DNA from: an uncultured Arthrobacter sp.
GTDB taxonomy: Bacteria > Actinomycetota > Actinomycetes > Actinomycetales > Micrococcaceae
Assembly: GCF_947495145.1 (NCBI RefSeq)
Contig: NZ_CANLXP010000005.1
Coordinates: forward strand, 117,673-181,672
Reading direction: 5' to 3'
Length of the DNA: 64,000 bases
Shown: positions 1 through 64,000 of the stretch, one piece after another
How positions within the stretch are numbered: position 1 is the first letter of the stretch
Layout of the letters: every line of letters begins with the position of its first letter
Notes under the pieces: model-generated
The model's database searches: none
Told to the model about the DNA's origin: nothing
The model's input: only the letters and a program-made list of their open reading frames with translations
Program-made: the position numbers and the translations under genes

Positions 1-1
1 C

Positions 2-520
2 ACAGCCACGGCCTTCTCGCTGATGGGCCTGCGCCAGCTCTACTTCCTCATCGACGGACTGCTCGACCGGCTCATCTACCTCTCCTACGGGCTGGCGGCG
101 ATCCTCGGCCTCATCGGCGTGAAGCTGATCCTGCACGCGCTGCATGAGAACAACGTTCCGTTCATCAACGACGGTCAGCCGGTACCCGTTGTCGAAATCT
201 CCACAGGGCTGTCGCTCAGCCTGATCGTCGGCGTGCTCATCGTCACGGTGCTGGCGTCCCTGCTCAGCCCCAAGGGCAAGGCAAAGAACCTCATCTCCGG
301 TGCACGACGCCACGCGATCTACTACCTGGACCTCAACTACGAGACGGACATCAACGAGCGTGAGCGCATCTTCGACAAGATGTGCGCCGAAGAAAACATG
401 CTCAAGAAGCAACCGGAGAAGTACAAGCGCTTCATCCGCAACGAGACCGAGTTCATGGCGCTCCTCAAGCGGGCGCACGAGGAACACGAGGCTGCGCTGG
501 ACCGGGAGCCGACGCGCTAA
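2..520 (+). CDS. TerC/Alx family integral membrane protein, C-terminal part (gene begins before the window)
   Basis: Frame is open to the window edge (TATAFSLMGLRQLYFLIDGLLDRLIYLSYGLAAILGLIGVKLILHALHENN...), typical of the TerC C-terminal half. Confidence 0.85.
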   Translation, partial: TATAFSLMGLRQLYFLIDGLLDRLIYLSYGLAAILGLIGVKLILHALHENNVPFINDGQPVPVVEISTGLSLSLIVGVLIVTVLASLLSPKGKAKNLISGARRHAIYYLDLNYETDINERERIFDKMCAEENMLKKQPEKYKRFIRNETEFMALLKRAHEEHEAALDREPTR

Positions 521-545
521 GCGCAGGTCCTGGAACTATCCAACA

Positions 546-600
546 CGACGACGGCGGGCGCTTCCCATCGCAGGGGAGGCGCCCGCCGTCGTCGTTCGTT
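546..600 (+). terminator. Intrinsic terminator-like hairpin
   Basis: cgacgacggcgggcgcttccc (546-566) pairs with gggaggcgcccgccgtcgtcg (574-594) with one G-U, followed by ttcgtt. Confidence 0.75.
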
Positions 601-621
601 GAAGTTGATACCTGTCGGTGA

Positions 622-870
622 TTATGCGGCCATGCTGGATTCGAAGGGAACCGTGCGAATCAACCAGATGGCGTACTCCTCGGCATGCAGAATGGCGCGG
701 CGGCCATCGGCGTCGTCGCGGATCCACACAACACCGATACCGGGTGCGGTGTCCTCGACGCGGCCGCGGTAATGGACCGCGTTGCGCAGATGGGCTTCCA
801 CTTCGTCCCCCCGGTTCAACGTGCCGAGGTCCCGAATGCGGATGATTTCAGTAGAGGTAAGCAGAGACAT
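622..870 (-). CDS. Small hypothetical protein (82 aa)
   Basis: MSLLTSTEIIRIRDLGTLNRGDEVEAHLRNAVHYRGRVEDTAPGIGVVWIRDD...; cattttgcaagga-type upstream purine-rich stretch; fills the gap between genes. Confidence 0.6.
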   Translation of the reverse strand: MSLLTSTEIIRIRDLGTLNRGDEVEAHLRNAVHYRGRVEDTAPGIGVVWIRDDADGRRAILHAEEYAIWLIRTVPFESSMAA

Positions 871-1060
871 TTCGGCTCCTTGCGAGAGTGGAACCGGCTT
901 TCCCGCCGGTAATTCAAGCTTCCCGCCGCAGTGTTGCCGCGCCGTTACGACGGCGTTATTTCGGCGGGTACAACGTGGTGCCTGTCAAGAGCGCCGCGAA
1001 TTATTACCTCGGGTTGCTTGAACTCGTCGCACCCGGGGATTGGTTGCTTAAGCTACCAAG

Positions 1061-2380
1061 ATGACGGAACCGACTGCGCCGGACCCGGCCTACCTCAACG
1101 CCATCGCCGCCGAGACCCGGCTGCGAATGAAGACTGCCACTCCAGAAGAATCCCCGTACCGCGGAGCACCGCAGGAACTTGTCGACGCTGTGGGGCAACG
1201 CGCAAGCGCCCTGGAAGGGGACCTCGCCCACATCGTCCACACCCTGCATGCCAACCCCGAGACCGCCTATCAGGAGCACAACAGCGCCCGCGTCCTGGCG
1301 GACGTGCTCAAAAAGCACGGCATCGACGCAACTGTGGGCGTACATGGTGTCGACACGGCTATCCGCGCGGAGATCAGCGGAACTTCTCCCGGTCCAACCA
1401 TCGCCGTCCTGAGCGAATACGACGCGCTTCCGGGCATCGGCCACGCCTGCGGCCACAACGTCATCGCTGCAACGGGTGTGGGCGCGTTCCTCGCGCTGGC
1501 ATCGGTGCAGGACAGGCTTCCCGGCGAAGTGGTGTTCCTGGGAACTCCCGCCGAGGAAGGCCACTCGGGCAAGGAGGTCATGGCCCGGCACGGTGCGTTC
1601 GAGGGTGTGGACGCGGCAATCATGGTGCACCCCTATGGCTACGACCTCGCGGACCAGGCCTGGCTCGGGCGGCGTTTGCTCACCATTACCTTCACCGGCA
1701 TCGCCGCGCACGCCTCCGCCCAGCCTTTCATGGGACGCAACGCGCTCGACGCCGCCAGCCTCACCTATCAGGGCATCGGCCTCCTGCGACAGCAGCTTCC
1801 GCCGTCGGACCGGGTGCACACCAACATCGTTGAGGGCGGCCAGAGCCCCAACATCATCCCCAACCGCGCGGTGCTCAAGCTGTACGCGCGCTCACGGCTG
1901 CCGGAAACGCTCAAGGACCTGAGCGGGCGCCTCGACGACATTGCCCGTGGAGCGGCGCTGATGACCGGCACCACCGTCGCCCTGGAATGGGACGAGCACC
2001 CGCCGTCGCTGCCCATCCGGACCAACAAGGCGCTGACCGCGCGCTGGGTGAAGTCCCAGGAGGGGCGGGGACGCGCTCCGCTGCCCGCCGGCGTCGTCTC
2101 CGACACGCTGGCCGCCTCCACGGACTTCGGCAACGTGAGTTACCGGATCCCCGGAATCCACCCGCTGATCAGCATTGCTTCGGCCGACACCGCCCTGCAC
2201 ACGCGTGAGTTTGCTGCCGCAGCCAATACCGAAGCGGCGGAAAAAGGCGCGTACGACGGCGCAGCCGGCCTTGCGCTCACGGCTCTGGACTACCTCTGCG
2301 ACCCGGAGCTTCAGCGGGCGGTAACAGAAGAGTTCGCGGCCCAGGGTGGTCCGATCGACGTTCCTGCCTACTTCGACTGA
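1061..2380 (+). CDS. M20 family amidohydrolase, AbgB-like (p-aminobenzoyl-glutamate hydrolase type)
   Basis: M20 signature ACGHNVIAATGVGAFLAL, GTPAEEGHSGKEVM, HASAQPFMGRNALDA; followed by an AbgT transporter gene. Confidence 0.9.
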   Translation: MTEPTAPDPAYLNAIAAETRLRMKTATPEESPYRGAPQELVDAVGQRASALEGDLAHIVHTLHANPETAYQEHNSARVLADVLKKHGIDATVGVHGVDTAIRAEISGTSPGPTIAVLSEYDALPGIGHACGHNVIAATGVGAFLALASVQDRLPGEVVFLGTPAEEGHSGKEVMARHGAFEGVDAAIMVHPYGYDLADQAWLGRRLLTITFTGIAAHASAQPFMGRNALDAASLTYQGIGLLRQQLPPSDRVHTNIVEGGQSPNIIPNRAVLKLYARSRLPETLKDLSGRLDDIARGAALMTGTTVALEWDEHPPSLPIRTNKALTARWVKSQEGRGRAPLPAGVVSDTLAASTDFGNVSYRIPGIHPLISIASADTALHTREFAAAANTEAAEKGAYDGAAGLALTALDYLCDPELQRAVTEEFAAQGGPIDVPAYFD

Positions 2381-2425
2381 TCCTTCAGCTCTTTCCCACA
2401 ACTTTCCGGAACCCAAGGAGCACCC

Positions 2426-4036
2426 GTGTCAACAGCAACTGGCCTCTCCCGGCGCCGCCTCACCGACCGCTTCCTCAATGGCGTGGAACGCGTGGGCAAC
2501 AAGCTGCCCGAACCGTTCACGCTCTTCCTGATCCTCTTCGGAATCACCGCAGCGGTCTCTACCGCCATGGCGTGGGCGAACGTCACCGTACAGGTGCCCG
2601 GCAGCGCCGAGGTAACCCAGATCCGCGGCCTGTTCACCGCCGAAGGCCTCACTTGGCTGACCGAAAACCTGGGCCCCAACTACCTTGGCTTCCCGCCGCT
2701 GGTGACGGTGCTGCCGATCCTGCTCGCCGTCGGCGTGGCTGAGAAGTCGGGCCTGCTGGCCGCGATGATCCGCAGGGCCTTCGGGTCAGCACCGCGTTGG
2801 GCGCTGCCGTACGCCGTCGGCGTGGTGGGTGTGCTTGGCTCGATCATGTCCGACGCCGCCTTCGTGGTCATTCCACCGCTTGCCGCGCTGGTATTCAAAG
2901 CCGCGGGCCGACATCCGGTGGCGGGCCTGCTCGGCGGATTCGCCGCAGCCGGCGCCGGCTACTCAACCAATCTGCTGGTCACCAGCCTCGATGCCCTCTT
3001 TGCCGGCATTACGACGGCGGTCACCGCGACCCTGCCCAACCCCGGTTCACCGGTCACTCCGGTTTCGAACTACTTCTTCAACGTGGCATCCTCGCTGGTG
3101 CTCATGTTCATCGCCGGCTTCGTCATCGACAAAGTCCTTGAGCCACGGCTAAACCGTCAGGGCGTCCCCCGCGATGAGGTAGCCGACGACGACGCTGCCG
3201 TATCTGCCTCTGCGGGAACTTCTGCGTCTTCGGGTTCGCAGCCGGATCTGCGGGCCGAGCTCGATCCGAAGGAAACCAAAGCACTGCGCTGGGCGATGAT
3301 TGCCGGCGTCGCTCTCGCCGTCATCATCGCCGTTGCGGTGACCATTCCCGGGTCGCCCTGGCGCAACGAGGAGGGCGGCTACCTGCCGAGGTCACCGCTG
3401 CTCAGCTCCATTGTCTTCATTGTCTTCGCGATGTTCGTGGTGCCCGGCCTGGTGTACGGAAAAATCGTTGGAACCATCGCCTCCGGCAAGGACGTGCCGC
3501 GCGTCATGGGTCATGCAATCCGCGACATGGCGGGATTCCTCGTACTGGCGTTCATCCTCGGCCAGTTCATTGCGCTGTTCAACTGGTCCGGAATCGGTCA
3601 GTGGATCGCCGTTGCAGGAGCCACCGGCCTCGAGGCGATCGGCCTCACCGGCTATCCGGCGATCCTCGGTTTCATCGTGCTGGCGTCCCTGTTGAATCTC
3701 TTCATCATTTCCGGCTCCGCCATGTGGACGCTGATGGCCGCGGTTTTTGTACCCTTGTTTGTGCTGTTGGGATACGAGCCGGCCTTCATCCAGGGCGCCT
3801 TCCGCGTGGGCGACTCCGCCACGCAGGTCATCACCCCGCTCAACCCGTACATGATCGTGCTGCTGGCAATGCTGCGGAAGTACGAACCCGAAGCAGGCCT
3901 CGGGACGCTGATCGCCCGCATGCTGCCGTTCGTGATTCCGTTCTGGCTGGCCTGGGCATCGATTCTCAGCATCTTCTACTTCTTCGAGATTCCGATGGGA
4001 CCGGGCAACGGAATCTTCCTCCCGCCGGCTGAATAG
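2426..4036 (+). CDS. AbgT family transporter (p-aminobenzoyl-glutamate transporter type)
   Basis: Polytopic; LNGVERVGNKLPEPFTLFLILFGI start, SDAAFVVIPPLAALVFKAAGRHPVAGLLGGFAA, GDSATQVITPLNPYMIVLLAML are AbgT family signatures. Confidence 0.92.
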   Translation: MSTATGLSRRRLTDRFLNGVERVGNKLPEPFTLFLILFGITAAVSTAMAWANVTVQVPGSAEVTQIRGLFTAEGLTWLTENLGPNYLGFPPLVTVLPILLAVGVAEKSGLLAAMIRRAFGSAPRWALPYAVGVVGVLGSIMSDAAFVVIPPLAALVFKAAGRHPVAGLLGGFAAAGAGYSTNLLVTSLDALFAGITTAVTATLPNPGSPVTPVSNYFFNVASSLVLMFIAGFVIDKVLEPRLNRQGVPRDEVADDDAAVSASAGTSASSGSQPDLRAELDPKETKALRWAMIAGVALAVIIAVAVTIPGSPWRNEEGGYLPRSPLLSSIVFIVFAMFVVPGLVYGKIVGTIASGKDVPRVMGHAIRDMAGFLVLAFILGQFIALFNWSGIGQWIAVAGATGLEAIGLTGYPAILGFIVLASLLNLFIISGSAMWTLMAAVFVPLFVLLGYEPAFIQGAFRVGDSATQVITPLNPYMIVLLAMLRKYEPEAGLGTLIARMLPFVIPFWLAWASILSIFYFFEIPMGPGNGIFLPPAE

Positions 4037-4073
4037 CTGGAATACGCGCTACCAACGAGAGGTTGCACCGGAT

Positions 4074-5060
4074 ATGACTACTTCGGACGCCGCAAAGATC
4101 TATGCCCTGCACGAGAACCCCGAGTGGTTTCCCCCGTTCGCCCGTGCTTTCGAGCAGGAGGGGCTCGAGTTTGAGGAGTGGCTGCTGACGGACGGTGTTC
4201 TGGACCTCGACTCAACACCTCCGGAAGGCATCTTCTGGTCCAGGATCAGCGCGTCTGCGCATACCCGGGACCATGGCCTCTCAAAGGACTATACCCGTGC
4301 CGTTCTGTCCTGGCTCGAGGCCCACGGCCGCCGGACCATCAACGGTCGGCGGATCCTCGAACTGGAGATGAGTAAGGTGGACCAGCTGACCGCGCTGAAG
4401 GCAGCCGGAATCGAAACACCGCGGACCGTCGCCGCCATTGGACGGGACCACATTCTGCAGGCGGCGAAGGACTTCCCGACCCCCTTCATCACCAAGCACA
4501 ACCAGGGCGGAAAAGGCCTCGGCGTGCGCAAGTTCGAGAGCCACGAGGAGTTGGCGGAATACGTGGCATCGGCTGAGTTCGAGGAGCCGCAGGACGGCAT
4601 CACCCTGATCCAGGAGTTCATCCAGGCAGCTGAGCCGATCATCACACGCGTGGAGATAGTGGGCGGCGAGTTCATTTATGCCATCCAGGCGGACACCGCG
4701 CGCGGTGGTTTCCAGCTCTGCCCGGCGGACGCCTGCGCCATCGACCCGACAACGGGCAAGCCGATCATGCCCCCGGGGGCCACGATCGAACCCGAGGAAA
4801 ACCAGCAGCTGTTCAGCCTGCGCCGCGACTTCGATCACCCGATCATCGAGAAGTACGTGGAGTTCGCACGCCGGAACAACATCGAGGTCTGCGGGATCGA
4901 GTTCATGGAGACTGCCGACGGGCGCGTGCTCACCTACGACGTGAACACCAACACCAACTACAACGCACTGGTTGAAGCCGAAGCACCACGCTCGGCACCC
5001 GGGGCGCTCGCGAAGTACCTGGCCGCGGTGGCAGCGGACCCGGCACCGTCGTTCGTGTAG
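4074..5060 (+). CDS. RimK-like ATP-grasp ligase (alpha-L-glutamate ligase type)
   Basis: ATP-grasp features: KHNQGGKGLGVRKF, QEFIQAAEPIITRVEIVGGEFIYAIQAD, EFMETADGRVLTYDVNTNTNYN. Confidence 0.82.
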   Translation: MTTSDAAKIYALHENPEWFPPFARAFEQEGLEFEEWLLTDGVLDLDSTPPEGIFWSRISASAHTRDHGLSKDYTRAVLSWLEAHGRRTINGRRILELEMSKVDQLTALKAAGIETPRTVAAIGRDHILQAAKDFPTPFITKHNQGGKGLGVRKFESHEELAEYVASAEFEEPQDGITLIQEFIQAAEPIITRVEIVGGEFIYAIQADTARGGFQLCPADACAIDPTTGKPIMPPGATIEPEENQQLFSLRRDFDHPIIEKYVEFARRNNIEVCGIEFMETADGRVLTYDVNTNTNYNALVEAEAPRSAPGALAKYLAAVAADPAPSFV

Positions 5061-5082
5061 AAGTCAGTTCGTGTAGAAGTCA
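5051..5082. repeat. 16-bp perfect tandem duplication spanning the stop codon
   Basis: gttcgtgtagaagtca occurs twice back to back (5051-5066, 5067-5082). Confidence 0.9.
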
Positions 5083-5143
5083 TGCGCACCCAGCGGTAGC
5101 CTCGGAACTGCAAGCCCTACCCCCTAAGGACGGAGCAGAAGCC

Positions 5144-5563
5144 ATGCCGAAGCAAACGAAGTCAGGGAAGGTAAAGACCGACGAGTTGCCCAGCACGCTC
5201 CAGCGGTCCGACAAAAAAGCACAGGAAACCTACGCCAAGACGCTGGACTCTGCCGAGGAGCAGTACGGCGATGGTGAACGGGCGCATCGCACGGCGTACA
5301 GCGCGCTCAAACACACGCACGAGAAGGTGGGCGACCACTGGGAGCAGAAGGACTCCAAGGGGCCGTCCGATGAGCAGGCAAAGGGCGGACGGGGCACGTC
5401 AAAGGAAACAGCCGGTGGCGTCGACGCGAACGCCTCCAAGGAGCACCTCTACGACGTCGCCAAAAAGCTTGATATCCCCAAGCGCTCGTCCATGAACAAG
5501 GAAGAACTGGTGGACGCCATTCAGAAGGCGAACGACAGGGAAACCCGTAAGGCCCGGGACTGA
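5144..5563 (+). CDS. ChaB family protein with C-terminal Rho N-terminal/SAP-like helix pair
   Basis: ELPSTLQRSDKKAQETYAKTLDSAEEQYGDGERAHRTAYSALKHTHEKVGDHW matches ChaB; C-term HLYDVAKKLDIPKRSSMNKEELVDAI resembles Rho_N. Confidence 0.85.
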   Translation: MPKQTKSGKVKTDELPSTLQRSDKKAQETYAKTLDSAEEQYGDGERAHRTAYSALKHTHEKVGDHWEQKDSKGPSDEQAKGGRGTSKETAGGVDANASKEHLYDVAKKLDIPKRSSMNKEELVDAIQKANDRETRKARD

Positions 5564-5598
5564 ACCTATTACGCAACACAAACATTTCGTAATGCCCT

Positions 5599-5617
5599 GA
5601 AGCATAGGCTACCCTTA
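5599..5617 (+). promoter_or_regulatory. Candidate DtxR/IdeR iron-box (gaagcaTAGGCTAccctta), strong right half-site
   Basis: Partial match to consensus TTAGGTTAGSCTAACCTAA, upstream of a siderophore-binding protein gene; closely similar sequence at 27829-27847. Confidence 0.6.
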
Positions 5618-5673
5618 CTTTCGTATCCATCCAGACGGTCCGTTCAAGCCGTCACGAAAGTCAAGGAGCCCCC

Positions 5674-6732
5674 ATGGCCCCCACACGTGTTCGCGGTCTG
5701 ATTGCCGCAGCAGCGATTGCGGTATTGTCACTTTCCGCATGCTCCACCGGCCCGGCGGGCGGCGGTTCCGAAGCTGCGGGCGCCAATGAAGCAGGCTCCG
5801 CCGATGCCTTCCCTGTCACCATCGAGCACGCATTCGGCGAAACGGTCATCGAGGAGAAGCCGGAACGCGTCGCAACCGTTTCCTGGGTCAATGACGACAT
5901 CGCGTTGGCGCTTGGTGTGGTTCCGGTCGGTATGCCGGTGAACGAGTATGGCGGGAATGAGCAGGGCTCCGTGCCGTGGAAGGACGCCAAGCTGGAAGAA
6001 CTCGGCGCAGAGATCGGTACCGAGAACGCGCCGGTCCAGTATTCCGAGGCTGATGGGATTGCCTTCGACGAAATTGCTGCGACCAATCCGGACGTCATTC
6101 TGGCGGCATACTCCGGGCTCACTGAGGAGGATTACAACACCCTCAGCGAAATCGCCCCTGTGGTCGCCTACCCCGAGGTTGCCTATGGCACCGCTTGGCA
6201 GGAATCCACCACCATGATCGGTGAGGCGCTCGGTCTGGCCAATGAGGCCGAACAGCTTGTCACCGAAACCGAGGACATGATCGCGGAGGCTGTCGCCGAG
6301 TACCCCGCGATCGAGGGTAAAACCTTCATCTTCGGGAACCTCGAGCCGGCCAGCGCCGAGAGCGTGAACATCTACACGGCCAGCGACAACCGTCCCCGCT
6401 TCCTCACCCAGATCGGCATGGAAATGGCCGATGTAGTCGCCGAGAACGCTACCGGCGACGAGTTCTTCATCCCGTGGTCTGCAGAGCGTGCCGACGAGCT
6501 CGAGTCGGACATTTTCGTAACCTGGGTTCCCGATGACGCCACCAAGCAAGCCATCGCTGCTGATCCGCTGCTGAGCCAGATCCCCGCGGTGAAGTCCGGC
6601 GCACTCGTTGCCGACGCTGACAACACCCTGACCCTGTCCATCTCCGCGGCCAGCCCACTCTCCCTCATCTGGGCACTGGACAAGTGGCTGCCGATGATCA
6701 ACGAAGCAGCAGAGGCCGCCGAAGCAGCGTAA
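5674..6732 (+). CDS. Iron-siderophore ABC transporter substrate-binding lipoprotein
   Basis: Signal peptide with lipobox LSLSACS; VTIEHAFGETVIEEKPERVATVSWVNDDIALALGVVPVGMP and FDEIAATNPDVILAAYSGLTEEDYNTLSEIAPVVAY typical of FepB/FecB-type SBPs. Confidence 0.92.
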   Translation: MAPTRVRGLIAAAAIAVLSLSACSTGPAGGGSEAAGANEAGSADAFPVTIEHAFGETVIEEKPERVATVSWVNDDIALALGVVPVGMPVNEYGGNEQGSVPWKDAKLEELGAEIGTENAPVQYSEADGIAFDEIAATNPDVILAAYSGLTEEDYNTLSEIAPVVAYPEVAYGTAWQESTTMIGEALGLANEAEQLVTETEDMIAEAVAEYPAIEGKTFIFGNLEPASAESVNIYTASDNRPRFLTQIGMEMADVVAENATGDEFFIPWSAERADELESDIFVTWVPDDATKQAIAADPLLSQIPAVKSGALVADADNTLTLSISAASPLSLIWALDKWLPMINEAAEAAEAA

Positions 6733-6740
6733 CGTCCGGA

Positions 6741-6785
6741 CAGTGCATCAGGCGCCGTCGTTGCCTTTGGGCGCCTGATGCACTG
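6741..6785 (+). terminator. Perfect 16-bp stem-loop downstream of the SBP gene (no strong T-run)
   Basis: cagtgcatcaggcgcc / ggcgcctgatgcactg. Confidence 0.65.
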
Positions 6786-6824
6786 GAATGGTGAGGGAAC
6801 CTGTCATCAAAGCGCGGAGGCATC

Positions 6825-7130
6825 ATGGATTCCCTGGAACTGGAAGATCTGCAGACAGCTACGGCATGGGATGCCAACGGAGAAAAACTGGGGAACGTCA
6901 CCCAGGTGCATCTCGATGGGCTCTCCCACAAGCCTGCCTGGGTCACTGTCGGTCTCGGACTGCTCAACACCAGGGAAAACTTCGTTCCCCTTGCCGGCTC
7001 ACGGTTGGACGGCGACAACCTGTATGTCGCGGTGTCCAAGGACAAGATCAAGGACGCACCGGATTTCACGGTGGAAGAAGGCCTCACCGCCGAGCAGGAA
7101 GCAACACTCCAGGACTACTACCGGGCCTGA
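6825..7130 (+). CDS. PRC-barrel domain-containing protein
   Basis: LQTATAWDANGEKLGNVTQVHLDGLSHKPAWVTVGLGLLNTRENFVPLAGS. Confidence 0.8.
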   Translation: MDSLELEDLQTATAWDANGEKLGNVTQVHLDGLSHKPAWVTVGLGLLNTRENFVPLAGSRLDGDNLYVAVSKDKIKDAPDFTVEEGLTAEQEATLQDYYRA

Positions 7131-7152
7131 ATCGGGCCTGCGGCACAAAGCG

Positions 7153-7199
7153 CCACAACAAAGCGGCCGTCCCCCACGGGTTCGGCCGCTTTGTTGTGG
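7153..7199. terminator. Bidirectional terminator-like perfect 17-bp hairpin between convergent genes
   Basis: ccacaacaaagcggccg / cggccgctttgttgtgg. Confidence 0.85.
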
Positions 7200-7208
7200 A
7201 TATGGCGC

Positions 7209-7442
7209 CTAGCTGAACAGCCCGGCGATGTAGCCAACGAAGTACAGCAGCCCCAGAAGTACGAAGATGCCGATCAGTACCAGCCAGATCCGCGATGCTG
7301 CCTTGCCCGGTCCGCCCTCGTCGTGGCCCTGCGGACCGCCGGTGCTTGCCTCAGCTGGAGGCGTTTCACCCGGGGGTACCCCTCCGCCCGGCTCAAGGCC
7401 GGTGATCTTTTCCTTGTCCGGATCCGGATTCTGACTGCTCAT
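7209..7442 (-). CDS. DUF6480-like small membrane protein
   Basis: [33 protein letters not shown]... then a single TM segment [24 protein letters not shown]. Confidence 0.75.
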
Positions 7443-7702
7443 TCCTGCTCCTGCTCAGCCGGTCCCGGAGATTTCGATGCCTTCGGGGTCCACGACATGG
7501 TGATGTTGGTGCCCTCATCGGTTTCTGCGAGGTATAGGTGCAGATCTTCACCGTAGAGGTTCTCATCTTCGACGACGTCGCCTGCCTCATGCGCGAGCTC
7601 CACCAGGCGGCTGATCGCCATCGCCATGGCGCGGCCCCAGTCCTGCGGGTGCTTGCTGTCTGACTCTTCCGTTACCGAGAACTTCTTCTCTGCGATGCCC
7701 AT
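7439..7702 (-). CDS. Small hypothetical protein (87 aa)
   Basis: [41 protein letters not shown]...; ATGA overlap with the downstream gene. Confidence 0.65.
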
Positions 7703-7806
7703 GGCTACTCCTCACTGCGCTCACGCCGGTGCCCGGGCTCTGAACCCGGCGCGAACCATTGATAAGCAAGCTTTGTAGTGATGCTCGTCCCACATTAGCA
7801 GTCCGA

Positions 7807-9207
7807 CTACCAGGAGTCTGTCCCTGCCTCCTCGCCTTCAAGCCGGCGCATGGCCTTGCGTGCTGCCTGCCCGATGATCGCGCTGTACGTCGGGTACGCG
7901 AACTTCACCCGGGCCAGCGTGGCGACATCCGTGCCGGCCGCCATTGCGGAGGCAACCGCCTGGATCACCTCCACCGCGTTTTCCCCGACCGCATGCGCAC
8001 CGAGGATGAGTTCCCGGTGCCTGTCGGTGACCAGTTTGAGGAAGCCTTGCTCCCGGTCATCAATGATCGGACGCTCAACCGCGCCATAGGGAACGACGAC
8101 GACGGCACACTGGGCGTCGCGCTGGCGGGCCTGAGCCTCAGTGAGGCCCACTCCCGCGTAGTCCGGGTCGGTGAAGCCTCCCTCGGGAAGCAGATGGTGC
8201 GGCGTGGTGCGATGCGCGCCAAGGACCGCGTTTTCGGCAGCCGTCTCACCCTCGAAGACTGCTGCCTGGACCAGCATCGATGTCCCGTTCGCGTCGCCGG
8301 CAACAAAGATGTGCGGCACATTGGACCGGAGATAGTTGTCCACCGGGATTGCTCCCCGGGCAGCGGCGACGCCTGCAGCTTCCAGGCCGAGCCCGTCGAT
8401 ATTCGCCGGCCATCCGGCGGCCATGATCACGGCTCCAACCCGCGCCGACTGCGCGCCGTCGGTACCTTGCCAGCGGATTTCAAGGCCGCCGTCGTCGTGT
8501 TTATCTATGCCGTCAACACCGTGGATGCCCACAGCCACACGCACGCCGTGGGAACGGAAGCCGTCCGTCACGACGGCGGAAACGTCGTCGTCCTCGGTGG
8601 TGAGGATGCGCGGCGCGAGGTCCAGCAGGGTGACGCTGGAGCCGAGGGCATCGAAGATGGTGGCCAGCTGCGCGCCAGTGTGACCGCCGCCGATGATCGC
8701 GACTGAGCCCGGCAGCTCCGGGAGATCGAGTACCTCGGAGGGGAGCGCGGCATGCTCGGCGCCGGCGATCGGAAGCCGGCGTGCGCTTCCACCGACACAC
8801 AGAATGATCGACGCAGCCGTCACCACACGTCCGTCAATGGAAACCTCGTGCGGCCCGGTGAAGGACGCCTCACCTTCCAAGAGCGTGATGTCCAGCTGGC
8901 GCATGGCCTCGCCGTATCCTTTTGCCTCCAGTACGCGGTCGACCGTGGAGCGGACCCTGCGGACCAGTTGCGGCCAGTCCACGGCGGGCTCGTGGACCAC
9001 GATCCCGTAGTCGCGGGCGGTGCGCACCTCCCGGTACAGCCGGGCGGTTTTCGCCAGTACCCGTGTCGGCACGCAGCCGGAATTCACGCAGGTTCCGCCC
9101 AACCGTGCACGCTCGACGACGGCGGTGCGCGCCCCGAGTTCCGCTGCGCGTGTTGCTGCAGCCATGCCCGCCGGGCCGGCGCCGATCACCAGAACATCAA
9201 AATCCAT
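7807..9207 (-). CDS. FAD-dependent pyridine nucleotide-disulfide oxidoreductase (dihydrolipoamide dehydrogenase/mercuric reductase family)
   Basis: MDFDVLVIGAGPAGMAAATRAAELGARTAVVERARLGGTCVNSGCVPTRVL redox CxxxxC; GGGHTGAQLATIF; C-terminal dimerisation domain. Confidence 0.9.
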   Translation of the reverse strand: MDFDVLVIGAGPAGMAAATRAAELGARTAVVERARLGGTCVNSGCVPTRVLAKTARLYREVRTARDYGIVVHEPAVDWPQLVRRVRSTVDRVLEAKGYGEAMRQLDITLLEGEASFTGPHEVSIDGRVVTAASIILCVGGSARRLPIAGAEHAALPSEVLDLPELPGSVAIIGGGHTGAQLATIFDALGSSVTLLDLAPRILTTEDDDVSAVVTDGFRSHGVRVAVGIHGVDGIDKHDDGGLEIRWQGTDGAQSARVGAVIMAAGWPANIDGLGLEAAGVAAARGAIPVDNYLRSNVPHIFVAGDANGTSMLVQAAVFEGETAAENAVLGAHRTTPHHLLPEGGFTDPDYAGVGLTEAQARQRDAQCAVVVVPYGAVERPIIDDREQGFLKLVTDRHRELILGAHAVGENAVEVIQAVASAMAAGTDVATLARVKFAYPTYSAIIGQAARKAMRRLEGEEAGTDSW

Positions 9208-9285
9208 TACTGCCTCCCTGGCTCCATCCTGCCCCATTGGGCCGACATTCCGTCAGGTTCATTGCCGTCCAGCAGAGGGCAGTGC

Positions 9286-10044
9286 TTAGGCGAAGTAGAC
9301 GCCGATTCGATTGCCGTCGATCTCCTCGATGCGGATGTCGATGTCATACACCTCGCGCAGCAGCGGCGTGTGCATCAGCTCTGCCGGCGTGCCCTGATGT
9401 ATCACGGCGCCGTCACGCATTGCGATGATTGCGTCCGAGTAGCAGGAGGCGAAGTTGATGTCGTGGATGACCAGCACCACGGTCTTGCCGAGGTCTTCGA
9501 CCGTGCGCCTGAGCATCCGCATCAGGTCCACCGCGTGCTTCATGTCGAGGTTGTTCAGTGGCTCGTCCAAGAAGATGTAGTCGGTGTCCTGAGCCAGCAC
9601 CATGGCAATGAACGCGCGCTGCCGCTGTCCACCGGAGAGCTCGTCGACAAACCGATCCGCCATCGAGCCCAGGTCGAGATAGTCCAGCGCACGCTCAATG
9701 TGGGCGCGGTCCGCGGTGGTGGGCCTGCCCTGGTTGTGCGGGAAACGCCCGAAACCCACCAGGTCGCGGACGGTGAGCCGGACGGTGAGCTGATTGTCCT
9801 GCCGCAGGATTGCCATCTTCCGCGCGAGGGTGTTGCTCGCCGTCGTACTGACGTCCATGCCTTCTATCACCACCGAACCGCTGTCCATCGGCAGCAGCCT
9901 GCTCATCATCGACAACAGCGTGGACTTGCCCGCGCCGTTGGGGCCGATGATCGAGGTGATGCCGCCCTGGCGGATGGCAGCGGTGACGGAGTCGACGACG
10001 GTCTCGGAGCCGTACGCCTTGGTTACGCCGGTCAGCTGGATCAC
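9286..10044 (-). CDS. Iron-siderophore ABC transporter ATP-binding protein
   Basis: GTG start (VIQLTGVTKAYGSE); Walker A GPNGAGKST, signature LSGGQRQRAFIAM, Walker B DYIFLDEPLNNLD; 4-nt overlap with upstream permease. Confidence 0.93.
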   Translation of the reverse strand: MIQLTGVTKAYGSETVVDSVTAAIRQGGITSIIGPNGAGKSTLLSMMSRLLPMDSGSVVIEGMDVSTTASNTLARKMAILRQDNQLTVRLTVRDLVGFGRFPHNQGRPTTADRAHIERALDYLDLGSMADRFVDELSGGQRQRAFIAMVLAQDTDYIFLDEPLNNLDMKHAVDLMRMLRRTVEDLGKTVVLVIHDINFASCYSDAIIAMRDGAVIHQGTPAELMHTPLLREVYDIDIRIEEIDGNRIGVYFA

Positions 10045-11048
10045 TTGATCGAACCTTTCAGGAGCAGGGCGATGAAAACGATCCCGCCAACGAACTCGAT
10101 GACAATGCTGAGGGCCGTATCGAATCCGAAGACCCGCTCCAGGACAAGTTGGCCCCCGAGGAGCGCGATGGCGCCCAGCAGTACGGCGATCGGCAAGACA
10201 TAGGCGTGCCGGAACACTGCGGAAAGCTGGTACGCCATCGAGGCCACCAGTAGGCCGAAGAACGTGATCGGGCCAACCAGGGCGGTGGAGACAGCCACCA
10301 GGACCGAGCAGATAACCAATACCTGGGTGACTGTGCTCTTGTGGTTTATCCCCAGGCTGAGGGAGGTTTCGCGCCCGAGCGCAAGGACATCGAACTGGTT
10401 CCTGATCCGCCAGCCGGCGGCACTCGCGGCGAGAATAGCCACCGTTGAAATTCCGAGCAGCGAGGAGTCCACATTGTTGAAGCTCGCGAAGAACAGGTCC
10501 TGCAGCACCACGAACTCGCTCGGATCGATGAGCCTCTGCAGCAGCGAGGAGATTCCGCGGAACAACGTGCCGAAAATGATCCCGACCAGCAGGACCAGGT
10601 GCAGGGACTTCCCGCCGCCGATGAAGAGCCAGCGGTAGAGAACCCACGAGAAGCCCACCATCAGCGTTACTTCCATGAGGAACCGGGTCCCCGCGCCCAT
10701 GGTGAGCAGGGCCTGGGTGCCGATGGCGAACGCAAGGAACGTCTGGAGGAGGATGTAGAGCGCGTCGAATCCCATAATCGACGGCGTGAGGATCCGGTTT
10801 CCGGTGACCGTCTGGAACAGTACCGTGGAGATTCCGACGGCGTATGCCACCAGCAGCATCGACGCCACCTTGTTGGCGCGTAGCGGGAGCACGTACGCCA
10901 GATTTCCCGAGAGGCCGATGGTTAGAAAGGTGACGGTCAGCGCGGCCGTGAGGAGACTGAGTACCAGGATCCAGGTGCGGGGGCTGAGGCTCCCGGTCGG
11001 CCGCCGTCGTCGTACTGTCAGCGCAGGTGGGAGTGCGTCAGGCGACAC
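10041..11048 (-). CDS. FecCD-type iron chelate ABC permease (YclO-like)
   Basis: Polytopic, VGPITFFGLLVASMAYQLSAVFRHAYVLPIAVLLGAIALLGGQLVLERVFG. Confidence 0.9.
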   Translation of the reverse strand: MSPDALPPALTVRRRRPTGSLSPRTWILVLSLLTAALTVTFLTIGLSGNLAYVLPLRANKVASMLLVAYAVGISTVLFQTVTGNRILTPSIMGFDALYILLQTFLAFAIGTQALLTMGAGTRFLMEVTLMVGFSWVLYRWLFIGGGKSLHLVLLVGIIFGTLFRGISSLLQRLIDPSEFVVLQDLFFASFNNVDSSLLGISTVAILAASAAGWRIRNQFDVLALGRETSLSLGINHKSTVTQVLVICSVLVAVSTALVGPITFFGLLVASMAYQLSAVFRHAYVLPIAVLLGAIALLGGQLVLERVFGFDTALSIVIEFVGGIVFIALLLKGSIK

Positions 11049-12060
11049 GGCGGCGGCTCCTCAGCAGGAGATAGAGGAAGCCGGCGGCTCCGACAACGGA
11101 CAGGACGGTTCCAACCGGGATCTCATAGGGGAAGCGGATCAGGCGGCCAAGAATGTCGCACAGCAGCACCAGCCCCGCACCGAGCAGCGCAACCCAGGGA
11201 ACAGCCCGGCGTACGTTGTCCCCGATCAGGATCGAGACCAGGTTGGGCACCACGAGGCCGAGAAACGGTACTGCACCGACAGTCACCACGACGACGGCGC
11301 TGATCAGGGAGACGATGACAAGTCCCAGGCTCATCACCGCTCGGTAGTTCAGGCCGAGATTCGTCGTGAATTCGCTTCCCATCCCGGCCACGGTGAAGCG
11401 GTCGGCGGCGAAGTACCCGACGGCCGTGAGCGCACCGACCAGCCAGAGGAACTCGTACCGGCCAGCGATGACACCGGAAAAATCGCCCACCATCCAGCTG
11501 TTCAGGCTCTGCAGCAGGTCGAACCGGTAGGCGAAGAAGGTGGTCACTGCGCCGATGATCCCACCCAGCATGATTCCGACCAGCGGAACAATCAGCGTGT
11601 TGCGGAGGGGAACCCGCCGCAGCACCGCCAGGAAGAGTGCCGTGCCGGCGACGGCGAACAGGGCTGCCACGCCCATCTTGGCCAGCAGGGGAGCAGCCGG
11701 CACCAGCAGCGTGACCACGAGGATGCCGAGCATCGCCGACTCCACTGTTCCGACGGTGGAGGATTCGACGAATTTGTTGCGCGCCATGAGCTGCAGAATG
11801 AGCCCGGCGACGCCCACCGCCATACCTGTCAGGAGGATGGCCAGCGTCCGGGGAATGCGGCTGACGAGCATGATGCGCCCGGCCGTGCCGTCATCCGAAT
11901 CGGAGAACAACGCGGCCAGCGACACGTCGCTGACCCCGATGAACAGGCTGACAACAGAAAGCACGACGACGGCGACGGTCGCCAGTACAGCGGGGAACGC
12001 TGGGAACCGGCGGCGCGCCGTCGTCGTCCGGGCATCTGCCGGTGCTGTTGCTGTGATCAC
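11038..12060 (-). CDS. FecCD-type iron chelate ABC permease (YclN-like)
   Basis: SRIPRTLAILLTGMAVGVAGLILQLMARNKFVESSTVGTVESAMLGI; GAVPFLGLVVPNLVSILIGDNVRRAVPWVALLGAGLVLLCDILGRLI. Confidence 0.92.
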   Translation of the reverse strand: MITATAPADARTTTARRRFPAFPAVLATVAVVVLSVVSLFIGVSDVSLAALFSDSDDGTAGRIMLVSRIPRTLAILLTGMAVGVAGLILQLMARNKFVESSTVGTVESAMLGILVVTLLVPAAPLLAKMGVAALFAVAGTALFLAVLRRVPLRNTLIVPLVGIMLGGIIGAVTTFFAYRFDLLQSLNSWMVGDFSGVIAGRYEFLWLVGALTAVGYFAADRFTVAGMGSEFTTNLGLNYRAVMSLGLVIVSLISAVVVVTVGAVPFLGLVVPNLVSILIGDNVRRAVPWVALLGAGLVLLCDILGRLIRFPYEIPVGTVLSVVGAAGFLYLLLRSRRRVA

Positions 12061-12072
12061 GGGATTCTCCGT

Positions 12073-12098
12073 GCCGGTCGCCTCGAGAGGCGACCGGC
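12073..12098 (-). other. Intercistronic stem-loop between SBP and first permease gene
   Basis: gccggtcgcct-cgag-aggcgaccggc, 11-bp perfect stem. Confidence 0.75.
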
Positions 12099-12104
12099 GA
12101 ATGG

Positions 12105-13055
12105 TCAGCTGGTCAGGGCGTCGTTGACGGAGCTGATCATGGCCTCGACGTTGGACAGGCCGTAGCCCACGAGGTACCAGCTCGCGGCGTCGAGGTACGC
12201 GATGTTGTCTTCGGAGGCAGCGTTGGTGCCGTTGACGAGCTCGTTATCCAGTACGGCTGAGGCGGCGTCTCCGGACTCGCCGATCGCCGAGTCGCGATCG
12301 ATCACGAACAGGTGGTCGGGATTGGTCTCTGCGATGAATTCGAAGGAAATGGACTGGCCGTGTGTTCCGTCCTCCGTCACTTCGGCGGCAGGTTCCACGC
12401 CGAGGACGTCGTGAATCAGGCCGAACCGGGAGCCGGCGCCGTAAGCAGTCAGCTCACCGCCGCTGGTCAGAACAATCAGGCCCGTTCCGGCATCGGCGGC
12501 GTTCGCCTGCGTGTCGGCAATGGTGGCGTCGATTGCCGTAAGACGCTCGGTTACGTCGTCTTCCTTCTCAAAGATCCGGCCCAGTGTGGTGCTGACTTCC
12601 TTGAAGCTCTCGATGGGTGCTGCCTGGTCAACGCTCAGGTCGATGGTGGGAGCAATCTCGCTGAGCTCGTCGTAGTAGTCGGCCGTGCGGCCGGAAATGA
12701 TGATCAGGTCGGGTGCGCCGGCGGCAATGGCCTCGAAATCGGGTTCCTTGACTGACCCGATCTTCGTGTAGTCGTCGGACTCGTAGGCGTCGAGGGCCTC
12801 AGGCAGGTTTCCCTGCGGCACGCCGGAGACGGCAACGCCGAGGTTATCCAGGGAGTCGAGTACCCCGAGATCGAAGGTGAAAACATTCTGCGGGTTGGCG
12901 GGGACGTCGGTGGTTCCCTGTGCGTGCTCCACGGGCAGGGTGGTCGCGGATCCTGCTTCCTCATTGCCGGCATCTGCGGTGCCGCCGCACGCCGTCAGGG
13001 TGAGGGCCGATGCCGACAATGCGGCGACCACGCTGATTCTTACGGAATTTTTCAC
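12105..13055 (-). CDS. Siderophore-binding lipoprotein (YclQ-like)
   Basis: GTG start VKNSVRISVVAALSASALTLTACGG lipobox; PVEHAQGTTDVPANPQNVFTFDLGVLDSLDNLGV, PDLIIISGRTADYYDELSEIAPTIDLSVD. Confidence 0.92.
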   Translation of the reverse strand: MKNSVRISVVAALSASALTLTACGGTADAGNEEAGSATTLPVEHAQGTTDVPANPQNVFTFDLGVLDSLDNLGVAVSGVPQGNLPEALDAYESDDYTKIGSVKEPDFEAIAAGAPDLIIISGRTADYYDELSEIAPTIDLSVDQAAPIESFKEVSTTLGRIFEKEDDVTERLTAIDATIADTQANAADAGTGLIVLTSGGELTAYGAGSRFGLIHDVLGVEPAAEVTEDGTHGQSISFEFIAETNPDHLFVIDRDSAIGESGDAASAVLDNELVNGTNAASEDNIAYLDAASWYLVGYGLSNVEAMISSVNDALTS

Positions 13056-13118
13056 GTTCGAGACTCCAGGGTGAGAAGGAAGGAATGTCAGCAGCAGCTT
13101 CAGTCGCGCCACCATAAG

Positions 13119-13137
13119 TAAGGTATGGCTTACCTTA
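13119..13137 (-). promoter_or_regulatory. DtxR/IdeR iron-box
   Basis: TAAGGTATGGCTTACCTTA, a good match to TTAGGTTAGSCTAACCTAA with intact dyad, just upstream of the siderophore operon. Confidence 0.8.
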
Positions 13138-13199
13138 CGAGAGTTCCAATTACTCGAACGTGTTCTATCTCACGTTGATTTCGGCCTCGGTTGCGGGTA

Positions 13200-14513
13200 T
13201 CAGGTGGACGGGACGCCGGGAATCCGGTTCTCCCGGAAGGCGTCAACGAAGAGGGAGTGGTCATTTCGAACCGTGCGGGCGTAATCCAACGAAAACTCAA
13301 GGATGTCCTCGACGAACTCGTTCCGACGACCTTCGGTCACCTGCATGATGGCCCGCTCGGTCTGGAAGTTCACCAGGTCCTGGTCGCTGTCCTCATCTGA
13401 CGCGCAGTGCACCTTGGCGGTGGCTCGTCCGAGGTCCACGAGCACCGGCTCGATCTCGTCCGGCTCCGTGAGGTTGTCCCAGCGAAGATCCGCCTTATAG
13501 GGAGAGAGTTCATCCACCACGAACCCGACGCCGTCAACGGTTGTGTAGCCGAGGAAGGTGTCGGTGTGTACCTGGAGGGCGCGCTGGCTGATGACGGTAC
13601 GGTGCCCGTCATGCTCGAAGTACGAGCGAACTCGATCGTCCGTGACGATGCGGCTCGGTGCGGCGACGTTGCCCTGTTTCATTGAGATGATGATGTCGTT
13701 TTCCAGGGCTTCGTTGTAACCCTCAATGAGCACGTTGTAGGCGGGCAGCCCCGCGCTGCCGATGCCGAAGCCGGTGCTGCCGACGATGTCCTTCACGTTG
13801 TAAAAGATTTCGCGGGCCGAGCGCTTGTCTTCGGGGATGGTGCCGAGGTAGTCCTCGAATGCCTTCGCCACCATGGCGTACTCTGCGTCATCCAGCCGAC
13901 GCGTCTTGCTGTTGTCCTGGAAGTGGCGTTCGTGGTCCTCCACGAACGTCATCGCATCGAGCAGGTCGGTGCGCCGGGACGCGCGCGCTGCGAGCAGCAC
14001 AGCATGGATGGTTCCCGATGTGTTGCCGAGGTGGAGCGCGAAGTCATCCTGGCCGGCGTCGTCATAATGCTTTACGTGGTCCAGATACGCGGACAGGTAC
14101 GTGCGGGCCAGGGAGCGCACCGCTTCCTCGGGAAGCGCCTTCTGCCAGCACATCAGTGCCAGCGAGGTGGTGAACCGCCGCAGGTCCCAGGAGAAGTGCC
14201 CGAGGTAAGCCTCATCGAAGTCGTTGATGTCGAAGGTGAGCTGGCCCGTACTGCTCATATAGGTGCCGAAGTTCTCCGCGTGGAGGTCACCGTGGATCCA
14301 TACCCGGCTGGTGTTGTCATCCGCCCAGTTGTCGGTCATCTCCTTCATGTCTGCGTAGAAGAGGCAGGCGCTGCCGCGGTAGAACGCGAATGGATCGGCC
14401 GCCATCTTTCGGAACTTGGTCCGGAATCCGTGCGGATCCGCTTCCATGAGGGGCTTGAATGCCTCGACGAGGGTGTCGGCGATGAGCGACTCGCGGGCGT
14501 TGTTTTCAACCAT
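13200..14513 (-). CDS. DUF2252 family protein
   Basis: FRTKFRKMAADPFAFYRGSACLFYADM, WIHGDLHAENFGTYMSSTGQLTFDINDFDEAYLGHFSWDLRR. Confidence 0.9.
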   Translation of the reverse strand: MVENNARESLIADTLVEAFKPLMEADPHGFRTKFRKMAADPFAFYRGSACLFYADMKEMTDNWADDNTSRVWIHGDLHAENFGTYMSSTGQLTFDINDFDEAYLGHFSWDLRRFTTSLALMCWQKALPEEAVRSLARTYLSAYLDHVKHYDDAGQDDFALHLGNTSGTIHAVLLAARASRRTDLLDAMTFVEDHERHFQDNSKTRRLDDAEYAMVAKAFEDYLGTIPEDKRSAREIFYNVKDIVGSTGFGIGSAGLPAYNVLIEGYNEALENDIIISMKQGNVAAPSRIVTDDRVRSYFEHDGHRTVISQRALQVHTDTFLGYTTVDGVGFVVDELSPYKADLRWDNLTEPDEIEPVLVDLGRATAKVHCASDEDSDQDLVNFQTERAIMQVTEGRRNEFVEDILEFSLDYARTVRNDHSLFVDAFRENRIPGVPST

Positions 14514-14566
14514 TTCGCCAGTCTAGGGGTGTGCCCTGACAGTGGAGCAAGGCGTAAGCTCGAACC

Positions 14567-15397
14567 ATGATCACCACGGCGAGCCTTGACGCGCGCCCCC
14601 GGGTACTTCCGGTCGTCGCCGCCGCGCTGGTGTCGGCGTCCGGTTTCCTCATCTTCGCGCTTGAGCAGAGGGTTCCCGGCTATCTGGTCCTTGCCGCGGC
14701 GCTGACAACCGCCTACTTCACCGGCAAAGCGCAGCATGGCAAGAGCCTTTTCCGGGATTTGCTGCTGCTGGCCATCGGCCTCGTCATCATCAGCGCCGTC
14801 CCCATCACTACCGACATCAGCTTCAGCCACATGACCATCATGGGCACGGCGATGATCCTGGCTGTAGCGGTGCCCTACCTGTTGTCCCGGTTCGTGTTCA
14901 AGGACCATGCGATCCGCTTCCCGGTCCTCACCGGCCAGAAATGGAACCGGACTGAGCGCTGGTACCTCCTGGCCGTCGTCGTCATCGGGTACCTGCTGCT
15001 GCCGGTGTACATGATTCCAACCGGTGTCTACGAGAACTGGCCCGCGGCCTCGGACGCGGGAACCATTGCGCGATTGTTCCTGGGCACCAACGTCCTGGGC
15101 ATCTGGGATGAGCTGTTCTTCATCTGCACCGCGTTCACCCTGCTGCGCCGCCACCTGCCCGACTGGCAGGCCAACCTCCTGCAGGCCGTGCTGTTCACGT
15201 CTTTCCTGTGGGAGTTGGGCTTCCACTCCTGGGGACCGTTCCTCATCTACCCCTTCGCGCTGATCCAGGCCTGGATCTTCTCGAAGACCAAGTCGCTGAG
15301 CTACATCGTGAGCGTGCACCTGTTGTTCGACTTCGTGCTCTTCCTGGTGCTGCTGCACGCCCACAACCGTGAGTGGTTCGCGATCTTCCTCTACTAG
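14567..15397 (+). CDS. CPBP-type intramembrane protein (atypical: GIWDELFF in place of EExxxR)
   Basis: Polytopic; LGTNVLGIWDELFFICTAFTLLRRHLPDWQANLLQAVLFTSFLWELGF and HLLFDFVLF motifs. Confidence 0.7.
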   Translation: MITTASLDARPRVLPVVAAALVSASGFLIFALEQRVPGYLVLAAALTTAYFTGKAQHGKSLFRDLLLLAIGLVIISAVPITTDISFSHMTIMGTAMILAVAVPYLLSRFVFKDHAIRFPVLTGQKWNRTERWYLLAVVVIGYLLLPVYMIPTGVYENWPAASDAGTIARLFLGTNVLGIWDELFFICTAFTLLRRHLPDWQANLLQAVLFTSFLWELGFHSWGPFLIYPFALIQAWIFSKTKSLSYIVSVHLLFDFVLFLVLLHAHNREWFAIFLY

Positions 15398-15400
15398 CCG

Positions 15401-15427
15401 TCACCAGTCCTCACCAGTCCTCACCAG
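15401..15427. repeat. Short tandem repeat, 10-bp unit x 2.7 (tcaccagtcc)
   Basis: tcaccagtcctcaccagtcctcaccag downstream of the CPBP stop codon. Confidence 0.9.
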
Positions 15428-15477
15428 GTGGAAGCGGAATTGGACTGACCCCCGGGGCCCTCTGAGACGGTAGGGGG

Positions 15478-16674
15478 ATGGATTTCCTTGAGGCGATTAC
15501 CCCGTTCCTGGCCGCTGCAGCAGCAGTGCTGGCCGCCGTCGTACTGGGGTGGGTCCTCCGCCGCCTGGCTGCCCGCGCACTGCGAAAAGTACCCCAGGTT
15601 CACGAGGTCACCCGGAAGGCACGCGGTCCGTTGCAGGCGGTACTCGCGGTCCTCGGCATACGCATAGCACTCGGTGCCACAGCTCGGGACGCTGCGTGGT
15701 TCCCGCCCGTTGATTATGTGCTGGTGCTGGCGCTCATTGTGTCCCTTGCCTGGCTGCTCGTGGCGGTGCTCTCCATTGTGGAAACGGTGGTGCTACGCCA
15801 CTACGAGAGTTCGAGCCGTGACAACCGTCGTGCCCGGCGGCTCAAGACGCAGATCATGCTGGCCCGGCGGGTTGCTGTTGCGGTAGTCATTACTCTCGCG
15901 CTGGCCAGCGTGCTGTTGACCATTGATGAAGTGCGCGCGCTCGGCGCAGGAATCCTGGCGTCCGCCGGCCTTATCTCCATCGTCGCCGGCCTCGCCGTCC
16001 AGAGCTCGTTAAGCAACGTCTTCGCCGGTGTGCAGCTTGCCTTCACCGACGCCATCCGGGTGGACGACGTGGTCCTCGTCGAAGGGGAAATGGGAACGAT
16101 CGAGGAGATCACCATGACCTACGTGGTAGTCCAGTCCTGGGATGAACGCCGCCTGATCCTTCCCTCCACCTACTTCACCTCCACCCCGTTTGAGAACTGG
16201 ACGCGCCGCCGTTCCGAGCTGCTTGGAACAGTTGAGCTGGACCTCGACTGGCGCGTGCCGATCGAGAGCATGCGCATTCGGCTGCGGGAGATCCTCGACG
16301 CTTCCGAGCTGTGGGACAGCCGCACCGGAACACTGCAGATCACCAAGGCGACCGACGGCATGGTGCGTGCGCGGATCCTGGTCAGCGCTGCAGACAGCGG
16401 AGCGCTGTGGGACCTGCAATGCCTGGTCCGCGAGCAGATGGTCGGGTTCATCCAGAGCCGGTTCCCCGAGGCACTGCCGCGCCAGCGCTGGGAGGCGGTG
16501 CCGCTGTCGTCGGCTGCGCCGGCCGTCATCCCTGCAGAGAACGACGACGCCGGCCACCAGCCGCGCGACGGGCGCCTTTTCACCGGCTCCCCGGAGGCGG
16601 AGCGGCGCGGTGCGGACTTCAGGGGACCCGGCGACGACGCGCTCAATGAGCGGGAGTCGCGCACCGTTTCGTAA
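15478..16674 (+). CDS. MscS family mechanosensitive ion channel
   Basis: ALGAGILASAGLISIVAGLAVQSSLSNVFAGVQLAFTDAIRVDDVVLVEGEMGTIEEITMTYVVVQSWDERRLILP. Confidence 0.92.
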   Translation: MDFLEAITPFLAAAAAVLAAVVLGWVLRRLAARALRKVPQVHEVTRKARGPLQAVLAVLGIRIALGATARDAAWFPPVDYVLVLALIVSLAWLLVAVLSIVETVVLRHYESSSRDNRRARRLKTQIMLARRVAVAVVITLALASVLLTIDEVRALGAGILASAGLISIVAGLAVQSSLSNVFAGVQLAFTDAIRVDDVVLVEGEMGTIEEITMTYVVVQSWDERRLILPSTYFTSTPFENWTRRRSELLGTVELDLDWRVPIESMRIRLREILDASELWDSRTGTLQITKATDGMVRARILVSAADSGALWDLQCLVREQMVGFIQSRFPEALPRQRWEAVPLSSAAPAVIPAENDDAGHQPRDGRLFTGSPEAERRGADFRGPGDDALNERESRTVS

Positions 16675-16730
16675 GGTAACCCGTGTGATGTGGGATACAT
16701 TTGCTTCTGGCAGCCTACGAGGGGAGGGTG

Positions 16731-17117
16731 ATGAACGCATCGGAGTCTGGCCGACGTTTTGTCCTTACCCGCGAGAACGGTTATGTCCGCGTGGAGTGGA
16801 ACGCAGCTGTCACGGTTCGCGAGCGGGACGCACTGGATCTGGTCCAGCGGCTCGATGAAGTGAACCCGGGCCGTTGCGATCCGATGCTTGTCATCCTAAA
16901 CGCGATGGTCTCGGTGGATGCCGCCGGGCAAACAGTCTTCGCGGACCGTTTGAATGTGGCCGCTCTTGCTCTGGTGGGACCGTCAGCTGTGGACCGGATG
17001 ATCGCGACCTTCTTCGACGGTGTTCACCGTCCGCGTTACCCCACGCGCCATTTCCGGCAGCCCGACGAGGCGCTTGACTGGCTGCTGACGCCGGGGCACG
17101 ACATACCTGAAACATAA
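16731..17117 (+). CDS. STAS/SpoIIAA-like hypothetical protein
   Basis: MNASESGRRFVLTRENGYVRVEWNAAVTVRERDALDLVQRLDEV...; gggagg SD; resembles the following ORF. Confidence 0.65.
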   Translation: MNASESGRRFVLTRENGYVRVEWNAAVTVRERDALDLVQRLDEVNPGRCDPMLVILNAMVSVDAAGQTVFADRLNVAALALVGPSAVDRMIATFFDGVHRPRYPTRHFRQPDEALDWLLTPGHDIPET

Positions 17118-17136
17118 ACGCTGGGGGAAAAGAAGA

Positions 17137-17508
17137 ATGGCACCGACATCCGATGATCCGCGCTTCAAGCTGGTGGACGAAGGCGACTTCCTGCGACTGC
17201 GCTGGGAGCCCGGGATCGTCATGGAATTGAAGGACGTGCAGGCGAGCATTTCCGCCGTCGAGTCAGTATCGCCGTCGTGTAAACGGCCGCTGCTCGTGCA
17301 CATGGACCTCGTTGACGGAATCAGCGCGCCGGCCCGGGATGTCCTGCTGAAGGACACCTGCTCCAGCCGTACGGCGGTCCTCGGTAAGGATGAGGTTGCG
17401 CGGGTCATGACTGCTTTCAACTATCGTGCCGCAACGCCGAGTGAGTACTTCACTGATGAATGCCGGGCTATTGAATGGCTCACAGAGCTGGACGCTGACG
17501 CATCCTGA
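17137..17508 (+). CDS. STAS/SpoIIAA-like hypothetical protein, probable paralogue of the upstream gene
   Basis: DPRFKLVDEGDFLRLRWEPGIVMELKDVQASISAVESV... same layout and C-terminal ...EYFTDECRAIEWL vs ...RHFRQPDEALDWL. Confidence 0.65.
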   Translation: MAPTSDDPRFKLVDEGDFLRLRWEPGIVMELKDVQASISAVESVSPSCKRPLLVHMDLVDGISAPARDVLLKDTCSSRTAVLGKDEVARVMTAFNYRAATPSEYFTDECRAIEWLTELDADAS

Positions 17509-17524
17509 CCCGCTCGATGGTGCT

Positions 17525-19447
17525 TCAGAGCCCGCCGAGCGCCTGCGCGATCGGGATTGATGACGCCGCAGCCCACGCCTGCGGACGGCACGACGACGGG
17601 TAGGGAACCGGCGGCCACATCTCGCTCGCCGCATGTCCTGAGAACAGTTCGGGCAACCGCCAGTCAAACCCTTCGGCTGCGCGCAGCAGCCCGTCGGCAA
17701 GGATCGAGGCTTCCGTGATGAAGCCGTCCTTGAGCAGTCCGCTGATGATCATGCCGGTGTCATGGCTCCAGACCGACCCGGCATGGTAGCGAGTGGGCCA
17801 GAAACCGCCGTTGGTGGTGGATACCGTGCGGATTCCGTAGCCGGAGAACATGGTGGGACCCATCAGTCGTGCGGCAACAGCCCGGGCTTCCTCTTCATCG
17901 AGGATGCCGGTACCCAGCAAATGGCCCATGTTGCTGGTGACGCCGTCCACCGGCCGCTTGGACGAATCCAGTGCGATGGCGGGGTAGCGTCCCAACTCGT
18001 CGGTGCACCAGAAAGCAGTCCGGAAACGCTGCTGCAGATCTCCTGCGTACCGCCGCCATTCGTCGCCGCCCCGGCGCCCGAAAGCATCGAGCAGGGCTGC
18101 TCCTCCAACGGCTGCTTCATAGGCGTAACCCTGGACCTCGGCGAGCGCGATGGGCCCGTCAGCAAGCGAGCCGTCATGCCACCGGATGGAGTCTCCGGAG
18201 TCCTTCCAGCCCTGGTTGGCGAGTCCGTGGCCGCTTTCGTCCTTGTACTCAAGGAAACCGTCGCCGTCGGAATCACCGTGATCGCGCAGCCACACCAATG
18301 CTGCCTCCAGATGGTCCAGCAGCGCCTCCACCTGATCCTCGGGCAGCCCCGCCTGCCAGACGTCATGCAGCAGGCAGATCCACAGGGGAGTGGCGTCGAT
18401 GGTGCCGAAATAGACGGGCGGGAGTGACACTCCGGCGTCGCCCTCGGTGAAGGACAGGGTGCCGCGACGGACCTCGTGAAGGATCTTGCCTGGTTGCTCG
18501 GCGGTTTCGGGATCAGTGAAAGCGCCCTGCCGGGAGGCGAGTGCGCGAAGCGTGCTGCCGGCCAGCGAGGTCTCGATCGGCAGGAGCAGCCGTGCCGCAA
18601 TCAGGGAATCCCGCCCGAACATGGTGAAGAACCAGGGGGCGCCGGCAGCAAGGAACGTGTCCTCCGGCTGATTGGCGGCGGCCATGCGCAATCCGTTCAG
18701 GTCCGACACGGACCGCTCAAGCAGACGCTGCAGCGGCGCGCCCTCAACTTCCGGAACCGCGATACCGGGCCCCGACGGCGCCACCATAGGTGCGGCGGCA
18801 TCGGTAACGGCCAGCCGCCAGCCAAGCTCGACGACGCCGCCGGGCTCCACCTCAACCTCCCAGGTAAGGGTGATCCGGCCGCCGTCGTACTGGATGTGGG
18901 CGGCGGGCGCGTCCAGAAGGGCAGTGGTGTCCTGGTCGCGCCAGTTCCATTTGGGGCTGGTCACCGCGAGTTGAGTGGTAGCGGCTGCGCCGGATTTCAC
19001 CTGTTCCATCGGGGTATTGTCCGCATCAAGAACCAGCTGGACTTCCTGCCGGACGGTGAAACTGTAGGCGGACTCGAGGCGAAGATGCTCGGCGACGCCC
19101 TCGGAGTCGGCGGAGCGGGAACGCGTCAGGTACATCAACGGGTCCGCCACCTGCGACTCCACCCGGACGAAGTGCAGGTAATCGACCCGCTGCGCCGAAC
19201 GCACCTGTGTTGAGACCCAATCCGGCTCTGCTCCGTTGACTGTCAGTACCGCGGAGCGGACAACCCGGTCATCTCCGCAGTGGATCCCCTGCGCACCGGA
19301 GTCCCGGATCTGCCCGTGGGGGTCAGCCCATGCCTGGACGGGAGCGCTGAAGACGCCGGTGAGGTTGTGCAGGAAGGGCTGGAGGTACGCCACGGGGTTC
19401 TCCTTGCAGTCTGGTGAGACCGTTATTAGATCGTTCAAATTATTCAT
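17525..19447 (-). CDS. Amylo-alpha-1,6-glucosidase-like / glycogen debranching N-terminal domain protein
   Basis: MNNLNDLITVSPDCKENPVAYLQPFLHNLTGVFSAPVQAWADPHGQIRDSGAQGIHCGDDRVVRSAVLTVNG; WFFTMFGRDSLIAARLLLP; AGSVWSHDTGMIISGL. Confidence 0.87.
   Translation of the reverse strand: MNNLNDLITVSPDCKENPVAYLQPFLHNLTGVFSAPVQAWADPHGQIRDSGAQGIHCGDDRVVRSAVLTVNGAEPDWVSTQVRSAQRVDYLHFVRVESQVADPLMYLTRSRSADSEGVAEHLRLESAYSFTVRQEVQLVLDADNTPMEQVKSGAAATTQLAVTSPKWNWRDQDTTALLDAPAAHIQYDGGRITLTWEVEVEPGGVVELGWRLAVTDAAAPMVAPSGPGIAVPEVEGAPLQRLLERSVSDLNGLRMAAANQPEDTFLAAGAPWFFTMFGRDSLIAARLLLPIETSLAGSTLRALASRQGAFTDPETAEQPGKILHEVRRGTLSFTEGDAGVSLPPVYFGTIDATPLWICLLHDVWQAGLPEDQVEALLDHLEAALVWLRDHGDSDGDGFLEYKDESGHGLANQGWKDSGDSIRWHDGSLADGPIALAEVQGYAYEAAVGGAALLDAFGRRGGDEWRRYAGDLQQRFRTAFWCTDELGRYPAIALDSSKRPVDGVTSNMGHLLGTGILDEEEARAVAARLMGPTMFSGYGIRTVSTTNGGFWPTRYHAGSVWSHDTGMIISGLLKDGFITEASILADGLLRAAEGFDWRLPELFSGHAASEMWPPVPYPSSCRPQAWAAASSIPIAQALGGL
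19426..19439. promoter_or_regulatory. Candidate LacI-family operator O1
   Basis: TTAGATCGTTCAAA; imperfect palindrome with central CG, inside the first codons of the debranching gene. Confidence 0.6.
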
Positions 19448-19476
19448 TGACAACCCTATTTGAACGTTCATATTCT
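19447..19476 (+). promoter_or_regulatory. Candidate sigma-70-type promoter of the lacI gene
   Basis: TTGACA (19447-19452), 18-nt spacer, TATTCT (19471-19476). Confidence 0.65.
19459..19472. promoter_or_regulatory. Candidate LacI-family operator O2
   Basis: TTTGAACGTTCATA containing perfect palindrome TGAACGTTCA, within the promoter spacer; centre 33 bp from O1. Confidence 0.75.
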
Positions 19477-19516
19477 GTAAATATCCCGTCGTCGTGAGCA
19501 TCAGGAAAGGAACAGC

Positions 19517-20563
19517 ATGTCAAAGGCCACGCTGGTCAGCCTCGCTGAATCCCTCGGCGTCTCGCGGCAAACGATTTCCAACGTGATCAACGCGCCGCAC
19601 CGGGTGAAGCCCGAGACAAGGCTTCGCGTCCAGCATGCGATTGCAGAGAGCGGTTACCGGCCCAGCGCCGCAGCCCGGCAATTGCGCACACGGCGCTCCA
19701 TGAACCTGGGCATCCGCATGATGCCGGTGATCGACGGAATCAACGGATCAATCCTTGACCGGTTCCTGCACGCGCTCACCGAGGCCGCGCAGCAGGAGGG
19801 CTACCGGATCACACTGTTCTGCGCGGACTCGGATTCCGGCGAAATCCGCCAATACGAGGAGCTGCAGAAGGTTGCAGACCTCGACGGCTTTGTGCTTACG
19901 GGCACGCACTACGGCGATGAGCGCACTGCGTGGCTGCTGGAGCACGACGTGCCGTTCGCCGCCTTCGGTCGCCCGTGGAGCAGCATTGAGGATCCATTCA
20001 CCTCCAGTCACCCCTGGGTGGATGTCGACGGCGGCGCCGGAACCGAGCAAGCTACGCGCACCCTGATCGGGCAGGGGCATACCGCAGTCGGCTTCGTCGG
20101 CTGGCCCGCCGGGTCCGGTGCCGGCGATGACCGCCGCGCGGGCTGGTCCCGCGCCATGCACGCTGCCGGACTTCCCACTGACACCCTCGATATCCAGGCC
20201 GACGACGGCGTCCCCGCCGGGGCGCAAGGCGCCGAACGACTCGCATCCCGCGGGGCGACGGCGCTGGTGTGCGCGAGCGACTCCCTGGCACTCGGAGCCA
20301 CAGTGAAGCTGAGGCAGTTGCTTCCGGCGCAGTCCTCGCCCGCAGTAATCGGATTCGATGACACACCGGTGGCTGCCGCCGTCGGGCTCTCAAGCGTTTC
20401 CCAGCCCACTGAGGACGCAGCGCGGCACATCATTGCCGTCCTCGCCCACCAGTTGGCCGGGCGCAATTCCCCTGCGGGGGACGAAGCGCCGGCACCGGAG
20501 CGGCATCTCCTGCTGCCGCCGACCCTGATCCAGCGCACCCCGTACTCCTTCAGCAGCACCTGA
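19517..20563 (+). CDS. LacI family transcriptional regulator
   Basis: MSKATLVSLAESLGVSRQTISNVINAPHRVKPETRLRVQHAIAESGYRPSAAARQLRTRRS. Confidence 0.95.
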   Translation: MSKATLVSLAESLGVSRQTISNVINAPHRVKPETRLRVQHAIAESGYRPSAAARQLRTRRSMNLGIRMMPVIDGINGSILDRFLHALTEAAQQEGYRITLFCADSDSGEIRQYEELQKVADLDGFVLTGTHYGDERTAWLLEHDVPFAAFGRPWSSIEDPFTSSHPWVDVDGGAGTEQATRTLIGQGHTAVGFVGWPAGSGAGDDRRAGWSRAMHAAGLPTDTLDIQADDGVPAGAQGAERLASRGATALVCASDSLALGATVKLRQLLPAQSSPAVIGFDDTPVAAAVGLSSVSQPTEDAARHIIAVLAHQLAGRNSPAGDEAPAPERHLLLPPTLIQRTPYSFSST

Positions 20564-20606
20564 CCAACTCCCCACAAAGAAGAATCAACACAAGAGGAAT
20601 CAGACA

Positions 20607-21857
20607 ATGAAGACTGGAAATCCCAGACGGCGGCTGGCCGTCGCCATCACTGCAGCATCGATGCTCACCCTCACCGCCTGTGGAGGCTCGGGCTTCGACG
20701 AATCCGCCGAGGAAGGCGGCGGTCAGGCCGAAGCAACGGACGCGCCCGTCAGCGTCCTGATCGGTTCATCGGGTGATGCCGAGACCGAGGCCGTCACTGC
20801 GGCTGTCGACGCCTGGGCCAGCGAGTCCGGTGTGGAAGCCTCTGTCATCGCAGCGTCCGACCTCACGCAGCAGCTCAGCCAGGGCTTTGCGTCCGGTGAG
20901 CCGGCGGATGTCTTCTACCTGTCCACGGACGCGTTCGCCGGGTATGCCGCCAATGGCTCGCTCGAGCCCTACGGAGAGGACCTGGAGAACAAGGACGACT
21001 ACTACCCGGCCCTCCGTGAGGCCTTCACCTATGAGGACCAGCTCTACTGCGCACCCAAGGACTTCTCCACACTGGGCCTTGTGATCAACAGCGCCATGTG
21101 GGAGGAAGCCGGGCTCACGGAGGATGACATCCCGACCACCTGGGATGGACTGGCCACAGTGGCCGAACAGCTCACCACGGAGGAAACCGTCGGTCTGGGG
21201 TTCAGCCCCGAGTTCCAACGGCTCGGCGTCTTCACCGCACAGGCCGGAGGCGGCCTCGTCACCGACGGCGAAGCGACAGTTGCCAGCGAAGAGAACGTCG
21301 AGGCACTGAGCTACGCCAAGCAGATGATGACGGACGGCGTTGCCGCCTACTCCTCCGACCTCGGCGCGGGCTGGGGCGGCGAAGCGTTCGGCAAGGGCCT
21401 GGCCGCCATGGTGATCGAGGGTAACTGGATTGCCGGCGCCATGACCAATGACTTCCCCGACGTCGAATACCAGATCGCCGAGCTTCCGGAAGGCCCCGGC
21501 GGCAAGGGCACGCTTCAGTTCACCAACTGCTGGGGTATCGCCGCAGACAGCGACAACATCGAGGGCGCCAAGGCGCTGGTGGAGCACCTGACCACCCCGG
21601 AGAGTCAACTGGGCTTCGCGGAAGCATTCGGTGTCATGCCGTCGCTCCAGTCGGTGGCCGGTGACTGGGCCGAGCAGTACCCCGAACTGGCGCCGTTCAT
21701 CGCCGGCGGCGAATACGCGCAAAACCTGCCTGCGCAACAGGGCGCCGCCGACGTGCTGGCGGAACTGAACTCGCAGCTCGAGTCCCTCGAGTCTTCAGAG
21801 CCGCAGGCAATCCTTGAGTCGGTGCAGCCGCTCATGGAATCCGTAGTTACGCAGTAG
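20607..21857 (+). CDS. Sugar ABC transporter extracellular solute-binding lipoprotein
   Basis: Lipobox LTLTACGGS; VSVLIGSSGDAETEAVTAAVDAWASESGVEASVIAASDLTQQLSQGFASGEPADVFYLSTDAF. Confidence 0.93.
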   Translation: MKTGNPRRRLAVAITAASMLTLTACGGSGFDESAEEGGGQAEATDAPVSVLIGSSGDAETEAVTAAVDAWASESGVEASVIAASDLTQQLSQGFASGEPADVFYLSTDAFAGYAANGSLEPYGEDLENKDDYYPALREAFTYEDQLYCAPKDFSTLGLVINSAMWEEAGLTEDDIPTTWDGLATVAEQLTTEETVGLGFSPEFQRLGVFTAQAGGGLVTDGEATVASEENVEALSYAKQMMTDGVAAYSSDLGAGWGGEAFGKGLAAMVIEGNWIAGAMTNDFPDVEYQIAELPEGPGGKGTLQFTNCWGIAADSDNIEGAKALVEHLTTPESQLGFAEAFGVMPSLQSVAGDWAEQYPELAPFIAGGEYAQNLPAQQGAADVLAELNSQLESLESSEPQAILESVQPLMESVVTQ

Positions 21858-21871
21858 CGCCCTTCCAACCA

Positions 21872-21903
21872 CAGGCGGCGCCCCGGTGCAGGGGCGCCGC
21901 CTG
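21872..21903 (+). other. Intercistronic stem-loop between SBP and permease genes
   Basis: caggcggcgcccc-ggtgca-ggggcgccgcctg, 13-bp perfect stem. Confidence 0.8.
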
Positions 21904-21940
21904 CGGAACCTCCAGCGAACAGACCAGACAGAGGTGACCA

Positions 21941-23113
21941 GTGCCATCCACCCCAGCATCCGCTCAGCAAGCAGCCGGACCGGCCACCCGCAGCAAGAGG
22001 AGCATCCGCGGCAAGCAAGGGCTCGCCGGCTGGCTTTTCATCACGCCCATCATCCTGATTCTCGGGCTGTTCCTCGTGATCCCCGTACTTATGGCAGCCT
22101 GGGTCAGCGTCTCGGACTGGACCGGCCGGGGCAGTCCCTTCTCCGGGACAGTTGACTTCGTCGGCGCCGAAAACTACTCGGCCATCCTCGGCGGCGAGGG
22201 ACTGACAGGACGGGATTTCGGTACTTCCATTCGGAACAACCTGTACTACGTCCTCTTGGTTGTCCCGCTGCAGACCGCGCTCTCCCTCTTCCTCGCGGTC
22301 ATGGTGAACCGGCAGATCCTCCGGGGCAGGGGATTCTTCCGCACTGCTTTCTACTTCCCGTCAGTGACCAGCTCGGTGGCGATCACGGTGCTCTGGCTTT
22401 TTCTGTTCAGCGCAACGGGCGTGGTCAACAAGTTCCTGTCCTTTTTCGCGATCGAGGGGCCCAACTGGTTTCAGGATCCTCGCGGCGTCCTGCACATCCT
22501 GTTCGGACTCATCGGGATCGACCGCGCGCCGGCCGCCCTGCAGGACCCGGCGTTCCTGGGCATCAGTAGCTGGGAATGGCTGGCCGGGCCATCGGTCGCC
22601 ATGTCGGCCTTCGTTCTGATGGCGATCTTCACCACCTCGGGAACCTTCATGCTTCTCTTCATCGCGGCGCTGCAGAATATCAGCGGCGAGGTGCAGGAGG
22701 CCGCCATGATGGATGGCACCACCGGGTGGCAGCGCTTCTGGAGCGTCACCCTGCCGATGCTGAGGCCCACGCTCTTCACCGTGCTGACGCTGGGCCTCAT
22801 CGGCACCTGGCAGGTATTCGACCAGATTTACACGGGCACCCAGGGCGGGCCCGCCAAAACAACGCTGACTCCTGCCTACCTGTCCTTCAATTCCGCCTTC
22901 GTGGACCAGCAGTGGGGAGTCGGTGCCGCCATCGCCTTCGTGCTCTTCGCGATCATCGTTGTCCTCACCCTGCTTCAGCGCTGGGCACTGCAGGAACGCG
23001 ATGTTCCACGACGTCGACGCATGGTGCCCGCAGGAGTCAGCGCCGGATCCAGCGCGGCAGCTGCACCCGGCACAATCGCGCCCAACAACGAGAAGAGGCG
23101 GTCCAAACGATGA
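21941..23113 (+). CDS. Sugar ABC transporter permease (MalF/UgpA type)
   Basis: EAAMMDGTTGWQRFWSVTLPMLRPTLFTVLTLGLIGTWQVFDQIY EAA motif. Confidence 0.93.
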   Translation: MPSTPASAQQAAGPATRSKRSIRGKQGLAGWLFITPIILILGLFLVIPVLMAAWVSVSDWTGRGSPFSGTVDFVGAENYSAILGGEGLTGRDFGTSIRNNLYYVLLVVPLQTALSLFLAVMVNRQILRGRGFFRTAFYFPSVTSSVAITVLWLFLFSATGVVNKFLSFFAIEGPNWFQDPRGVLHILFGLIGIDRAPAALQDPAFLGISSWEWLAGPSVAMSAFVLMAIFTTSGTFMLLFIAALQNISGEVQEAAMMDGTTGWQRFWSVTLPMLRPTLFTVLTLGLIGTWQVFDQIYTGTQGGPAKTTLTPAYLSFNSAFVDQQWGVGAAIAFVLFAIIVVLTLLQRWALQERDVPRRRRMVPAGVSAGSSAAAAPGTIAPNNEKRRSKR

Positions 23114-24003
23114 GCACCGCAACCGTGCCAGCCTCGGCATCGGCAAACCGCCGCCGTCCAGTTACACCTGCCCGCCGCAAGAAGATACGCGGGGCATGGA
23201 TCACTTATCTGATCCTGATCGCGCTGGCAATCGTCTATATTTTCCCTTTCCTGGTGCAGGTGGCCACGTCCTTCAAGACGGAGCCTGAAGCGGCGCAGAA
23301 CCCGCTGGGACTCGTTCCGCAGAATTGGTCAGTGGCGGCCTATGAGGGGCTCTTCGCGAATTCGGACTTCCCGCTGTGGGGAATGAACTCCTTCATCGTG
23401 ACCGTGTTCGTGACTCTCGGCAGGGTCTTCTTCAACTCGCTGGCCGGCTACGCGCTGGCCCGGATCCCGTTCCGGGGGCGCGGACTGGTGTTCGCACTGC
23501 TGGTCGCCGTGATGGCGGTGCCCGGTGTCGTCCTGCTTATCCCGAAGTTCCTTGTGATCAATCAGCTGGGCATTTACGACTCATATGCCGGCATGATTCT
23601 GCCGCTGCTGGCCGACGCAGCGGGCGTCTTCATCATGAAGAACTTCTTTGAGTCCATCCCGGCCAGTGTCGAGGAGCAGGCGCGGATTGACGGCGCCGGA
23701 ACCTTCCGGACCTTCTGGTCCGTGGTGCTGCCGATGGCGCGGCCGGCCGTCATGACGATTGTGATCCTGTCCTTCCAGGGATCCTGGAACGAGCTGAACC
23801 ACTTCATCATCTCAACTCAGGATCCTGCGCTGACCACCCTGACAAAGGGCGTTGCTCAGCTCGCCTCGGGCGCGCTGAGCCAGGGAACGCAATATCCGCT
23901 CAAGCTCGCAGCGGCAGCCCTCATGACCGTGCCGGTGGCGATAGTGTTCTTCATCTTCCAGAAGCGAATCATGAATGCTTCGGCCGGTGCGGTGAAGGAG
24001 TAA
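23110..24003 (+). CDS. Carbohydrate ABC transporter permease (MalG/UgpE type)
   Basis: ATGA overlap with upstream gene; EEQARIDGAGTFRTFWSVVLPMARPAVMTIVILSFQGSWNELNHF EAA motif. Confidence 0.93.
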   Translation: MSTATVPASASANRRRPVTPARRKKIRGAWITYLILIALAIVYIFPFLVQVATSFKTEPEAAQNPLGLVPQNWSVAAYEGLFANSDFPLWGMNSFIVTVFVTLGRVFFNSLAGYALARIPFRGRGLVFALLVAVMAVPGVVLLIPKFLVINQLGIYDSYAGMILPLLADAAGVFIMKNFFESIPASVEEQARIDGAGTFRTFWSVVLPMARPAVMTIVILSFQGSWNELNHFIISTQDPALTTLTKGVAQLASGALSQGTQYPLKLAAAALMTVPVAIVFFIFQKRIMNASAGAVKE

Positions 24004-24022
24004 TCGGCTGAAGAGCGAGTTC

Positions 24023-25057
24023 TCAGCGGCCGGGACGCAGGCTGGGGGAGCCGTGCACGCCCGCGCCGCCCGCCAGTCCGTCGATCACCTCACGCATCGC
24101 TGCAACCGAGGATCGTGTTGGCTCCCAGCCGAGCAGTGTGCGTGCGCGGTCAGTGTTCATGACTGGTGCCTGCGAAGCCATGTCGATCCAGCCGGGATCC
24201 GTCGCCTGGATGTGCAGCGCCCAGGAGGCGGCGACCGCTGCACGCAGCACGGGGACCGGCAGGTCGAAGACGCGCTTGGCGCCAAGCAGCCCGCCCAATA
24301 GGCGAGGTGTCAGAACTGGATTCGCAGCGATATTGAACGGTCCTGAGGCTCGCTGGTCGATAATCCGCCAGTATGCGTCCGCCATGTCAGCGGCGTGCAC
24401 CGCCTGAAACACGAGCTTCGAAGGGATCGGGAGGATGGGCAGGCTCAGCTTGTTGAGAATGGATTTCGGAATGAGCGGGCCGAGGAAGTAGCGCCCTATT
24501 TCCTCACCGGCGTCTGCCTGGAAAATGAGCCCTGGACGGACCCTGGCCACGGGGATTTCCGGGAAATCACGTTCGAAAGCATCCAGCAGGTCCTCCTGCT
24601 CGGCCTTGTGGCGGCTGTAGTGGGAAGTCGCAATTCCGCCGGTGGGCCAATCCTCGGTCACTACCTGATCCTTGCGTGCCGGGCTGTACGCCCCGACCGA
24701 GGACGCGCAAACAAAGTGCCGAACACCGGCGTCAGCGGCGGCGTGCAAAGCATTTTCCGTGCCTGTCACGTTGGTGCGGTGCATCGCCTCCTCATCGCGG
24801 TTGGGCTGAATGGCCCATGCAAGATGCACGACGGCGTCGGCCCCCTGCAGCGCGGAGGTGAGCTTTTCGCGGCCGGCATCAGTGCCGACGTCGGCGGTGT
24901 GCCACTCGACACCGTTGTAGGGCGGGTGGTCCTGGGACGGCTGCCGACGGGAAATGCCCACCAGTTCAATGGCAGGATTCTCCGTGCGGGCCTGCTGGAG
25001 CCGACGAAGGAGCGCCGTGCCCACGTTGCCGGTTGCTCCGATAACAGCGATGCGCAT
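24023..25057 (-). CDS. NAD-dependent epimerase/dehydratase family (extended SDR)
   Basis: MRIAVIGATGNVGTALLRRLQQ; VVHLAWAIQPNRDEEAMHRTNVTGTENALHAAADAGVRHFVCASSVGAY. Confidence 0.9.
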   Translation of the reverse strand: MRIAVIGATGNVGTALLRRLQQARTENPAIELVGISRRQPSQDHPPYNGVEWHTADVGTDAGREKLTSALQGADAVVHLAWAIQPNRDEEAMHRTNVTGTENALHAAADAGVRHFVCASSVGAYSPARKDQVVTEDWPTGGIATSHYSRHKAEQEDLLDAFERDFPEIPVARVRPGLIFQADAGEEIGRYFLGPLIPKSILNKLSLPILPIPSKLVFQAVHAADMADAYWRIIDQRASGPFNIAANPVLTPRLLGGLLGAKRVFDLPVPVLRAAVAASWALHIQATDPGWIDMASQAPVMNTDRARTLLGWEPTRSSVAAMREVIDGLAGGAGVHGSPSLRPGR

Positions 25058-25179
25058 GTGGAACCCTTCGTATTGATGTGGCGGCCTGAAAACCACACTA
25101 AACGGTCGTCTACTTATTGCAATAGTAAGCATCCTTATGGTTCGGTTGGGGGAGGCAATTCTGAACCGGAGGTAGAAAC

Positions 25180-26283
25180 GTGACCACAAAAGACCCCGCG
25201 AAGGCGGATTCGGCGGAGGAAGCCACTCAGGCCAAGGCAGCTTCGAGCCCGCACCCCGATGATTCCCGCAAGCCTGACGCTCCCACTGACATCGCAAAAC
25301 CTGCCTGGGGCTACGTTTTCAAACGGACCCTCAACGAGTTCGGCAAGGACCAGTGCACCGATCTCGCCGCAGCCCTGACCTATTACGCCGTGCTGGCGAT
25401 TTTCCCTGCGCTCCTGGCCCTCGTATCGGTTCTGGGATTCTTCGGACAGGCAGAGTCGACGACGGGCACCGTACTCAACATCCTGGGCAACGTTTCCTCA
25501 AGCGCTGAGACAACACTGGAACCGGTCATCACTCAGTTGGCGTCGTCCGAGACCGCGGGCCTGACCTTCGTCATCGGCCTTCTCGGTGCCCTGTGGTCCG
25601 CCTCGGGGTTCGTCAACGCATTCTCTCGCGCAATGAACCGGGTCTACGAAGTCGAGGAGGGGCGCTCGTTCTTCAAGCTGCGCCCGGTTATGCTGCTGAT
25701 CACCGTCGTCGTGCTGCTCCTGGTGGTCCTGATGGCGCTGCTGCTGATTCTCTCCGGGCCAGTGGCCGAAGCTATCGGTGGCGCAATCGGCCTCGGGTCA
25801 ACGGCCCTGACCATCTGGAACATTGCCAAGTGGCCGGTCATGGTGTTCTTCGCCGTGTTGATGATTGCAGTGCTGTACTACGGCACCCCTAACGTGCAGC
25901 AGCCCAAGTTCAAGTGGGTGAGCGTCGGATCGATCATCGCGCTCCTGGTTCTTGCCCTCACAACGCTGGCGTTCTCCTTCTACGTCTCCAACTTCGGCAG
26001 CTACCAGCAGACCTACGGCGCTATCGCCGGTGTCATCATCTTCCTGCTGTGGCTGTGGCTGGCGAATCTGTCGCTGCTGTTCGGTGCTGAGTTCGATGCC
26101 GAGCTGGAGCGAGGCCGCGAACTGCAGGCCGGAATCGAGGCAGAAGAGACAGTGCAGCTTCCGCCACGGGACACCAAGGCGGCGGACAAGAAACGGGACA
26201 AGCAGATTGGGCTCGTCGACAAGGGCCGCGAACTGCGTCGGAAATACGGCCGCGACCGTGACGCACGAGGAGGGAACAAGTGA
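25180..26283 (+). CDS. YihY/virulence factor BrkB family membrane protein
   Basis: FKRTLNEFGKDQCTDLAAALTYYAVLAIFPALLALVSVLGFFG; FKWVSVGSIIALLVLALTTLAFSFYVSNFGSYQQTYGAIAGVIIFLLWLWLANLSLLFGAEFDAELER. Confidence 0.95.
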   Translation: MTTKDPAKADSAEEATQAKAASSPHPDDSRKPDAPTDIAKPAWGYVFKRTLNEFGKDQCTDLAAALTYYAVLAIFPALLALVSVLGFFGQAESTTGTVLNILGNVSSSAETTLEPVITQLASSETAGLTFVIGLLGALWSASGFVNAFSRAMNRVYEVEEGRSFFKLRPVMLLITVVVLLLVVLMALLLILSGPVAEAIGGAIGLGSTALTIWNIAKWPVMVFFAVLMIAVLYYGTPNVQQPKFKWVSVGSIIALLVLALTTLAFSFYVSNFGSYQQTYGAIAGVIIFLLWLWLANLSLLFGAEFDAELERGRELQAGIEAEETVQLPPRDTKAADKKRDKQIGLVDKGRELRRKYGRDRDARGGNK

Positions 26284-26711
26284 TGACGCACATCGCAGAC
26301 ATGATCATTGCCCACCCCCGGCCTTCCGGCCATGTTCAGGCCGGTGACCTGGCAGCCACCATCGAAGCGTGCCTGGACTGCGTGGCCTCCTGTGGAAGCT
26401 GTGCGGACGCCTGCCTCGGTGAGGAGGGCATCGAGGACCTTCGGCACTGCATCCGGACCGACCAGGACTGCGCGGACATCTGCCTTGCCACTGCCCGGAT
26501 GCTGCAGCGCCAGGGAGGGCATCATCCTGCCGTGTTGGTGCCGCTGCTTGAGGCATGCCTGCAGGCCTGCCGAAACTGTGCCGGAGAGTGTGAGCGCCAT
26601 GCCTCCATGCACGACCACTGCAGGATCTGCGCGGAGGCCTGCCGCCGCTGCGAAGCTTCCTGCTCCGCGCTGCTCGAAAGCCTGCGCAGCAGCGGTGCGG
26701 TGGACCGCTAG
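26280..26711 (+). CDS. Cys-rich four-helix bundle copper-binding protein (DUF326/Csp-like)
   Basis: Repeated Cys pattern CLDCVASCGSCADAC...DCADIC...CLQACRNCAGECERHASMHDHCRICAEACRRCEASC. Confidence 0.88.
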   Translation: MMTHIADMIIAHPRPSGHVQAGDLAATIEACLDCVASCGSCADACLGEEGIEDLRHCIRTDQDCADICLATARMLQRQGGHHPAVLVPLLEACLQACRNCAGECERHASMHDHCRICAEACRRCEASCSALLESLRSSGAVDR

Positions 26712-26720
26712 GGTGACACC

Positions 26721-27716
26721 ATGAGCGAATCCGAACACAGCACCAAGGGCGCGTACGTGGACTCCGGCAAGGAGTTCAAGCGCGACACCGCCTACATTGA
26801 AACGCGCATCACGCGCGACGGCGCCGACGGATTTCCGGTGGAGCCGGGGCGTTACCGGCTGATTGCGGCGCGGGCCTGCCCGTGGGCCAACCGGGCGATC
26901 ATCGTAAGAAGGCTGCTGGGGCTGGAGGAGGCTATCTCGCTCGGAACGCCGGGGCCCACGCATGACAAGCGGTCGTGGACCTTTGACCTGGATCCGGACG
27001 GCAAGGATCCGGTGCTCGGGATCGAGCGCCTGCAGGAGGCGTACTTCAAGCGGGATTCGGAGTACCCCCGCGGTATTACCGTTCCCGCGATCGTGGATGT
27101 GAACACCGGTGCGGTTGTCACCAACAATTTCCCGCAGATCACACTCGACTTCTCGTCGGAGTGGAAGCAGTACCACCGCGAGGGCGCTCCGGATCTTTAC
27201 CCGGAGGAGCTGCGGGAGGAGATCGATACGGTCAACAAGCGGGTCTTCACCGAGGTCAACAACGGCGTCTACCGCTGCGGCTTCGCCGGATCGCAGGAAG
27301 CGTACAACGACGCCTATGACCGTCTCTTCACAGCCCTGGACTGGCTGGAGGAACGGTTGACGAACCAGCGGTACCTCGTCGGCGATTCGATCACCGAAGC
27401 CGACGTTCGGCTCTTTACCACGCTGGCGCGTTTCGACCCGGTGTACCACGGTCACTTCAAGTGCAACCGGAACAAACTCACCGAGATGCCGGCGCTGTGG
27501 GGCTACGCACGGGATCTCTTCCAGACGCCGGGCTTCGGTGACACGATCGACTTCGATCAGATCAAGAAGCACTATTACATCGTTCATGAGGACATCAATC
27601 CCACGCAGATAGTGCCGAAGGGCCCGGCGCTGGAGAACTGGCACAGTGAACATCAGCGCGAACGGCTGGGCGGAAGCCCGTTTGGGCGCGGAACTGCGCC
27701 GACCGCCGCGCCCTGA
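26721..27716 (+). CDS. Glutathione S-transferase-like / glutathionyl-hydroquinone reductase family
   Basis: RYRLIAARACPWANRAIIVRRLLGLEEAISLG, KRDSEYPRGITVPAIVDVNTGAVVTNNFPQI, ERLTNQRYLVGDSITEADVRLFTTLARFDPVYHGHFKCN. Confidence 0.92.
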   Translation: MSESEHSTKGAYVDSGKEFKRDTAYIETRITRDGADGFPVEPGRYRLIAARACPWANRAIIVRRLLGLEEAISLGTPGPTHDKRSWTFDLDPDGKDPVLGIERLQEAYFKRDSEYPRGITVPAIVDVNTGAVVTNNFPQITLDFSSEWKQYHREGAPDLYPEELREEIDTVNKRVFTEVNNGVYRCGFAGSQEAYNDAYDRLFTALDWLEERLTNQRYLVGDSITEADVRLFTTLARFDPVYHGHFKCNRNKLTEMPALWGYARDLFQTPGFGDTIDFDQIKKHYYIVHEDINPTQIVPKGPALENWHSEHQRERLGGSPFGRGTAPTAAP

Positions 27717-27785
27717 CGGGAACTTCTGTGCAGCTCCGGTAGGTCCGACGGCGTCGGGGTCGCCAGAGCTGCACAACAGTTCCCG
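27717..27785 (+). terminator. Long imperfect stem-loop downstream of the GST-like gene
   Basis: cgggaacttctgtgcagctc / gagctgcacaacagttcccg, 18 of 20 positions pair. Confidence 0.6.
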
Positions 27786-27828
27786 GCTGCGTTCCGAAAT
27801 AGAGAACATAACCGTTTCCTAATGCCGC

Positions 27829-27847
27829 CGTGCATAGGCTAGCCTTA
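27829..27847 (+). promoter_or_regulatory. Candidate DtxR/IdeR iron-box (cgtgcaTAGGCTAgcctta)
   Basis: Strong right half-site; the 31-bp context 27820-27850 matches 5590-5620 at 25 of 31 positions by eye. Confidence 0.6.
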
Positions 27848-27897
27848 CTTAAGTCCGTTCCGGTGACCGTCCGGCGAATTGGCTCAAGGAGGCATGC

Positions 27898-28950
27898 ATG
27901 GCACTCGACGCGCCTGCCTCGCCGCCTCTTTTTCGTACGCAGCGCGCACCGAAGGCGCATTCTGCACGGGGTTTAAAGCTGATTCTTGCAGTTTTCGTCC
28001 TCCTGGCCGCCGGCATCGCATCCCTGGCAATCGGCGCACGGCCGATCAGCGTCGATACCCTTGTGCAGGCGCTCACCGCGTTCGACCCAACCAACGGTGA
28101 CCATGCTGTCGTGCTGTCCCGCATCCCCCGGACCATCATCGGACTGCTCGCTGGTGCCGCCCTTGGACTGGCCGGAGCGGCCATGCAGGGTGTTGCCCGA
28201 AACCCGCTCGCCGACCCCGGCATCCTCGGCGTCAACTCGGGCGCAGCGCTCGCTGTAGTCATCGGAATCTTCGTTTTCGGTGTCACCACCTTCACCGGGT
28301 ATATCTGGTTCGCCTTCCTCGGTGCCGCGGCCGCCGCAGTGTTGGTGTACGCCGTCGCCAGCCTTGGCCGGGAGGGTGCCACTCCGGTGAAACTGGCGTT
28401 GGCCGGTGCTGCGCTCTCCGCTGGAATGGTTTCGCTGCTCAACGCGGTGCTGGTCTCCAGCCAGCAAACCTTCGACACTTTCAGGTTCTGGCAGGTCGGC
28501 TCAGTAGCCGGACGTGGCTGGGACGTGATCGTGCCGGTGCTGCCGTTCCTCACCTTCGGATTCATCCTGACGCTACTCACCGGCAAGGTACTCAACAGCC
28601 TGTCCCTCGGCGACGACCTTGCACGCGGCCTGGGCCAGAACGTCACCCTCGCCCGCGCCCTCACGGCGCTCGGCGTCGTCGTACTGTGTGGTGCTGCAAC
28701 GGCAGCCGCAGGCCCGATCGGCTTCATCGGCCTGGTGATCCCGCACGTGGTGCGGGCATTCACCGGCCCCGACTACCGGTGGATCCTGCCCTTCTCTATG
28801 GTTCTGGCGCCGGTCCTGCTGTTGGCAGCGGACATTCTTGGCCGCGTCATCCTCCCGCCGGGCGAGGTGCAGGTTGGTATCCTCACCGCGATCATCGGAG
28901 CTCCGGTGTTCATCTGGTTGGTGCGGCGCCGGAAGATGGCCGAGCTATGA
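27898..28950 (+). CDS. FecCD-type siderophore ABC permease
   Basis: SRIPRTIIGLLAGAALGLAGAAMQGVARNPLADPGILGVNSGAALAVV; GPIGFIGLVIPHVVRAFTGPDYRW. Confidence 0.95.
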   Translation: MALDAPASPPLFRTQRAPKAHSARGLKLILAVFVLLAAGIASLAIGARPISVDTLVQALTAFDPTNGDHAVVLSRIPRTIIGLLAGAALGLAGAAMQGVARNPLADPGILGVNSGAALAVVIGIFVFGVTTFTGYIWFAFLGAAAAAVLVYAVASLGREGATPVKLALAGAALSAGMVSLLNAVLVSSQQTFDTFRFWQVGSVAGRGWDVIVPVLPFLTFGFILTLLTGKVLNSLSLGDDLARGLGQNVTLARALTALGVVVLCGAATAAAGPIGFIGLVIPHVVRAFTGPDYRWILPFSMVLAPVLLLAADILGRVILPPGEVQVGILTAIIGAPVFIWLVRRRKMAEL

Positions 28951-30011
28951 CGCTTACGACCCGTCCCGCGCCCGCTGAGAATGCAGCTGATGAGGCTTTG
29001 GTGGTGCCAACGCGCCATCGTCTGCGCACGCAGCGGGCCGTGAAAATCGGCGCGCTGGTGTTCCTCGTATTCGCGCTCAGCGCGGTTACGCTCCTGCTCG
29101 GCCGCTACACCGTCACCATCCCTGACTTCTTCCGCATCGTCGCTGGCGCGGACATTCCGGGTGCCAGTTTCATCGTGATGGAGAACCGGATTCCGCGCGT
29201 CCTCATCGGAATGATGATCGGCGCAGCCTTCGGCGTTGCCGGCGCGGTGTTCCAGACGATGCTTCGGAACCCGCTCGCCAGTCCCGACATCATCGGCATC
29301 AGCTACGGCGCCAGCGCGTCGGCCGTGTTTGCAATCGCCTTCCTGGGCGCCTCCGGCCTGATGCTCTCCGGCTTCGCCATGGCCGGAGCCCTGGTGGTCG
29401 CCCTGGCCATTTACTTCACCTCCCGGCGCGGAGCGGTGGCAGGCTACCGACTGATCCTCGTCGGCATCGGGTTCTCCGCAGTCCTGCAGTCCGTGGTCAG
29501 CTTCCTTCTGACCCGAACGGACATCCGGGTCGCCTCCGATGCCCTCACCTGGCTGAACGGCTCGCTCAACTCGAGCAACTGGGACCGGGTGACCATACTG
29601 TTCGTCGCGCTGGTGCTACTGATGCCCGCCGTCGTCGTACTCTCACGCTCGTTGCGCGGGCTGGAACTGGGCGACGACGCCGCTGCCGGCCTGGGCGTGA
29701 ACGTGGAGCGGTCACGGCTGGCCCTCATCGTCACCGGAGTGCTCCTCGCGGCGGTGGCGACGGCGGCAGCAGGGCCGGTCGCCTTCATCGCTTTCCTCTC
29801 CGGACCGATCGCCCGGCGCTTCCTCGGCGGCTACCGCCCGTTGGTGACCGCGGCGCTGGTCGGAGCGGTCATCGTCCTGGCGGCTGACTTCCTGGGCGCC
29901 AATCTGATTCCAGGGGTTTCCCTGCCCGTGGGAGTGATTTCGGGTGTGCTTGGCGCCCCGTTCCTTCTCTGGCTTCTCGCCACATCCAACCGATCAGGCC
30001 AGGGAGGCTGA
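28947..30011 (+). CDS. FecCD-type siderophore ABC permease
   Basis: ENRIPRVLIGMMIGAAFGVAGAVFQTMLRNPLASPDIIGISYGASASAVF; GPVAFIAFLSGPIARRFLGG; ATGA overlap. Confidence 0.95.
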   Translation: MTLTTRPAPAENAADEALVVPTRHRLRTQRAVKIGALVFLVFALSAVTLLLGRYTVTIPDFFRIVAGADIPGASFIVMENRIPRVLIGMMIGAAFGVAGAVFQTMLRNPLASPDIIGISYGASASAVFAIAFLGASGLMLSGFAMAGALVVALAIYFTSRRGAVAGYRLILVGIGFSAVLQSVVSFLLTRTDIRVASDALTWLNGSLNSSNWDRVTILFVALVLLMPAVVVLSRSLRGLELGDDAAAGLGVNVERSRLALIVTGVLLAAVATAAAGPVAFIAFLSGPIARRFLGGYRPLVTAALVGAVIVLAADFLGANLIPGVSLPVGVISGVLGAPFLLWLLATSNRSGQGG

Positions 30012-30012
30012 C

Positions 30013-30936
30013 ATGGCGTTGAACGCGCAAAACCTGACGCTCGCGTATGACAATCGCCGGGTGGTCGAAGACCTGACCGTCGAATTGCCGGCGGGCAAGG
30101 TCACCGTCATTGTCGGGGCGAACGCGTGCGGCAAGTCCACCCTGCTGCGAGGCCTGGCGCGGCTGCTCAAACCCGCGGCCGGAACGGTCCTGCTGGACGG
30201 CAAGGACATCCACTCGCTGTCCACCCGCTCGGTAGCCAAGACCCTCGGCCTGCTGCCGCAGACCCCGCTGGCCCCGGACGGCATTGCCGTGGTGGATCTA
30301 GTAGGCCGCGGCCGCTATCCCCACCAGGGCTGGTTCCGTCAGTGGAACGCCGACGACGACGCCGCGGTCGCCTCGGCGCTGCGCGTCACCGACACCCTGG
30401 AACTGGCTGACCGCAACGTCGATGAGCTTTCCGGCGGCCAGCGCCAGCGCGTCTGGATTGCCATGGCGTTGGCACAGCAGACCGACATCCTGTTGCTGGA
30501 TGAGCCAACCACCTTCCTCGACGTGGCGCACCAGGTGGAAGTCCTCGACCTCATCACGGATCTGAACCGCAGCGCCGGAACCACCGTGGCGATCGTGCTG
30601 CATGACCTGAACCTCGCGGCCCGTTACGCGGACCACCTCATCGCGATGAAGGGCGGCCGCATTGTCGCCGAGGGATCGCCGTCGGACGTGGTGACGGAGG
30701 CGACGGTGGCGGACGTGTTCGGGCTTGAATCGCGCGTCATCCCTGATCCGGTGTCCGGCACACCCATGGTGGTGCCGATGGGGCGCCATCACGCAGCGCC
30801 CAGGAACGCAGCCGACAGCGCGTCCGACGAGAACGCATCAGACGAAAACACAGAGACCAGCCCGGCGGGTACCCCGGGTTTTTTAGCGAACCCACAGGAC
30901 GGACTACCCGCTCTGGCAATGGAGGCAGCATCGTGA
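30013..30936 (+). CDS. Siderophore ABC transporter ATP-binding protein with a low-complexity C-terminal extension
   Basis: GANACGKSTLLRGLARLL, LSGGQRQRVWIAMALAQQTDILLLDEPTTFLD; tail SASDENASDENTETSPAG. Confidence 0.95.
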   Translation: MALNAQNLTLAYDNRRVVEDLTVELPAGKVTVIVGANACGKSTLLRGLARLLKPAAGTVLLDGKDIHSLSTRSVAKTLGLLPQTPLAPDGIAVVDLVGRGRYPHQGWFRQWNADDDAAVASALRVTDTLELADRNVDELSGGQRQRVWIAMALAQQTDILLLDEPTTFLDVAHQVEVLDLITDLNRSAGTTVAIVLHDLNLAARYADHLIAMKGGRIVAEGSPSDVVTEATVADVFGLESRVIPDPVSGTPMVVPMGRHHAAPRNAADSASDENASDENTETSPAGTPGFLANPQDGLPALAMEAAS

Positions 30937-32078
30937 CCGAAGTCAGTACTACCCGTCCAGCCCGCAGAAATGCGCAGTCTGCCTCTCGCGCCGACGCCGG
31001 CCAGGCTGCCGTTTCGGCGGTCCGTGCGTTCAACGTCGTGGTCAGCCGGGTGGAGCGGGTCAGCTCCAATTTCCGGCGCATCACGTTCGGCGGCGCATGC
31101 CTGACTGACTTCGGCGTGCAGGGTTCCACCCTGGACCTCCGAATCAAGGTGATGATCCCGCCGGCAGGAGGAGAGTGCGCCGATCTTGGAGCGCTAATGG
31201 ACGGCTCAGGCAGCGGCTGGTATCAGCAGTGGCTTTCCCTCGATGCTTCCGAGCGGGGGGACATGCGCACCTATACGGTCCGCGACTCGCGTTGCGACCA
31301 GCCGACTCCGGAGCTGGACGTCGACTTCGTGATGCACTTCGACTCAGACGGCAAGGGCGGCCCCGCCTCCCAGTGGGCTGCTTCGGCTGAGCCGGGCGAC
31401 CGGGTGTGGCTGATCGGGCCGAACATCCACGCAGCGACCTGTTCCACTGCCGGCGCGTACGGCGGCATCGAGTGGCGCCCGGGGCTTGCCCAGAACGTCC
31501 TGCTCGCCGGGGATGAGACTGCCGTTCCTGCCATCAGCGCCATCCTCGAGTCCCTCCCCGCGGACATCAGCGGACACGCGTTCCTTGAAGTGCCGGACGG
31601 TTCCGACTGCCAGGACATCCAGACCCGCTCCAACGTCGGCATCAGCTGGCTGGTGCGCGGCGGACGTCCGCACGGGGAACTGCTCGACGCCGCGGTCCGC
31701 CAGGCGGTCCGGGTTCCGGGCTGGGTCTCCCTCGCCGCACCGTTCCGCGTGAGCCTCGGCAGCGACACCCCCTCGGGACAGGCGCTCGCTGCCGCCGCTC
31801 GTGCCGGAGGTCCGGAACGCGCCGCCGGGCCCGAGCCGGAGGACATCGACATCGACAAGACCATTCTGTGGGAGACGCCGCAGCTGCTGGACGCCGCCGC
31901 CCTGGACGGCTCGCTGAACCCGGACAAACCCTCGGGCGCGCTGCCCTTCTACGCGTGGATTGCCGGTGAAGCGGCGGTGGTGCGCGGCCTGCGCCGTTAC
32001 CTGGTGCGCGACGTCGGGATTGACCGCAAGCAGGTCGCCTTCATGGGCTACTGGCGACAGGGCAAAGCCGAAGGCTGA
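30933..32078 (+). CDS. Siderophore-interacting protein (SIP family FAD/ferric-siderophore reductase)
   Basis: GTG start in 4-nt overlap; ERVSSNFRRITFGG, RTYTVRDSRC, VLLAGDETAVPAISAILESLPADISGHAFLEV, YAWIAGEAAVVRGLRRYLVRDVGIDRKQVAFMGYWRQG. Confidence 0.95.
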   Translation: MTEVSTTRPARRNAQSASRADAGQAAVSAVRAFNVVVSRVERVSSNFRRITFGGACLTDFGVQGSTLDLRIKVMIPPAGGECADLGALMDGSGSGWYQQWLSLDASERGDMRTYTVRDSRCDQPTPELDVDFVMHFDSDGKGGPASQWAASAEPGDRVWLIGPNIHAATCSTAGAYGGIEWRPGLAQNVLLAGDETAVPAISAILESLPADISGHAFLEVPDGSDCQDIQTRSNVGISWLVRGGRPHGELLDAAVRQAVRVPGWVSLAAPFRVSLGSDTPSGQALAAAARAGGPERAAGPEPEDIDIDKTILWETPQLLDAAALDGSLNPDKPSGALPFYAWIAGEAAVVRGLRRYLVRDVGIDRKQVAFMGYWRQGKAEG

Positions 32079-32097
32079 AACGAAGGCTGAAGGGCCA

Positions 32098-33108
32098 CTA
32101 CGGCGTCGGGTTGGTGAGGATCGCCGGGTCCTTCTTCCCATACGGCATGCGCAGCTTCAGGGAGTTCGGCTCCACCCGGAAGGCCATATGCGAGCCCTCG
32201 CCCAGCGCGTCGCCGTCCAGTTCGATCTCCAGCGGGGTGTCAGACTCCACCTCGGCGGTTTTGCACTGGTAATACTCCAGCGAGGGGTCCTTGCCCTTGC
32301 CGCGCGCAAGCAGCTTGCCGAACACCGCGAGCCACCCGAGCTTGCCGCTGGGGGCCACGGTCATGATGTCCAGTAGCCCGTCGTTGAGCTTTGCACCCGG
32401 GAAAATCTCAAGGCCGCCCATGATCTTGCCGCAGTTGCCGCCCATGACGCTGCGCAGGCGCCGGGTGACCCGCTTGCCGCCGTCAATGGAGATGTGGACC
32501 TTGGACGGCTTGCCGGGCAGGTTCCGGATGCCGGCGTCGACGTAGGCGAGCCAGCCCACCTTGTCCTTCAGATCATCGCGTGTATCCGCCATCACCGCGG
32601 CGTCGAAGCCAAGCCCGGCCATCACCAGGAAGACGTGCGCGTCCTGGGCCCGGTCCACGTTCACATGCACCACGTCGATCATGCGCTCAGTACCTCCGAG
32701 CGCAGCTTCGACGGCACCCCGGGGATCATCCACATCGATATCGAGGTTGCGGGCAAGCAGGTTTCCGGTGCCCAGCGGCAGCAGGCCGAGCGCCGTCGTC
32801 GTGCCGGCCAGTTCCTCCGCCACGCACCGAACGGTGCCGTCGCCGCCGGCCGCAATAACGACGTCGACTCCCGCCTCCAACGCTTCCCTCGCCTGGCCGT
32901 GCCCCGGGTCATCCGCAGTGGTCTCGAGAAAGAGGGGCTCCTGCCAGCCCTTCTCGAGGCTCAGCTCCGTGACGATTGCCCGAATGTCCTCGTCAGTCGG
33001 CTTGACCGGGTTGATGATCAGCGCTGCACGCCTGGTGCGCTCTTCCGACTGGCGTTCCGGTTCAAGCTCGGAGTGCTGTTCAGACTCGGTGTCCGGCAAG
33101 GAAGCCAT
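32098..33108 (-). CDS. Diacylglycerol kinase family lipid kinase (YegS/BmrU type)
   Basis: AALIINPVKPTDEDIRAIV; VIAAGGDGTVRCVAEELAGTTTALGLLPLGTGNLLARNLDID. Confidence 0.93.
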   Translation of the reverse strand: MASLPDTESEQHSELEPERQSEERTRRAALIINPVKPTDEDIRAIVTELSLEKGWQEPLFLETTADDPGHGQAREALEAGVDVVIAAGGDGTVRCVAEELAGTTTALGLLPLGTGNLLARNLDIDVDDPRGAVEAALGGTERMIDVVHVNVDRAQDAHVFLVMAGLGFDAAVMADTRDDLKDKVGWLAYVDAGIRNLPGKPSKVHISIDGGKRVTRRLRSVMGGNCGKIMGGLEIFPGAKLNDGLLDIMTVAPSGKLGWLAVFGKLLARGKGKDPSLEYYQCKTAEVESDTPLEIELDGDALGEGSHMAFRVEPNSLKLRMPYGKKDPAILTNPTP

Positions 33109-33218
33109 GCAAATTCTCCTGACGAGGGGGTTTGTAACCGAGCTTAGCGTCTGGCATCGCGGGGTGTGCCGGTGGTGCTGCGAGACTATGCTGAGTGGGC
33201 AAACCAGAAGGAGGAGCC

Positions 33219-33500
33219 ATGACACAGGATCAGTCCAGCGCGGGCGAGGCTAACGGGCAGCAGAGCGGCGCGCAGGAGGGCAACACCTCCGGCGGATCGC
33301 CGACTTTCCCCAATCCAGCCAGTGCCCGTCCCACCGGCAACACCACCGGGTTCAACGGCTCCTACGAGGAGACAGAGCACCACACCCAGCACGAGTATGA
33401 CGCTGAACACCAGCAGGACGAGTCGCGAAAAGCATCGGGCAGCGATGCCGCCAGCCCTTCAGGCGGTGCTGCAGGCATACATGCAGAGAAAGAGGACTAA
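33219..33500 (+). CDS. Small hydrophilic low-complexity hypothetical protein
   Basis: MTQDQSSAGEANGQQSGAQEGNTSGGSPTFPNPASARPTGNTTGFNGSYEETEHHTQHEYDAEHQQDESRKA; preceded by aaggagga SD. Confidence 0.6.
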   Translation: MTQDQSSAGEANGQQSGAQEGNTSGGSPTFPNPASARPTGNTTGFNGSYEETEHHTQHEYDAEHQQDESRKASGSDAASPSGGAAGIHAEKED

Positions 33501-33505
33501 CGGAA

Positions 33506-34315
33506 TTGGGTACAGAGTCTTCGGCCACAGCTTTTGCTCACCGTTATGTCGCCCTCGGCGATTCGTTCACCGAGGGTGTGGGGGATTGGGACCCGCGCAG
33601 TCCCAACGGCGTGCGCGGGTGGGCTGACCGCGTCGCGGAGCAGCTGGTCCTCGCTGATCCGTCCTGGGGCTACGCAAACTTGGCCATCCGCGGCCGGAAG
33701 ATGCGGCAGATCCTTTCCGAACAGGTGGACGCAGCTCTCGCACTGAAACCGACCCTCGTCACCATCTATGCCGGCGCCAACGACATCCTGCGCCCCTCCA
33801 TCGATCTCGACGCACTGCTGGCAGAATACGACGCCGGCATCGCCCGCCTGCGCGGCAGCGGCGCCGCGGTGGTGCTGTTCACCGGATTCGATTCGTCGAA
33901 GTCCGCCGTCTTCGGCAAGACCCGCGGGCGCACCGCGATCTATAACGAACTCGTCCGGGAAATCGCCGAGCGGCATGATGCCGAGGTGGCGGACTACTGG
34001 CGGATGAGGGAGTTCCAGAACTGGGGCTACTGGGATGTGGACCGAATGCACATGTCCGCTGCCGGCCACACGCTCATGGCGGCCCGGGTCCTGGAAGTTC
34101 TGAAGTCAGCCCACAGTATCGAGGTGCCCGAGCTTGAGGCCCGCCCGGCGGCCTCACGCCTCGCCCAACTCCGGCAGGATGCCCTCTGGGCACGCGACTA
34201 CCTTGGACCGTGGATGGGCAGGCGGCTGCGCGGACAATCCTCGGGGGACACGCTCACGCCGAAGTACCCCGAGCTGACTCATCCACTGTGGACACAGCAG
34301 AGTACCTCCCCATGA
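33506..34315 (+). CDS. SGNH/GDSL hydrolase family protein
   Basis: RYVALGDSFTEGVGDWDP; TIYAGANDILRPSIDLDALLAEYDAGIARLRGSGAAVVLFTGF; DRMHMSAAGHTLMA. Confidence 0.93.
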   Translation: MGTESSATAFAHRYVALGDSFTEGVGDWDPRSPNGVRGWADRVAEQLVLADPSWGYANLAIRGRKMRQILSEQVDAALALKPTLVTIYAGANDILRPSIDLDALLAEYDAGIARLRGSGAAVVLFTGFDSSKSAVFGKTRGRTAIYNELVREIAERHDAEVADYWRMREFQNWGYWDVDRMHMSAAGHTLMAARVLEVLKSAHSIEVPELEARPAASRLAQLRQDALWARDYLGPWMGRRLRGQSSGDTLTPKYPELTHPLWTQQSTSP

Positions 34316-34334
34316 CGGCGGCGCTTCTGAAAGA

Positions 34335-34841
34335 ATGGAACACATGACTGGGGTGCGTTGGTTGAATCCTGCGGAAAGACAAGCGTGGCTTGCCCTCTAC
34401 GGGGTGGCGACGCTGCTGCCGGGAACGCTCGACGCCGATCTCAACCGGCGTGCCCGGATCACCCTGTTCGACTATCACGTCCTCGCAATGCTCTCCGAGG
34501 CTGAAGATCACACACTGCCCATGAGTGAGCTGGCGGGCCGCTCCAACGCCTCGCTGTCCCGGCTGAGCCACGTGGTGACAAAGCTCGAGGCCCGCAGCTG
34601 GGTGCGGCGCAGCCAGAGCACCCGTGATCTCCGCGTCACCACTGCAACCATCACTGCAGACGGGCTCGCCAACCTGCAGGAGTTGGCGCTCGAGCACGTG
34701 GAGCACGTCCGGCGGCTGGTTTTCGACGGTCTCGATGCGCAGGATGTCGCCGATCTTGAGCGAGTGGGCAAGAAGATCCTTGCCCGGCTTGATGAGACAC
34801 ACTGGATCCTCAAACAGTCACAACCACTCGGATCGGCATGA
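34335..34841 (+). CDS. MarR family transcriptional regulator
   Basis: LFDYHVLAMLSEAEDHTLPMSELAGRSNASLSRLSHVVTKLEARSWVRRSQSTRDLRVTTATITADG. Confidence 0.93.
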   Translation: MEHMTGVRWLNPAERQAWLALYGVATLLPGTLDADLNRRARITLFDYHVLAMLSEAEDHTLPMSELAGRSNASLSRLSHVVTKLEARSWVRRSQSTRDLRVTTATITADGLANLQELALEHVEHVRRLVFDGLDAQDVADLERVGKKILARLDETHWILKQSQPLGSA

Positions 34842-35977
34842 GCGAGCCGTCCGTTCTGGCAGTGATCCTGGCCGGCGGCACCGGCGGCCGGCTCGGCGCA
34901 CTGACGGACAGCAAGGCCAAACCCGTAGTCCCGGTGGGCGGAACGTATCGGCTCATCGATATCCCGCTCTCCAACCTGCACCACAGCCATATCTCGGATG
35001 TCTGGGTAGTTGAGCAGTACCAGCCAAAGTCCATCAACGATCACCTCGCCAACGGACGTCCCTGGGACCTGGACCGAACCAATGGGGGGCTTCGCGTCCT
35101 GCCGCCGTTCCAGGGCGACCACGGCGAGGGTTTCGCCGCGGGCAACGCGGACGGCCTGTACCGGCAGGCCGAATTCATCCGCGAGTTCGGCCCCGACCTG
35201 GTACTCGTACTCAGTGCCGACCATCTGTACCGGCTCGATTACCGCGACGTGATCAAGACCCACCAGGAGGCCGGCGCGGTGCTCACCATGGTGACTACCC
35301 GGTTCGACGGCGATGCCTCCCAGCACGGTGTTGTCGAGGTGGCGGACGGCCGGGTCACGGGGTTCGAGTACAAGCCCGAGAATCCCCGCACCGACGTGGT
35401 GGCGGCGGAAATCTTCCTCTACTCGGCAGACGTGCTGCTGGACACACTGGCTGAACTTCACGAGCGCGACGGCGAGCTCGAAGACTACGGAGACCAGCTC
35501 ATCCCGCACCTCGTGCAGCACCGCACCGTTGCTGAACACCGGCTCGAGTCCTACTGGCTGGACCTCGGTACACCGAAGAACTACCACCGCGCGCACATGG
35601 ACCTGCTCGAAGGGACCGGCCTGGCGTTCGACGATCCCGCGTGGCCGATACTGAGCGCCAGCCCGCGGCGGCTGCCCGCCTTCGTTGCAGACACCGCTCG
35701 GATCGGCTCAAGCCTCATTTCGCCGGGGGCGACCATCGCGGGATCTGTCACGTCCAGTGTGATCGGGCCGGACGCAGTAGTGGAGGAGGGTGCCGTCGTC
35801 GAACATTCAGTTGTGCTGAACCGCGCCCGCATCCCTGCCGGAGCGGCAGTGCGCTGGGCCATTTTGGACGCCGACGCCCAGCTGGCTCCCGATGCTGAGA
35901 TCGGGGAGCGCGGCGTCGTGACGGTCGTCGATGCCGATGGAAACGCCTCGCGTCCCGACGAGTCGGAAGGCGGCTGA
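34838..35977 (+). CDS. Glucose-1-phosphate adenylyltransferase family (GlgC-like) nucleotidyltransferase
   Basis: LAVILAGGTGGRLGALTDSKAKPVVPVGGTYRLIDIPLSNLHHSHISDVWVVEQYQP; ATGA overlap with MarR gene. Confidence 0.85.
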   Translation: MSEPSVLAVILAGGTGGRLGALTDSKAKPVVPVGGTYRLIDIPLSNLHHSHISDVWVVEQYQPKSINDHLANGRPWDLDRTNGGLRVLPPFQGDHGEGFAAGNADGLYRQAEFIREFGPDLVLVLSADHLYRLDYRDVIKTHQEAGAVLTMVTTRFDGDASQHGVVEVADGRVTGFEYKPENPRTDVVAAEIFLYSADVLLDTLAELHERDGELEDYGDQLIPHLVQHRTVAEHRLESYWLDLGTPKNYHRAHMDLLEGTGLAFDDPAWPILSASPRRLPAFVADTARIGSSLISPGATIAGSVTSSVIGPDAVVEEGAVVEHSVVLNRARIPAGAAVRWAILDADAQLAPDAEIGERGVVTVVDADGNASRPDESEGG

Positions 35978-36090
35978 GCCTCCTGCGATTGGTCTTAAGG
36001 CGTGCTCCCTCCTAGAATGGAAGGGCATCAGGTGGCGGAGCGTGCGCAATTGCTCCGGTTTGCGGGGTTATTCTCTCCCGTTGGCCGGTA

Positions 36091-36163
36091 GTTAGGGGCT
36101 CAGGTTGCGCAGAAATCGCGAACATCCGGCGGTCTTGACCGTCAAACGGTGACGCCCCTGAAC
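36091..36163 (+). promoter_or_regulatory. Candidate structured 5' leader upstream of the ribosomal cluster
   Basis: gttaggggc (36091-36099) pairs with gcccctgaac (36154-36163, one bulge), enclosing gcg/cgc and cggtc-tt-gaccg or accgt-caa-acggt alternative hairpins. Confidence 0.4.
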
Positions 36164-36223
36164 GCATTCCATGGCAGGTAGAACACTTCTCTACTTGCTC
36201 TATTCAATCTTTGGAGGATCGTC

Positions 36224-36460
36224 ATGGCAGCTCACTGCCAAGTGACTGGGGCCGAGCCGGGCTTCGGGCACAGCATCTCGCACTCGCACCGGCGCACCAA
36301 GCGTAGGTTCGACCCGAATATTCAGAAGAAGCGGTATTGGGTTCCGTCCCTGCGCCGCAATGTGACGTTGCAGGTTTCGGCCCGCGGCATCAAGACCATC
36401 GACGTGCGTGGTATTGACGCCGTCGTCGCCCAGATCCAGGCGCGGGGAGTGAAGCTCTAA
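36224..36460 (+). CDS. rpmB: 50S ribosomal protein L28
   Basis: [71 protein letters not shown]. Confidence 0.97.
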
Positions 36461-36627
36461 TGGCAAAGGACAAAGACGTACGTCCGATCATCAAGCTGAA
36501 GTCCACGGCCGGCACCGGGTACACCTACGTGACCCGCAAGAACCGCCGTAATGACCCGGACCGCATGGTTCTGATGAAGTATGACCCCAAGATCCGCAAG
36601 CACGTCGAATTCCGAGAGGAGCGCTAA
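36460..36627 (+). CDS. rpmG: 50S ribosomal protein L33 (cysteine-free type)
   Basis: Translated from sequence (below the ORF-track cutoff): [55 protein letters not shown]. Confidence 0.95.
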
Positions 36628-36631
36628 ACAC

Positions 36632-36937
36632 ATGGCTAAGAAGTCAAAGATTGCTCGCAACGAGCAGCGCAAGGTCATTGTTGAGCGCTACGCGGCCAAG
36701 CGCCTCGAGCTCAAGAAGACGCTTGTTGACGAGAACGCAACGGACGAGGCTCGCGAGGCTGCACGCCTCGGCCTGCAGAAGCTGCCCCGCAACGCGTCGC
36801 CGGTTCGCCTGCGCAATCGCGACCAGATTGACGGGCGCCCCCGCGGCACCCTCCAGAAGTTCGGCATCTCGCGTGTCCGCTTCCGCGATATGGCGCACCG
36901 CGGCGAGCTGCCCGGCGTAACCAAGTCCAGCTGGTAG
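36632..36937 (+). CDS. rpsN: 30S ribosomal protein S14 (zinc-ribbon-free type)
   Basis: [101 protein letters not shown]. Confidence 0.97.
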
Positions 36938-36969
36938 TTCCAACGGGCATCACCGCTCGATGAACTGCC

Positions 36970-37010
36970 GATCAGGGCGGCGACCAGATGGTCGCCGCCC
37001 TGATCGCTTT
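36970..37010 (+). terminator. Intrinsic terminator-like hairpin after rpsN
   Basis: gatcagggcggcgacc-agat-ggtcgccgccctgatc then gcttt, 16-bp perfect stem. Confidence 0.85.
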
Positions 37011-37192
37011 AAGGGCACCTGCGGGTCTTCAGGAGGTCTCGAGACGGAAAATAGGTTCGAATTGCGCCAAATACCGGGTAGAAATGCCTGAATCTGCGGG
37101 ACTTTGCGATTGAAGCTGGTAGGTTTTCCTCCAGAAGCTTCGCCAGAACGGTGAGGTTCTGAAAAATCCGCACAAGTCCAGGAGGACATACA

Positions 37193-37483
37193 TTGGCTAA
37201 GAAAGAGACCAAGAACCGCAGCGAACTGGTGGCCGAGGTAGCAGCGAAGGCTGACACCAGCCAGACTGCCGTGAACAGCGTGCTGGATGCCCTGTTCGAC
37301 GTTCTCGCTTCCTCCGCCAAGAACGACGTCAAGGTCACCATTCCGGGCTGGCTGGCAGTCGAGCGCACCGAGCGTGCAGCACGCACCGGCCGCAACCCCC
37401 AGACCGGCGAGACCATCGAGATTGCAGCAGGCAGCAGCGTCAAGCTGACCGCCGGTTCCAAGCTCAAGGCTGCCGTCAAGTAA
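37193..37483 (+). CDS. HU family DNA-binding protein
   Basis: TTG start; MAKKETKNRSELVAEVAAKADTSQTAVNSVLDALFDVLASSAKNDVKVTIPGWLAVERTERAARTGRNPQTGETIEIAAGSSVKLTAGSKLKAAVK. Confidence 0.95.
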   Translation: MAKKETKNRSELVAEVAAKADTSQTAVNSVLDALFDVLASSAKNDVKVTIPGWLAVERTERAARTGRNPQTGETIEIAAGSSVKLTAGSKLKAAVK

Positions 37484-37494
37484 GTCAGCTGATC

Positions 37495-37535
37495 CGAGGG
37501 CTGCCACCACCTGGGTGGCAGCCCTCGTTTCGTTT
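37495..37535 (+). terminator. Intrinsic terminator after the HU gene
   Basis: cgagggctgccacc-acctg-ggtggcagccctcg followed by tttcgttt. Confidence 0.9.
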
Positions 37536-37599
37536 AAGCGGATGATCCGCCGTGCATCAGACCACGATAGTTTGGCCGTTGTTCTACTGCGGGTAGACA

Positions 37600-39756
37600 A
37601 TGGAAGGCGTGGCCACAACAACGAACCAGTCGAAGCGCGGCAATGCCGGCGCCGCCGGCGAGAGCGGGGTCAGGCCGGCCTGGCTGATCGTCGCCGGCGC
37701 CGCCGTTCTTGTTGCGGTGGTGCTTGCTCTCGCGTTCTCCGGAGCAGCGGCGCCACGGCAGCTCAGCGACCCGGGCGTCCTCACCCGATGGGGCCTGCCC
37801 ATATCGAAGGCCGTACACAATATTGCTGTTGCCGCGGTCATCGGCTCACTGGTCTTCGCGGCAGTAATCCTGCCCCGAAACGTCCGCTCACGAAGCGGAT
37901 CCAACCGCTCAGGCAGCGCTGATGCTGCGGCGGAGACGGGCGAAACGCCTGCCTTCGCCAAGGCAATGGCCCTCGCATCCTGGGCGGCAGTTGCCTGGAC
38001 CCTTTCCGCTCTCGCTGTCCTGGTGCTGACCTACTCGGATGCCGCCGGTTTGCCGCTGAGCTCAGATCCCGTTTACACCCAGGGCCTGGCTTCCTATCTG
38101 ACTGACTTCGACACAGGCCGGGCCTGGCTCTCCACCACGATGATCGCCGCCGTCGTTGCAACCATGACGTTCGGCGTACGCTCCAGCCTCTGGCTGGCCC
38201 TCACACTGCTGCTGGCTCTCGGCGGTCTGGTGCCGATGGCGCTGATCGGGCATTCCGCCGGCGGTGATGATCACTATGCCGCCATCAACTCCATCGCGCT
38301 CCACCTCGTGGGCGTCTGCCTCTGGGTGGGTGGAATCATTGTCCTGGCCGTCATCGGCGGCAAGCTCGGGACGCAGACGACGGCAGTGCTGAAGCGGTTC
38401 TCAGCGCTTGCCGGTTTCGCGTTCGCTCTGGTCTTCCTCTCAGGCATCATCAACGCGAGCCTGCGCATCGGCAGCCTTGCCCAGCTCGGCTCCGAATGGG
38501 GACTGCTGGTGACCTTCAAGGCCATCGCCACGATCCTCCTTGGCGGAATCGGGCTCATGCACCGGCAGTGGATCATTCCGCGGCTGGACACCAACCTGTC
38601 GGCACGGCGCGTGCTCTGGCAGCTCATCGCCGTCGAGCTGGCTATCATGGCAGCAGTGTCCGGCGTTGCGGTAGCGCTCGCGCGAACAGCGCCGCCGGGC
38701 TCCGAGCAGCTGCAGCCGGACGCCACCCCGGCTCGCATCCTCACCGGCTATGAACTGCCGCCGGAGCCGACGCCGATGCGCTGGCTTACCGAGTGGCGCC
38801 CCGACTGGCTCTGGATCGCTTTCGCGATCACAGTGGCTGCCGCCTACGTCCTGGGCATGCTGAAGCTGCGCCGTCGCGGTGATTCGTGGCCGGTGCTGCG
38901 CCTCGTCTCCTGGTTTGTCGGACTGATCGCCCTGACGTACTTCACGTCCGGAGCACCCGCCGTCTACGGCATGGTGCTTTTCAGCGCACACATGGTCGAT
39001 CACATGGCGCTGACCATGGTGGTGCCGCTGTTCCTTGTCATCGGCGCGCCCGTCACACTCGCGCTGAAGGCGCTCACCCCGCGCACTGACGGCAGCCGTG
39101 GTATCCGGGAGTGGATCCTCGTGATCGTCCACTCGAAGTTCTCCGCGCTGGTCACCCATCCTCTGTTTGCGGCTGCAAACTTCGCCGGATCCATCGTGAT
39201 CTTCTACTACTCGCCGCTGTTCGGCTTTGCGCTGCGCGAGCATGTGGGACATGAGCTCATGAACCTGCACTTCCTGCTCACCGGGTACATCTTTGTGCTG
39301 ACCATGATCGGAACCGACCCCATCCCTCGCCGTGCACCGTTCCCGCTGCGGCTGCTGCTCCTCTTCGCCACCATGGCCTTCCACGCGTTCTTCGGCGTCG
39401 CGCTGACGGGAGGCACCTCACTGCTGCAGGCATCCTGGTTCGGGAATATGGGCCGGGACTGGGGGCCTTCCGCTCTGGAGGACCAGCAGATCGGCGGTGC
39501 GGTGACCTGGGGAATCGGTGAAATACCGACGCTCCTGCTGGCGATCGGCGTAGCCGTGATGTGGTCCCGCAGCGACGCAAAGGAATCGCGCCGCAAGGAC
39601 CGGGCGGCTGACCGGAATAACGATGCCGAGCTCTCGGCTTATAACAACATGTTCGCCTCGCTGGCGGAACGGAACAGCACCCGGCCTTCCACGCGGCGCT
39701 CGTCCCACGACGCCCCGGCAGGACAGCGCCCAACCCCACCAGGAGATTCTGAATGA
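37600..39756 (+). CDS. CopD-CtaG fusion: copper resistance D domain plus cytochrome c oxidase assembly factor CtaG-like domain
   Basis: 718 aa; N-term CopD-like TM domain (HLVGVCLWVGGIIVLAVIGGKL, GSLAQLGSEWGLLVTFKAIATILLGGIG), C-term CtaG-like (HMVDHMALTMVVPLFLVIGAPVTLALKAL, REHVGHELMNLHFLLTGYIFVLTMIGTDPIPR). Confidence 0.92.
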   Translation: MEGVATTTNQSKRGNAGAAGESGVRPAWLIVAGAAVLVAVVLALAFSGAAAPRQLSDPGVLTRWGLPISKAVHNIAVAAVIGSLVFAAVILPRNVRSRSGSNRSGSADAAAETGETPAFAKAMALASWAAVAWTLSALAVLVLTYSDAAGLPLSSDPVYTQGLASYLTDFDTGRAWLSTTMIAAVVATMTFGVRSSLWLALTLLLALGGLVPMALIGHSAGGDDHYAAINSIALHLVGVCLWVGGIIVLAVIGGKLGTQTTAVLKRFSALAGFAFALVFLSGIINASLRIGSLAQLGSEWGLLVTFKAIATILLGGIGLMHRQWIIPRLDTNLSARRVLWQLIAVELAIMAAVSGVAVALARTAPPGSEQLQPDATPARILTGYELPPEPTPMRWLTEWRPDWLWIAFAITVAAAYVLGMLKLRRRGDSWPVLRLVSWFVGLIALTYFTSGAPAVYGMVLFSAHMVDHMALTMVVPLFLVIGAPVTLALKALTPRTDGSRGIREWILVIVHSKFSALVTHPLFAAANFAGSIVIFYYSPLFGFALREHVGHELMNLHFLLTGYIFVLTMIGTDPIPRRAPFPLRLLLLFATMAFHAFFGVALTGGTSLLQASWFGNMGRDWGPSALEDQQIGGAVTWGIGEIPTLLLAIGVAVMWSRSDAKESRRKDRAADRNNDAELSAYNNMFASLAERNSTRPSTRRSSHDAPAGQRPTPPGDSE

Positions 39757-41762
39757 CCGAAACCTCCCTCCGCGTCGGCTACCGCGTCCGTGCGTCAGAA
39801 CTCGTCGGACGGAACTGGCTCAACACCGGCGGCAGGCAGCTGACGCTCAAGGATCTGCGCGGGAAGATCGTCCTGCTCGACTTCTGGACCTTCTGCTGCA
39901 TCAACTGCCTCCATGTTCTTGACGAGCTTCGCCCGCTTGAGGCGAAGTACTCCGACGTCTTCGTTACGGTGGGCGTCCATTCGCCCAAGTTCGAGCATGA
40001 GGCTGATCCGGTTGCTCTTGCAGCAGCAGTGGAGCGGTACGAGATTCATCACCCGGTGCTGGATGACCCGGAGCTGGACACCTGGCAGGCATACACTGCC
40101 CGGGCATGGCCCACGCTGGTGGTCGTTGACCCCGAGGGCTACATCGTGGCGCACCTCTCCGGCGAGGGTCACGCGGCCGGGCTCGAGTCGCTGGTCGAGG
40201 AACTGGTGGCCGAGCACGAGGCAAAGGGCACGCTGCACCGCGGAGACGGACCGTATGTGCCCGCCGAGCCCACCGCGGGCAACCTCCGCTTCCCGGGTAA
40301 GGTGCTCGCGCTGCCCGCAACCAATACATTCCTTGTGGGCGACAGCGGCCACCACCGCCTGGTGGAGCTGGAGGCGGACCTCGAGACGGTGCGGCGCACC
40401 ATCGGCTCCGGCACCCGCGGCTTCGCCGACGGCGGCCGGGACGAGGCTCAGTTCAATGAGCCGCAGGGACTCACGCTGCTTCCGGCGCCGATTGCGCGGC
40501 AGGTGGGGTACGACGTCGTCGTTGCCGATACGGTCAATCACCGCTTGCGGGGGGTGGCGCTGGAGACCGGTGCGGTGAGCACCATTGCAGGAAACGGGGT
40601 TCAGCGACTGCTCGATGCGGGCAACCAGGTGAAGGCCCGTCCGGTGGAGCTGCAGGAGGTCTCGCATGACCTCGGCGGCGATGCCGGAGATATCCCCGAG
40701 GATGCTGCGCCGCGGCTGGAAGACACGTTCCTCGGCACCGACGCCCTGAACGTCTCCCTCTCGTCCCCCTGGGACGTCATCTGGTCCACCACGCTGGAGC
40801 GGGTGGTCATCGCCATGGCGGGAACCCATCAGATCTTCGCCTTTGACCCGCTCACCGGTGCGGTGGACATCCTGGCCGGCACGGGGCTTGAGGGCCTGCT
40901 GGACGGTGATTCGAGCGCAGCCTGGTTTGCCCAGTCCTCGGGACTGGCCGAGGACGCGCACGGCAACATCTGGGTGGCTGATTCCGAGACCTCGGCCCTG
41001 CGCGTGCTGAGCTTCCTCACAGTCAACGGCAGGAGCCGCACGCAGGTCCAGTCGGCTATCGGCACCGGATTGTTCGACTTCGGGTTCCGGGACGGCGAGG
41101 CAGACCAGGCACGGCTGCAGCACCCGCTGGGAGTCACGGCGTTGCCCGACGGCTCGATCGCCATTGCGGACACCTACAACGGCGCGGTGCGACGGTATGA
41201 CCCGGCCACACGGAAAGTATCAACTCTGATGCGAGGGCTCGCAGAGCCCTCCGACGTACTCGTCGACCAGGCGCCGGTGGAGTCGGGCGGCGAACCACTG
41301 CTGATCGTGGTCGAGGCGAACAAGCACCAGCTCGTGCGGCTACCGATTCCCAAGGAGGCGCTGGCAGTCGATGAGGGCGCCTCGCAGACGCAGCGGCCCA
41401 AGACGGCCGTAGCCGCGGGGGAGTTCTCCGTGACGGTAAGGTTCAGCGCGCCGAAAGGCCAGAAGCTTGACGACCGGTGGGGCGATCCTACGCAGCTCAA
41501 GATTTCGTCGTCGCCGGAGTCGCTCCTGGTGTCCGGCGGCGGCACCGGAGTCGGCCTGGAGCGCCAGCTGGTGCTGTCCGACGAGGTGTCCGAGGGCGTC
41601 GTTCACATCACCGCCCGCGCTGCGGCCTGCGACGGTGAGCCGGGCGGAGAGATACCCGACCACGCCGCATGCCACCTGTACCAGCAGGATTGGGGTATTC
41701 CGGTGACTCTCGATGCGAATGGCGAAACCGAACTGACGCTGGACCTGCGCGGGCTCGACTAG
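39753..41762 (+). CDS. Thioredoxin-like / NHL repeat-containing protein
   Basis: KIVLLDFWTFCCINCLHVLDELRPLEAKY plus NHL repeats (FPGKVLALPATNTFLVGDSGHHRLVEL, LQHPLGVTALPDGSIAIADTYNGAVRRYDP). Confidence 0.95.
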   Translation: MTETSLRVGYRVRASELVGRNWLNTGGRQLTLKDLRGKIVLLDFWTFCCINCLHVLDELRPLEAKYSDVFVTVGVHSPKFEHEADPVALAAAVERYEIHHPVLDDPELDTWQAYTARAWPTLVVVDPEGYIVAHLSGEGHAAGLESLVEELVAEHEAKGTLHRGDGPYVPAEPTAGNLRFPGKVLALPATNTFLVGDSGHHRLVELEADLETVRRTIGSGTRGFADGGRDEAQFNEPQGLTLLPAPIARQVGYDVVVADTVNHRLRGVALETGAVSTIAGNGVQRLLDAGNQVKARPVELQEVSHDLGGDAGDIPEDAAPRLEDTFLGTDALNVSLSSPWDVIWSTTLERVVIAMAGTHQIFAFDPLTGAVDILAGTGLEGLLDGDSSAAWFAQSSGLAEDAHGNIWVADSETSALRVLSFLTVNGRSRTQVQSAIGTGLFDFGFRDGEADQARLQHPLGVTALPDGSIAIADTYNGAVRRYDPATRKVSTLMRGLAEPSDVLVDQAPVESGGEPLLIVVEANKHQLVRLPIPKEALAVDEGASQTQRPKTAVAAGEFSVTVRFSAPKGQKLDDRWGDPTQLKISSSPESLLVSGGGTGVGLERQLVLSDEVSEGVVHITARAAACDGEPGGEIPDHAACHLYQQDWGIPVTLDANGETELTLDLRGLD

Positions 41763-42742
41763 TACTCCACCACGGGAGTTACGGTGATGCCCTCGTCGGT
41801 GACAGCCAGGCGGGCCGTGAAGCCGAACTCCTGGGAAACGCTGACGGGCTCGATAATGCCGGTGAACAGGTCCTGCAGGCTGGTTTCCAGCAGAACTGTG
41901 CCGGTGAGGGGCGAAATGACCCAGTCCCCGTTGAACGGTTCGATCCGTACTTCCGGGTACTCCGTGATGGACCAGGCGATGGGCCCGGCTACCCGGTTCT
42001 CGGTTTCAAAGCCGAACGGACAGTTGGCAGGCTGGAACACCGTCTGCTCGGCGCAGGAGTCAAGAAACGTCCTCAACTGTGCGGTCACGCCTTCAGCCAG
42101 CGCAGGGGTCGCGGCGGTGGCAAGGTTTATGCGGGTTGGGCCCTGCTGGCGGTCCGTCACGGCAACGGTCTGTGCGGGCGCAGCAAAGTACTCGCTTGTG
42201 TAGTGCGACTCCACCTCGGCTGGGTAGAAGACCGCAAACTGGTTGCGCCCTTCAGGCATCACCACGCGCGTGCCGTTGAGCGTGGCCTCGTTCTGGTTGA
42301 TTACGGAGACTTCCAGCGTCGGCAGGTTTGAGGGCACAAACTCCCACCGGTTGAAGAAGAGCCAGTCCGTGCCGGTCTTTTCCAACATGAAGGCCGTGGT
42401 GTGCTCGGCATCGTTGATTGTGTAGCTCACGTCCACCGTCACCCGGTTCTCGCCGGACGGCTGCGGCGACCCCACTTCGACGTTCTCCACACCCTCCGTT
42501 GCCCGCTGCAGGGCCGGGCCGTCGAGGAGCGCGGCATTTGCATCCGGGACTGTGGCGTTGAGCAGCCCCAGCGCCCTTTCTCCCTCACCCTGACGAAGCG
42601 CTTCCAGGTAGCTTTCCACCTGCTGGTGCGGGCCGAAGACGTGCGTGTTGACCAGGGTCACGGTTGCGATCGCCGCCACGATAGCGAGCATGAGGCCGAG
42701 CAGCCAGGCGGCCAGGACTCGGATCAGGCGGGACGAATGCAC
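41759..42742 (-). CDS. Hypothetical membrane-anchored protein
   Basis: N-terminal TM LIRVLAAWLLGLMLAIVAAIATVTLV then extracellular domain; convergent 4-nt overlap with the NHL gene. Confidence 0.75.
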   Translation of the reverse strand: MHSSRLIRVLAAWLLGLMLAIVAAIATVTLVNTHVFGPHQQVESYLEALRQGEGERALGLLNATVPDANAALLDGPALQRATEGVENVEVGSPQPSGENRVTVDVSYTINDAEHTTAFMLEKTGTDWLFFNRWEFVPSNLPTLEVSVINQNEATLNGTRVVMPEGRNQFAVFYPAEVESHYTSEYFAAPAQTVAVTDRQQGPTRINLATAATPALAEGVTAQLRTFLDSCAEQTVFQPANCPFGFETENRVAGPIAWSITEYPEVRIEPFNGDWVISPLTGTVLLETSLQDLFTGIIEPVSVSQEFGFTARLAVTDEGITVTPVVEY

Positions 42743-42773
42743 CCTCTTACGTTACCCAATGGCGGTGCCACAC

Positions 42774-44486
42774 CTACCAACGACGACGGCGGCGCCTCCG
42801 CTGGGTTGCGAAAAGACCGCGCACCAGTTCGACTCCGATGGTGCCGGCGGTCTTGAGGGCGAAGTCCATCATTTCGTTTTTCTCCTGCCTCTGGCTCCCG
42901 GAACGTGGGGCTGGCGGAGGGCTCCAGTCGCCGTCCGGAGTCTGTTGATTCGGGCGAATGGTCGGCGGACGGCTGCTGGGCTTGCCGAGGATGTCCTCCT
43001 CGATGCGGCGAGCCTCCGCATCGATCTCGGCTTGCGAGGGGAGGCGACCGGCAGGTTGGCCGCGGGTCTGTGGCGTCGTCGTCGGCGGCTCCTGCCGGGC
43101 AGGTGTCTCCGCCGGAGCCGCTTCGGATGCGGAAAGCTTCTCGAAGGCGGAGTGGCTGTCGATGGGTGTGCCGTAGTCGGCGAGGAGCGGCGAGTTCCTC
43201 ACGATCTCCTCTACCGTGCCTGCCGGCGACGGCCCCATCGTGGACTGCGGCGAGAACATCCTGGTCCAGGCCACCGGGGTGGGGACGCCGTTCTCATTCA
43301 TGACGGTGACCACGGCCTCGCCGATGCTGGCGGACGTGAGCACCTCTTCGAGGTCATAGGGGCTGATGGGGAAGGTGGAAACCGTGGATTCGAGGGCCTT
43401 GGCATCGTCGGGAGTAAAGGCACGCAGCGCATGCTGCACACGGTTGGCGAGCTGTCCCAGGACCTCGGACGGGACGTCGCGCGGCGTCTGGGTTACGAAG
43501 AAGACGCCTACGCCTTTGGAGCGGATCAGCCGAACCGTGGTTTGGATTGATTGCAGGAAGGCCTTGGACGCACCGTTGAAGAGCAGGTGGGCCTCATCGA
43601 GGAAGAAGACCAGCTTTGGCCTGTCGGTGTCTCCTACCTCGGGGAGGTCCGCGAAGAGATCTGCCACCAGCCACATGAGGAAAGTGGAGAAGAGCTGCGG
43701 TTTTTGCTGAAGGGTGGGCAATTCCAGACAGCTGATGATGCCTCGTCCAGCGGCATCGGCGCGCAGGAAGTCGTCGGTGTCGAACTCCGGCTCGCCGAAG
43801 AACCGGTCCATCCCCTGGGCTTCGAGGGTGATGAGCTCGCGCAGGATGACGCCCGCGGTTGCCTTGGAGAGCCCGCCGAGTTGCTCCAGGGCGTCCTTCC
43901 CCTCATTCGAGATGAGGAAGGAGATGACCGCGCGGAGGTCAGCGAGATTGAACAGTTCCAGGTTTGCCTTGTCGGCGTAATGGAATACAAGTTGCAGACT
44001 GGATTCCTGCGTTTCGTTCAGGTCCAGCACACGCGCGAGCAGCAGTGGCCCGAAATCTGAGATCGTGGCCCGGATGGGCACACCCACACCATCTCCGCCG
44101 AGGGAGAAGTACTCGACCGGGAAGCTCGCGGCAGTCCAGGCCTGGCCGACGGACCGGGTGCGTCGCAGGAGCTTGTCGGTGCCCGCGCCCGGCGATGACA
44201 AGCCGGTGAGGTCTCCCTTGATGTCAGCGAGGAAGACCGGAACACCGTTCGCGCTCAGTTGTTCGGCCATGACCTGCAGGGTGATGGTCTTTCCGGTTCC
44301 GGTAGCGCCGGACACGAGGCCATGACGGTTCATCATGGCCAGCGGCAGGCGCACAACCGCGTCCGGGTGCACTGTGTTGTCCACAATGGCTGCGCCCAGC
44401 TGGATGGCTGGCTCGTCGAAAGTGTATCCGGCAGCGATCTGCTTAAGGTGCTCTTCCGGTGTGTGCTTTGTGTCTTTGCTCGCCAT
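42774..44486 (-). CDS. HerA-like helicase/ATPase (DUF853 family)
   Basis: HGLVSGATGTGKTITLQVMAEQLSANGVPVFLADIKGDLTGLSSPG; KLVFFLDEAHLLFNGASKAFLQSIQTTVRLIRSKGVGVFFVTQTPRDVPSEVLGQLANRVQHALRAF. Confidence 0.95.
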   Translation of the reverse strand: MASKDTKHTPEEHLKQIAAGYTFDEPAIQLGAAIVDNTVHPDAVVRLPLAMMNRHGLVSGATGTGKTITLQVMAEQLSANGVPVFLADIKGDLTGLSSPGAGTDKLLRRTRSVGQAWTAASFPVEYFSLGGDGVGVPIRATISDFGPLLLARVLDLNETQESSLQLVFHYADKANLELFNLADLRAVISFLISNEGKDALEQLGGLSKATAGVILRELITLEAQGMDRFFGEPEFDTDDFLRADAAGRGIISCLELPTLQQKPQLFSTFLMWLVADLFADLPEVGDTDRPKLVFFLDEAHLLFNGASKAFLQSIQTTVRLIRSKGVGVFFVTQTPRDVPSEVLGQLANRVQHALRAFTPDDAKALESTVSTFPISPYDLEEVLTSASIGEAVVTVMNENGVPTPVAWTRMFSPQSTMGPSPAGTVEEIVRNSPLLADYGTPIDSHSAFEKLSASEAAPAETPARQEPPTTTPQTRGQPAGRLPSQAEIDAEARRIEEDILGKPSSRPPTIRPNQQTPDGDWSPPPAPRSGSQRQEKNEMMDFALKTAGTIGVELVRGLFATQRRRRRRRW

Positions 44487-44513
44487 GGACCTCAGCGTAC
44501 AACCCGCTCCGTA

Positions 44514-45839
44514 TCAACCGGCGACGGCGTGGCTCCCACCGCTAGTGCCGGTACCGTCCCCGTTGTCGCTGCTGCCGCTATTCCTATCCATGGCGCGGTC
44601 GGATTCGCGTGCGCTCGCCAGTTCCTCGGCCCGTTCCTCGTTGGCTTCGGCGGTCAGCGCGGCGCCGGCATCGGCATCGCGGGTCAGGTTTTCGCCGGTC
44701 TCAGCGTCGAACAGGTGTAGTTTGCGGGTGTCCAGCCAGATCTCGGACTCACGGCCGCCGCGGATACGGCTTGCAGCGTCAAGCGTCACCACAACCTGCG
44801 GCCGCAGTTCATCGGCATCCATATCCCGTGCGAGGTTGTTCAGAAGCTCCCGAACCTCGGGGGAGGGGTCGAAGTTGATGTAGCCGTACTGTTCATTACC
44901 GAGCCACTCGGTGTGCGTGAGCGTTGCGTTGAACGTCGAACCGTGCGGCTTCTTCGCTTCATCGACGAGCTTGGCGTCTTCGAAGAACTCCGGACGCACG
45001 CCCACGAGGACCACCTTGCGGCCTTCCGCCTTCGCCGCCCGATCCGCAGGAATGTCCAGTGCACCGAGCGCGGTCTGGAGCTTGCCGTTCTCGATGGTGG
45101 CGGGAAGGAAGTTCATTGAAGGGGAACCGATAAAGCCGGCGACGAACAGGTTGACCGGCTGTTCGTAAAGTTCCCGCGGCGAAGCGATCTGCTGCAGTTC
45201 GCCCTTCTTCAGGACGGCTACCCGGTCGCCGAGGGTCATGGCTTCGGTCTGGTCATGGGTGACGTAGACCGATGTTGTCCCCAACCGCCGCTGCATCTGC
45301 GAAATCTCCGACCGCATCTGCCCGCGAAGCTTGGCATCAAGGTTGGACAGCGGCTCGTCAAAGAGGAAGGCATCCGCTTGCCGCACGATCGCCCGGCCCA
45401 TCGCAACGCGCTGACGCTGGCCACCTGAGAGGTTTGCCGGCTTTCGCTGCAGATGATCGGTCAGTTCCAGCGTGGCGGCCGCACCGGTGACCAGGCGTTC
45501 CACCTCTTCCTCGCTGTGCTTGCCCTTTGCGAGACGGAGAGGGAACGCGATGTTCTCATACACCGTCAGGTGTGGATAGAGCGCGTAGTTCTGGAACACC
45601 ATGGCAAGGTTCCGGTCACGGGGCGCCTTCGAATTGACCCGCTCGTCGTTGATGTAGAGATCACCCGAGGTGATGTCCTCGAGGCCCACAATCATGCGCA
45701 GCAGGGTTGATTTGCCGCAGCCCGAAGGGCCAACGAGGATGATGAACTCGCCGTCCTCGATATCAATACTGATGTCATTGACGGCCGGGAACCCGTCCCC
45801 ATACTTTTTGACGAGGTTCTTCAGCGTTATAGAAGCCAT
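44514..45839 (-). CDS. Sugar ABC transporter ATP-binding protein (UgpC/MsmK/SugC type)
   Basis: GPSGCGKSTLLRMIVGLEDITSGDLYI; LSGGQRQRVAMGRAIVRQADAFLFDEPLSNLDAKLR; C-terminal TOBE region. Confidence 0.95.
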   Translation of the reverse strand: MASITLKNLVKKYGDGFPAVNDISIDIEDGEFIILVGPSGCGKSTLLRMIVGLEDITSGDLYINDERVNSKAPRDRNLAMVFQNYALYPHLTVYENIAFPLRLAKGKHSEEEVERLVTGAAATLELTDHLQRKPANLSGGQRQRVAMGRAIVRQADAFLFDEPLSNLDAKLRGQMRSEISQMQRRLGTTSVYVTHDQTEAMTLGDRVAVLKKGELQQIASPRELYEQPVNLFVAGFIGSPSMNFLPATIENGKLQTALGALDIPADRAAKAEGRKVVLVGVRPEFFEDAKLVDEAKKPHGSTFNATLTHTEWLGNEQYGYINFDPSPEVRELLNNLARDMDADELRPQVVVTLDAASRIRGGRESEIWLDTRKLHLFDAETGENLTRDADAGAALTAEANEERAEELASARESDRAMDRNSGSSDNGDGTGTSGGSHAVAG

Positions 45840-45883
45840 GTTCTGGTTCCTCTTCTTTCAGTTGCTCAAGATTTGTTTGGTAC

Positions 45884-46729
45884 TCAACCCTTGACTGCGC
45901 CCTGGGTCAGGCCTGAGACGATCTGCCGCTGGAACAGCAGCACCAGCAGCACAACCGGAATGGTCACAATGATTGCCGCCGCTGAGATTGCGCCGGTGGG
46001 GGATTCGAACTGCGAGGCCCCGGTGAAGAACGCAAGCGCGGCGGGCACTGGACGGGCCGCCTCCGTCGACGTCAGCGATATGCCGTACACGAAGTCGTTC
46101 CATGCAATGAAGAAGGCGATGATCGCCGTCGTGAACACCCCGGGTGCGGCGAGCGGAACAATGGCTTTGCGGAACGCCTGCCAGGTTGTGGCGCCGTCCA
46201 CCTGTGCCGCCTGCTCCAGTTCCCACGGGATCTGACGGAAAAAGGCTGCCAGCGTCCAGATCGAGATGGGAAGGGTGAGCGACAGGTAGGGGATGATCAG
46301 GCCGAGCCAGGTGTCATACAGTCCGATGGTCCGCCAGAGATTGAACAGCGGCGTCACGATCGAGATAACCGGAAAGATCGACACGGCCAGCGCCGTCGTC
46401 AGAATAATCTTCTTGCCGGGGAAGTCCAGCCGCGCGATCGCGTAGGCACACAGGGTGGCCAATACAACGGCGATGAACGTCGCAATGAGCGAGATCCCGA
46501 TTGAGTTCCAGAGTGCCGAGAGGAACAGCCCCTGCGCGTCGCCCACCAGGATCTGTTCGTAGTTGTCGAGAGTGGCCAAACCGGGCGAAGGGAGGAAGCT
46601 GCCGTTGGTCAGGTCTCCGGGCGCCTTGAACGAGGTGGCGAGGATGGAAGCGACGGGGAACAGCGCGTAGACGAGAACAAGGATGGAGATGATCGTCCAG
46701 ACGATCTTGTCGCGGCCAGTCGATTTCAT
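45884..46729 (-). CDS. Carbohydrate ABC permease (SugB-like)
   Basis: ELEQAAQVDGATTWQAFRKAIVPLAAPGVFTTAIIAFFIAWNDFVYGISL EAA motif. Confidence 0.93.
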   Translation of the reverse strand: MKSTGRDKIVWTIISILVLVYALFPVASILATSFKAPGDLTNGSFLPSPGLATLDNYEQILVGDAQGLFLSALWNSIGISLIATFIAVVLATLCAYAIARLDFPGKKIILTTALAVSIFPVISIVTPLFNLWRTIGLYDTWLGLIIPYLSLTLPISIWTLAAFFRQIPWELEQAAQVDGATTWQAFRKAIVPLAAPGVFTTAIIAFFIAWNDFVYGISLTSTEAARPVPAALAFFTGASQFESPTGAISAAAIIVTIPVVLLVLLFQRQIVSGLTQGAVKG

Positions 46730-47688
46730 CGCTTTCCTCCTGTGTTTCCGGCGAGGTCAACCTTGAACACCTTGATCGCTATGAAGCTGATCAACAGGAC
46801 ACAGGCGAAGAGGAGAACCGAAACCGCTGAACCGAGGCCGATCTCCAGTCGGGTGATGGACGTTCGATAGGCCAACAGCGAAAGCACCTCGGTACCGTAT
46901 TGGCCGTTGGTCATAATGAACACGTTGTCGAATATTCGGAAGGCGTCCAGTGCTCGGAACAGGACCGCAACCATGATCGCCGCCTTCATATTGGGAATGA
47001 TGACCTTGCGCATCTGCTCCCACCAGGTGGCGCCGTCGACCTTGGCGGCCTCCGTCAGCTCATCAGGAACCTGCGCCAACCCGGCCAGCAGGAGCAGCGA
47101 GATGAACGGCGTGGTCTTCCAGATCTCCGAGGCCATGATCACCGGGAGCGCAGTACTCGCCTGGGCAAACCAGTTGAGGTCCTGATCGATGCCCGGCACC
47201 CAGTCGAACCAGCTGTTGACGTAACCGGAGCTGATATCGAAGGCGTAGAACCAGGCGTACGCGGAGACTACGGTGATAATGCCGTAGGGCACCAGGATGG
47301 CTGTGCGAAGCCAGCCGCGCACCGCCTTCAGCGCGCGGTGCATGACCAGCGCCAGGGCGAAACCGAGCACCAGCTCGACGGCGACAGTCACCACCGTGAT
47401 CAGCGCGGTCACCGCCAGGTCCCGCCACCAGACCGGGTCCGAAAGGATTGTCACGTAGTTCTGAAGGAAGATGAACTCGCGCTCGTCCGGGGCCGTCAGC
47501 CGGAACGCATACAGCGAGTCGAAGAACGCCTGGATGATCGGGTAGAGGGTCACGGCCAGCATAATGATGAACGCCGGTCCCGCCAGCAGCCATCCCAGGC
47601 GCCGCTCAGCTTTTGCCCTGTCGCTGTAATCGTCGGTACGGCCATTCTTCTTCATGGCCTGCGGGTTCTTGGTGATCGCGCTGGTCAC
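46726..47688 (-). CDS. Sugar ABC permease (SugA-like)
   Basis: DELTEAAKVDGATWWEQMRKVIIPNMKAAIMVAVLFRALDAFRIFDNVFIMTNGQYGTEVLSLLAY. Confidence 0.93.
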   Translation of the reverse strand: MTSAITKNPQAMKKNGRTDDYSDRAKAERRLGWLLAGPAFIIMLAVTLYPIIQAFFDSLYAFRLTAPDEREFIFLQNYVTILSDPVWWRDLAVTALITVVTVAVELVLGFALALVMHRALKAVRGWLRTAILVPYGIITVVSAYAWFYAFDISSGYVNSWFDWVPGIDQDLNWFAQASTALPVIMASEIWKTTPFISLLLLAGLAQVPDELTEAAKVDGATWWEQMRKVIIPNMKAAIMVAVLFRALDAFRIFDNVFIMTNGQYGTEVLSLLAYRTSITRLEIGLGSAVSVLLFACVLLISFIAIKVFKVDLAGNTGGKR

Positions 47689-49010
47689 AACAGTCGCTCC
47701 CCTCTCAGCACGGCGGTGATGAACTCCGCCGATTGCTCCGGCGTGGTTTCCGGCTCCACCTCATCCGGCGGGGTCCAGGTCTGCTGCAGGCCGCTTGAAA
47801 TCTCGTTATAGAACGGGCTTTGCGGGCGGGGCGCTGCAATCTCCAGTGATTCGCGGATGGTGTCGGCCATCGGGAACTGCTCTTCGATGCGGGGATCCTC
47901 ATACGCTTCCGAGTTCGACGGCGGATTGCCGTTGGTCAGGAAGTACTCGGTCTGGTTTTCCGGCTGAACAATGCATTCGATCGCCTGGTATGCAAGCTCC
48001 GGATTGTCGCTGCTCGCTCCCACGCCGAGGTTGATTCCACCGAGCGGAGGGGCTGTTTCCTCATTGTCGAAGACCCGCGGATACAGCGCCCAGCCGATGT
48101 CGTCGAGCACCGCCTGATCCACTGATCCTCCCTCGACGGCGCCCTGTGTCGCCGGCCAGACGAAGGGGTAATTCACCATGAAAGAGCCGGACTCACCCTG
48201 GAACAGGGTCAGTGAGGTGTTCTCAGTGGAGGTCGCCAGCCCGGGCCCGCCCAGGCCCTGGTCGCCGATGGTTCCGATGATGCGTGCAGCCTCACGTCCG
48301 GCGTCGCTCACCAGGCCGAGCTCGATCTCATCCGCGGAGGCCTCCGGACTTTCCAGGATGGTGCCTCCCGCCGATTCGATCAGGGAGTTGATCCATACCG
48401 TCATCGATTCGGCCTGCGAACCCTGGACACCCAGCTCCACGTCCTGGGCAGCTGCCACTTCGATCAGCTGATCCCACGTGACCGGCTGTGACATATCGAG
48501 CCCGGCCTCCTCGGCTACTGACTCGCGGTACCAGAGAATCTGCGTGTTGGCCCAGAACGGGACAGTGACCAACTCTTCCTCGTAAGTTGCGCCCTGAAGT
48601 GCGCCTTCGAGGGTGTTCTCGGTGGTGCTCTGGGCTACGTCGTCGGGAACCGGTGCGAGGAAGGTGGCCAGCTCCGGGACGAAGGGGGGATCGATGCTCA
48701 TGATGTCCAGCGAATCGTCATTCGCCGCCAATCGCCGTGCCAGCTGCTCACGCTGAGCCGCAGCATCGTTGGGAAGCAACGAGGTTTCAATCCGGTATTC
48801 CCCGCCTGCCTCCTCGGTGCAGCGCTGCGCAATGTCTGCCTGTCCGCCGGCGTCGGGGTTGATGTACCAGGTGAGGGTGGGAACACCGGAATCCGCTGGT
48901 CCGCATCCGCTGAGGAGGAGCGAGACAAGCCCGAGAGAGCTGGCCACTACGGCGCCGGGACGCCTCCGAATCCGCTTTTTCTGCTGATCGATCCTGCGAT
49001 TTCCCGGCAT
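47685..49010 (-). CDS. Extracellular solute-binding lipoprotein (LpqY-like)
   Basis: Lipobox LVSLLLSGCGP; LTWYINPDAGGQADIAQRCTEEAGGEYRIETSLLPNDAAAQREQLARRLAANDDSLDIMSIDPPFVPELA. Confidence 0.92.
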   Translation of the reverse strand: MPGNRRIDQQKKRIRRRPGAVVASSLGLVSLLLSGCGPADSGVPTLTWYINPDAGGQADIAQRCTEEAGGEYRIETSLLPNDAAAQREQLARRLAANDDSLDIMSIDPPFVPELATFLAPVPDDVAQSTTENTLEGALQGATYEEELVTVPFWANTQILWYRESVAEEAGLDMSQPVTWDQLIEVAAAQDVELGVQGSQAESMTVWINSLIESAGGTILESPEASADEIELGLVSDAGREAARIIGTIGDQGLGGPGLATSTENTSLTLFQGESGSFMVNYPFVWPATQGAVEGGSVDQAVLDDIGWALYPRVFDNEETAPPLGGINLGVGASSDNPELAYQAIECIVQPENQTEYFLTNGNPPSNSEAYEDPRIEEQFPMADTIRESLEIAAPRPQSPFYNEISSGLQQTWTPPDEVEPETTPEQSAEFITAVLRGERLL

Positions 49011-49223
49011 ACGTACCTCGCCTCCACCTCGAGTATGGTCTGCTCCCGGGCCGCTGAACTGGTGCGAGTCAACGGATAGGAAGCAGCCTTGCCTTTCTGA
49101 CACTAAGCCCTGCGCGGCAAATCCGCTAGGACGCTATGCCAAGCCGTTATCAGGGAAGTGAAAACAGCAGCGGCCCCGCAGAATCTGCGGAGCCACCAGG
49201 AGGTTTGGAGTGTACCTGCCAGA

Positions 49224-49652
49224 CTAGAGCAGTGCCGCGTTGTTCAGCGCAAACGGGGGACGCTGCAGGCCCTCGGTCAGGCCCTCGGCGGGATCATTGC
49301 CGAGTTCGATGATCTGATTCGCGGCGTTGACGTGGACGATGGTGGGCACGTAGGAGTGCGCCTTTTCCGTGGTCATGGCCGCGTATGTGATGAGGATGAC
49401 CGTGTCACCCTGATGCACAAGATGCGCTGCGGGCCCGTTGATGCCAAGCACGCCGGAACCACGCTCGCCTGCGATGGTGTAGGTTTCCAGGCGCGCACCG
49501 TTGGTGACGTCCACGATGGAGACCATCTCGCCTGGCAGGATGTCTGCGGCTTCCAGCAGGTCCAGGTCAACAGTCACTGAGCCCACGTAGTGAAGGTCCG
49601 CGTGGGTCACCGTTGCGCGGTGGATCTTGGACTTGAACATTGTGCGATTCAT
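49224..49652 (-). CDS. panD: Aspartate 1-decarboxylase
   Basis: [38 protein letters not shown] with Gly-Ser self-cleavage site; [30 protein letters not shown]. Confidence 0.96.
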
Positions 49653-49725
49653 CGCGTCAAGTCTACGCTGGCCCCCGCCCGCCTGCCATGTGGGGTTGCC
49701 CACGCCGTGAGGCGACCGGTGTGCC

Positions 49726-50604
49726 TCAAGAGTCCGTCGACTTCCGCAGCGCACGGCCGAGGATCGCGGTGCTGAGCGTTTCGACGAGTTCCTGGTTTGC
49801 CAGCGGGTTGCTCAACAGCGTGAAGTCAACGTCCCCCAACGGCGGCAGGTCAAACCGGTTGGTCACCTGCACCAGGTCGTCCGGGATCAGGGACTGGGGG
49901 AAGACGGCAAGGCCGATGCCGGCACGAGCGGCCGCCAGTACGCCATTGATCTCCCGGGTATTGCACGTGATCCGCCACGTCCTGCCGGCTTTTTCAAGTG
50001 CCTCGATCGCCATCTGCCGGCTGAGGCTGGGCGCCTGGTAGGCGATCAGCGGGACGGGTGCGCCGTCGTCGAGCGTGGTCTTGCTGTGGCCGGCCCACAC
50101 CAGCCGGTCACGCTGCACCAGCGTGCCCTCTCCGGTTCCGGCCATGTACTTGATGAGGATCAGATCCAGTTGGCCGGCGCGCAGGCGGCGCAGCAGCGGT
50201 GGGCTCTGAGACACCGTCAGCTCAAGATTGATCTGCGGGTAGAGCTGCCGGAAGTGTCGGAGGATGCGGGGCAGCTGCGTAATGGCGAGGTCATCGGCAA
50301 CGCCGAACCGCAACCGTCCACGCATGGCCGAGCCGGAGAAATAGGCGAGCGCCTGCTCCTGGGCCGCGAGGATCGTGCGGGCGAATCCAGCCATCGCGTC
50401 ACCGTTGTCGGTGAGCCGGACCTCCCGCGTATCGCGGGCAATGAGCATCCTGCCCGCAGCCTTTTCCAGTTTCCGGACATGCTGGCTGACGGTTGGCTGG
50501 CTCAATCCCAGCCGGGCGGCGGCGCCGGTGAAACTACGCGTTTCAGCGACCGCGAGGAAGGACTTCAGTTGAAGGGAGTCATACACGGCGAGCCTTTCTG
50601 GCAC
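49726..50604 (-). CDS. LysR family transcriptional regulator
   Basis: [61 protein letters not shown]. Confidence 0.95.
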
Positions 50605-50752
50605 TCATCCTGATGAGTCGCGACGTGAGTTATTACGTTACTCAATAGTACTTATAAGGTTGATCACCGTTCCTAATGCACCCGATGCTGGCTAGCGTGG
50701 AAAAGGTCCTCAACCGCGTCGATTCGTACCCGCACTCACCAGGAAAGTTCCC

Positions 50753-52105
50753 TTGGCACCCCCACCGCCCTCCGCACCGGCCGGAGATCCCACACTCACC
50801 GCACCGATTCCTGTCCTCACCGCCCGTCCCGCCTGGCGCGACACGTTCATCTCCCTTCGCATCCCAAACTTTCGACTGTTTGCGATCTCCCACCTGATCG
50901 CCGTCGTCGCTGTCTGGATGCAGCGCATCGCCCAGGACTGGATGGTCCTGCAGCTGTCAGGATCAGTTGCAGCGGTCGGTGTGACTGTCGCGCTGCAGTT
51001 TGCGCCCATGCTCATTCTTGGGCCCTTGGGAGGAGTGGTGGCCGACCGCTATTCGAAGCGCACGCTCCTCATCATTTCGCAGAGCGTCGCCGCGCTTATG
51101 GCTGCAACCATGGCTATACTCGCGCTCTCCGGACTGATTCAGGTGTGGCACGTCTACCTCATCGCCTTTGTGCTGGGCCTGGTCACGGTGGTGGACGCGC
51201 CCGCGCGGCAGGTCTTCGTGAACGACCTCGTGGGGCCCACCTACCTGCGTAACGCCATCAGCCTCAATTCGTCGATTTTCCAGCTCGGCGCCATGGTGGG
51301 CCCTGCGGTCAGCGGTTTGCTGATTGTCGCCGTCGGAGGCGGGTGGGCCTTTGCGATCAATGCGATTGCGTGCGGCTACACCGTGCTCACGCTGTGCCGC
51401 CTGCGTACGGACCAGCTCAACGCAACGGCGCCGGCACCACGCACCAAGGGGCAGCTTCGCGCCGGCGCACGCTACCTCCTCAACAAGCCGGCAATCTTCT
51501 GGGCCACCGTCTCCGCTGCCTTCGTGGCCGTCTTCGCCCTGAGCACGCCGGTGCTTCTGGCAGCATTCGCGGACAGTGTCTTCGAATCGGGTGCAGGCGG
51601 CTACGGCCTGCTCAACACTGCGCTCGCAACCGGCTCATTGGTCGGCGCCCTCGCATCCACCCGCCGCACCAAGCTGCGGCTGCGCGGGGTGCTCGGAGGC
51701 ATGAGCGCCTTCGGTGGATTCATGGTGCTTGCCGCATATGTGCCCAGTCAGTTGGTGTTCACCGTGCTGATGTTCTTCGCGGGCATTGGGTGTCTCTGGT
51801 TCGTCACCGGAGCCAACCAGCTGGTCCAGACCTCAACGAACCTGGCGATCCGCGGACGCGTGATGAGCCTGTACATGATGGTGCTCATCGGCGGTCAGGC
51901 ACTCGGCGGTCCCATGGTCGGGTGGCTCGCCGAAAACATCGGTGCGCAGCCCACCATGGTGATTGCCGGAGGGGTTCCGGTTCTGGCAGCCGGAGGAATC
52001 GCCGTCGTGCTTGCCCGCCGCGGCCAGCTGACTCTCCGCTTCCGCTGGACACCTGCACCCGATGAACGACGCCGGTTGGTCGCCATAGTGCCGAAGGTTT
52101 CATAG
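50753..52105 (+). CDS. MFS transporter (DHA-type efflux)
   Basis: TTG start; QDWMVLQLSGSVAAVGVTVALQFAPMLILGPLGGVVADRYSKRTLLIISQSVAALMAATMAIL. Confidence 0.93.
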   Translation: MAPPPPSAPAGDPTLTAPIPVLTARPAWRDTFISLRIPNFRLFAISHLIAVVAVWMQRIAQDWMVLQLSGSVAAVGVTVALQFAPMLILGPLGGVVADRYSKRTLLIISQSVAALMAATMAILALSGLIQVWHVYLIAFVLGLVTVVDAPARQVFVNDLVGPTYLRNAISLNSSIFQLGAMVGPAVSGLLIVAVGGGWAFAINAIACGYTVLTLCRLRTDQLNATAPAPRTKGQLRAGARYLLNKPAIFWATVSAAFVAVFALSTPVLLAAFADSVFESGAGGYGLLNTALATGSLVGALASTRRTKLRLRGVLGGMSAFGGFMVLAAYVPSQLVFTVLMFFAGIGCLWFVTGANQLVQTSTNLAIRGRVMSLYMMVLIGGQALGGPMVGWLAENIGAQPTMVIAGGVPVLAAGGIAVVLARRGQLTLRFRWTPAPDERRRLVAIVPKVS

Positions 52106-52170
52106 CGGGACGGGTTGCTGCTTCCGCAAGGAGAGCTCAGCTGTGAATAGAAGCAGTAGATAATGGGACC

Positions 52171-52509
52171 ATGAATGTAATTCTCGTCATTGTCCTCTTC
52201 GCAGTCGCAGCAGTGGCCGAAATCGGCGGCGCTTGGCTCGTCTGGCAGAGCATGCGGGAAGGCCAGCCGTGGTGGTGGGCAGGGTTGGGTGTCATGGCAC
52301 TCGGAGCCTACGGATTTGTGGCGACGCTGCAGCCGGACGCTCACTTCGGCCGGATCTTGGCGGCGTACGGGGGCGTCTTCGTTGTGGGGTCGCTGCTCTG
52401 GGGAATGGCTCTCGACGGTTTCCGCCCCGACCGCTGGGATCTGATCGGGAGCGCCGCCTGCCTGGTTGGCGTTGCCGTGATCATGTTCGGGCCGCGCTCT
52501 GCGAGCTGA
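52171..52509 (+). CDS. YnfA family membrane protein
   Basis: [106 protein letters not shown]. Confidence 0.95.
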
Positions 52510-52534
52510 ACGGGTTTGCTCTGCGCAACAGGTG

Positions 52535-52608
52535 TGGAGCGGGCGACGGGAATCGAACCCGCGTATCGAGCTTGGGAAGCTAGCGCTCTACCATTGAGCT
52601 ACGCCCGC
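52535..52608 (-). tRNA. tRNA-Gly (anticodon CCC), CCA end encoded
   Basis: Minus strand: GCGGGCGTAGCTCAATGGTAGAGCGCTAGCTTCCCAAGCTCGATACGCGGGTTCGATTCCCGTCGCCCGCTCCA; cloverleaf folds by hand; anticodon stem CTAGC/GCTCG has one U-C mismatch. Confidence 0.92.
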
Positions 52609-52712
52609 ATGCGGTCGAAACCGCTTCATAAACACTACAACATACGCGGGGTGCGCCGGTGACACTTCCCGGCCAGCGACCCCGGTGGCGTGAACCTCAG
52701 TGAGGGCCCTCT

Positions 52713-53006
52713 TCAAGAGCCCTCTTCGGGTTTATCCTCGCGCTGGCCGGTTGAAGCGTTCTTGACCCGTTCCACCAACTCCTTCCAGGGGCCCTGGACC
52801 GCGCTTTCGGCGACCGTCACCTCGCGGTAGCCAACGGCGATGTGATAGACGTAGCGGTCGCGTTGCGTTTCCTCGGAGCCGCCGGGATCCGCCTGATCGA
52901 GAAGCGGCAGCCAGCGTTCCTCCGCCTCGGTGGAGCTCACGTCCACACTCCAGGTACGGGTCAACCCAGCGAACCCCCCGGAGCGCGACACCTCAATGCG
53001 CGTCAC
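52713..53006 (-). CDS. Emfourin-like protealysin inhibitor
   Basis: MTRIEVSRSGGFAGLTRTWSVDVSSTEAEERWLPLL...DRYVYHIAVGYREVTVAESAVQGPWKELVERV; directly follows an M4 protease gene with a 4-nt overlap. Confidence 0.8.
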   Translation of the reverse strand: MTRIEVSRSGGFAGLTRTWSVDVSSTEAEERWLPLLDQADPGGSEETQRDRYVYHIAVGYREVTVAESAVQGPWKELVERVKNASTGQREDKPEEGS

Positions 53007-54067
53007 AGCACGCCCACCTCCCGCCAGGCGTAGCCGACCGACTCTGCCTCCGGGGATCCTGCCCCGAACCGCGCCTCCGCGGCATCGACGGTCACTGAAG
53101 CGAACAACGCGAAGTCGCAGTCGACGGGGACGCGGCCGCCGGTGGCGGCGTCATACCAGATCTGGCCAGCGCGCTCCCAGGCGTTCCCGCCGAGCCGCAT
53201 GGCGGCAATGTAGAAGGCGTGATTCGGGATGCCGGAGTTGATGTGTACGCCGCCGTTGTCCGAGGTCGTGTCGACGTAATCCGCCATAGTGGCGGGCTGT
53301 GGATCCTTGCCGAGGACGTCGTCGTCGTACGCGGTTCCGGGAGCCTTCAGCGAACGCAGCGCGCGCCCCTCCACCTGCTCGGTGAAGAGGCCTTCGCCTA
53401 CCAGCCAACTGGCGGCGTCCGCCGACTGGCCGCGCTCGCGCTGCTCAACCAGTACACCGAATACATCCGAGAGCGATTCATTGAGCGCGCCCGACTGGCC
53501 CTGATACCGCAGGTTTGAGGAGTACTGGGTGAAGCCATGCGCAAGCTCGTGGCCGATCACCGCGAGGGACGCCGTGAAGCGCCCGAAGATTTCCCCGTCA
53601 CCGTCACCGAACACCATCCGGGAACCGTCCCAGAACGCATTGTCATACTCCCGGCCATAGTGAACCGTAGCGTTCAGCGGCAGGCCGGCATTGTCAATCG
53701 ATGACCTGCCGTACACCTCCTGGAAGAGCTCATAAGTTGCTCCGAGGCCCGCATACGCTTCATCCACCGCCACATCGCCAGTAGGCGGGTCACCCTCACG
53801 GCGGACCGGCTCTCCCGGCAGGGACTCGCTGCCGCCGGCGTCGGAAATGGTTCGGCGCAGCGCCAGCACGACGGCGGTTCCGGCCCCGCGCGACGGATCC
53901 CGGGGAGCGTCGGCGCGTGCGCTGTGGATCGGCTCCAGCTGCACAAGCGCACGCTGTGCCGCAGCGGCGGCATGCTGGTGTTCCGGAGCCTGGAGACTGG
54001 CCAGCCTGGCCAGGAGATAGGGCGGAACAATACTGCAACGAATATGGGCGGATGTGGGTGCGGTCAT
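53003..54067 (-). CDS. M4 (thermolysin-family) metallopeptidase, protealysin-like, no obvious signal peptide
   Basis: VIGHELAHGFTQYSSNLRYQGQSGALNESLSDVFG zinc site; HINSGIPNHAFYIAAMRLGG; short pro-region beginning MTAPTSAHIRCSIVPPYLLARLA. Confidence 0.93.
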   Translation of the reverse strand: MTAPTSAHIRCSIVPPYLLARLASLQAPEHQHAAAAAQRALVQLEPIHSARADAPRDPSRGAGTAVVLALRRTISDAGGSESLPGEPVRREGDPPTGDVAVDEAYAGLGATYELFQEVYGRSSIDNAGLPLNATVHYGREYDNAFWDGSRMVFGDGDGEIFGRFTASLAVIGHELAHGFTQYSSNLRYQGQSGALNESLSDVFGVLVEQRERGQSADAASWLVGEGLFTEQVEGRALRSLKAPGTAYDDDVLGKDPQPATMADYVDTTSDNGGVHINSGIPNHAFYIAAMRLGGNAWERAGQIWYDAATGGRVPVDCDFALFASVTVDAAEARFGAGSPEAESVGYAWREVGVL

Positions 54068-54143
54068 GCGGCCTCCTCGGGTTCCTCCAACCTAGCGGCC
54101 GCCCCTGACAGTCTTCAATGGTTCGAAGAACTACGCTGAGTCA

Positions 54144-54998
54144 ATGAGCGTGGAGCGGAACACCCGGAACCTTGAAGCAGGCATCGAGAAGGACTTCTCG
54201 GGGAAGATGAGCTACGGGTCCTACCTCGCGCTGGATGCAATTCTGTCCGCACAGCACCCGGTGAGCAGGCCCGAACACCATGACGAGATGCTGTTCATCA
54301 TCCAGCACCAGACTTCCGAGCTCTGGCTGAAGCTTGTCCTGCACGAGCTGAGTTCGGTACGCAAGCACCTGCGGGCCGACGATCTCCGGGCGGCCATGAA
54401 GGGCATAGCCCGGATCAAGCACATCCAGCGTTCGCTGACCGAACAGTGGTCGGTTCTGGCGACGCTCACGCCGTCGGAGTATGCGGAGTTCCGCGGGGCC
54501 CTTCAGGCGGCCAGCGGCTTCCAGTCCTACCAGTACCGCGCCGTCGAATTCCTGTTGGGCAACAAGAACGCGGGCATGCTGCAGGTTTTCGAGAGTGACG
54601 AGCAGGCCTTCGAGCTCCTGTCCAGGTTGCTGCAGGAAACCAGCATCTACGACGAATTCATCGCCTACCTCTCGCGGCGCGGCTACGGCATTCCGGCGGA
54701 ACTGCTTGAGCGGGACGTCACACGCGCCCACGAGTTCAGCCCCGGACTGGTCCAGGTCTACAAGGAGGTGTACGAGGATGCGGCCGGGCACTGGGATGTC
54801 TATGAAGCGTGTGAAGAGCTCGTGGACCTGGAGGACAATTTCCAGCTGTGGCGGTTTCGGCACCTGAAGACCGTGGGACGGACCATCGGCCACAAGACCG
54901 GAACCGGAGGGTCGAGCGGCGTCGGGTTCCTGCAGAAGGCACTTGAGCTGACGTTCTTTCCCGAGCTTTTCGCAGTGAGGACCGAGATCGGGCGCTGA
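54144..54998 (+). CDS. kynA: Tryptophan 2,3-dioxygenase
   Basis: MSYGSYLALDAILSAQHPVSRPEHHDEMLFIIQHQTSELWLKLVLHEL; GFQSYQYRAVEFLLGNKN; HLKTVGRTIGHKTGTGGSSGVGFLQKALELTFFPELFAVRTEIG. Confidence 0.97.
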   Translation: MSVERNTRNLEAGIEKDFSGKMSYGSYLALDAILSAQHPVSRPEHHDEMLFIIQHQTSELWLKLVLHELSSVRKHLRADDLRAAMKGIARIKHIQRSLTEQWSVLATLTPSEYAEFRGALQAASGFQSYQYRAVEFLLGNKNAGMLQVFESDEQAFELLSRLLQETSIYDEFIAYLSRRGYGIPAELLERDVTRAHEFSPGLVQVYKEVYEDAAGHWDVYEACEELVDLEDNFQLWRFRHLKTVGRTIGHKTGTGGSSGVGFLQKALELTFFPELFAVRTEIGR

Positions 54999-55042
54999 CG
55001 CCCGATGAATTGGGTATCAACTCTGTACGGTATTTTTAGACG

Positions 55043-55639
55043 GTGCTGATCTCAGACCGCGACATCCGAACCGAAATTGCCGCCGAGCGCATTCTCCTCG
55101 ACCCCTATGATCCCGCGATGGTCCAGCCATCGAGCGTGGACGTGCGCATCGACCGGTTCTTCCGGCTCTTCGACAACCACAAGTACGCGCACATCGACCC
55201 GGCCGAGAACCAGCCGGACCTCACGCGGCTGGTGGAGGTGGCCCCGGACGAGCCGTTCATCCTGCACCCGGGGGAGTTCGTCCTCGGCTCCACGTACGAA
55301 ATGGTCACACTTCCGGACGACATTGCCGCACGCCTGGAGGGTAAGTCCTCGCTGGGACGTCTGGGCCTCCTCACCCACTCGACGGCGGGCTTCATTGATC
55401 CCGGCTTCTCCGGCCACGTCACGCTCGAGCTCTCCAATATGGCAACGTTGCCGATCAAGCTCTGGCCCGGCTCCAAGATCGGCCAGCTCTGCTTCTTCAA
55501 GCTCACCTCGCCTGCGGAGCATTCGTATGGTTCCGGCCAGTACGGGAACCGCTATCAGGGTCAGCGGGGCCCGACGGCGTCGCGAAGCCACCTGAACTTC
55601 CACCGCACCGAAATCGTCGAGGGCTCACCCTCCCGCTGA
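55043..55639 (+). CDS. dcd: dCTP deaminase
   Basis: GTG start; [99 protein letters not shown]. Confidence 0.97.
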
Positions 55640-55689
55640 GCCGGCCAGCTCCGTGGGCGTTCAGAGGTCAGCGGAAGAGTTGGCCGGAG

Positions 55690-57039
55690 TTAAGGAGCGG
55701 GTACGACGGCGCGGCTCACCTTCGCGGGCGGCTTCACCGGAAGCAGCACCAGCAGGCCGGCCAGCAGCACCACGAGTATCCCGATAATGCCGAACCGCTG
55801 TTCTCCGAACACGCCGATGAAAAGCGAGAACAGCGCCGGAGCGAGGAAGCTGACAGCCCGGCCGGTCGTCGCGTAGAGCCCGAACATTTCACCCTCCTCG
55901 CCCTGCGGTGAGAGACGTGCCAGATACGCCCGCGAGGATGCCTGCGCCGGACCCACGAACAGGGTCAGCAGGAGCCCGAAAATCCAGAACGTTGTGTCGC
56001 CGCTCCAGCTCAAGCCGAAGATCCGCTGATCTGCCGCGCCAAGCACCATGACAGCGGTGCCGGCCACCAGCAGGCCGATCAGCGACACGATGATGACAAG
56101 CTTCGGCCCAACCCGGTCATCAAAATAGCCGCCGATCACGGCGCCGATCGCAGCGATGACGTTGCCCACGATGGCGAACAGGATCACCTCGCTGAGTTCG
56201 AAGCCGAAGGTCCCCGCCGCGATAATCCCGCCGAAGGTGAACACTGCCGCCAATCCGTCGCGGAAGATGGCGCTCGCAAGCAGGAAGAAAATGGTGTGGG
56301 GGCTGGTCCGGTAGATGGCCTTGATACGACGGAAGAGCAAGCCGTAGGACGCGAGGAAGCTCAGGCGGTCGGCATTGCGTTGCGGTGGTACCTCGGGCAC
56401 CGCGAACATCACCGGGAGTGCGAATGCCAGGAACCAGAGCGCGGAGAAGACGGCAACCAGCCGGATGTTCAAGGCGCCCTCAGTGTTTGATCCGAACCAG
56501 TCGAAGATAGGCTGCACAAAGGCGATCAGGACGATCACGAGGGCCACAATGCCACCCACGTAGCCCATGGCCCACCCGAATCCGCTGACGCGGCCAACGC
56601 TGGCCGGGGTCGAGATCTGCGCGAGCATCGCGTTGTAGTTCACGCCGGCAAACTCGAAGAAGATGTTCGCCGCAGCTATGAGCGCAACCCCGAGAATCAG
56701 CAGTTCCGGACGTGGGAACACGAAGAAGCACAGAGCAGTCAGGACGGCTACAGCGAGACTGTTCACCCCCAGCCAGAGCTTCCGGCGTCCGCCGACGTCC
56801 GAGCGCTGACCCGTTACCGGCGCAAGGAGCGCGATAAGGAGGCCGGCAACAGCCAGGCCCCAACCAAGCACCTCGGATGCATAAGTTTCTCCGCCGAACG
56901 CATCGGAGGTCAGGTAGACCGTGAACACGAACGTGGTCATGACGGCGTTGAAGGCGGCGGACCCCCAGTCCCATGACGCCCACGCGAGTACGGGTTTCGA
57001 AAGGAGGCGTCCGGGAGGCTGGGGGTAATCCGTGCTCAT
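55690..57039 (-). CDS. MFS transporter, UMF1 (Atg22-like) family
   Basis: VLAWASWDWGSAAFNAVMTTFVFTVYLTSDAFGG; IFFEFAGVNYNAMLAQISTPASVGRVSGFGWAMGYVGGIVALV. Confidence 0.93.
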   Translation of the reverse strand: MSTDYPQPPGRLLSKPVLAWASWDWGSAAFNAVMTTFVFTVYLTSDAFGGETYASEVLGWGLAVAGLLIALLAPVTGQRSDVGGRRKLWLGVNSLAVAVLTALCFFVFPRPELLILGVALIAAANIFFEFAGVNYNAMLAQISTPASVGRVSGFGWAMGYVGGIVALVIVLIAFVQPIFDWFGSNTEGALNIRLVAVFSALWFLAFALPVMFAVPEVPPQRNADRLSFLASYGLLFRRIKAIYRTSPHTIFFLLASAIFRDGLAAVFTFGGIIAAGTFGFELSEVILFAIVGNVIAAIGAVIGGYFDDRVGPKLVIIVSLIGLLVAGTAVMVLGAADQRIFGLSWSGDTTFWIFGLLLTLFVGPAQASSRAYLARLSPQGEEGEMFGLYATTGRAVSFLAPALFSLFIGVFGEQRFGIIGILVVLLAGLLVLLPVKPPAKVSRAVVPAP

Positions 57040-57218
57040 AGGCTGCATGCTATCCGGTGCGGGGGTACAACTGGTTCCGGGTCTCAACTTATTCCCCGAA
57101 CCGCTGTCTTGTGCGCTGGGCGGAACCGGGCGAAGGGTCAGTGTATGCCACGGGTAGAATGGACTTATGCCCTTGACCGTCAGCTGACCGTCTCAATCCG
57201 AGAGATCAGGAGATCATC

Positions 57219-60212
57219 GTGCTAATTGTGCTCATCGCCCTCTTCGCGGTGGCCGCAATAGCGCCCCTGATCTTCCGCCTGATGGGCCGCTCGGCCTTCT
57301 ATCTCCTCGCAGCAGTGCCCGGCGCAGGCTTTGTCTGGCTCCTGGCAACGTTCGGCAACTACGTCGACACTGACCAGGCGGGCGCCATCGGTCAGCCCAA
57401 TGCGCCGCCGTCCATCCTTGTTCCCTGGATCCCGCAGCTGCAGCTGGAACTGGCGTTCCGCATGGACGCGCTGTCCGCCGTACTCAGCATCCTGGTTCTC
57501 GGGGTCGGCTCGCTGGTGCTCTTTTACTGCGCCCGCTACTTTAAGCAGGACGACGCCGACATCGGCCCCTTCGGCGCCCAGCTGCTTGCGTTCGCCGGCG
57601 CCATGTTCGGTCTCGTGATCGCCGATGACCTCATCCTCCTGTTCATCTTCTGGGAACTGACCACGGTTCTGTCCTACCTGCTGATCGGCTACTCCCGTCA
57701 CCGGCTGTCCGCCAGGCGAGCAGCACTGCAGGCACTGATCGTGACCACGCTCGGCGGTCTCGCCATGCTGGTGGGCCTGATCATTCTCGGCCAGTCAGCC
57801 GACACCTACCGCCTGTCGGACATCCTCGCGCGTGCGGATTCGCTGACCGGCCCGGCCATCGAGACCGCCATCGTCCTGATTCTGGTCGGCGCCCTTTCCA
57901 AGTCGGCGCTCGTGCCGTTCCACTTCTGGCTGCCCAGCGCCATGGCTGCCCCGACACCGGTCAGCGCCTACCTGCACGCCGCCGCCATGGTTAAAGCGGG
58001 CATCTACCTCATCGCCCGGTTCGCACCGGCGTTTTCCGAGAGCCTGCTGTGGCCCCCGATGGTTCTCGGCCTGGGGCTTGTGACGATGATCTTCGGCGGC
58101 TGGCGGGCCCTGCGCCAGCATGACCTCAAGCTGCTTCTTGCTTACGGCACCGTCAGCCAGCTCGGATTCCTGACCATCGTTGTGGGGCTGGGCGGACAGG
58201 ACGCAGCTCTTGCCGGGCTGGGTCTCCTGCTCGCGCATGGATTCTTCAAGGCGACGCTGTTTTTGGTGGTCGGCATCATCGATCACCAGTCGGGCACCCG
58301 CGATATCCGCAAGCTGTGCGGCATCGGGCGTTCCGCGCCCGTGCTCGCCACCGTTGCCGTCATCGCAGCTGGGTCAATGGCAGGCATCCCTCCCCTCCTG
58401 GGATTCGTTGCGAAGGAATCCGTTTTCGTGGCGTTCATCAACCATGCCGAGGAAAGTGCGTTCGGTGTAGTGGTCCTCGTCGGGATTGTCCTGGGTTCGA
58501 TGCTGACTTTCGCGTACAGCGCACGCTTCGTCTGGGGCGGTTTCGCCCGCAAGTCTTCAACACCCACCCCGTTCAAACGGGTTGAGCCGTCGTTCCTGTT
58601 CGCTCCGGCGCTGCTCGCCGTTGCGTCAGTCGTTTTCGGTCTGTTCCCTGCTCCGCTGGATGCGGCAATCCAGCCATACGTAAGTATCTTCCCAGCCGGG
58701 GAAGAGACCCCGCACTTGCTGCTGTGGCACGGAATCACGCCGGCGCTGTTCCTTTCCGTCCTGTCCATCGCGGGCGGCCTGGCGCTGTTCCTCCTGCGGG
58801 AACGCTTCGAACAGCTGCAAACCCGGATCGCTCCGAACATCGACGCCGAGCAGAATTACAAGATGGTCATCGGTGTGCTCGATGACGTGGCAGTCTGGCT
58901 CACTGGCCGCACCCAGCGCGGTTCGCTGTCCTTCTACCTGTTCGTGATCCTGACGATGGCAATCATCACGCCTCTGACAGCATTGATCCTCTTCGACGCT
59001 CCCGTGCCGCAGGACTGGTATGTGGCGGATTCTCCCGCCCAGCTGATTACCGGCGTCGTCATCATTCTCGCTGCCATTTCAGCGCTGCGCGCCACCAAGA
59101 GGTTTATGGCCGTGATCATGGTGGGCGTGACCGGTTACGGGATCGCGCTGATCTTCGCACTGCAGGGTGCACCTGACCTGGCGCTGACCCAGCTGTTGGT
59201 GGAAACGATCGTGCTGGTCGCCTTCGTGCTTGCTCTGCGGTCCCTGCCTGCACGCCTCTGGCAGCGGGCCCCCGGCCACAAGTACCGTGCGCTCCGCGCG
59301 GTATTGGGCATCTCCTTTGGGGCCGTGATGGTTGCGATTGCCATGTCCGCGATGGCCTCCCGCGTCGCGGAACCCATCTCGCTGAGCTTCCCGTCACTGG
59401 CTTACGACGACGGCGGCGGCGCCAACATCGTCAACGTGACCCTGGTGGATATCAGGGCCTGGGACACTTTTGGTGAGATCAGCGTTCTCGCGATTGCAGC
59501 TACCGGTGTCGCGAGCCTCATCTTCATTCGTGGCCGGGGTGACGGGCGGGTGCGCGCAGACGGGGTCAAGAGCGGCACCGTCGGCAGGAACCAGGAACCG
59601 ATCGATGCCTACGGCCGCGAGGCCGCTGCCCTGGAGCTTGCCAAAAAATTCTCGAGCTCCGTCAATGACGCGTGGCTGGTGGCAGGACGAACCCTGGCAC
59701 CGGAACGCCGCTCGATTATTTTCGAGGTCATCACCCGACTGATGTTCCACTCGGTCATTGTCTTCTCGATCTACCTTTTGCTCGCCGGGCATAACCTGCC
59801 GGGCGGCGGGTTTGCCGGCGGTCTCATGGCGGGGCTCGCGCTGACCATTCGCTACCTGGCGGGCGGCCGGTTCGAACTCGCTGAGGCCACCCCCATCAGC
59901 GCGGGGCTGCTTCTCGGCGGTGGGTTGGCAACGGCGGCGCTTACCGCGATTGTTCCGGTGTTCCTCGGCGGCGAGGTGTTCCAGAGCGCGATCATCGAAA
60001 CTACCTGGCCCGTATTCGGGGACATCAAGTTCGTCACCTCAACGATCTTCGACATCGGGGTCTACATGGTTGTAGTGGGCCTGGTACTGGACGTGCTGCG
60101 CAGTCTCGGTTCGGAGATCGATGAACGCAGCGAGGGCGCAAGCGCCACCATTGACGCCGGTCCGCCGGAGCCGGAGAAAGACCGGGATCAGGAAGAGGAG
60201 GTTGCCCAGTGA
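57219..60212 (+). CDS. mrpA: Mrp-type Na+/H+ antiporter subunit A fused to an MnhB-like domain
   Basis: 997 aa; NuoL-like core (SRHRLSARRAALQALIVTTLGGLAMLVGL, SKSALVPFHFWLPSAMAAPTPVSAYLHAAAMVKAGIYL); C-term MnhB-type SVIVFSIYLLLAGHNLPGGGFAGGLMAGLALTIRYLAGG. Confidence 0.95.
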   Translation: MLIVLIALFAVAAIAPLIFRLMGRSAFYLLAAVPGAGFVWLLATFGNYVDTDQAGAIGQPNAPPSILVPWIPQLQLELAFRMDALSAVLSILVLGVGSLVLFYCARYFKQDDADIGPFGAQLLAFAGAMFGLVIADDLILLFIFWELTTVLSYLLIGYSRHRLSARRAALQALIVTTLGGLAMLVGLIILGQSADTYRLSDILARADSLTGPAIETAIVLILVGALSKSALVPFHFWLPSAMAAPTPVSAYLHAAAMVKAGIYLIARFAPAFSESLLWPPMVLGLGLVTMIFGGWRALRQHDLKLLLAYGTVSQLGFLTIVVGLGGQDAALAGLGLLLAHGFFKATLFLVVGIIDHQSGTRDIRKLCGIGRSAPVLATVAVIAAGSMAGIPPLLGFVAKESVFVAFINHAEESAFGVVVLVGIVLGSMLTFAYSARFVWGGFARKSSTPTPFKRVEPSFLFAPALLAVASVVFGLFPAPLDAAIQPYVSIFPAGEETPHLLLWHGITPALFLSVLSIAGGLALFLLRERFEQLQTRIAPNIDAEQNYKMVIGVLDDVAVWLTGRTQRGSLSFYLFVILTMAIITPLTALILFDAPVPQDWYVADSPAQLITGVVIILAAISALRATKRFMAVIMVGVTGYGIALIFALQGAPDLALTQLLVETIVLVAFVLALRSLPARLWQRAPGHKYRALRAVLGISFGAVMVAIAMSAMASRVAEPISLSFPSLAYDDGGGANIVNVTLVDIRAWDTFGEISVLAIAATGVASLIFIRGRGDGRVRADGVKSGTVGRNQEPIDAYGREAAALELAKKFSSSVNDAWLVAGRTLAPERRSIIFEVITRLMFHSVIVFSIYLLLAGHNLPGGGFAGGLMAGLALTIRYLAGGRFELAEATPISAGLLLGGGLATAALTAIVPVFLGGEVFQSAIIETTWPVFGDIKFVTSTIFDIGVYMVVVGLVLDVLRSLGSEIDERSEGASATIDAGPPEPEKDRDQEEEVAQ

Positions 60213-60706
60213 GCGTCAACATCACGCTGCTTGTCATCATGGGTGCGCTCTTCGCTGCCGGCATCTACCTGCTGCTCGAACGCAGTTTGACGCGCGTTCT
60301 GCTGGGCCTGATTCTCCTCACCAATGGTGCAAACATGCTCCTGCTTGCCGGCGGCGGAGGAGCAGGCAGGGCTCCGCTGTACGCAGCAGACATTCCGGCT
60401 GAGGAATACAGTGATCCGCTGCCGCAGGCATTGATCCTCACCTCCATCGTCATATCCTTCGCCGTCACGGCCTTCATGCTCGGCATCATCTACCGCTCGT
60501 GGGTCCTCGGGCGCCAGGACGAAGTGCAGGACGACATCGAAGACCGGCGGGTGGCATCCCAGAGCAGTTTCGACGCCGAGGACGACGCCGAGGTGCCCCT
60601 GGAGACAACCGAATTCACGCCGGTCGAGGAAGCCGAAGAAGCACCGGGCGCCCAGCGGACAATCACCGGGACGAAGACCAGCAAGCCACCGACGGAGGAT
60701 CGATGA
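60209..60706 (+). CDS. mrpC: Mrp antiporter subunit C with acidic C-terminal tail
   Basis: GIYLLLERSLTRVLLGLILLTNGANMLLLAGGG...DPLPQALILTSIVISFAVTAFML. Confidence 0.95.
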   Translation: MSVNITLLVIMGALFAAGIYLLLERSLTRVLLGLILLTNGANMLLLAGGGGAGRAPLYAADIPAEEYSDPLPQALILTSIVISFAVTAFMLGIIYRSWVLGRQDEVQDDIEDRRVASQSSFDAEDDAEVPLETTEFTPVEEAEEAPGAQRTITGTKTSKPPTEDR

Positions 60707-62331
60707 ACATAGCGAACCTCGCTCCGCTTGCGGTTGTATTGCCATTCCTTGGCGCGGCCCTCGCGTTCCTGCTGATCCGGCACTCCCGGTCGCAGCGGGC
60801 AGTCAGCATCACCACGCTGTCAGTGACACTGTTGATCGAGATATTCCTTCTCATCGATACCAGTGGCAAGGGCACAACCGCCGTCTTCATCGGCAACTGG
60901 GCGGCACCGTTTGGCATCACCATGGTGGTGGATCAGTTCTCCGCCCTGATGCTCGTTGTGTCCTCTGCCGTGAGCCTTGCGGTCCTGGTTTACGCCACGG
61001 GCCAGGGAATGACCGACGGTGATGAAGACGGACCCATCTCGATCTTCCATCCCACGTATCTCATCCTGGTGGCTGGAGTTTCCAACGCGTTCCTCGCCGG
61101 CGACCTGTTCAATCTGTACGTGGGATTCGAAATCCTGCTCACGGCGAGTTACGTGCTCATGACCCTGGGCGGCACCACGCCGAGGATTCGCGCAGGGGTG
61201 ACTTACGTCGTCGTCAGTGTGGTTTCATCGATGCTGTTCCTCATCAGCATCGGCATGATCTATGCGGCCACGGGCACCATCAATATGGCGGACCTGGCGC
61301 TCAAGCTCGCGGACATCGACCATGCAACGCAGATGATCCTGCACCTGATGCTCCTGGTCGCGTTCGGCATTAAAGCCGCCATCTTCCCGTTGTCCTTCTG
61401 GCTGCCTGACTCCTACCCGACCGCTCCCGCGCCGGTGACCGCGGTGTTCGCAGGCCTGCTGACCAAGGTCGGCGTGTACGCGATGGTCCGAACCGAAACC
61501 CTCCTGTTTCCCGGGGACCGCATCAATACGCTGCTCATGGTCGTGGCAATGCTCACCATGATCGTGGGAATCCTCGGTGCGCTGGCGCAGTCGGACATCA
61601 AACGTATGCTCTCGTTCACCTTGGTCAGCCACATCGGCTATATGGTTTTCGGGCTTGCGGTGTCCACCGTGATCGGACTGGGTGCAGCGGTGTACTACGT
61701 AGCGCACCACATCATCGTGCAGACCAGCCTGTTCCTCGTGACCGGACTGATCGAACGACGCGGCGGAACGGCCAACATGGACCGGTTGGGCGGCCTTGCG
61801 AAGATTTCCCCCTTCCTGGCGCTGCTGTTCTTCGTCCCCGGCATGAACCTGGCCGGCATCCCGCCGTTCTCGGGCTTCCTTGGCAAGCTGGGATTGTTGC
61901 AGGCGGGTGTGGAGTTGGGCACGCCCCTGGCCTACGTGCTGGTGGGGGCAGGCGTGCTGACGAGCCTGCTCACACTGCTGGTGATTGCACGGGTGTGGAA
62001 CCGTGCCTTCTGGCGCCGGCCTGAGGACGCTACGCACCCCGACCCCATCCTCATGGCGACTTCGGACGACGGCTCTGCAGTCAGGAACTCCCGCAGGGTT
62101 TCCAAGCACGCAACGGGAAAGTTTGCCGGGAGGAACCCCGTGGACCTGCTGCCACGCACCATGGTCGGAGCTACAGCCGGCCTGGTTGCACTGGGCATCA
62201 GCCTGACCGTGCTCGGCGGGCCGCTCTTCGCGCTGAGCGATCAGGCAGCGCAGCAGATGCTTGAGCGGACGCCCTACATAGACGCCGTCCTCGGCGAAGG
62301 CGCAACCGAGGCGGCAGGAGCAACACCATGA
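60703..62331 (+). CDS. mrpD: Mrp antiporter subunit D
   Basis: ATG at 60703 (MNIANLAPLAVVLPFLGAALAFLL); IKAAIFPLSFWLPDSYPTAPAPVTAVFAGLLTKVGVYAMVR. Confidence 0.95.
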   Translation: MNIANLAPLAVVLPFLGAALAFLLIRHSRSQRAVSITTLSVTLLIEIFLLIDTSGKGTTAVFIGNWAAPFGITMVVDQFSALMLVVSSAVSLAVLVYATGQGMTDGDEDGPISIFHPTYLILVAGVSNAFLAGDLFNLYVGFEILLTASYVLMTLGGTTPRIRAGVTYVVVSVVSSMLFLISIGMIYAATGTINMADLALKLADIDHATQMILHLMLLVAFGIKAAIFPLSFWLPDSYPTAPAPVTAVFAGLLTKVGVYAMVRTETLLFPGDRINTLLMVVAMLTMIVGILGALAQSDIKRMLSFTLVSHIGYMVFGLAVSTVIGLGAAVYYVAHHIIVQTSLFLVTGLIERRGGTANMDRLGGLAKISPFLALLFFVPGMNLAGIPPFSGFLGKLGLLQAGVELGTPLAYVLVGAGVLTSLLTLLVIARVWNRAFWRRPEDATHPDPILMATSDDGSAVRNSRRVSKHATGKFAGRNPVDLLPRTMVGATAGLVALGISLTVLGGPLFALSDQAAQQMLERTPYIDAVLGEGATEAAGATP

Positions 62332-62900
62332 TGACGAGACAACGGATTCCGCTCCGGGTCGAACTGCCCCTGCTCATCTGGTTGGTTCTCGTGTGGGGTG
62401 CGCTCTGGCAGGATTTCAGCCTGGGCAACCTCGTGTTCGGCGCGATCATCGCATTCACGGTCGCCAACCTGCTGTACCTTCCGCCGGTCGAACTCAGTGG
62501 CCGGTTCAACGTCTTCTACGCTGTGGGATTCGCGGGCCGGTTCCTGTATCAACTGGTGCTCGCCAGCGCCCAGGTGTTCTGGCTGGCACTCACCCGCGGG
62601 CCCAAACTCGAGAACGCCGTGGTGGGGGTACGCCTACGTAGCCCGTCCGACCTCCTGGTGACCGCCACCGGGCATATCCTGTCGCTGATTCCGGGATCGC
62701 TCGTGGTGGAGGTGGATCGCTCGACGTCCACCTTGTACCTGCACTGCCTGAACGTCTCCACCAGCGATGACGCCGAGAAAGTCCGGCAGAATGCCCTGCG
62801 TACAGAGGAGTGGTTGATCCGCGTCATGGGAAACCGCGAAGACCTCGCCCGGCTGCACCCTGACGCCCCGCATCACAGCGACGGAAGGAAGCATCCGTGA
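62328..62900 (+). CDS. mrpE: Mrp antiporter subunit E
   Basis: LPLLIWLVLVWGALWQDFSLGNLVFGAIIAF; TATGHILSLIPGSLVVEVDRSTSTLYLHCLNV. Confidence 0.93.
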   Translation: MMTRQRIPLRVELPLLIWLVLVWGALWQDFSLGNLVFGAIIAFTVANLLYLPPVELSGRFNVFYAVGFAGRFLYQLVLASAQVFWLALTRGPKLENAVVGVRLRSPSDLLVTATGHILSLIPGSLVVEVDRSTSTLYLHCLNVSTSDDAEKVRQNALRTEEWLIRVMGNREDLARLHPDAPHHSDGRKHP

Positions 62901-63154
62901 CTGTTGTTCTCGGCATCATTGCCGTTATCCTCGGGATTTCCGCGCTCTGCGCTGTGTACCGGGTGGCGCGCGGGCCCTCAATTCTGGACCGTGTGCTGGC
63001 CGTGGATGTGCTGCTGGCGATTGTGGGTGGAGCGCTTGCTGCCGACATGGTATTCAACGGGCACACCAACAACCTCGTCATCCTGGTGGCGACTTCAATC
63101 GTCGGATTCATCGCGTCGGTAACCGTCGCCCGATTCGTCACGGAAAAGAAGTGA
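62897..63154 (+). CDS. mrpF: Mrp antiporter subunit F
   Basis: YRVARGPSILDRVLAVDVLLAIVGGALAADMVFNGHTNNLVILVATSIVGFIASVTVARFV. Confidence 0.93.
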   Translation: MTVVLGIIAVILGISALCAVYRVARGPSILDRVLAVDVLLAIVGGALAADMVFNGHTNNLVILVATSIVGFIASVTVARFVTEKK

Positions 63155-63158
63155 ACCG

Positions 63159-63545
63159 ATGATGGACGCTGCTCTGGATGTTTTGACCATGGTCCTGCTG
63201 CTCGGCGGGGCACTGATGTCGCTGGCTGCCGCCGTCGGACTTTTGCGGTTTCCTGACCTGCTGAGCCGCATGCATGCTGCAACCAAGCCGCAGGTTCTCG
63301 GCCTGCTGCTGTTCCTGATGGCCATTGCGGTGGAGCAGCGCTCGTGGGCGATTGTGCCCGTGCTGATCATCTGCTGGATCTTCCAGCTGCTTACCGCGCC
63401 GGTGTCCGCACACATGGTGGGGCGCGCGGGCTACCGCACCAAGCACCTGCGCAAGGACCTGCTCAGCATGGATGACCTTGACGATGTTGTGCAACACGCG
63501 GCCACCCGGCGCCGTGAGGCCGGGGACCGCGCGTCCAGCGACTGA
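63159..63545 (+). CDS. mrpG: Mrp antiporter subunit G
   Basis: MVLLLGGALMSLAAAVGLLRFPDLLSRMHAATKPQVLGLLLFLMAIAV; PVSAHMVGRAGYR. Confidence 0.93.
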   Translation: MMDAALDVLTMVLLLGGALMSLAAAVGLLRFPDLLSRMHAATKPQVLGLLLFLMAIAVEQRSWAIVPVLIICWIFQLLTAPVSAHMVGRAGYRTKHLRKDLLSMDDLDDVVQHAATRRREAGDRASSD

Positions 63546-63546
63546 G

Positions 63547-63681
63547 CCTCGCTAGTGATCGACGGCTGCCGCGGCGCCTCGCTAGTAGTCAACGGCTGCC
63601 GCGCCTAGTTTCAACGGCTGCTGCGGCTAGCTAGTAATCGACGGCTGCTGCGGCTCCTAGCTAGTAATCAGGCTGCCGCGG
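63547..63681. repeat. Cluster of about five degenerate 23-30 bp direct repeats
   Basis: Copies of [c]ctagtnntc[ga]acggctgcygcgg between mrpG and the HNH gene. Confidence 0.8.
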
Positions 63682-63727
63682 TGGCGCCGTTGATCAGGGT
63701 GACAGCCGTTGGCCACGGTGCTGGTGG

Positions 63728-64000
63728 TTAGGGTGGTGCGGTGTGGTTGCCGGCACGGGTGAGTTGTTGGTGTATGGCTTCTTCGACGTGCCAGTAGCGG
63801 TTGCGTTTGGGTGTTTGGTTTGGGTCGAGGTATTTGGGTGGTTTGAACCAGGGGATGCCGTGGATTGATTCGACGGACCAGTTCCCTTGGTGGATGAGGT
63901 GGTGGTGCCGGGAGCAGAGCAGCACGCCGTGGTGGATGTTGGTGGTTCCGCCTGCCGCCCAGGGAATGATGTGGTGGGCTTCGCACCAGGTGGCGGGCAT
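63728..64000 (-). CDS. HNH endonuclease, DUF222/13E12-type, C-terminal part (continues beyond window)
   Basis: CEAHHIIPWAAGGTTNIHHGVLLCSRHHHLIHQGNWSVE HNH motif at the right window edge. Confidence 0.85.
   Translation of the reverse strand: MPATWCEAHHIIPWAAGGTTNIHHGVLLCSRHHHLIHQGNWSVESIHGIPWFKPPKYLDPNQTPKRNRYWHVEEAIHQQLTRAGNHTAPP

Follow-up and report, generated by a model that had tools for sequence, protein, structure and literature searches.

Organization of the locus

The locus discussed here lies in a stretch of 64,000 nucleotides (the window) from the genome of an uncultured Arthrobacter sp., a soil bacterium, and comprises three genes arranged head to tail in the order hydrolase, carrier and ligase, with intergenic gaps of 45 and 37 nt. 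The features are as follows:

1061..2380, plus strand: metal-dependent M20 amidohydrolase of the PM20D2/HmrA type, 439 aa, assigned from Pfam/NCBIfam matches and structural relatives
2426..4036, plus strand: AbgT-family secondary transporter, MtrF/YdaH-like, 536 aa, GTG start
4074..5060, plus strand: RimK/LysX-type ATP-grasp ligase of an uncharacterised subfamily, 328 aa
4716..4736, plus strand: invariant LCPADxC motif (ligase residues 215-221), in the variable loop at the position of the acceptor-side loop of RimK
4938..4946, plus strand: D289-V-N291, the putative Mg-binding DxN of the ligase, with invariant D and N, placed by alignment with RimK (ExN)

The earlier note had described three co-oriented, close-packed genes, and the coordinates, the strand and both gaps were reproduced exactly. 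A phage match was sought for the set and none was found, so a phage origin was rejected. In the papers found on AbgT together with RimK or ATP-grasp enzymes, the set is undescribed.

Hydrolase and carrier

The hydrolase contains Peptidase_M20 and M20_dimer domains and matches the TIGR01891 amidohydrolase family (Pfam/NCBIfam). Its best solved relatives are human PM20D2 (7yh4, E 1.6e-62) and S. aureus HmrA (3ram, E 6e-58), whereas the AbgB-type structure 3io1 is a distant relative (E 1.7e-15). The PM20D2/HmrA alignment covers residues 58-426 with the metal ligands kept, which places the protein in this type: C130, H132, E165, E166 and H190, the expected metal ligands and base, are the same in every one of 89 relatives, as is H380 in each of the 87 whose sequences reach that position. 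The AbgB-like label of the earlier note is thus rejected, the operon holds a single M20 gene rather than an AbgA-AbgB pair, and the p-aminobenzoyl-glutamate context in which the locus had been placed is likewise unsupported; what stands of that overall reading is a conserved operon in which hydrolase and ligase, of opposite chemistries, are joined by a carrier.

The carrier matches ABG_transport with E 1.7e-145, PF03806 being aligned over positions 1-500 of 502, and resembles MtrF (4r1i, E 3.5e-98). The residues equivalent to MtrF D193, S417, W420, P438, R446, D449 and P457, the functional sites of that transporter, are invariant in the 41-42 relatives that cover them, and the full-length domain together with these conserved MtrF/YdaH residues identifies the protein as an AbgT transporter. 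It is the hydrolase rather than the ligase that AbgT accompanies: M20 is present in 46 of 46 AbgT-bearing Micrococcales genomes, 19 of which are without the ligase.

ATP-grasp ligase

The third protein matches the RimK ATP-grasp domain (Pfam/NCBIfam), but its scores fall far under the curated equivalog and subfamily cut-offs (74 vs 143 bits for TIGR00768, 56 vs 276 for LysX, TIGR02144, 31 vs 350 for MptN and 19 vs 331 for RimK, PRK10446), and we therefore do not file it as RimK, LysX or MptN. Judged by these profile scores, it belongs to an uncharacterised subfamily outside all three curated families, and the placement that would have spoken against the earlier note, in a known clade with an unrelated substrate, did not materialize, as no curated clade of known substrate fits. 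In searches with an AlphaFold model (pLDDT 82.5), the best PDB folds were LysX/ArgX, RimK and DcsG, with a Foldseek E of 1e-17 to LysX and TM 0.68-0.82. The ATP/Mg residues K101, K141, E181, R192, E276, D289 and N291 are invariant in 108 relatives, with the equivalence of D289/N291 to the ExN of RimK resting on alignment with RimK; fold and residues together establish membership of the RimK/LysX-like ATP-grasp superfamily. C216 and C221 of the LCPADxC motif, a loop that is modelled with low confidence, are also invariant in the 108 relatives, including those from Pediococcus and Spirosoma, and the family as a whole is seen in Micrococcales, on Pediococcus plasmids and in Bacteroidota. A LysW-dependent LysX/ArgX pathway was rejected because a search for LysW (TIGR01206) in the Arthrobacter's own genome returned no match and the GSWGR carrier-recognition motif is missing from the ligase sequence.

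Distribution and linkage in relatives

Genes were called by codon usage, as picking the longest ORFs produced spurious genes on the minus strand in high-G+C DNA. Within the genus, 32 of 36 genomes have the ligase, 25 have M20 and 22 have AbgT, in a strictly nested pattern, and M20 and the ligase are close together in all 25 genomes that have both (within about 2 kb in 24, ~7 kb apart in one). The set is more than chance, since within the genus M20 never occurs without the ligase and always lies close to it. The genes are mostly adjacent in relatives, contrary to the rare adjacency that had been named as a possible refutation.

All three genes also occur together in Cryobacterium and Georgenia/Oceanitalea and, in another order, in Ornithinimicrobium. 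Across 297 Micrococcales, M20 is present in 43 of 49 ligase genomes vs 41 of the 248 without the ligase (Fisher p 6e-22, kinship ignored), and at the level of genera the co-occurrence gives p 6e-6, again with kinship ignored; six of the 49 ligase genomes are without M20 at the cut-off used. Direct linkage is seen in several separate lineages and in varied orders, namely M20-AbgT-ligase, ligase-M20-AbgT (L063) and M20-ligase (L106 and L130-L135), and some of the junctions are 4-nt overlaps. The two enzyme genes are unlinked in most Micrococcales genomes holding both.

Monooxygenase and acetyltransferase clusters

In other Micrococcales the M20-ligase pair stands without AbgT in operons of flavin (luciferase-like) monooxygenases. 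In six of the M20-ligase clusters (L106, L130, L131 and L133-L135) it lies amid FMN monooxygenases of the NtaA/DmoA, MsnO8 and CE1758 types, with FMN/flavin reductases also encoded in L133-L135. Four sister clusters with a related M20 (L158, L159, L163 and L186) contain a GNAT acetyltransferase instead of the ligase, in three of them directly 3' of M20. Within an 11-row clade of the hydrolase tree each member has exactly one of the two, and because ligase and GNAT members are intermixed on the tree, the swap happened at least twice. GNAT was sought in genomes G485, G608, G552, G566 and G653 and was absent, the ligase was sought in G482, G549, G672 and G323 and was not found, and two genomes, G616 and G499, possess both the ligase and a GNAT relative.

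The Arthrobacter genome itself was searched for an NtaA/DmoA monooxygenase and none was found, so that the arrangement of the scm/ytn type, in which such an enzyme is encoded with capping and decapping enzymes, does not occur there. It has five luciferase-like genes, with no comparable cluster found; the surroundings of four of the five were read and are ordinary places. The idea that this organism runs an NtaA/DmoA pathway was rejected on these grounds, and for the same reasons an oxidation step would not be part of its operon.

A proposed capping and uncapping cycle and its alternatives

We propose, with a probability of roughly 45%, that the operon attaches an N-(amino)acyl cap to a small amine, for which an amino acid is the likeliest candidate, and takes it off again. 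In the mechanism that we infer, ligase and hydrolase would act on the same bond: the ligase would spend ATP on coupling a carboxylate, probably that of an amino acid, with the amino group of the substrate, the PM20D2-type M20 would hydrolyse that amide to regenerate the free amine, and AbgT would carry the compound in its capped or acylated form through the membrane, with import to feed the hydrolase as the likeliest direction. Where the M20-ligase pair brackets flavin-dependent monooxygenases, the cap would protect the amino group for as long as an organosulfur compound, for example an S-substituted cysteine, is broken down by oxidation, and in the Arthrobacter studied here the step bracketed by capping and uncapping could be transport itself or an enzyme encoded elsewhere. 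This reading is favoured because M20 and the ligase co-occur, are linked repeatedly in different orders and recur in monooxygenase clusters, because GNAT takes the place of the ligase, and because precedents exist, among them human PM20D2, the closest solved relative of M20, in its role beside carnosine synthase; the recurrent pairing without AbgT and the GNAT replacement also strengthen the conjugation/deconjugation idea of the earlier note. Counting against it are the mostly unlinked enzyme genes, the ligase genomes without M20, the Arthrobacter genome's own want of NtaA/DmoA, the two genomes with both capping enzymes, the solitary ligases and the M20-AbgT genomes without a ligase.

A bolder version, tentative and on the unlikely side, is that in a cap-oxidise-uncap strategy the acetyltransferase has given way to an ATP-grasp ligase that needs no carrier protein, the whole aminoacyl group, paid for with ATP and removed by a PM20D2-type dipeptidase, being both protecting group and transport handle in the salvage of organosulfur compounds (cysteine adducts).

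Salvage followed by reassembly, which we judge unlikely, would have AbgT import an N-acyl amino acid or a dipeptide for M20 to split, and the ligase make another amide from one of the products (a cofactor, or a conjugate for storage or signalling), so that the two enzymes would handle different bonds. It accords with the M20-AbgT pair of the 19 genomes without a ligase and with ligases that elsewhere are solitary or near other carriers, such as a DAACS symporter on Pediococcus plasmids, amino-acid permeases in Spirosoma and an MFS protein in Promicromonospora, but it leaves the M20-ligase pairing without AbgT, 4-nt overlaps included, and the acetyltransferase in the ligase slot of the sister clusters unexplained. 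Metabolite proofreading, in which the ligase would act as an amino-acid (dipeptide) synthase whose product is useful, the PM20D2-type hydrolase would destroy wrong side products and AbgT would export the product, is improbable. PM20D2 is indeed the best solved relative of M20, human PM20D2 removes side products of carnosine synthase, an ATP-grasp enzyme, according to the title of a reference cited in PMC6920838, and within the genus it is the hydrolase that depends on the ligase and not the reverse (seven ligase-only and no M20-only genomes); outside the genus, however, M20 often lacks the ligase (41 of 84 M20 genomes in Micrococcales) and is then frequently tied to AbgT or monooxygenases, nor would proofreading predict the GNAT replacement. 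A loose catabolic neighbourhood of amino-acid and peptide-use genes without a common substrate, the ligase being unrelated in role, is of similarly low probability. In its favour, many ligase genes have no related neighbour and Arthrobacter has lost the linkage on several occasions; against it stand the co-occurrence of the genes, their nested distribution and their recurring linkage in differing orders.

If the capping cycle is true, a free aminoacyl group would be a third removable amino-group cap beside acetyl/succinyl groups and the LysW carrier protein, all served by the same M20 superfamily. It would also give a function to the ATP-grasp subfamily of Micrococcales, Pediococcus plasmids and Bacteroidota, with a link to sulfur salvage and the repair of damaged cysteine, and the recurring exchange between ligase and acetyltransferase opens the reason for capping to direct testing.

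Comparison with known systems

The abgABT system of E. coli (p-aminobenzoyl-glutamate use) likewise has an AbgT-family carrier adjoining an M20 amidohydrolase, whereas the Arthrobacter operon has a single, PM20D2/HmrA-like M20 subunit far from AbgB and an added ATP-grasp ligase. With carnosine synthase (CARNS1/ATPGD1) and PM20D2 it would share the functional pairing of an ATP-grasp amino-acid ligase with a PM20D2-type dipeptidase, but the Arthrobacter ligase is short and RimK/LysX-like, and no close kinship with CARNS1 was found. We know of no histidine-dipeptide link for this operon.

The related Micrococcales clusters resemble scm (yxe)/ytn of Bacillus subtilis, acting on S-(2-succino)cysteine and S-methylcysteine, in which a capping enzyme, an FMN monooxygenase and an M20 decapping enzyme are encoded in one cluster; S-(2-succino)cysteine breakdown proceeds by acetylation, FMN monooxygenase action and M20 deacetylation (PMC9706529, PMC12757645). 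There the acetyl cap comes from a GNAT, whereas an ATP-grasp ligase is found here, and the Arthrobacter operon has AbgT and no monooxygenase. LysX/ArgX with LysK/ArgE, of the LysW carrier pathway of lysine and arginine biosynthesis, depend on LysW and GSWGR, neither of which was found in Arthrobacter, whose M20 is of the PM20D2/HmrA type and whose unit includes a transporter. LysX/ArgX is the best structural match of the Arthrobacter ligase; as is proposed for the operon, a RimK-superfamily ATP-grasp enzyme there caps an amino group that an M20-family hydrolase uncaps; and in arginine synthesis ArgA-type acetylation and ArgX/LysX ATP-grasp capping are alternative first steps, the caps being removed by the homologous M20 deblockers ArgE/LysK (PMC10433800).

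Operon layout and components

The operon comprises three co-oriented genes, for which the coordinates, the shared + strand, and the intergenic gaps of 45 and 37 nt in the earlier note proved exact. It is preceded by a TerC-family gene ending at 520 and by a small reading frame that occupies the same place in about 15 Arthrobacter loci:

622-870, - strand: small 82-aa ORF upstream of the operon
1061-2380, + strand: M20 amidohydrolase, PM20D2/HmrA-related
2426-4036, + strand: AbgT carrier, full-length, MtrF/YdaH-related
4074-5060, + strand: ATP-grasp ligase of the RimK/LysX kind (profile matches and AlphaFold model)

On the 3′ side, a gene for a ChaB/Rho_N protein lies 83 nt past the operon and is followed by one for an iron-siderophore binding protein; no conspicuous pattern of a sigma-70 promoter or a terminator is visible at the operon, which is a weak indicator in this group. 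Elsewhere in the window, three short adjacent ORFs (36242-36937, + strand) resemble by sequence the alternative ribosomal proteins L28, L33, and S14, a combination frequently associated with zinc starvation.

The M20 protein is an amidohydrolase by TIGR01891 (E 1e-81), with the expected metal-binding residues unchanged across up to 89 relatives, and its nearest solved structures are PM20D2 (Xaa-Arg dipeptidase) and HmrA rather than AbgB, to which it had been likened. The AbgT carrier spans the full length of its family and, compared with its relatives, retains the functional residues. The ligase matches the profiles of RimK, LysX/ArgX, and GshAB-type ligases, scoring far under all curated family cut-offs, and its AlphaFold model (pLDDT 82.5) is closest in structure to LysX/ArgX, followed by RimK, PsnB, and DcsG. 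Its ATP and magnesium residues are invariant, and its distinguishing mark is an LCPADxC loop with two invariant cysteines. It is rare (6 of 397 genomes across the phylum), and its relatives adjoin amino-acid permeases in Spirosoma and a dicarboxylate/amino-acid symporter on Pediococcus plasmids. On two Pediococcus acidilactici plasmids from food isolates (loci L111 and L112), a 43% identical relative named 'alpha-L-glutamate ligase' lies 17 nt 3′ of the symporter gene; one of the two plasmids carries an IS30 transposase at this gene.

Conservation and co-occurrence

Genomes were sampled at one per species, mostly from Micrococcales, and gene presence was set by similarity cut-offs. Among 36 genomes of the genus, the distribution is strictly nested (ligase 32, M20 25, AbgT 22), and M20 and the ligase occur together in 25/25, spaced by about 7 kb in one. 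Across 297 Micrococcales genomes (ligase 49, M20 84, AbgT 46), M20 is present in 46/46 AbgT genomes, adjacent by coordinates in all but one, and in 43/49 ligase genomes (p 6e-22; genus level p 6e-6, both values ignoring kinship). AbgT is thus always, and the ligase mostly, accompanied by M20, which marks M20 as the hub. The proposed linkage of hydrolase, carrier, and ligase stands as a conserved trio in several genera, with AbgT and the ligase as two separate partners of M20. The order is M20-AbgT-ligase in Arthrobacter, Cryobacterium, and Georgenia/Oceanitalea; Ornithinimicrobium has ligase-M20-AbgT. The entire Arthrobacter-type operon with its usual neighbours also appears in a record titled Vibrio cholerae strain 35D (L054), which is probably mislabelled or contaminated.

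Monooxygenase neighbourhoods and the ligase/GNAT exchange

M20 and the ligase stay together, some with 4-nt overlaps, in families without AbgT at the locus (L106, L130-L135). Several luciferase-like FMN monooxygenases surround the pair in L106, L130, L131, and L133-L135 (NtaA/DmoA family and MsnO8, both above cut-off, and CE1758-like), with an FMN reductase in L133-L135 and a flavin reductase in L133 and L135; since loci were picked partly for ligase or M20, such neighbour counts describe a non-random sample. L121 is a comparable cluster in which the ligase occurs without M20, accompanied by MsuE and genes for oligopeptide transport. This cluster and those of two congeners (L187, L188) share the oligopeptide transporter, a KPN_01858-type monooxygenase, and two CMD-like proteins, and differ at the end, with MsuE and ligase in the one species versus a VOC-like protein and M20 in the congeners.

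Four M20 loci without ligase, three from one genus (L158, L159, L186) and one from another family (L163), hold the same monooxygenase kinds together with rhodanese or DUF1684 and MFS genes, and carry a GNAT acetyltransferase in place of the ligase, in three of them in exactly the slot 3′ of M20. They are large organosulfur-type clusters (oligopeptide ABC transporter, several luciferase-like monooxygenases, rhodanese, GNAT, M20, MFS), and we found no description of such clusters of Micrococcales. On the M20 tree (trees were quick searches), these ligase and GNAT loci group in a single clade of 11 (support 96), each with exactly one of ligase or GNAT; the two kinds are interspersed, with L106 and L163 grouping together (support 98), which requires a minimum of two swaps. 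The sister clade (26 rows, support 97), linked to AbgT, contains the M20 of the window. Genome-wide, such a GNAT was absent from five ligase-type genomes (G485, G608, G552, G566, G653) and the ligase was not found in GNAT-type genomes, whereas G616 and G499 carry both; GNAT presence calls are to be read against the breadth of that family.

Proposed mechanism and comparison with known systems

The simplest reading, drawn by analogy, is that the ligase would attach to the substrate an N-acyl cap, which is probably an amino acid, that M20 would remove this cap, and that AbgT may transport the capped or acylated compound; ligase and hydrolase would then act on one shared bond. Salvage and reassembly, in which the two enzymes act on different bonds, is possible because M20-AbgT pairs occur in 19 genomes that lack the ligase. 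Proofreading, as by PM20D2 with carnosine synthase, is a possibility as well. A loose neighbourhood is improbable in the case of M20 and the ligase, although it may apply to any single genome.

For capping and decapping, the substrate of the sister clusters might, as a guess, be an organosulfur amino acid; this is weaker still for the window, whose genome lacks an NtaA/DmoA monooxygenase and LysW. Bacillus subtilis processes cysteine adducts by N-acetylating them, cleaving them with an FMN monooxygenase, and removing the acetyl group with M20 enzymes (PMC9706529, PMC12757645). In arginine and lysine synthesis, capping is performed either by an acetyltransferase or by LysX/ArgX on LysW, with homologous M20 deblockers serving both (PMC10433800), an alternation of the same form as the ligase/GNAT swap described here.
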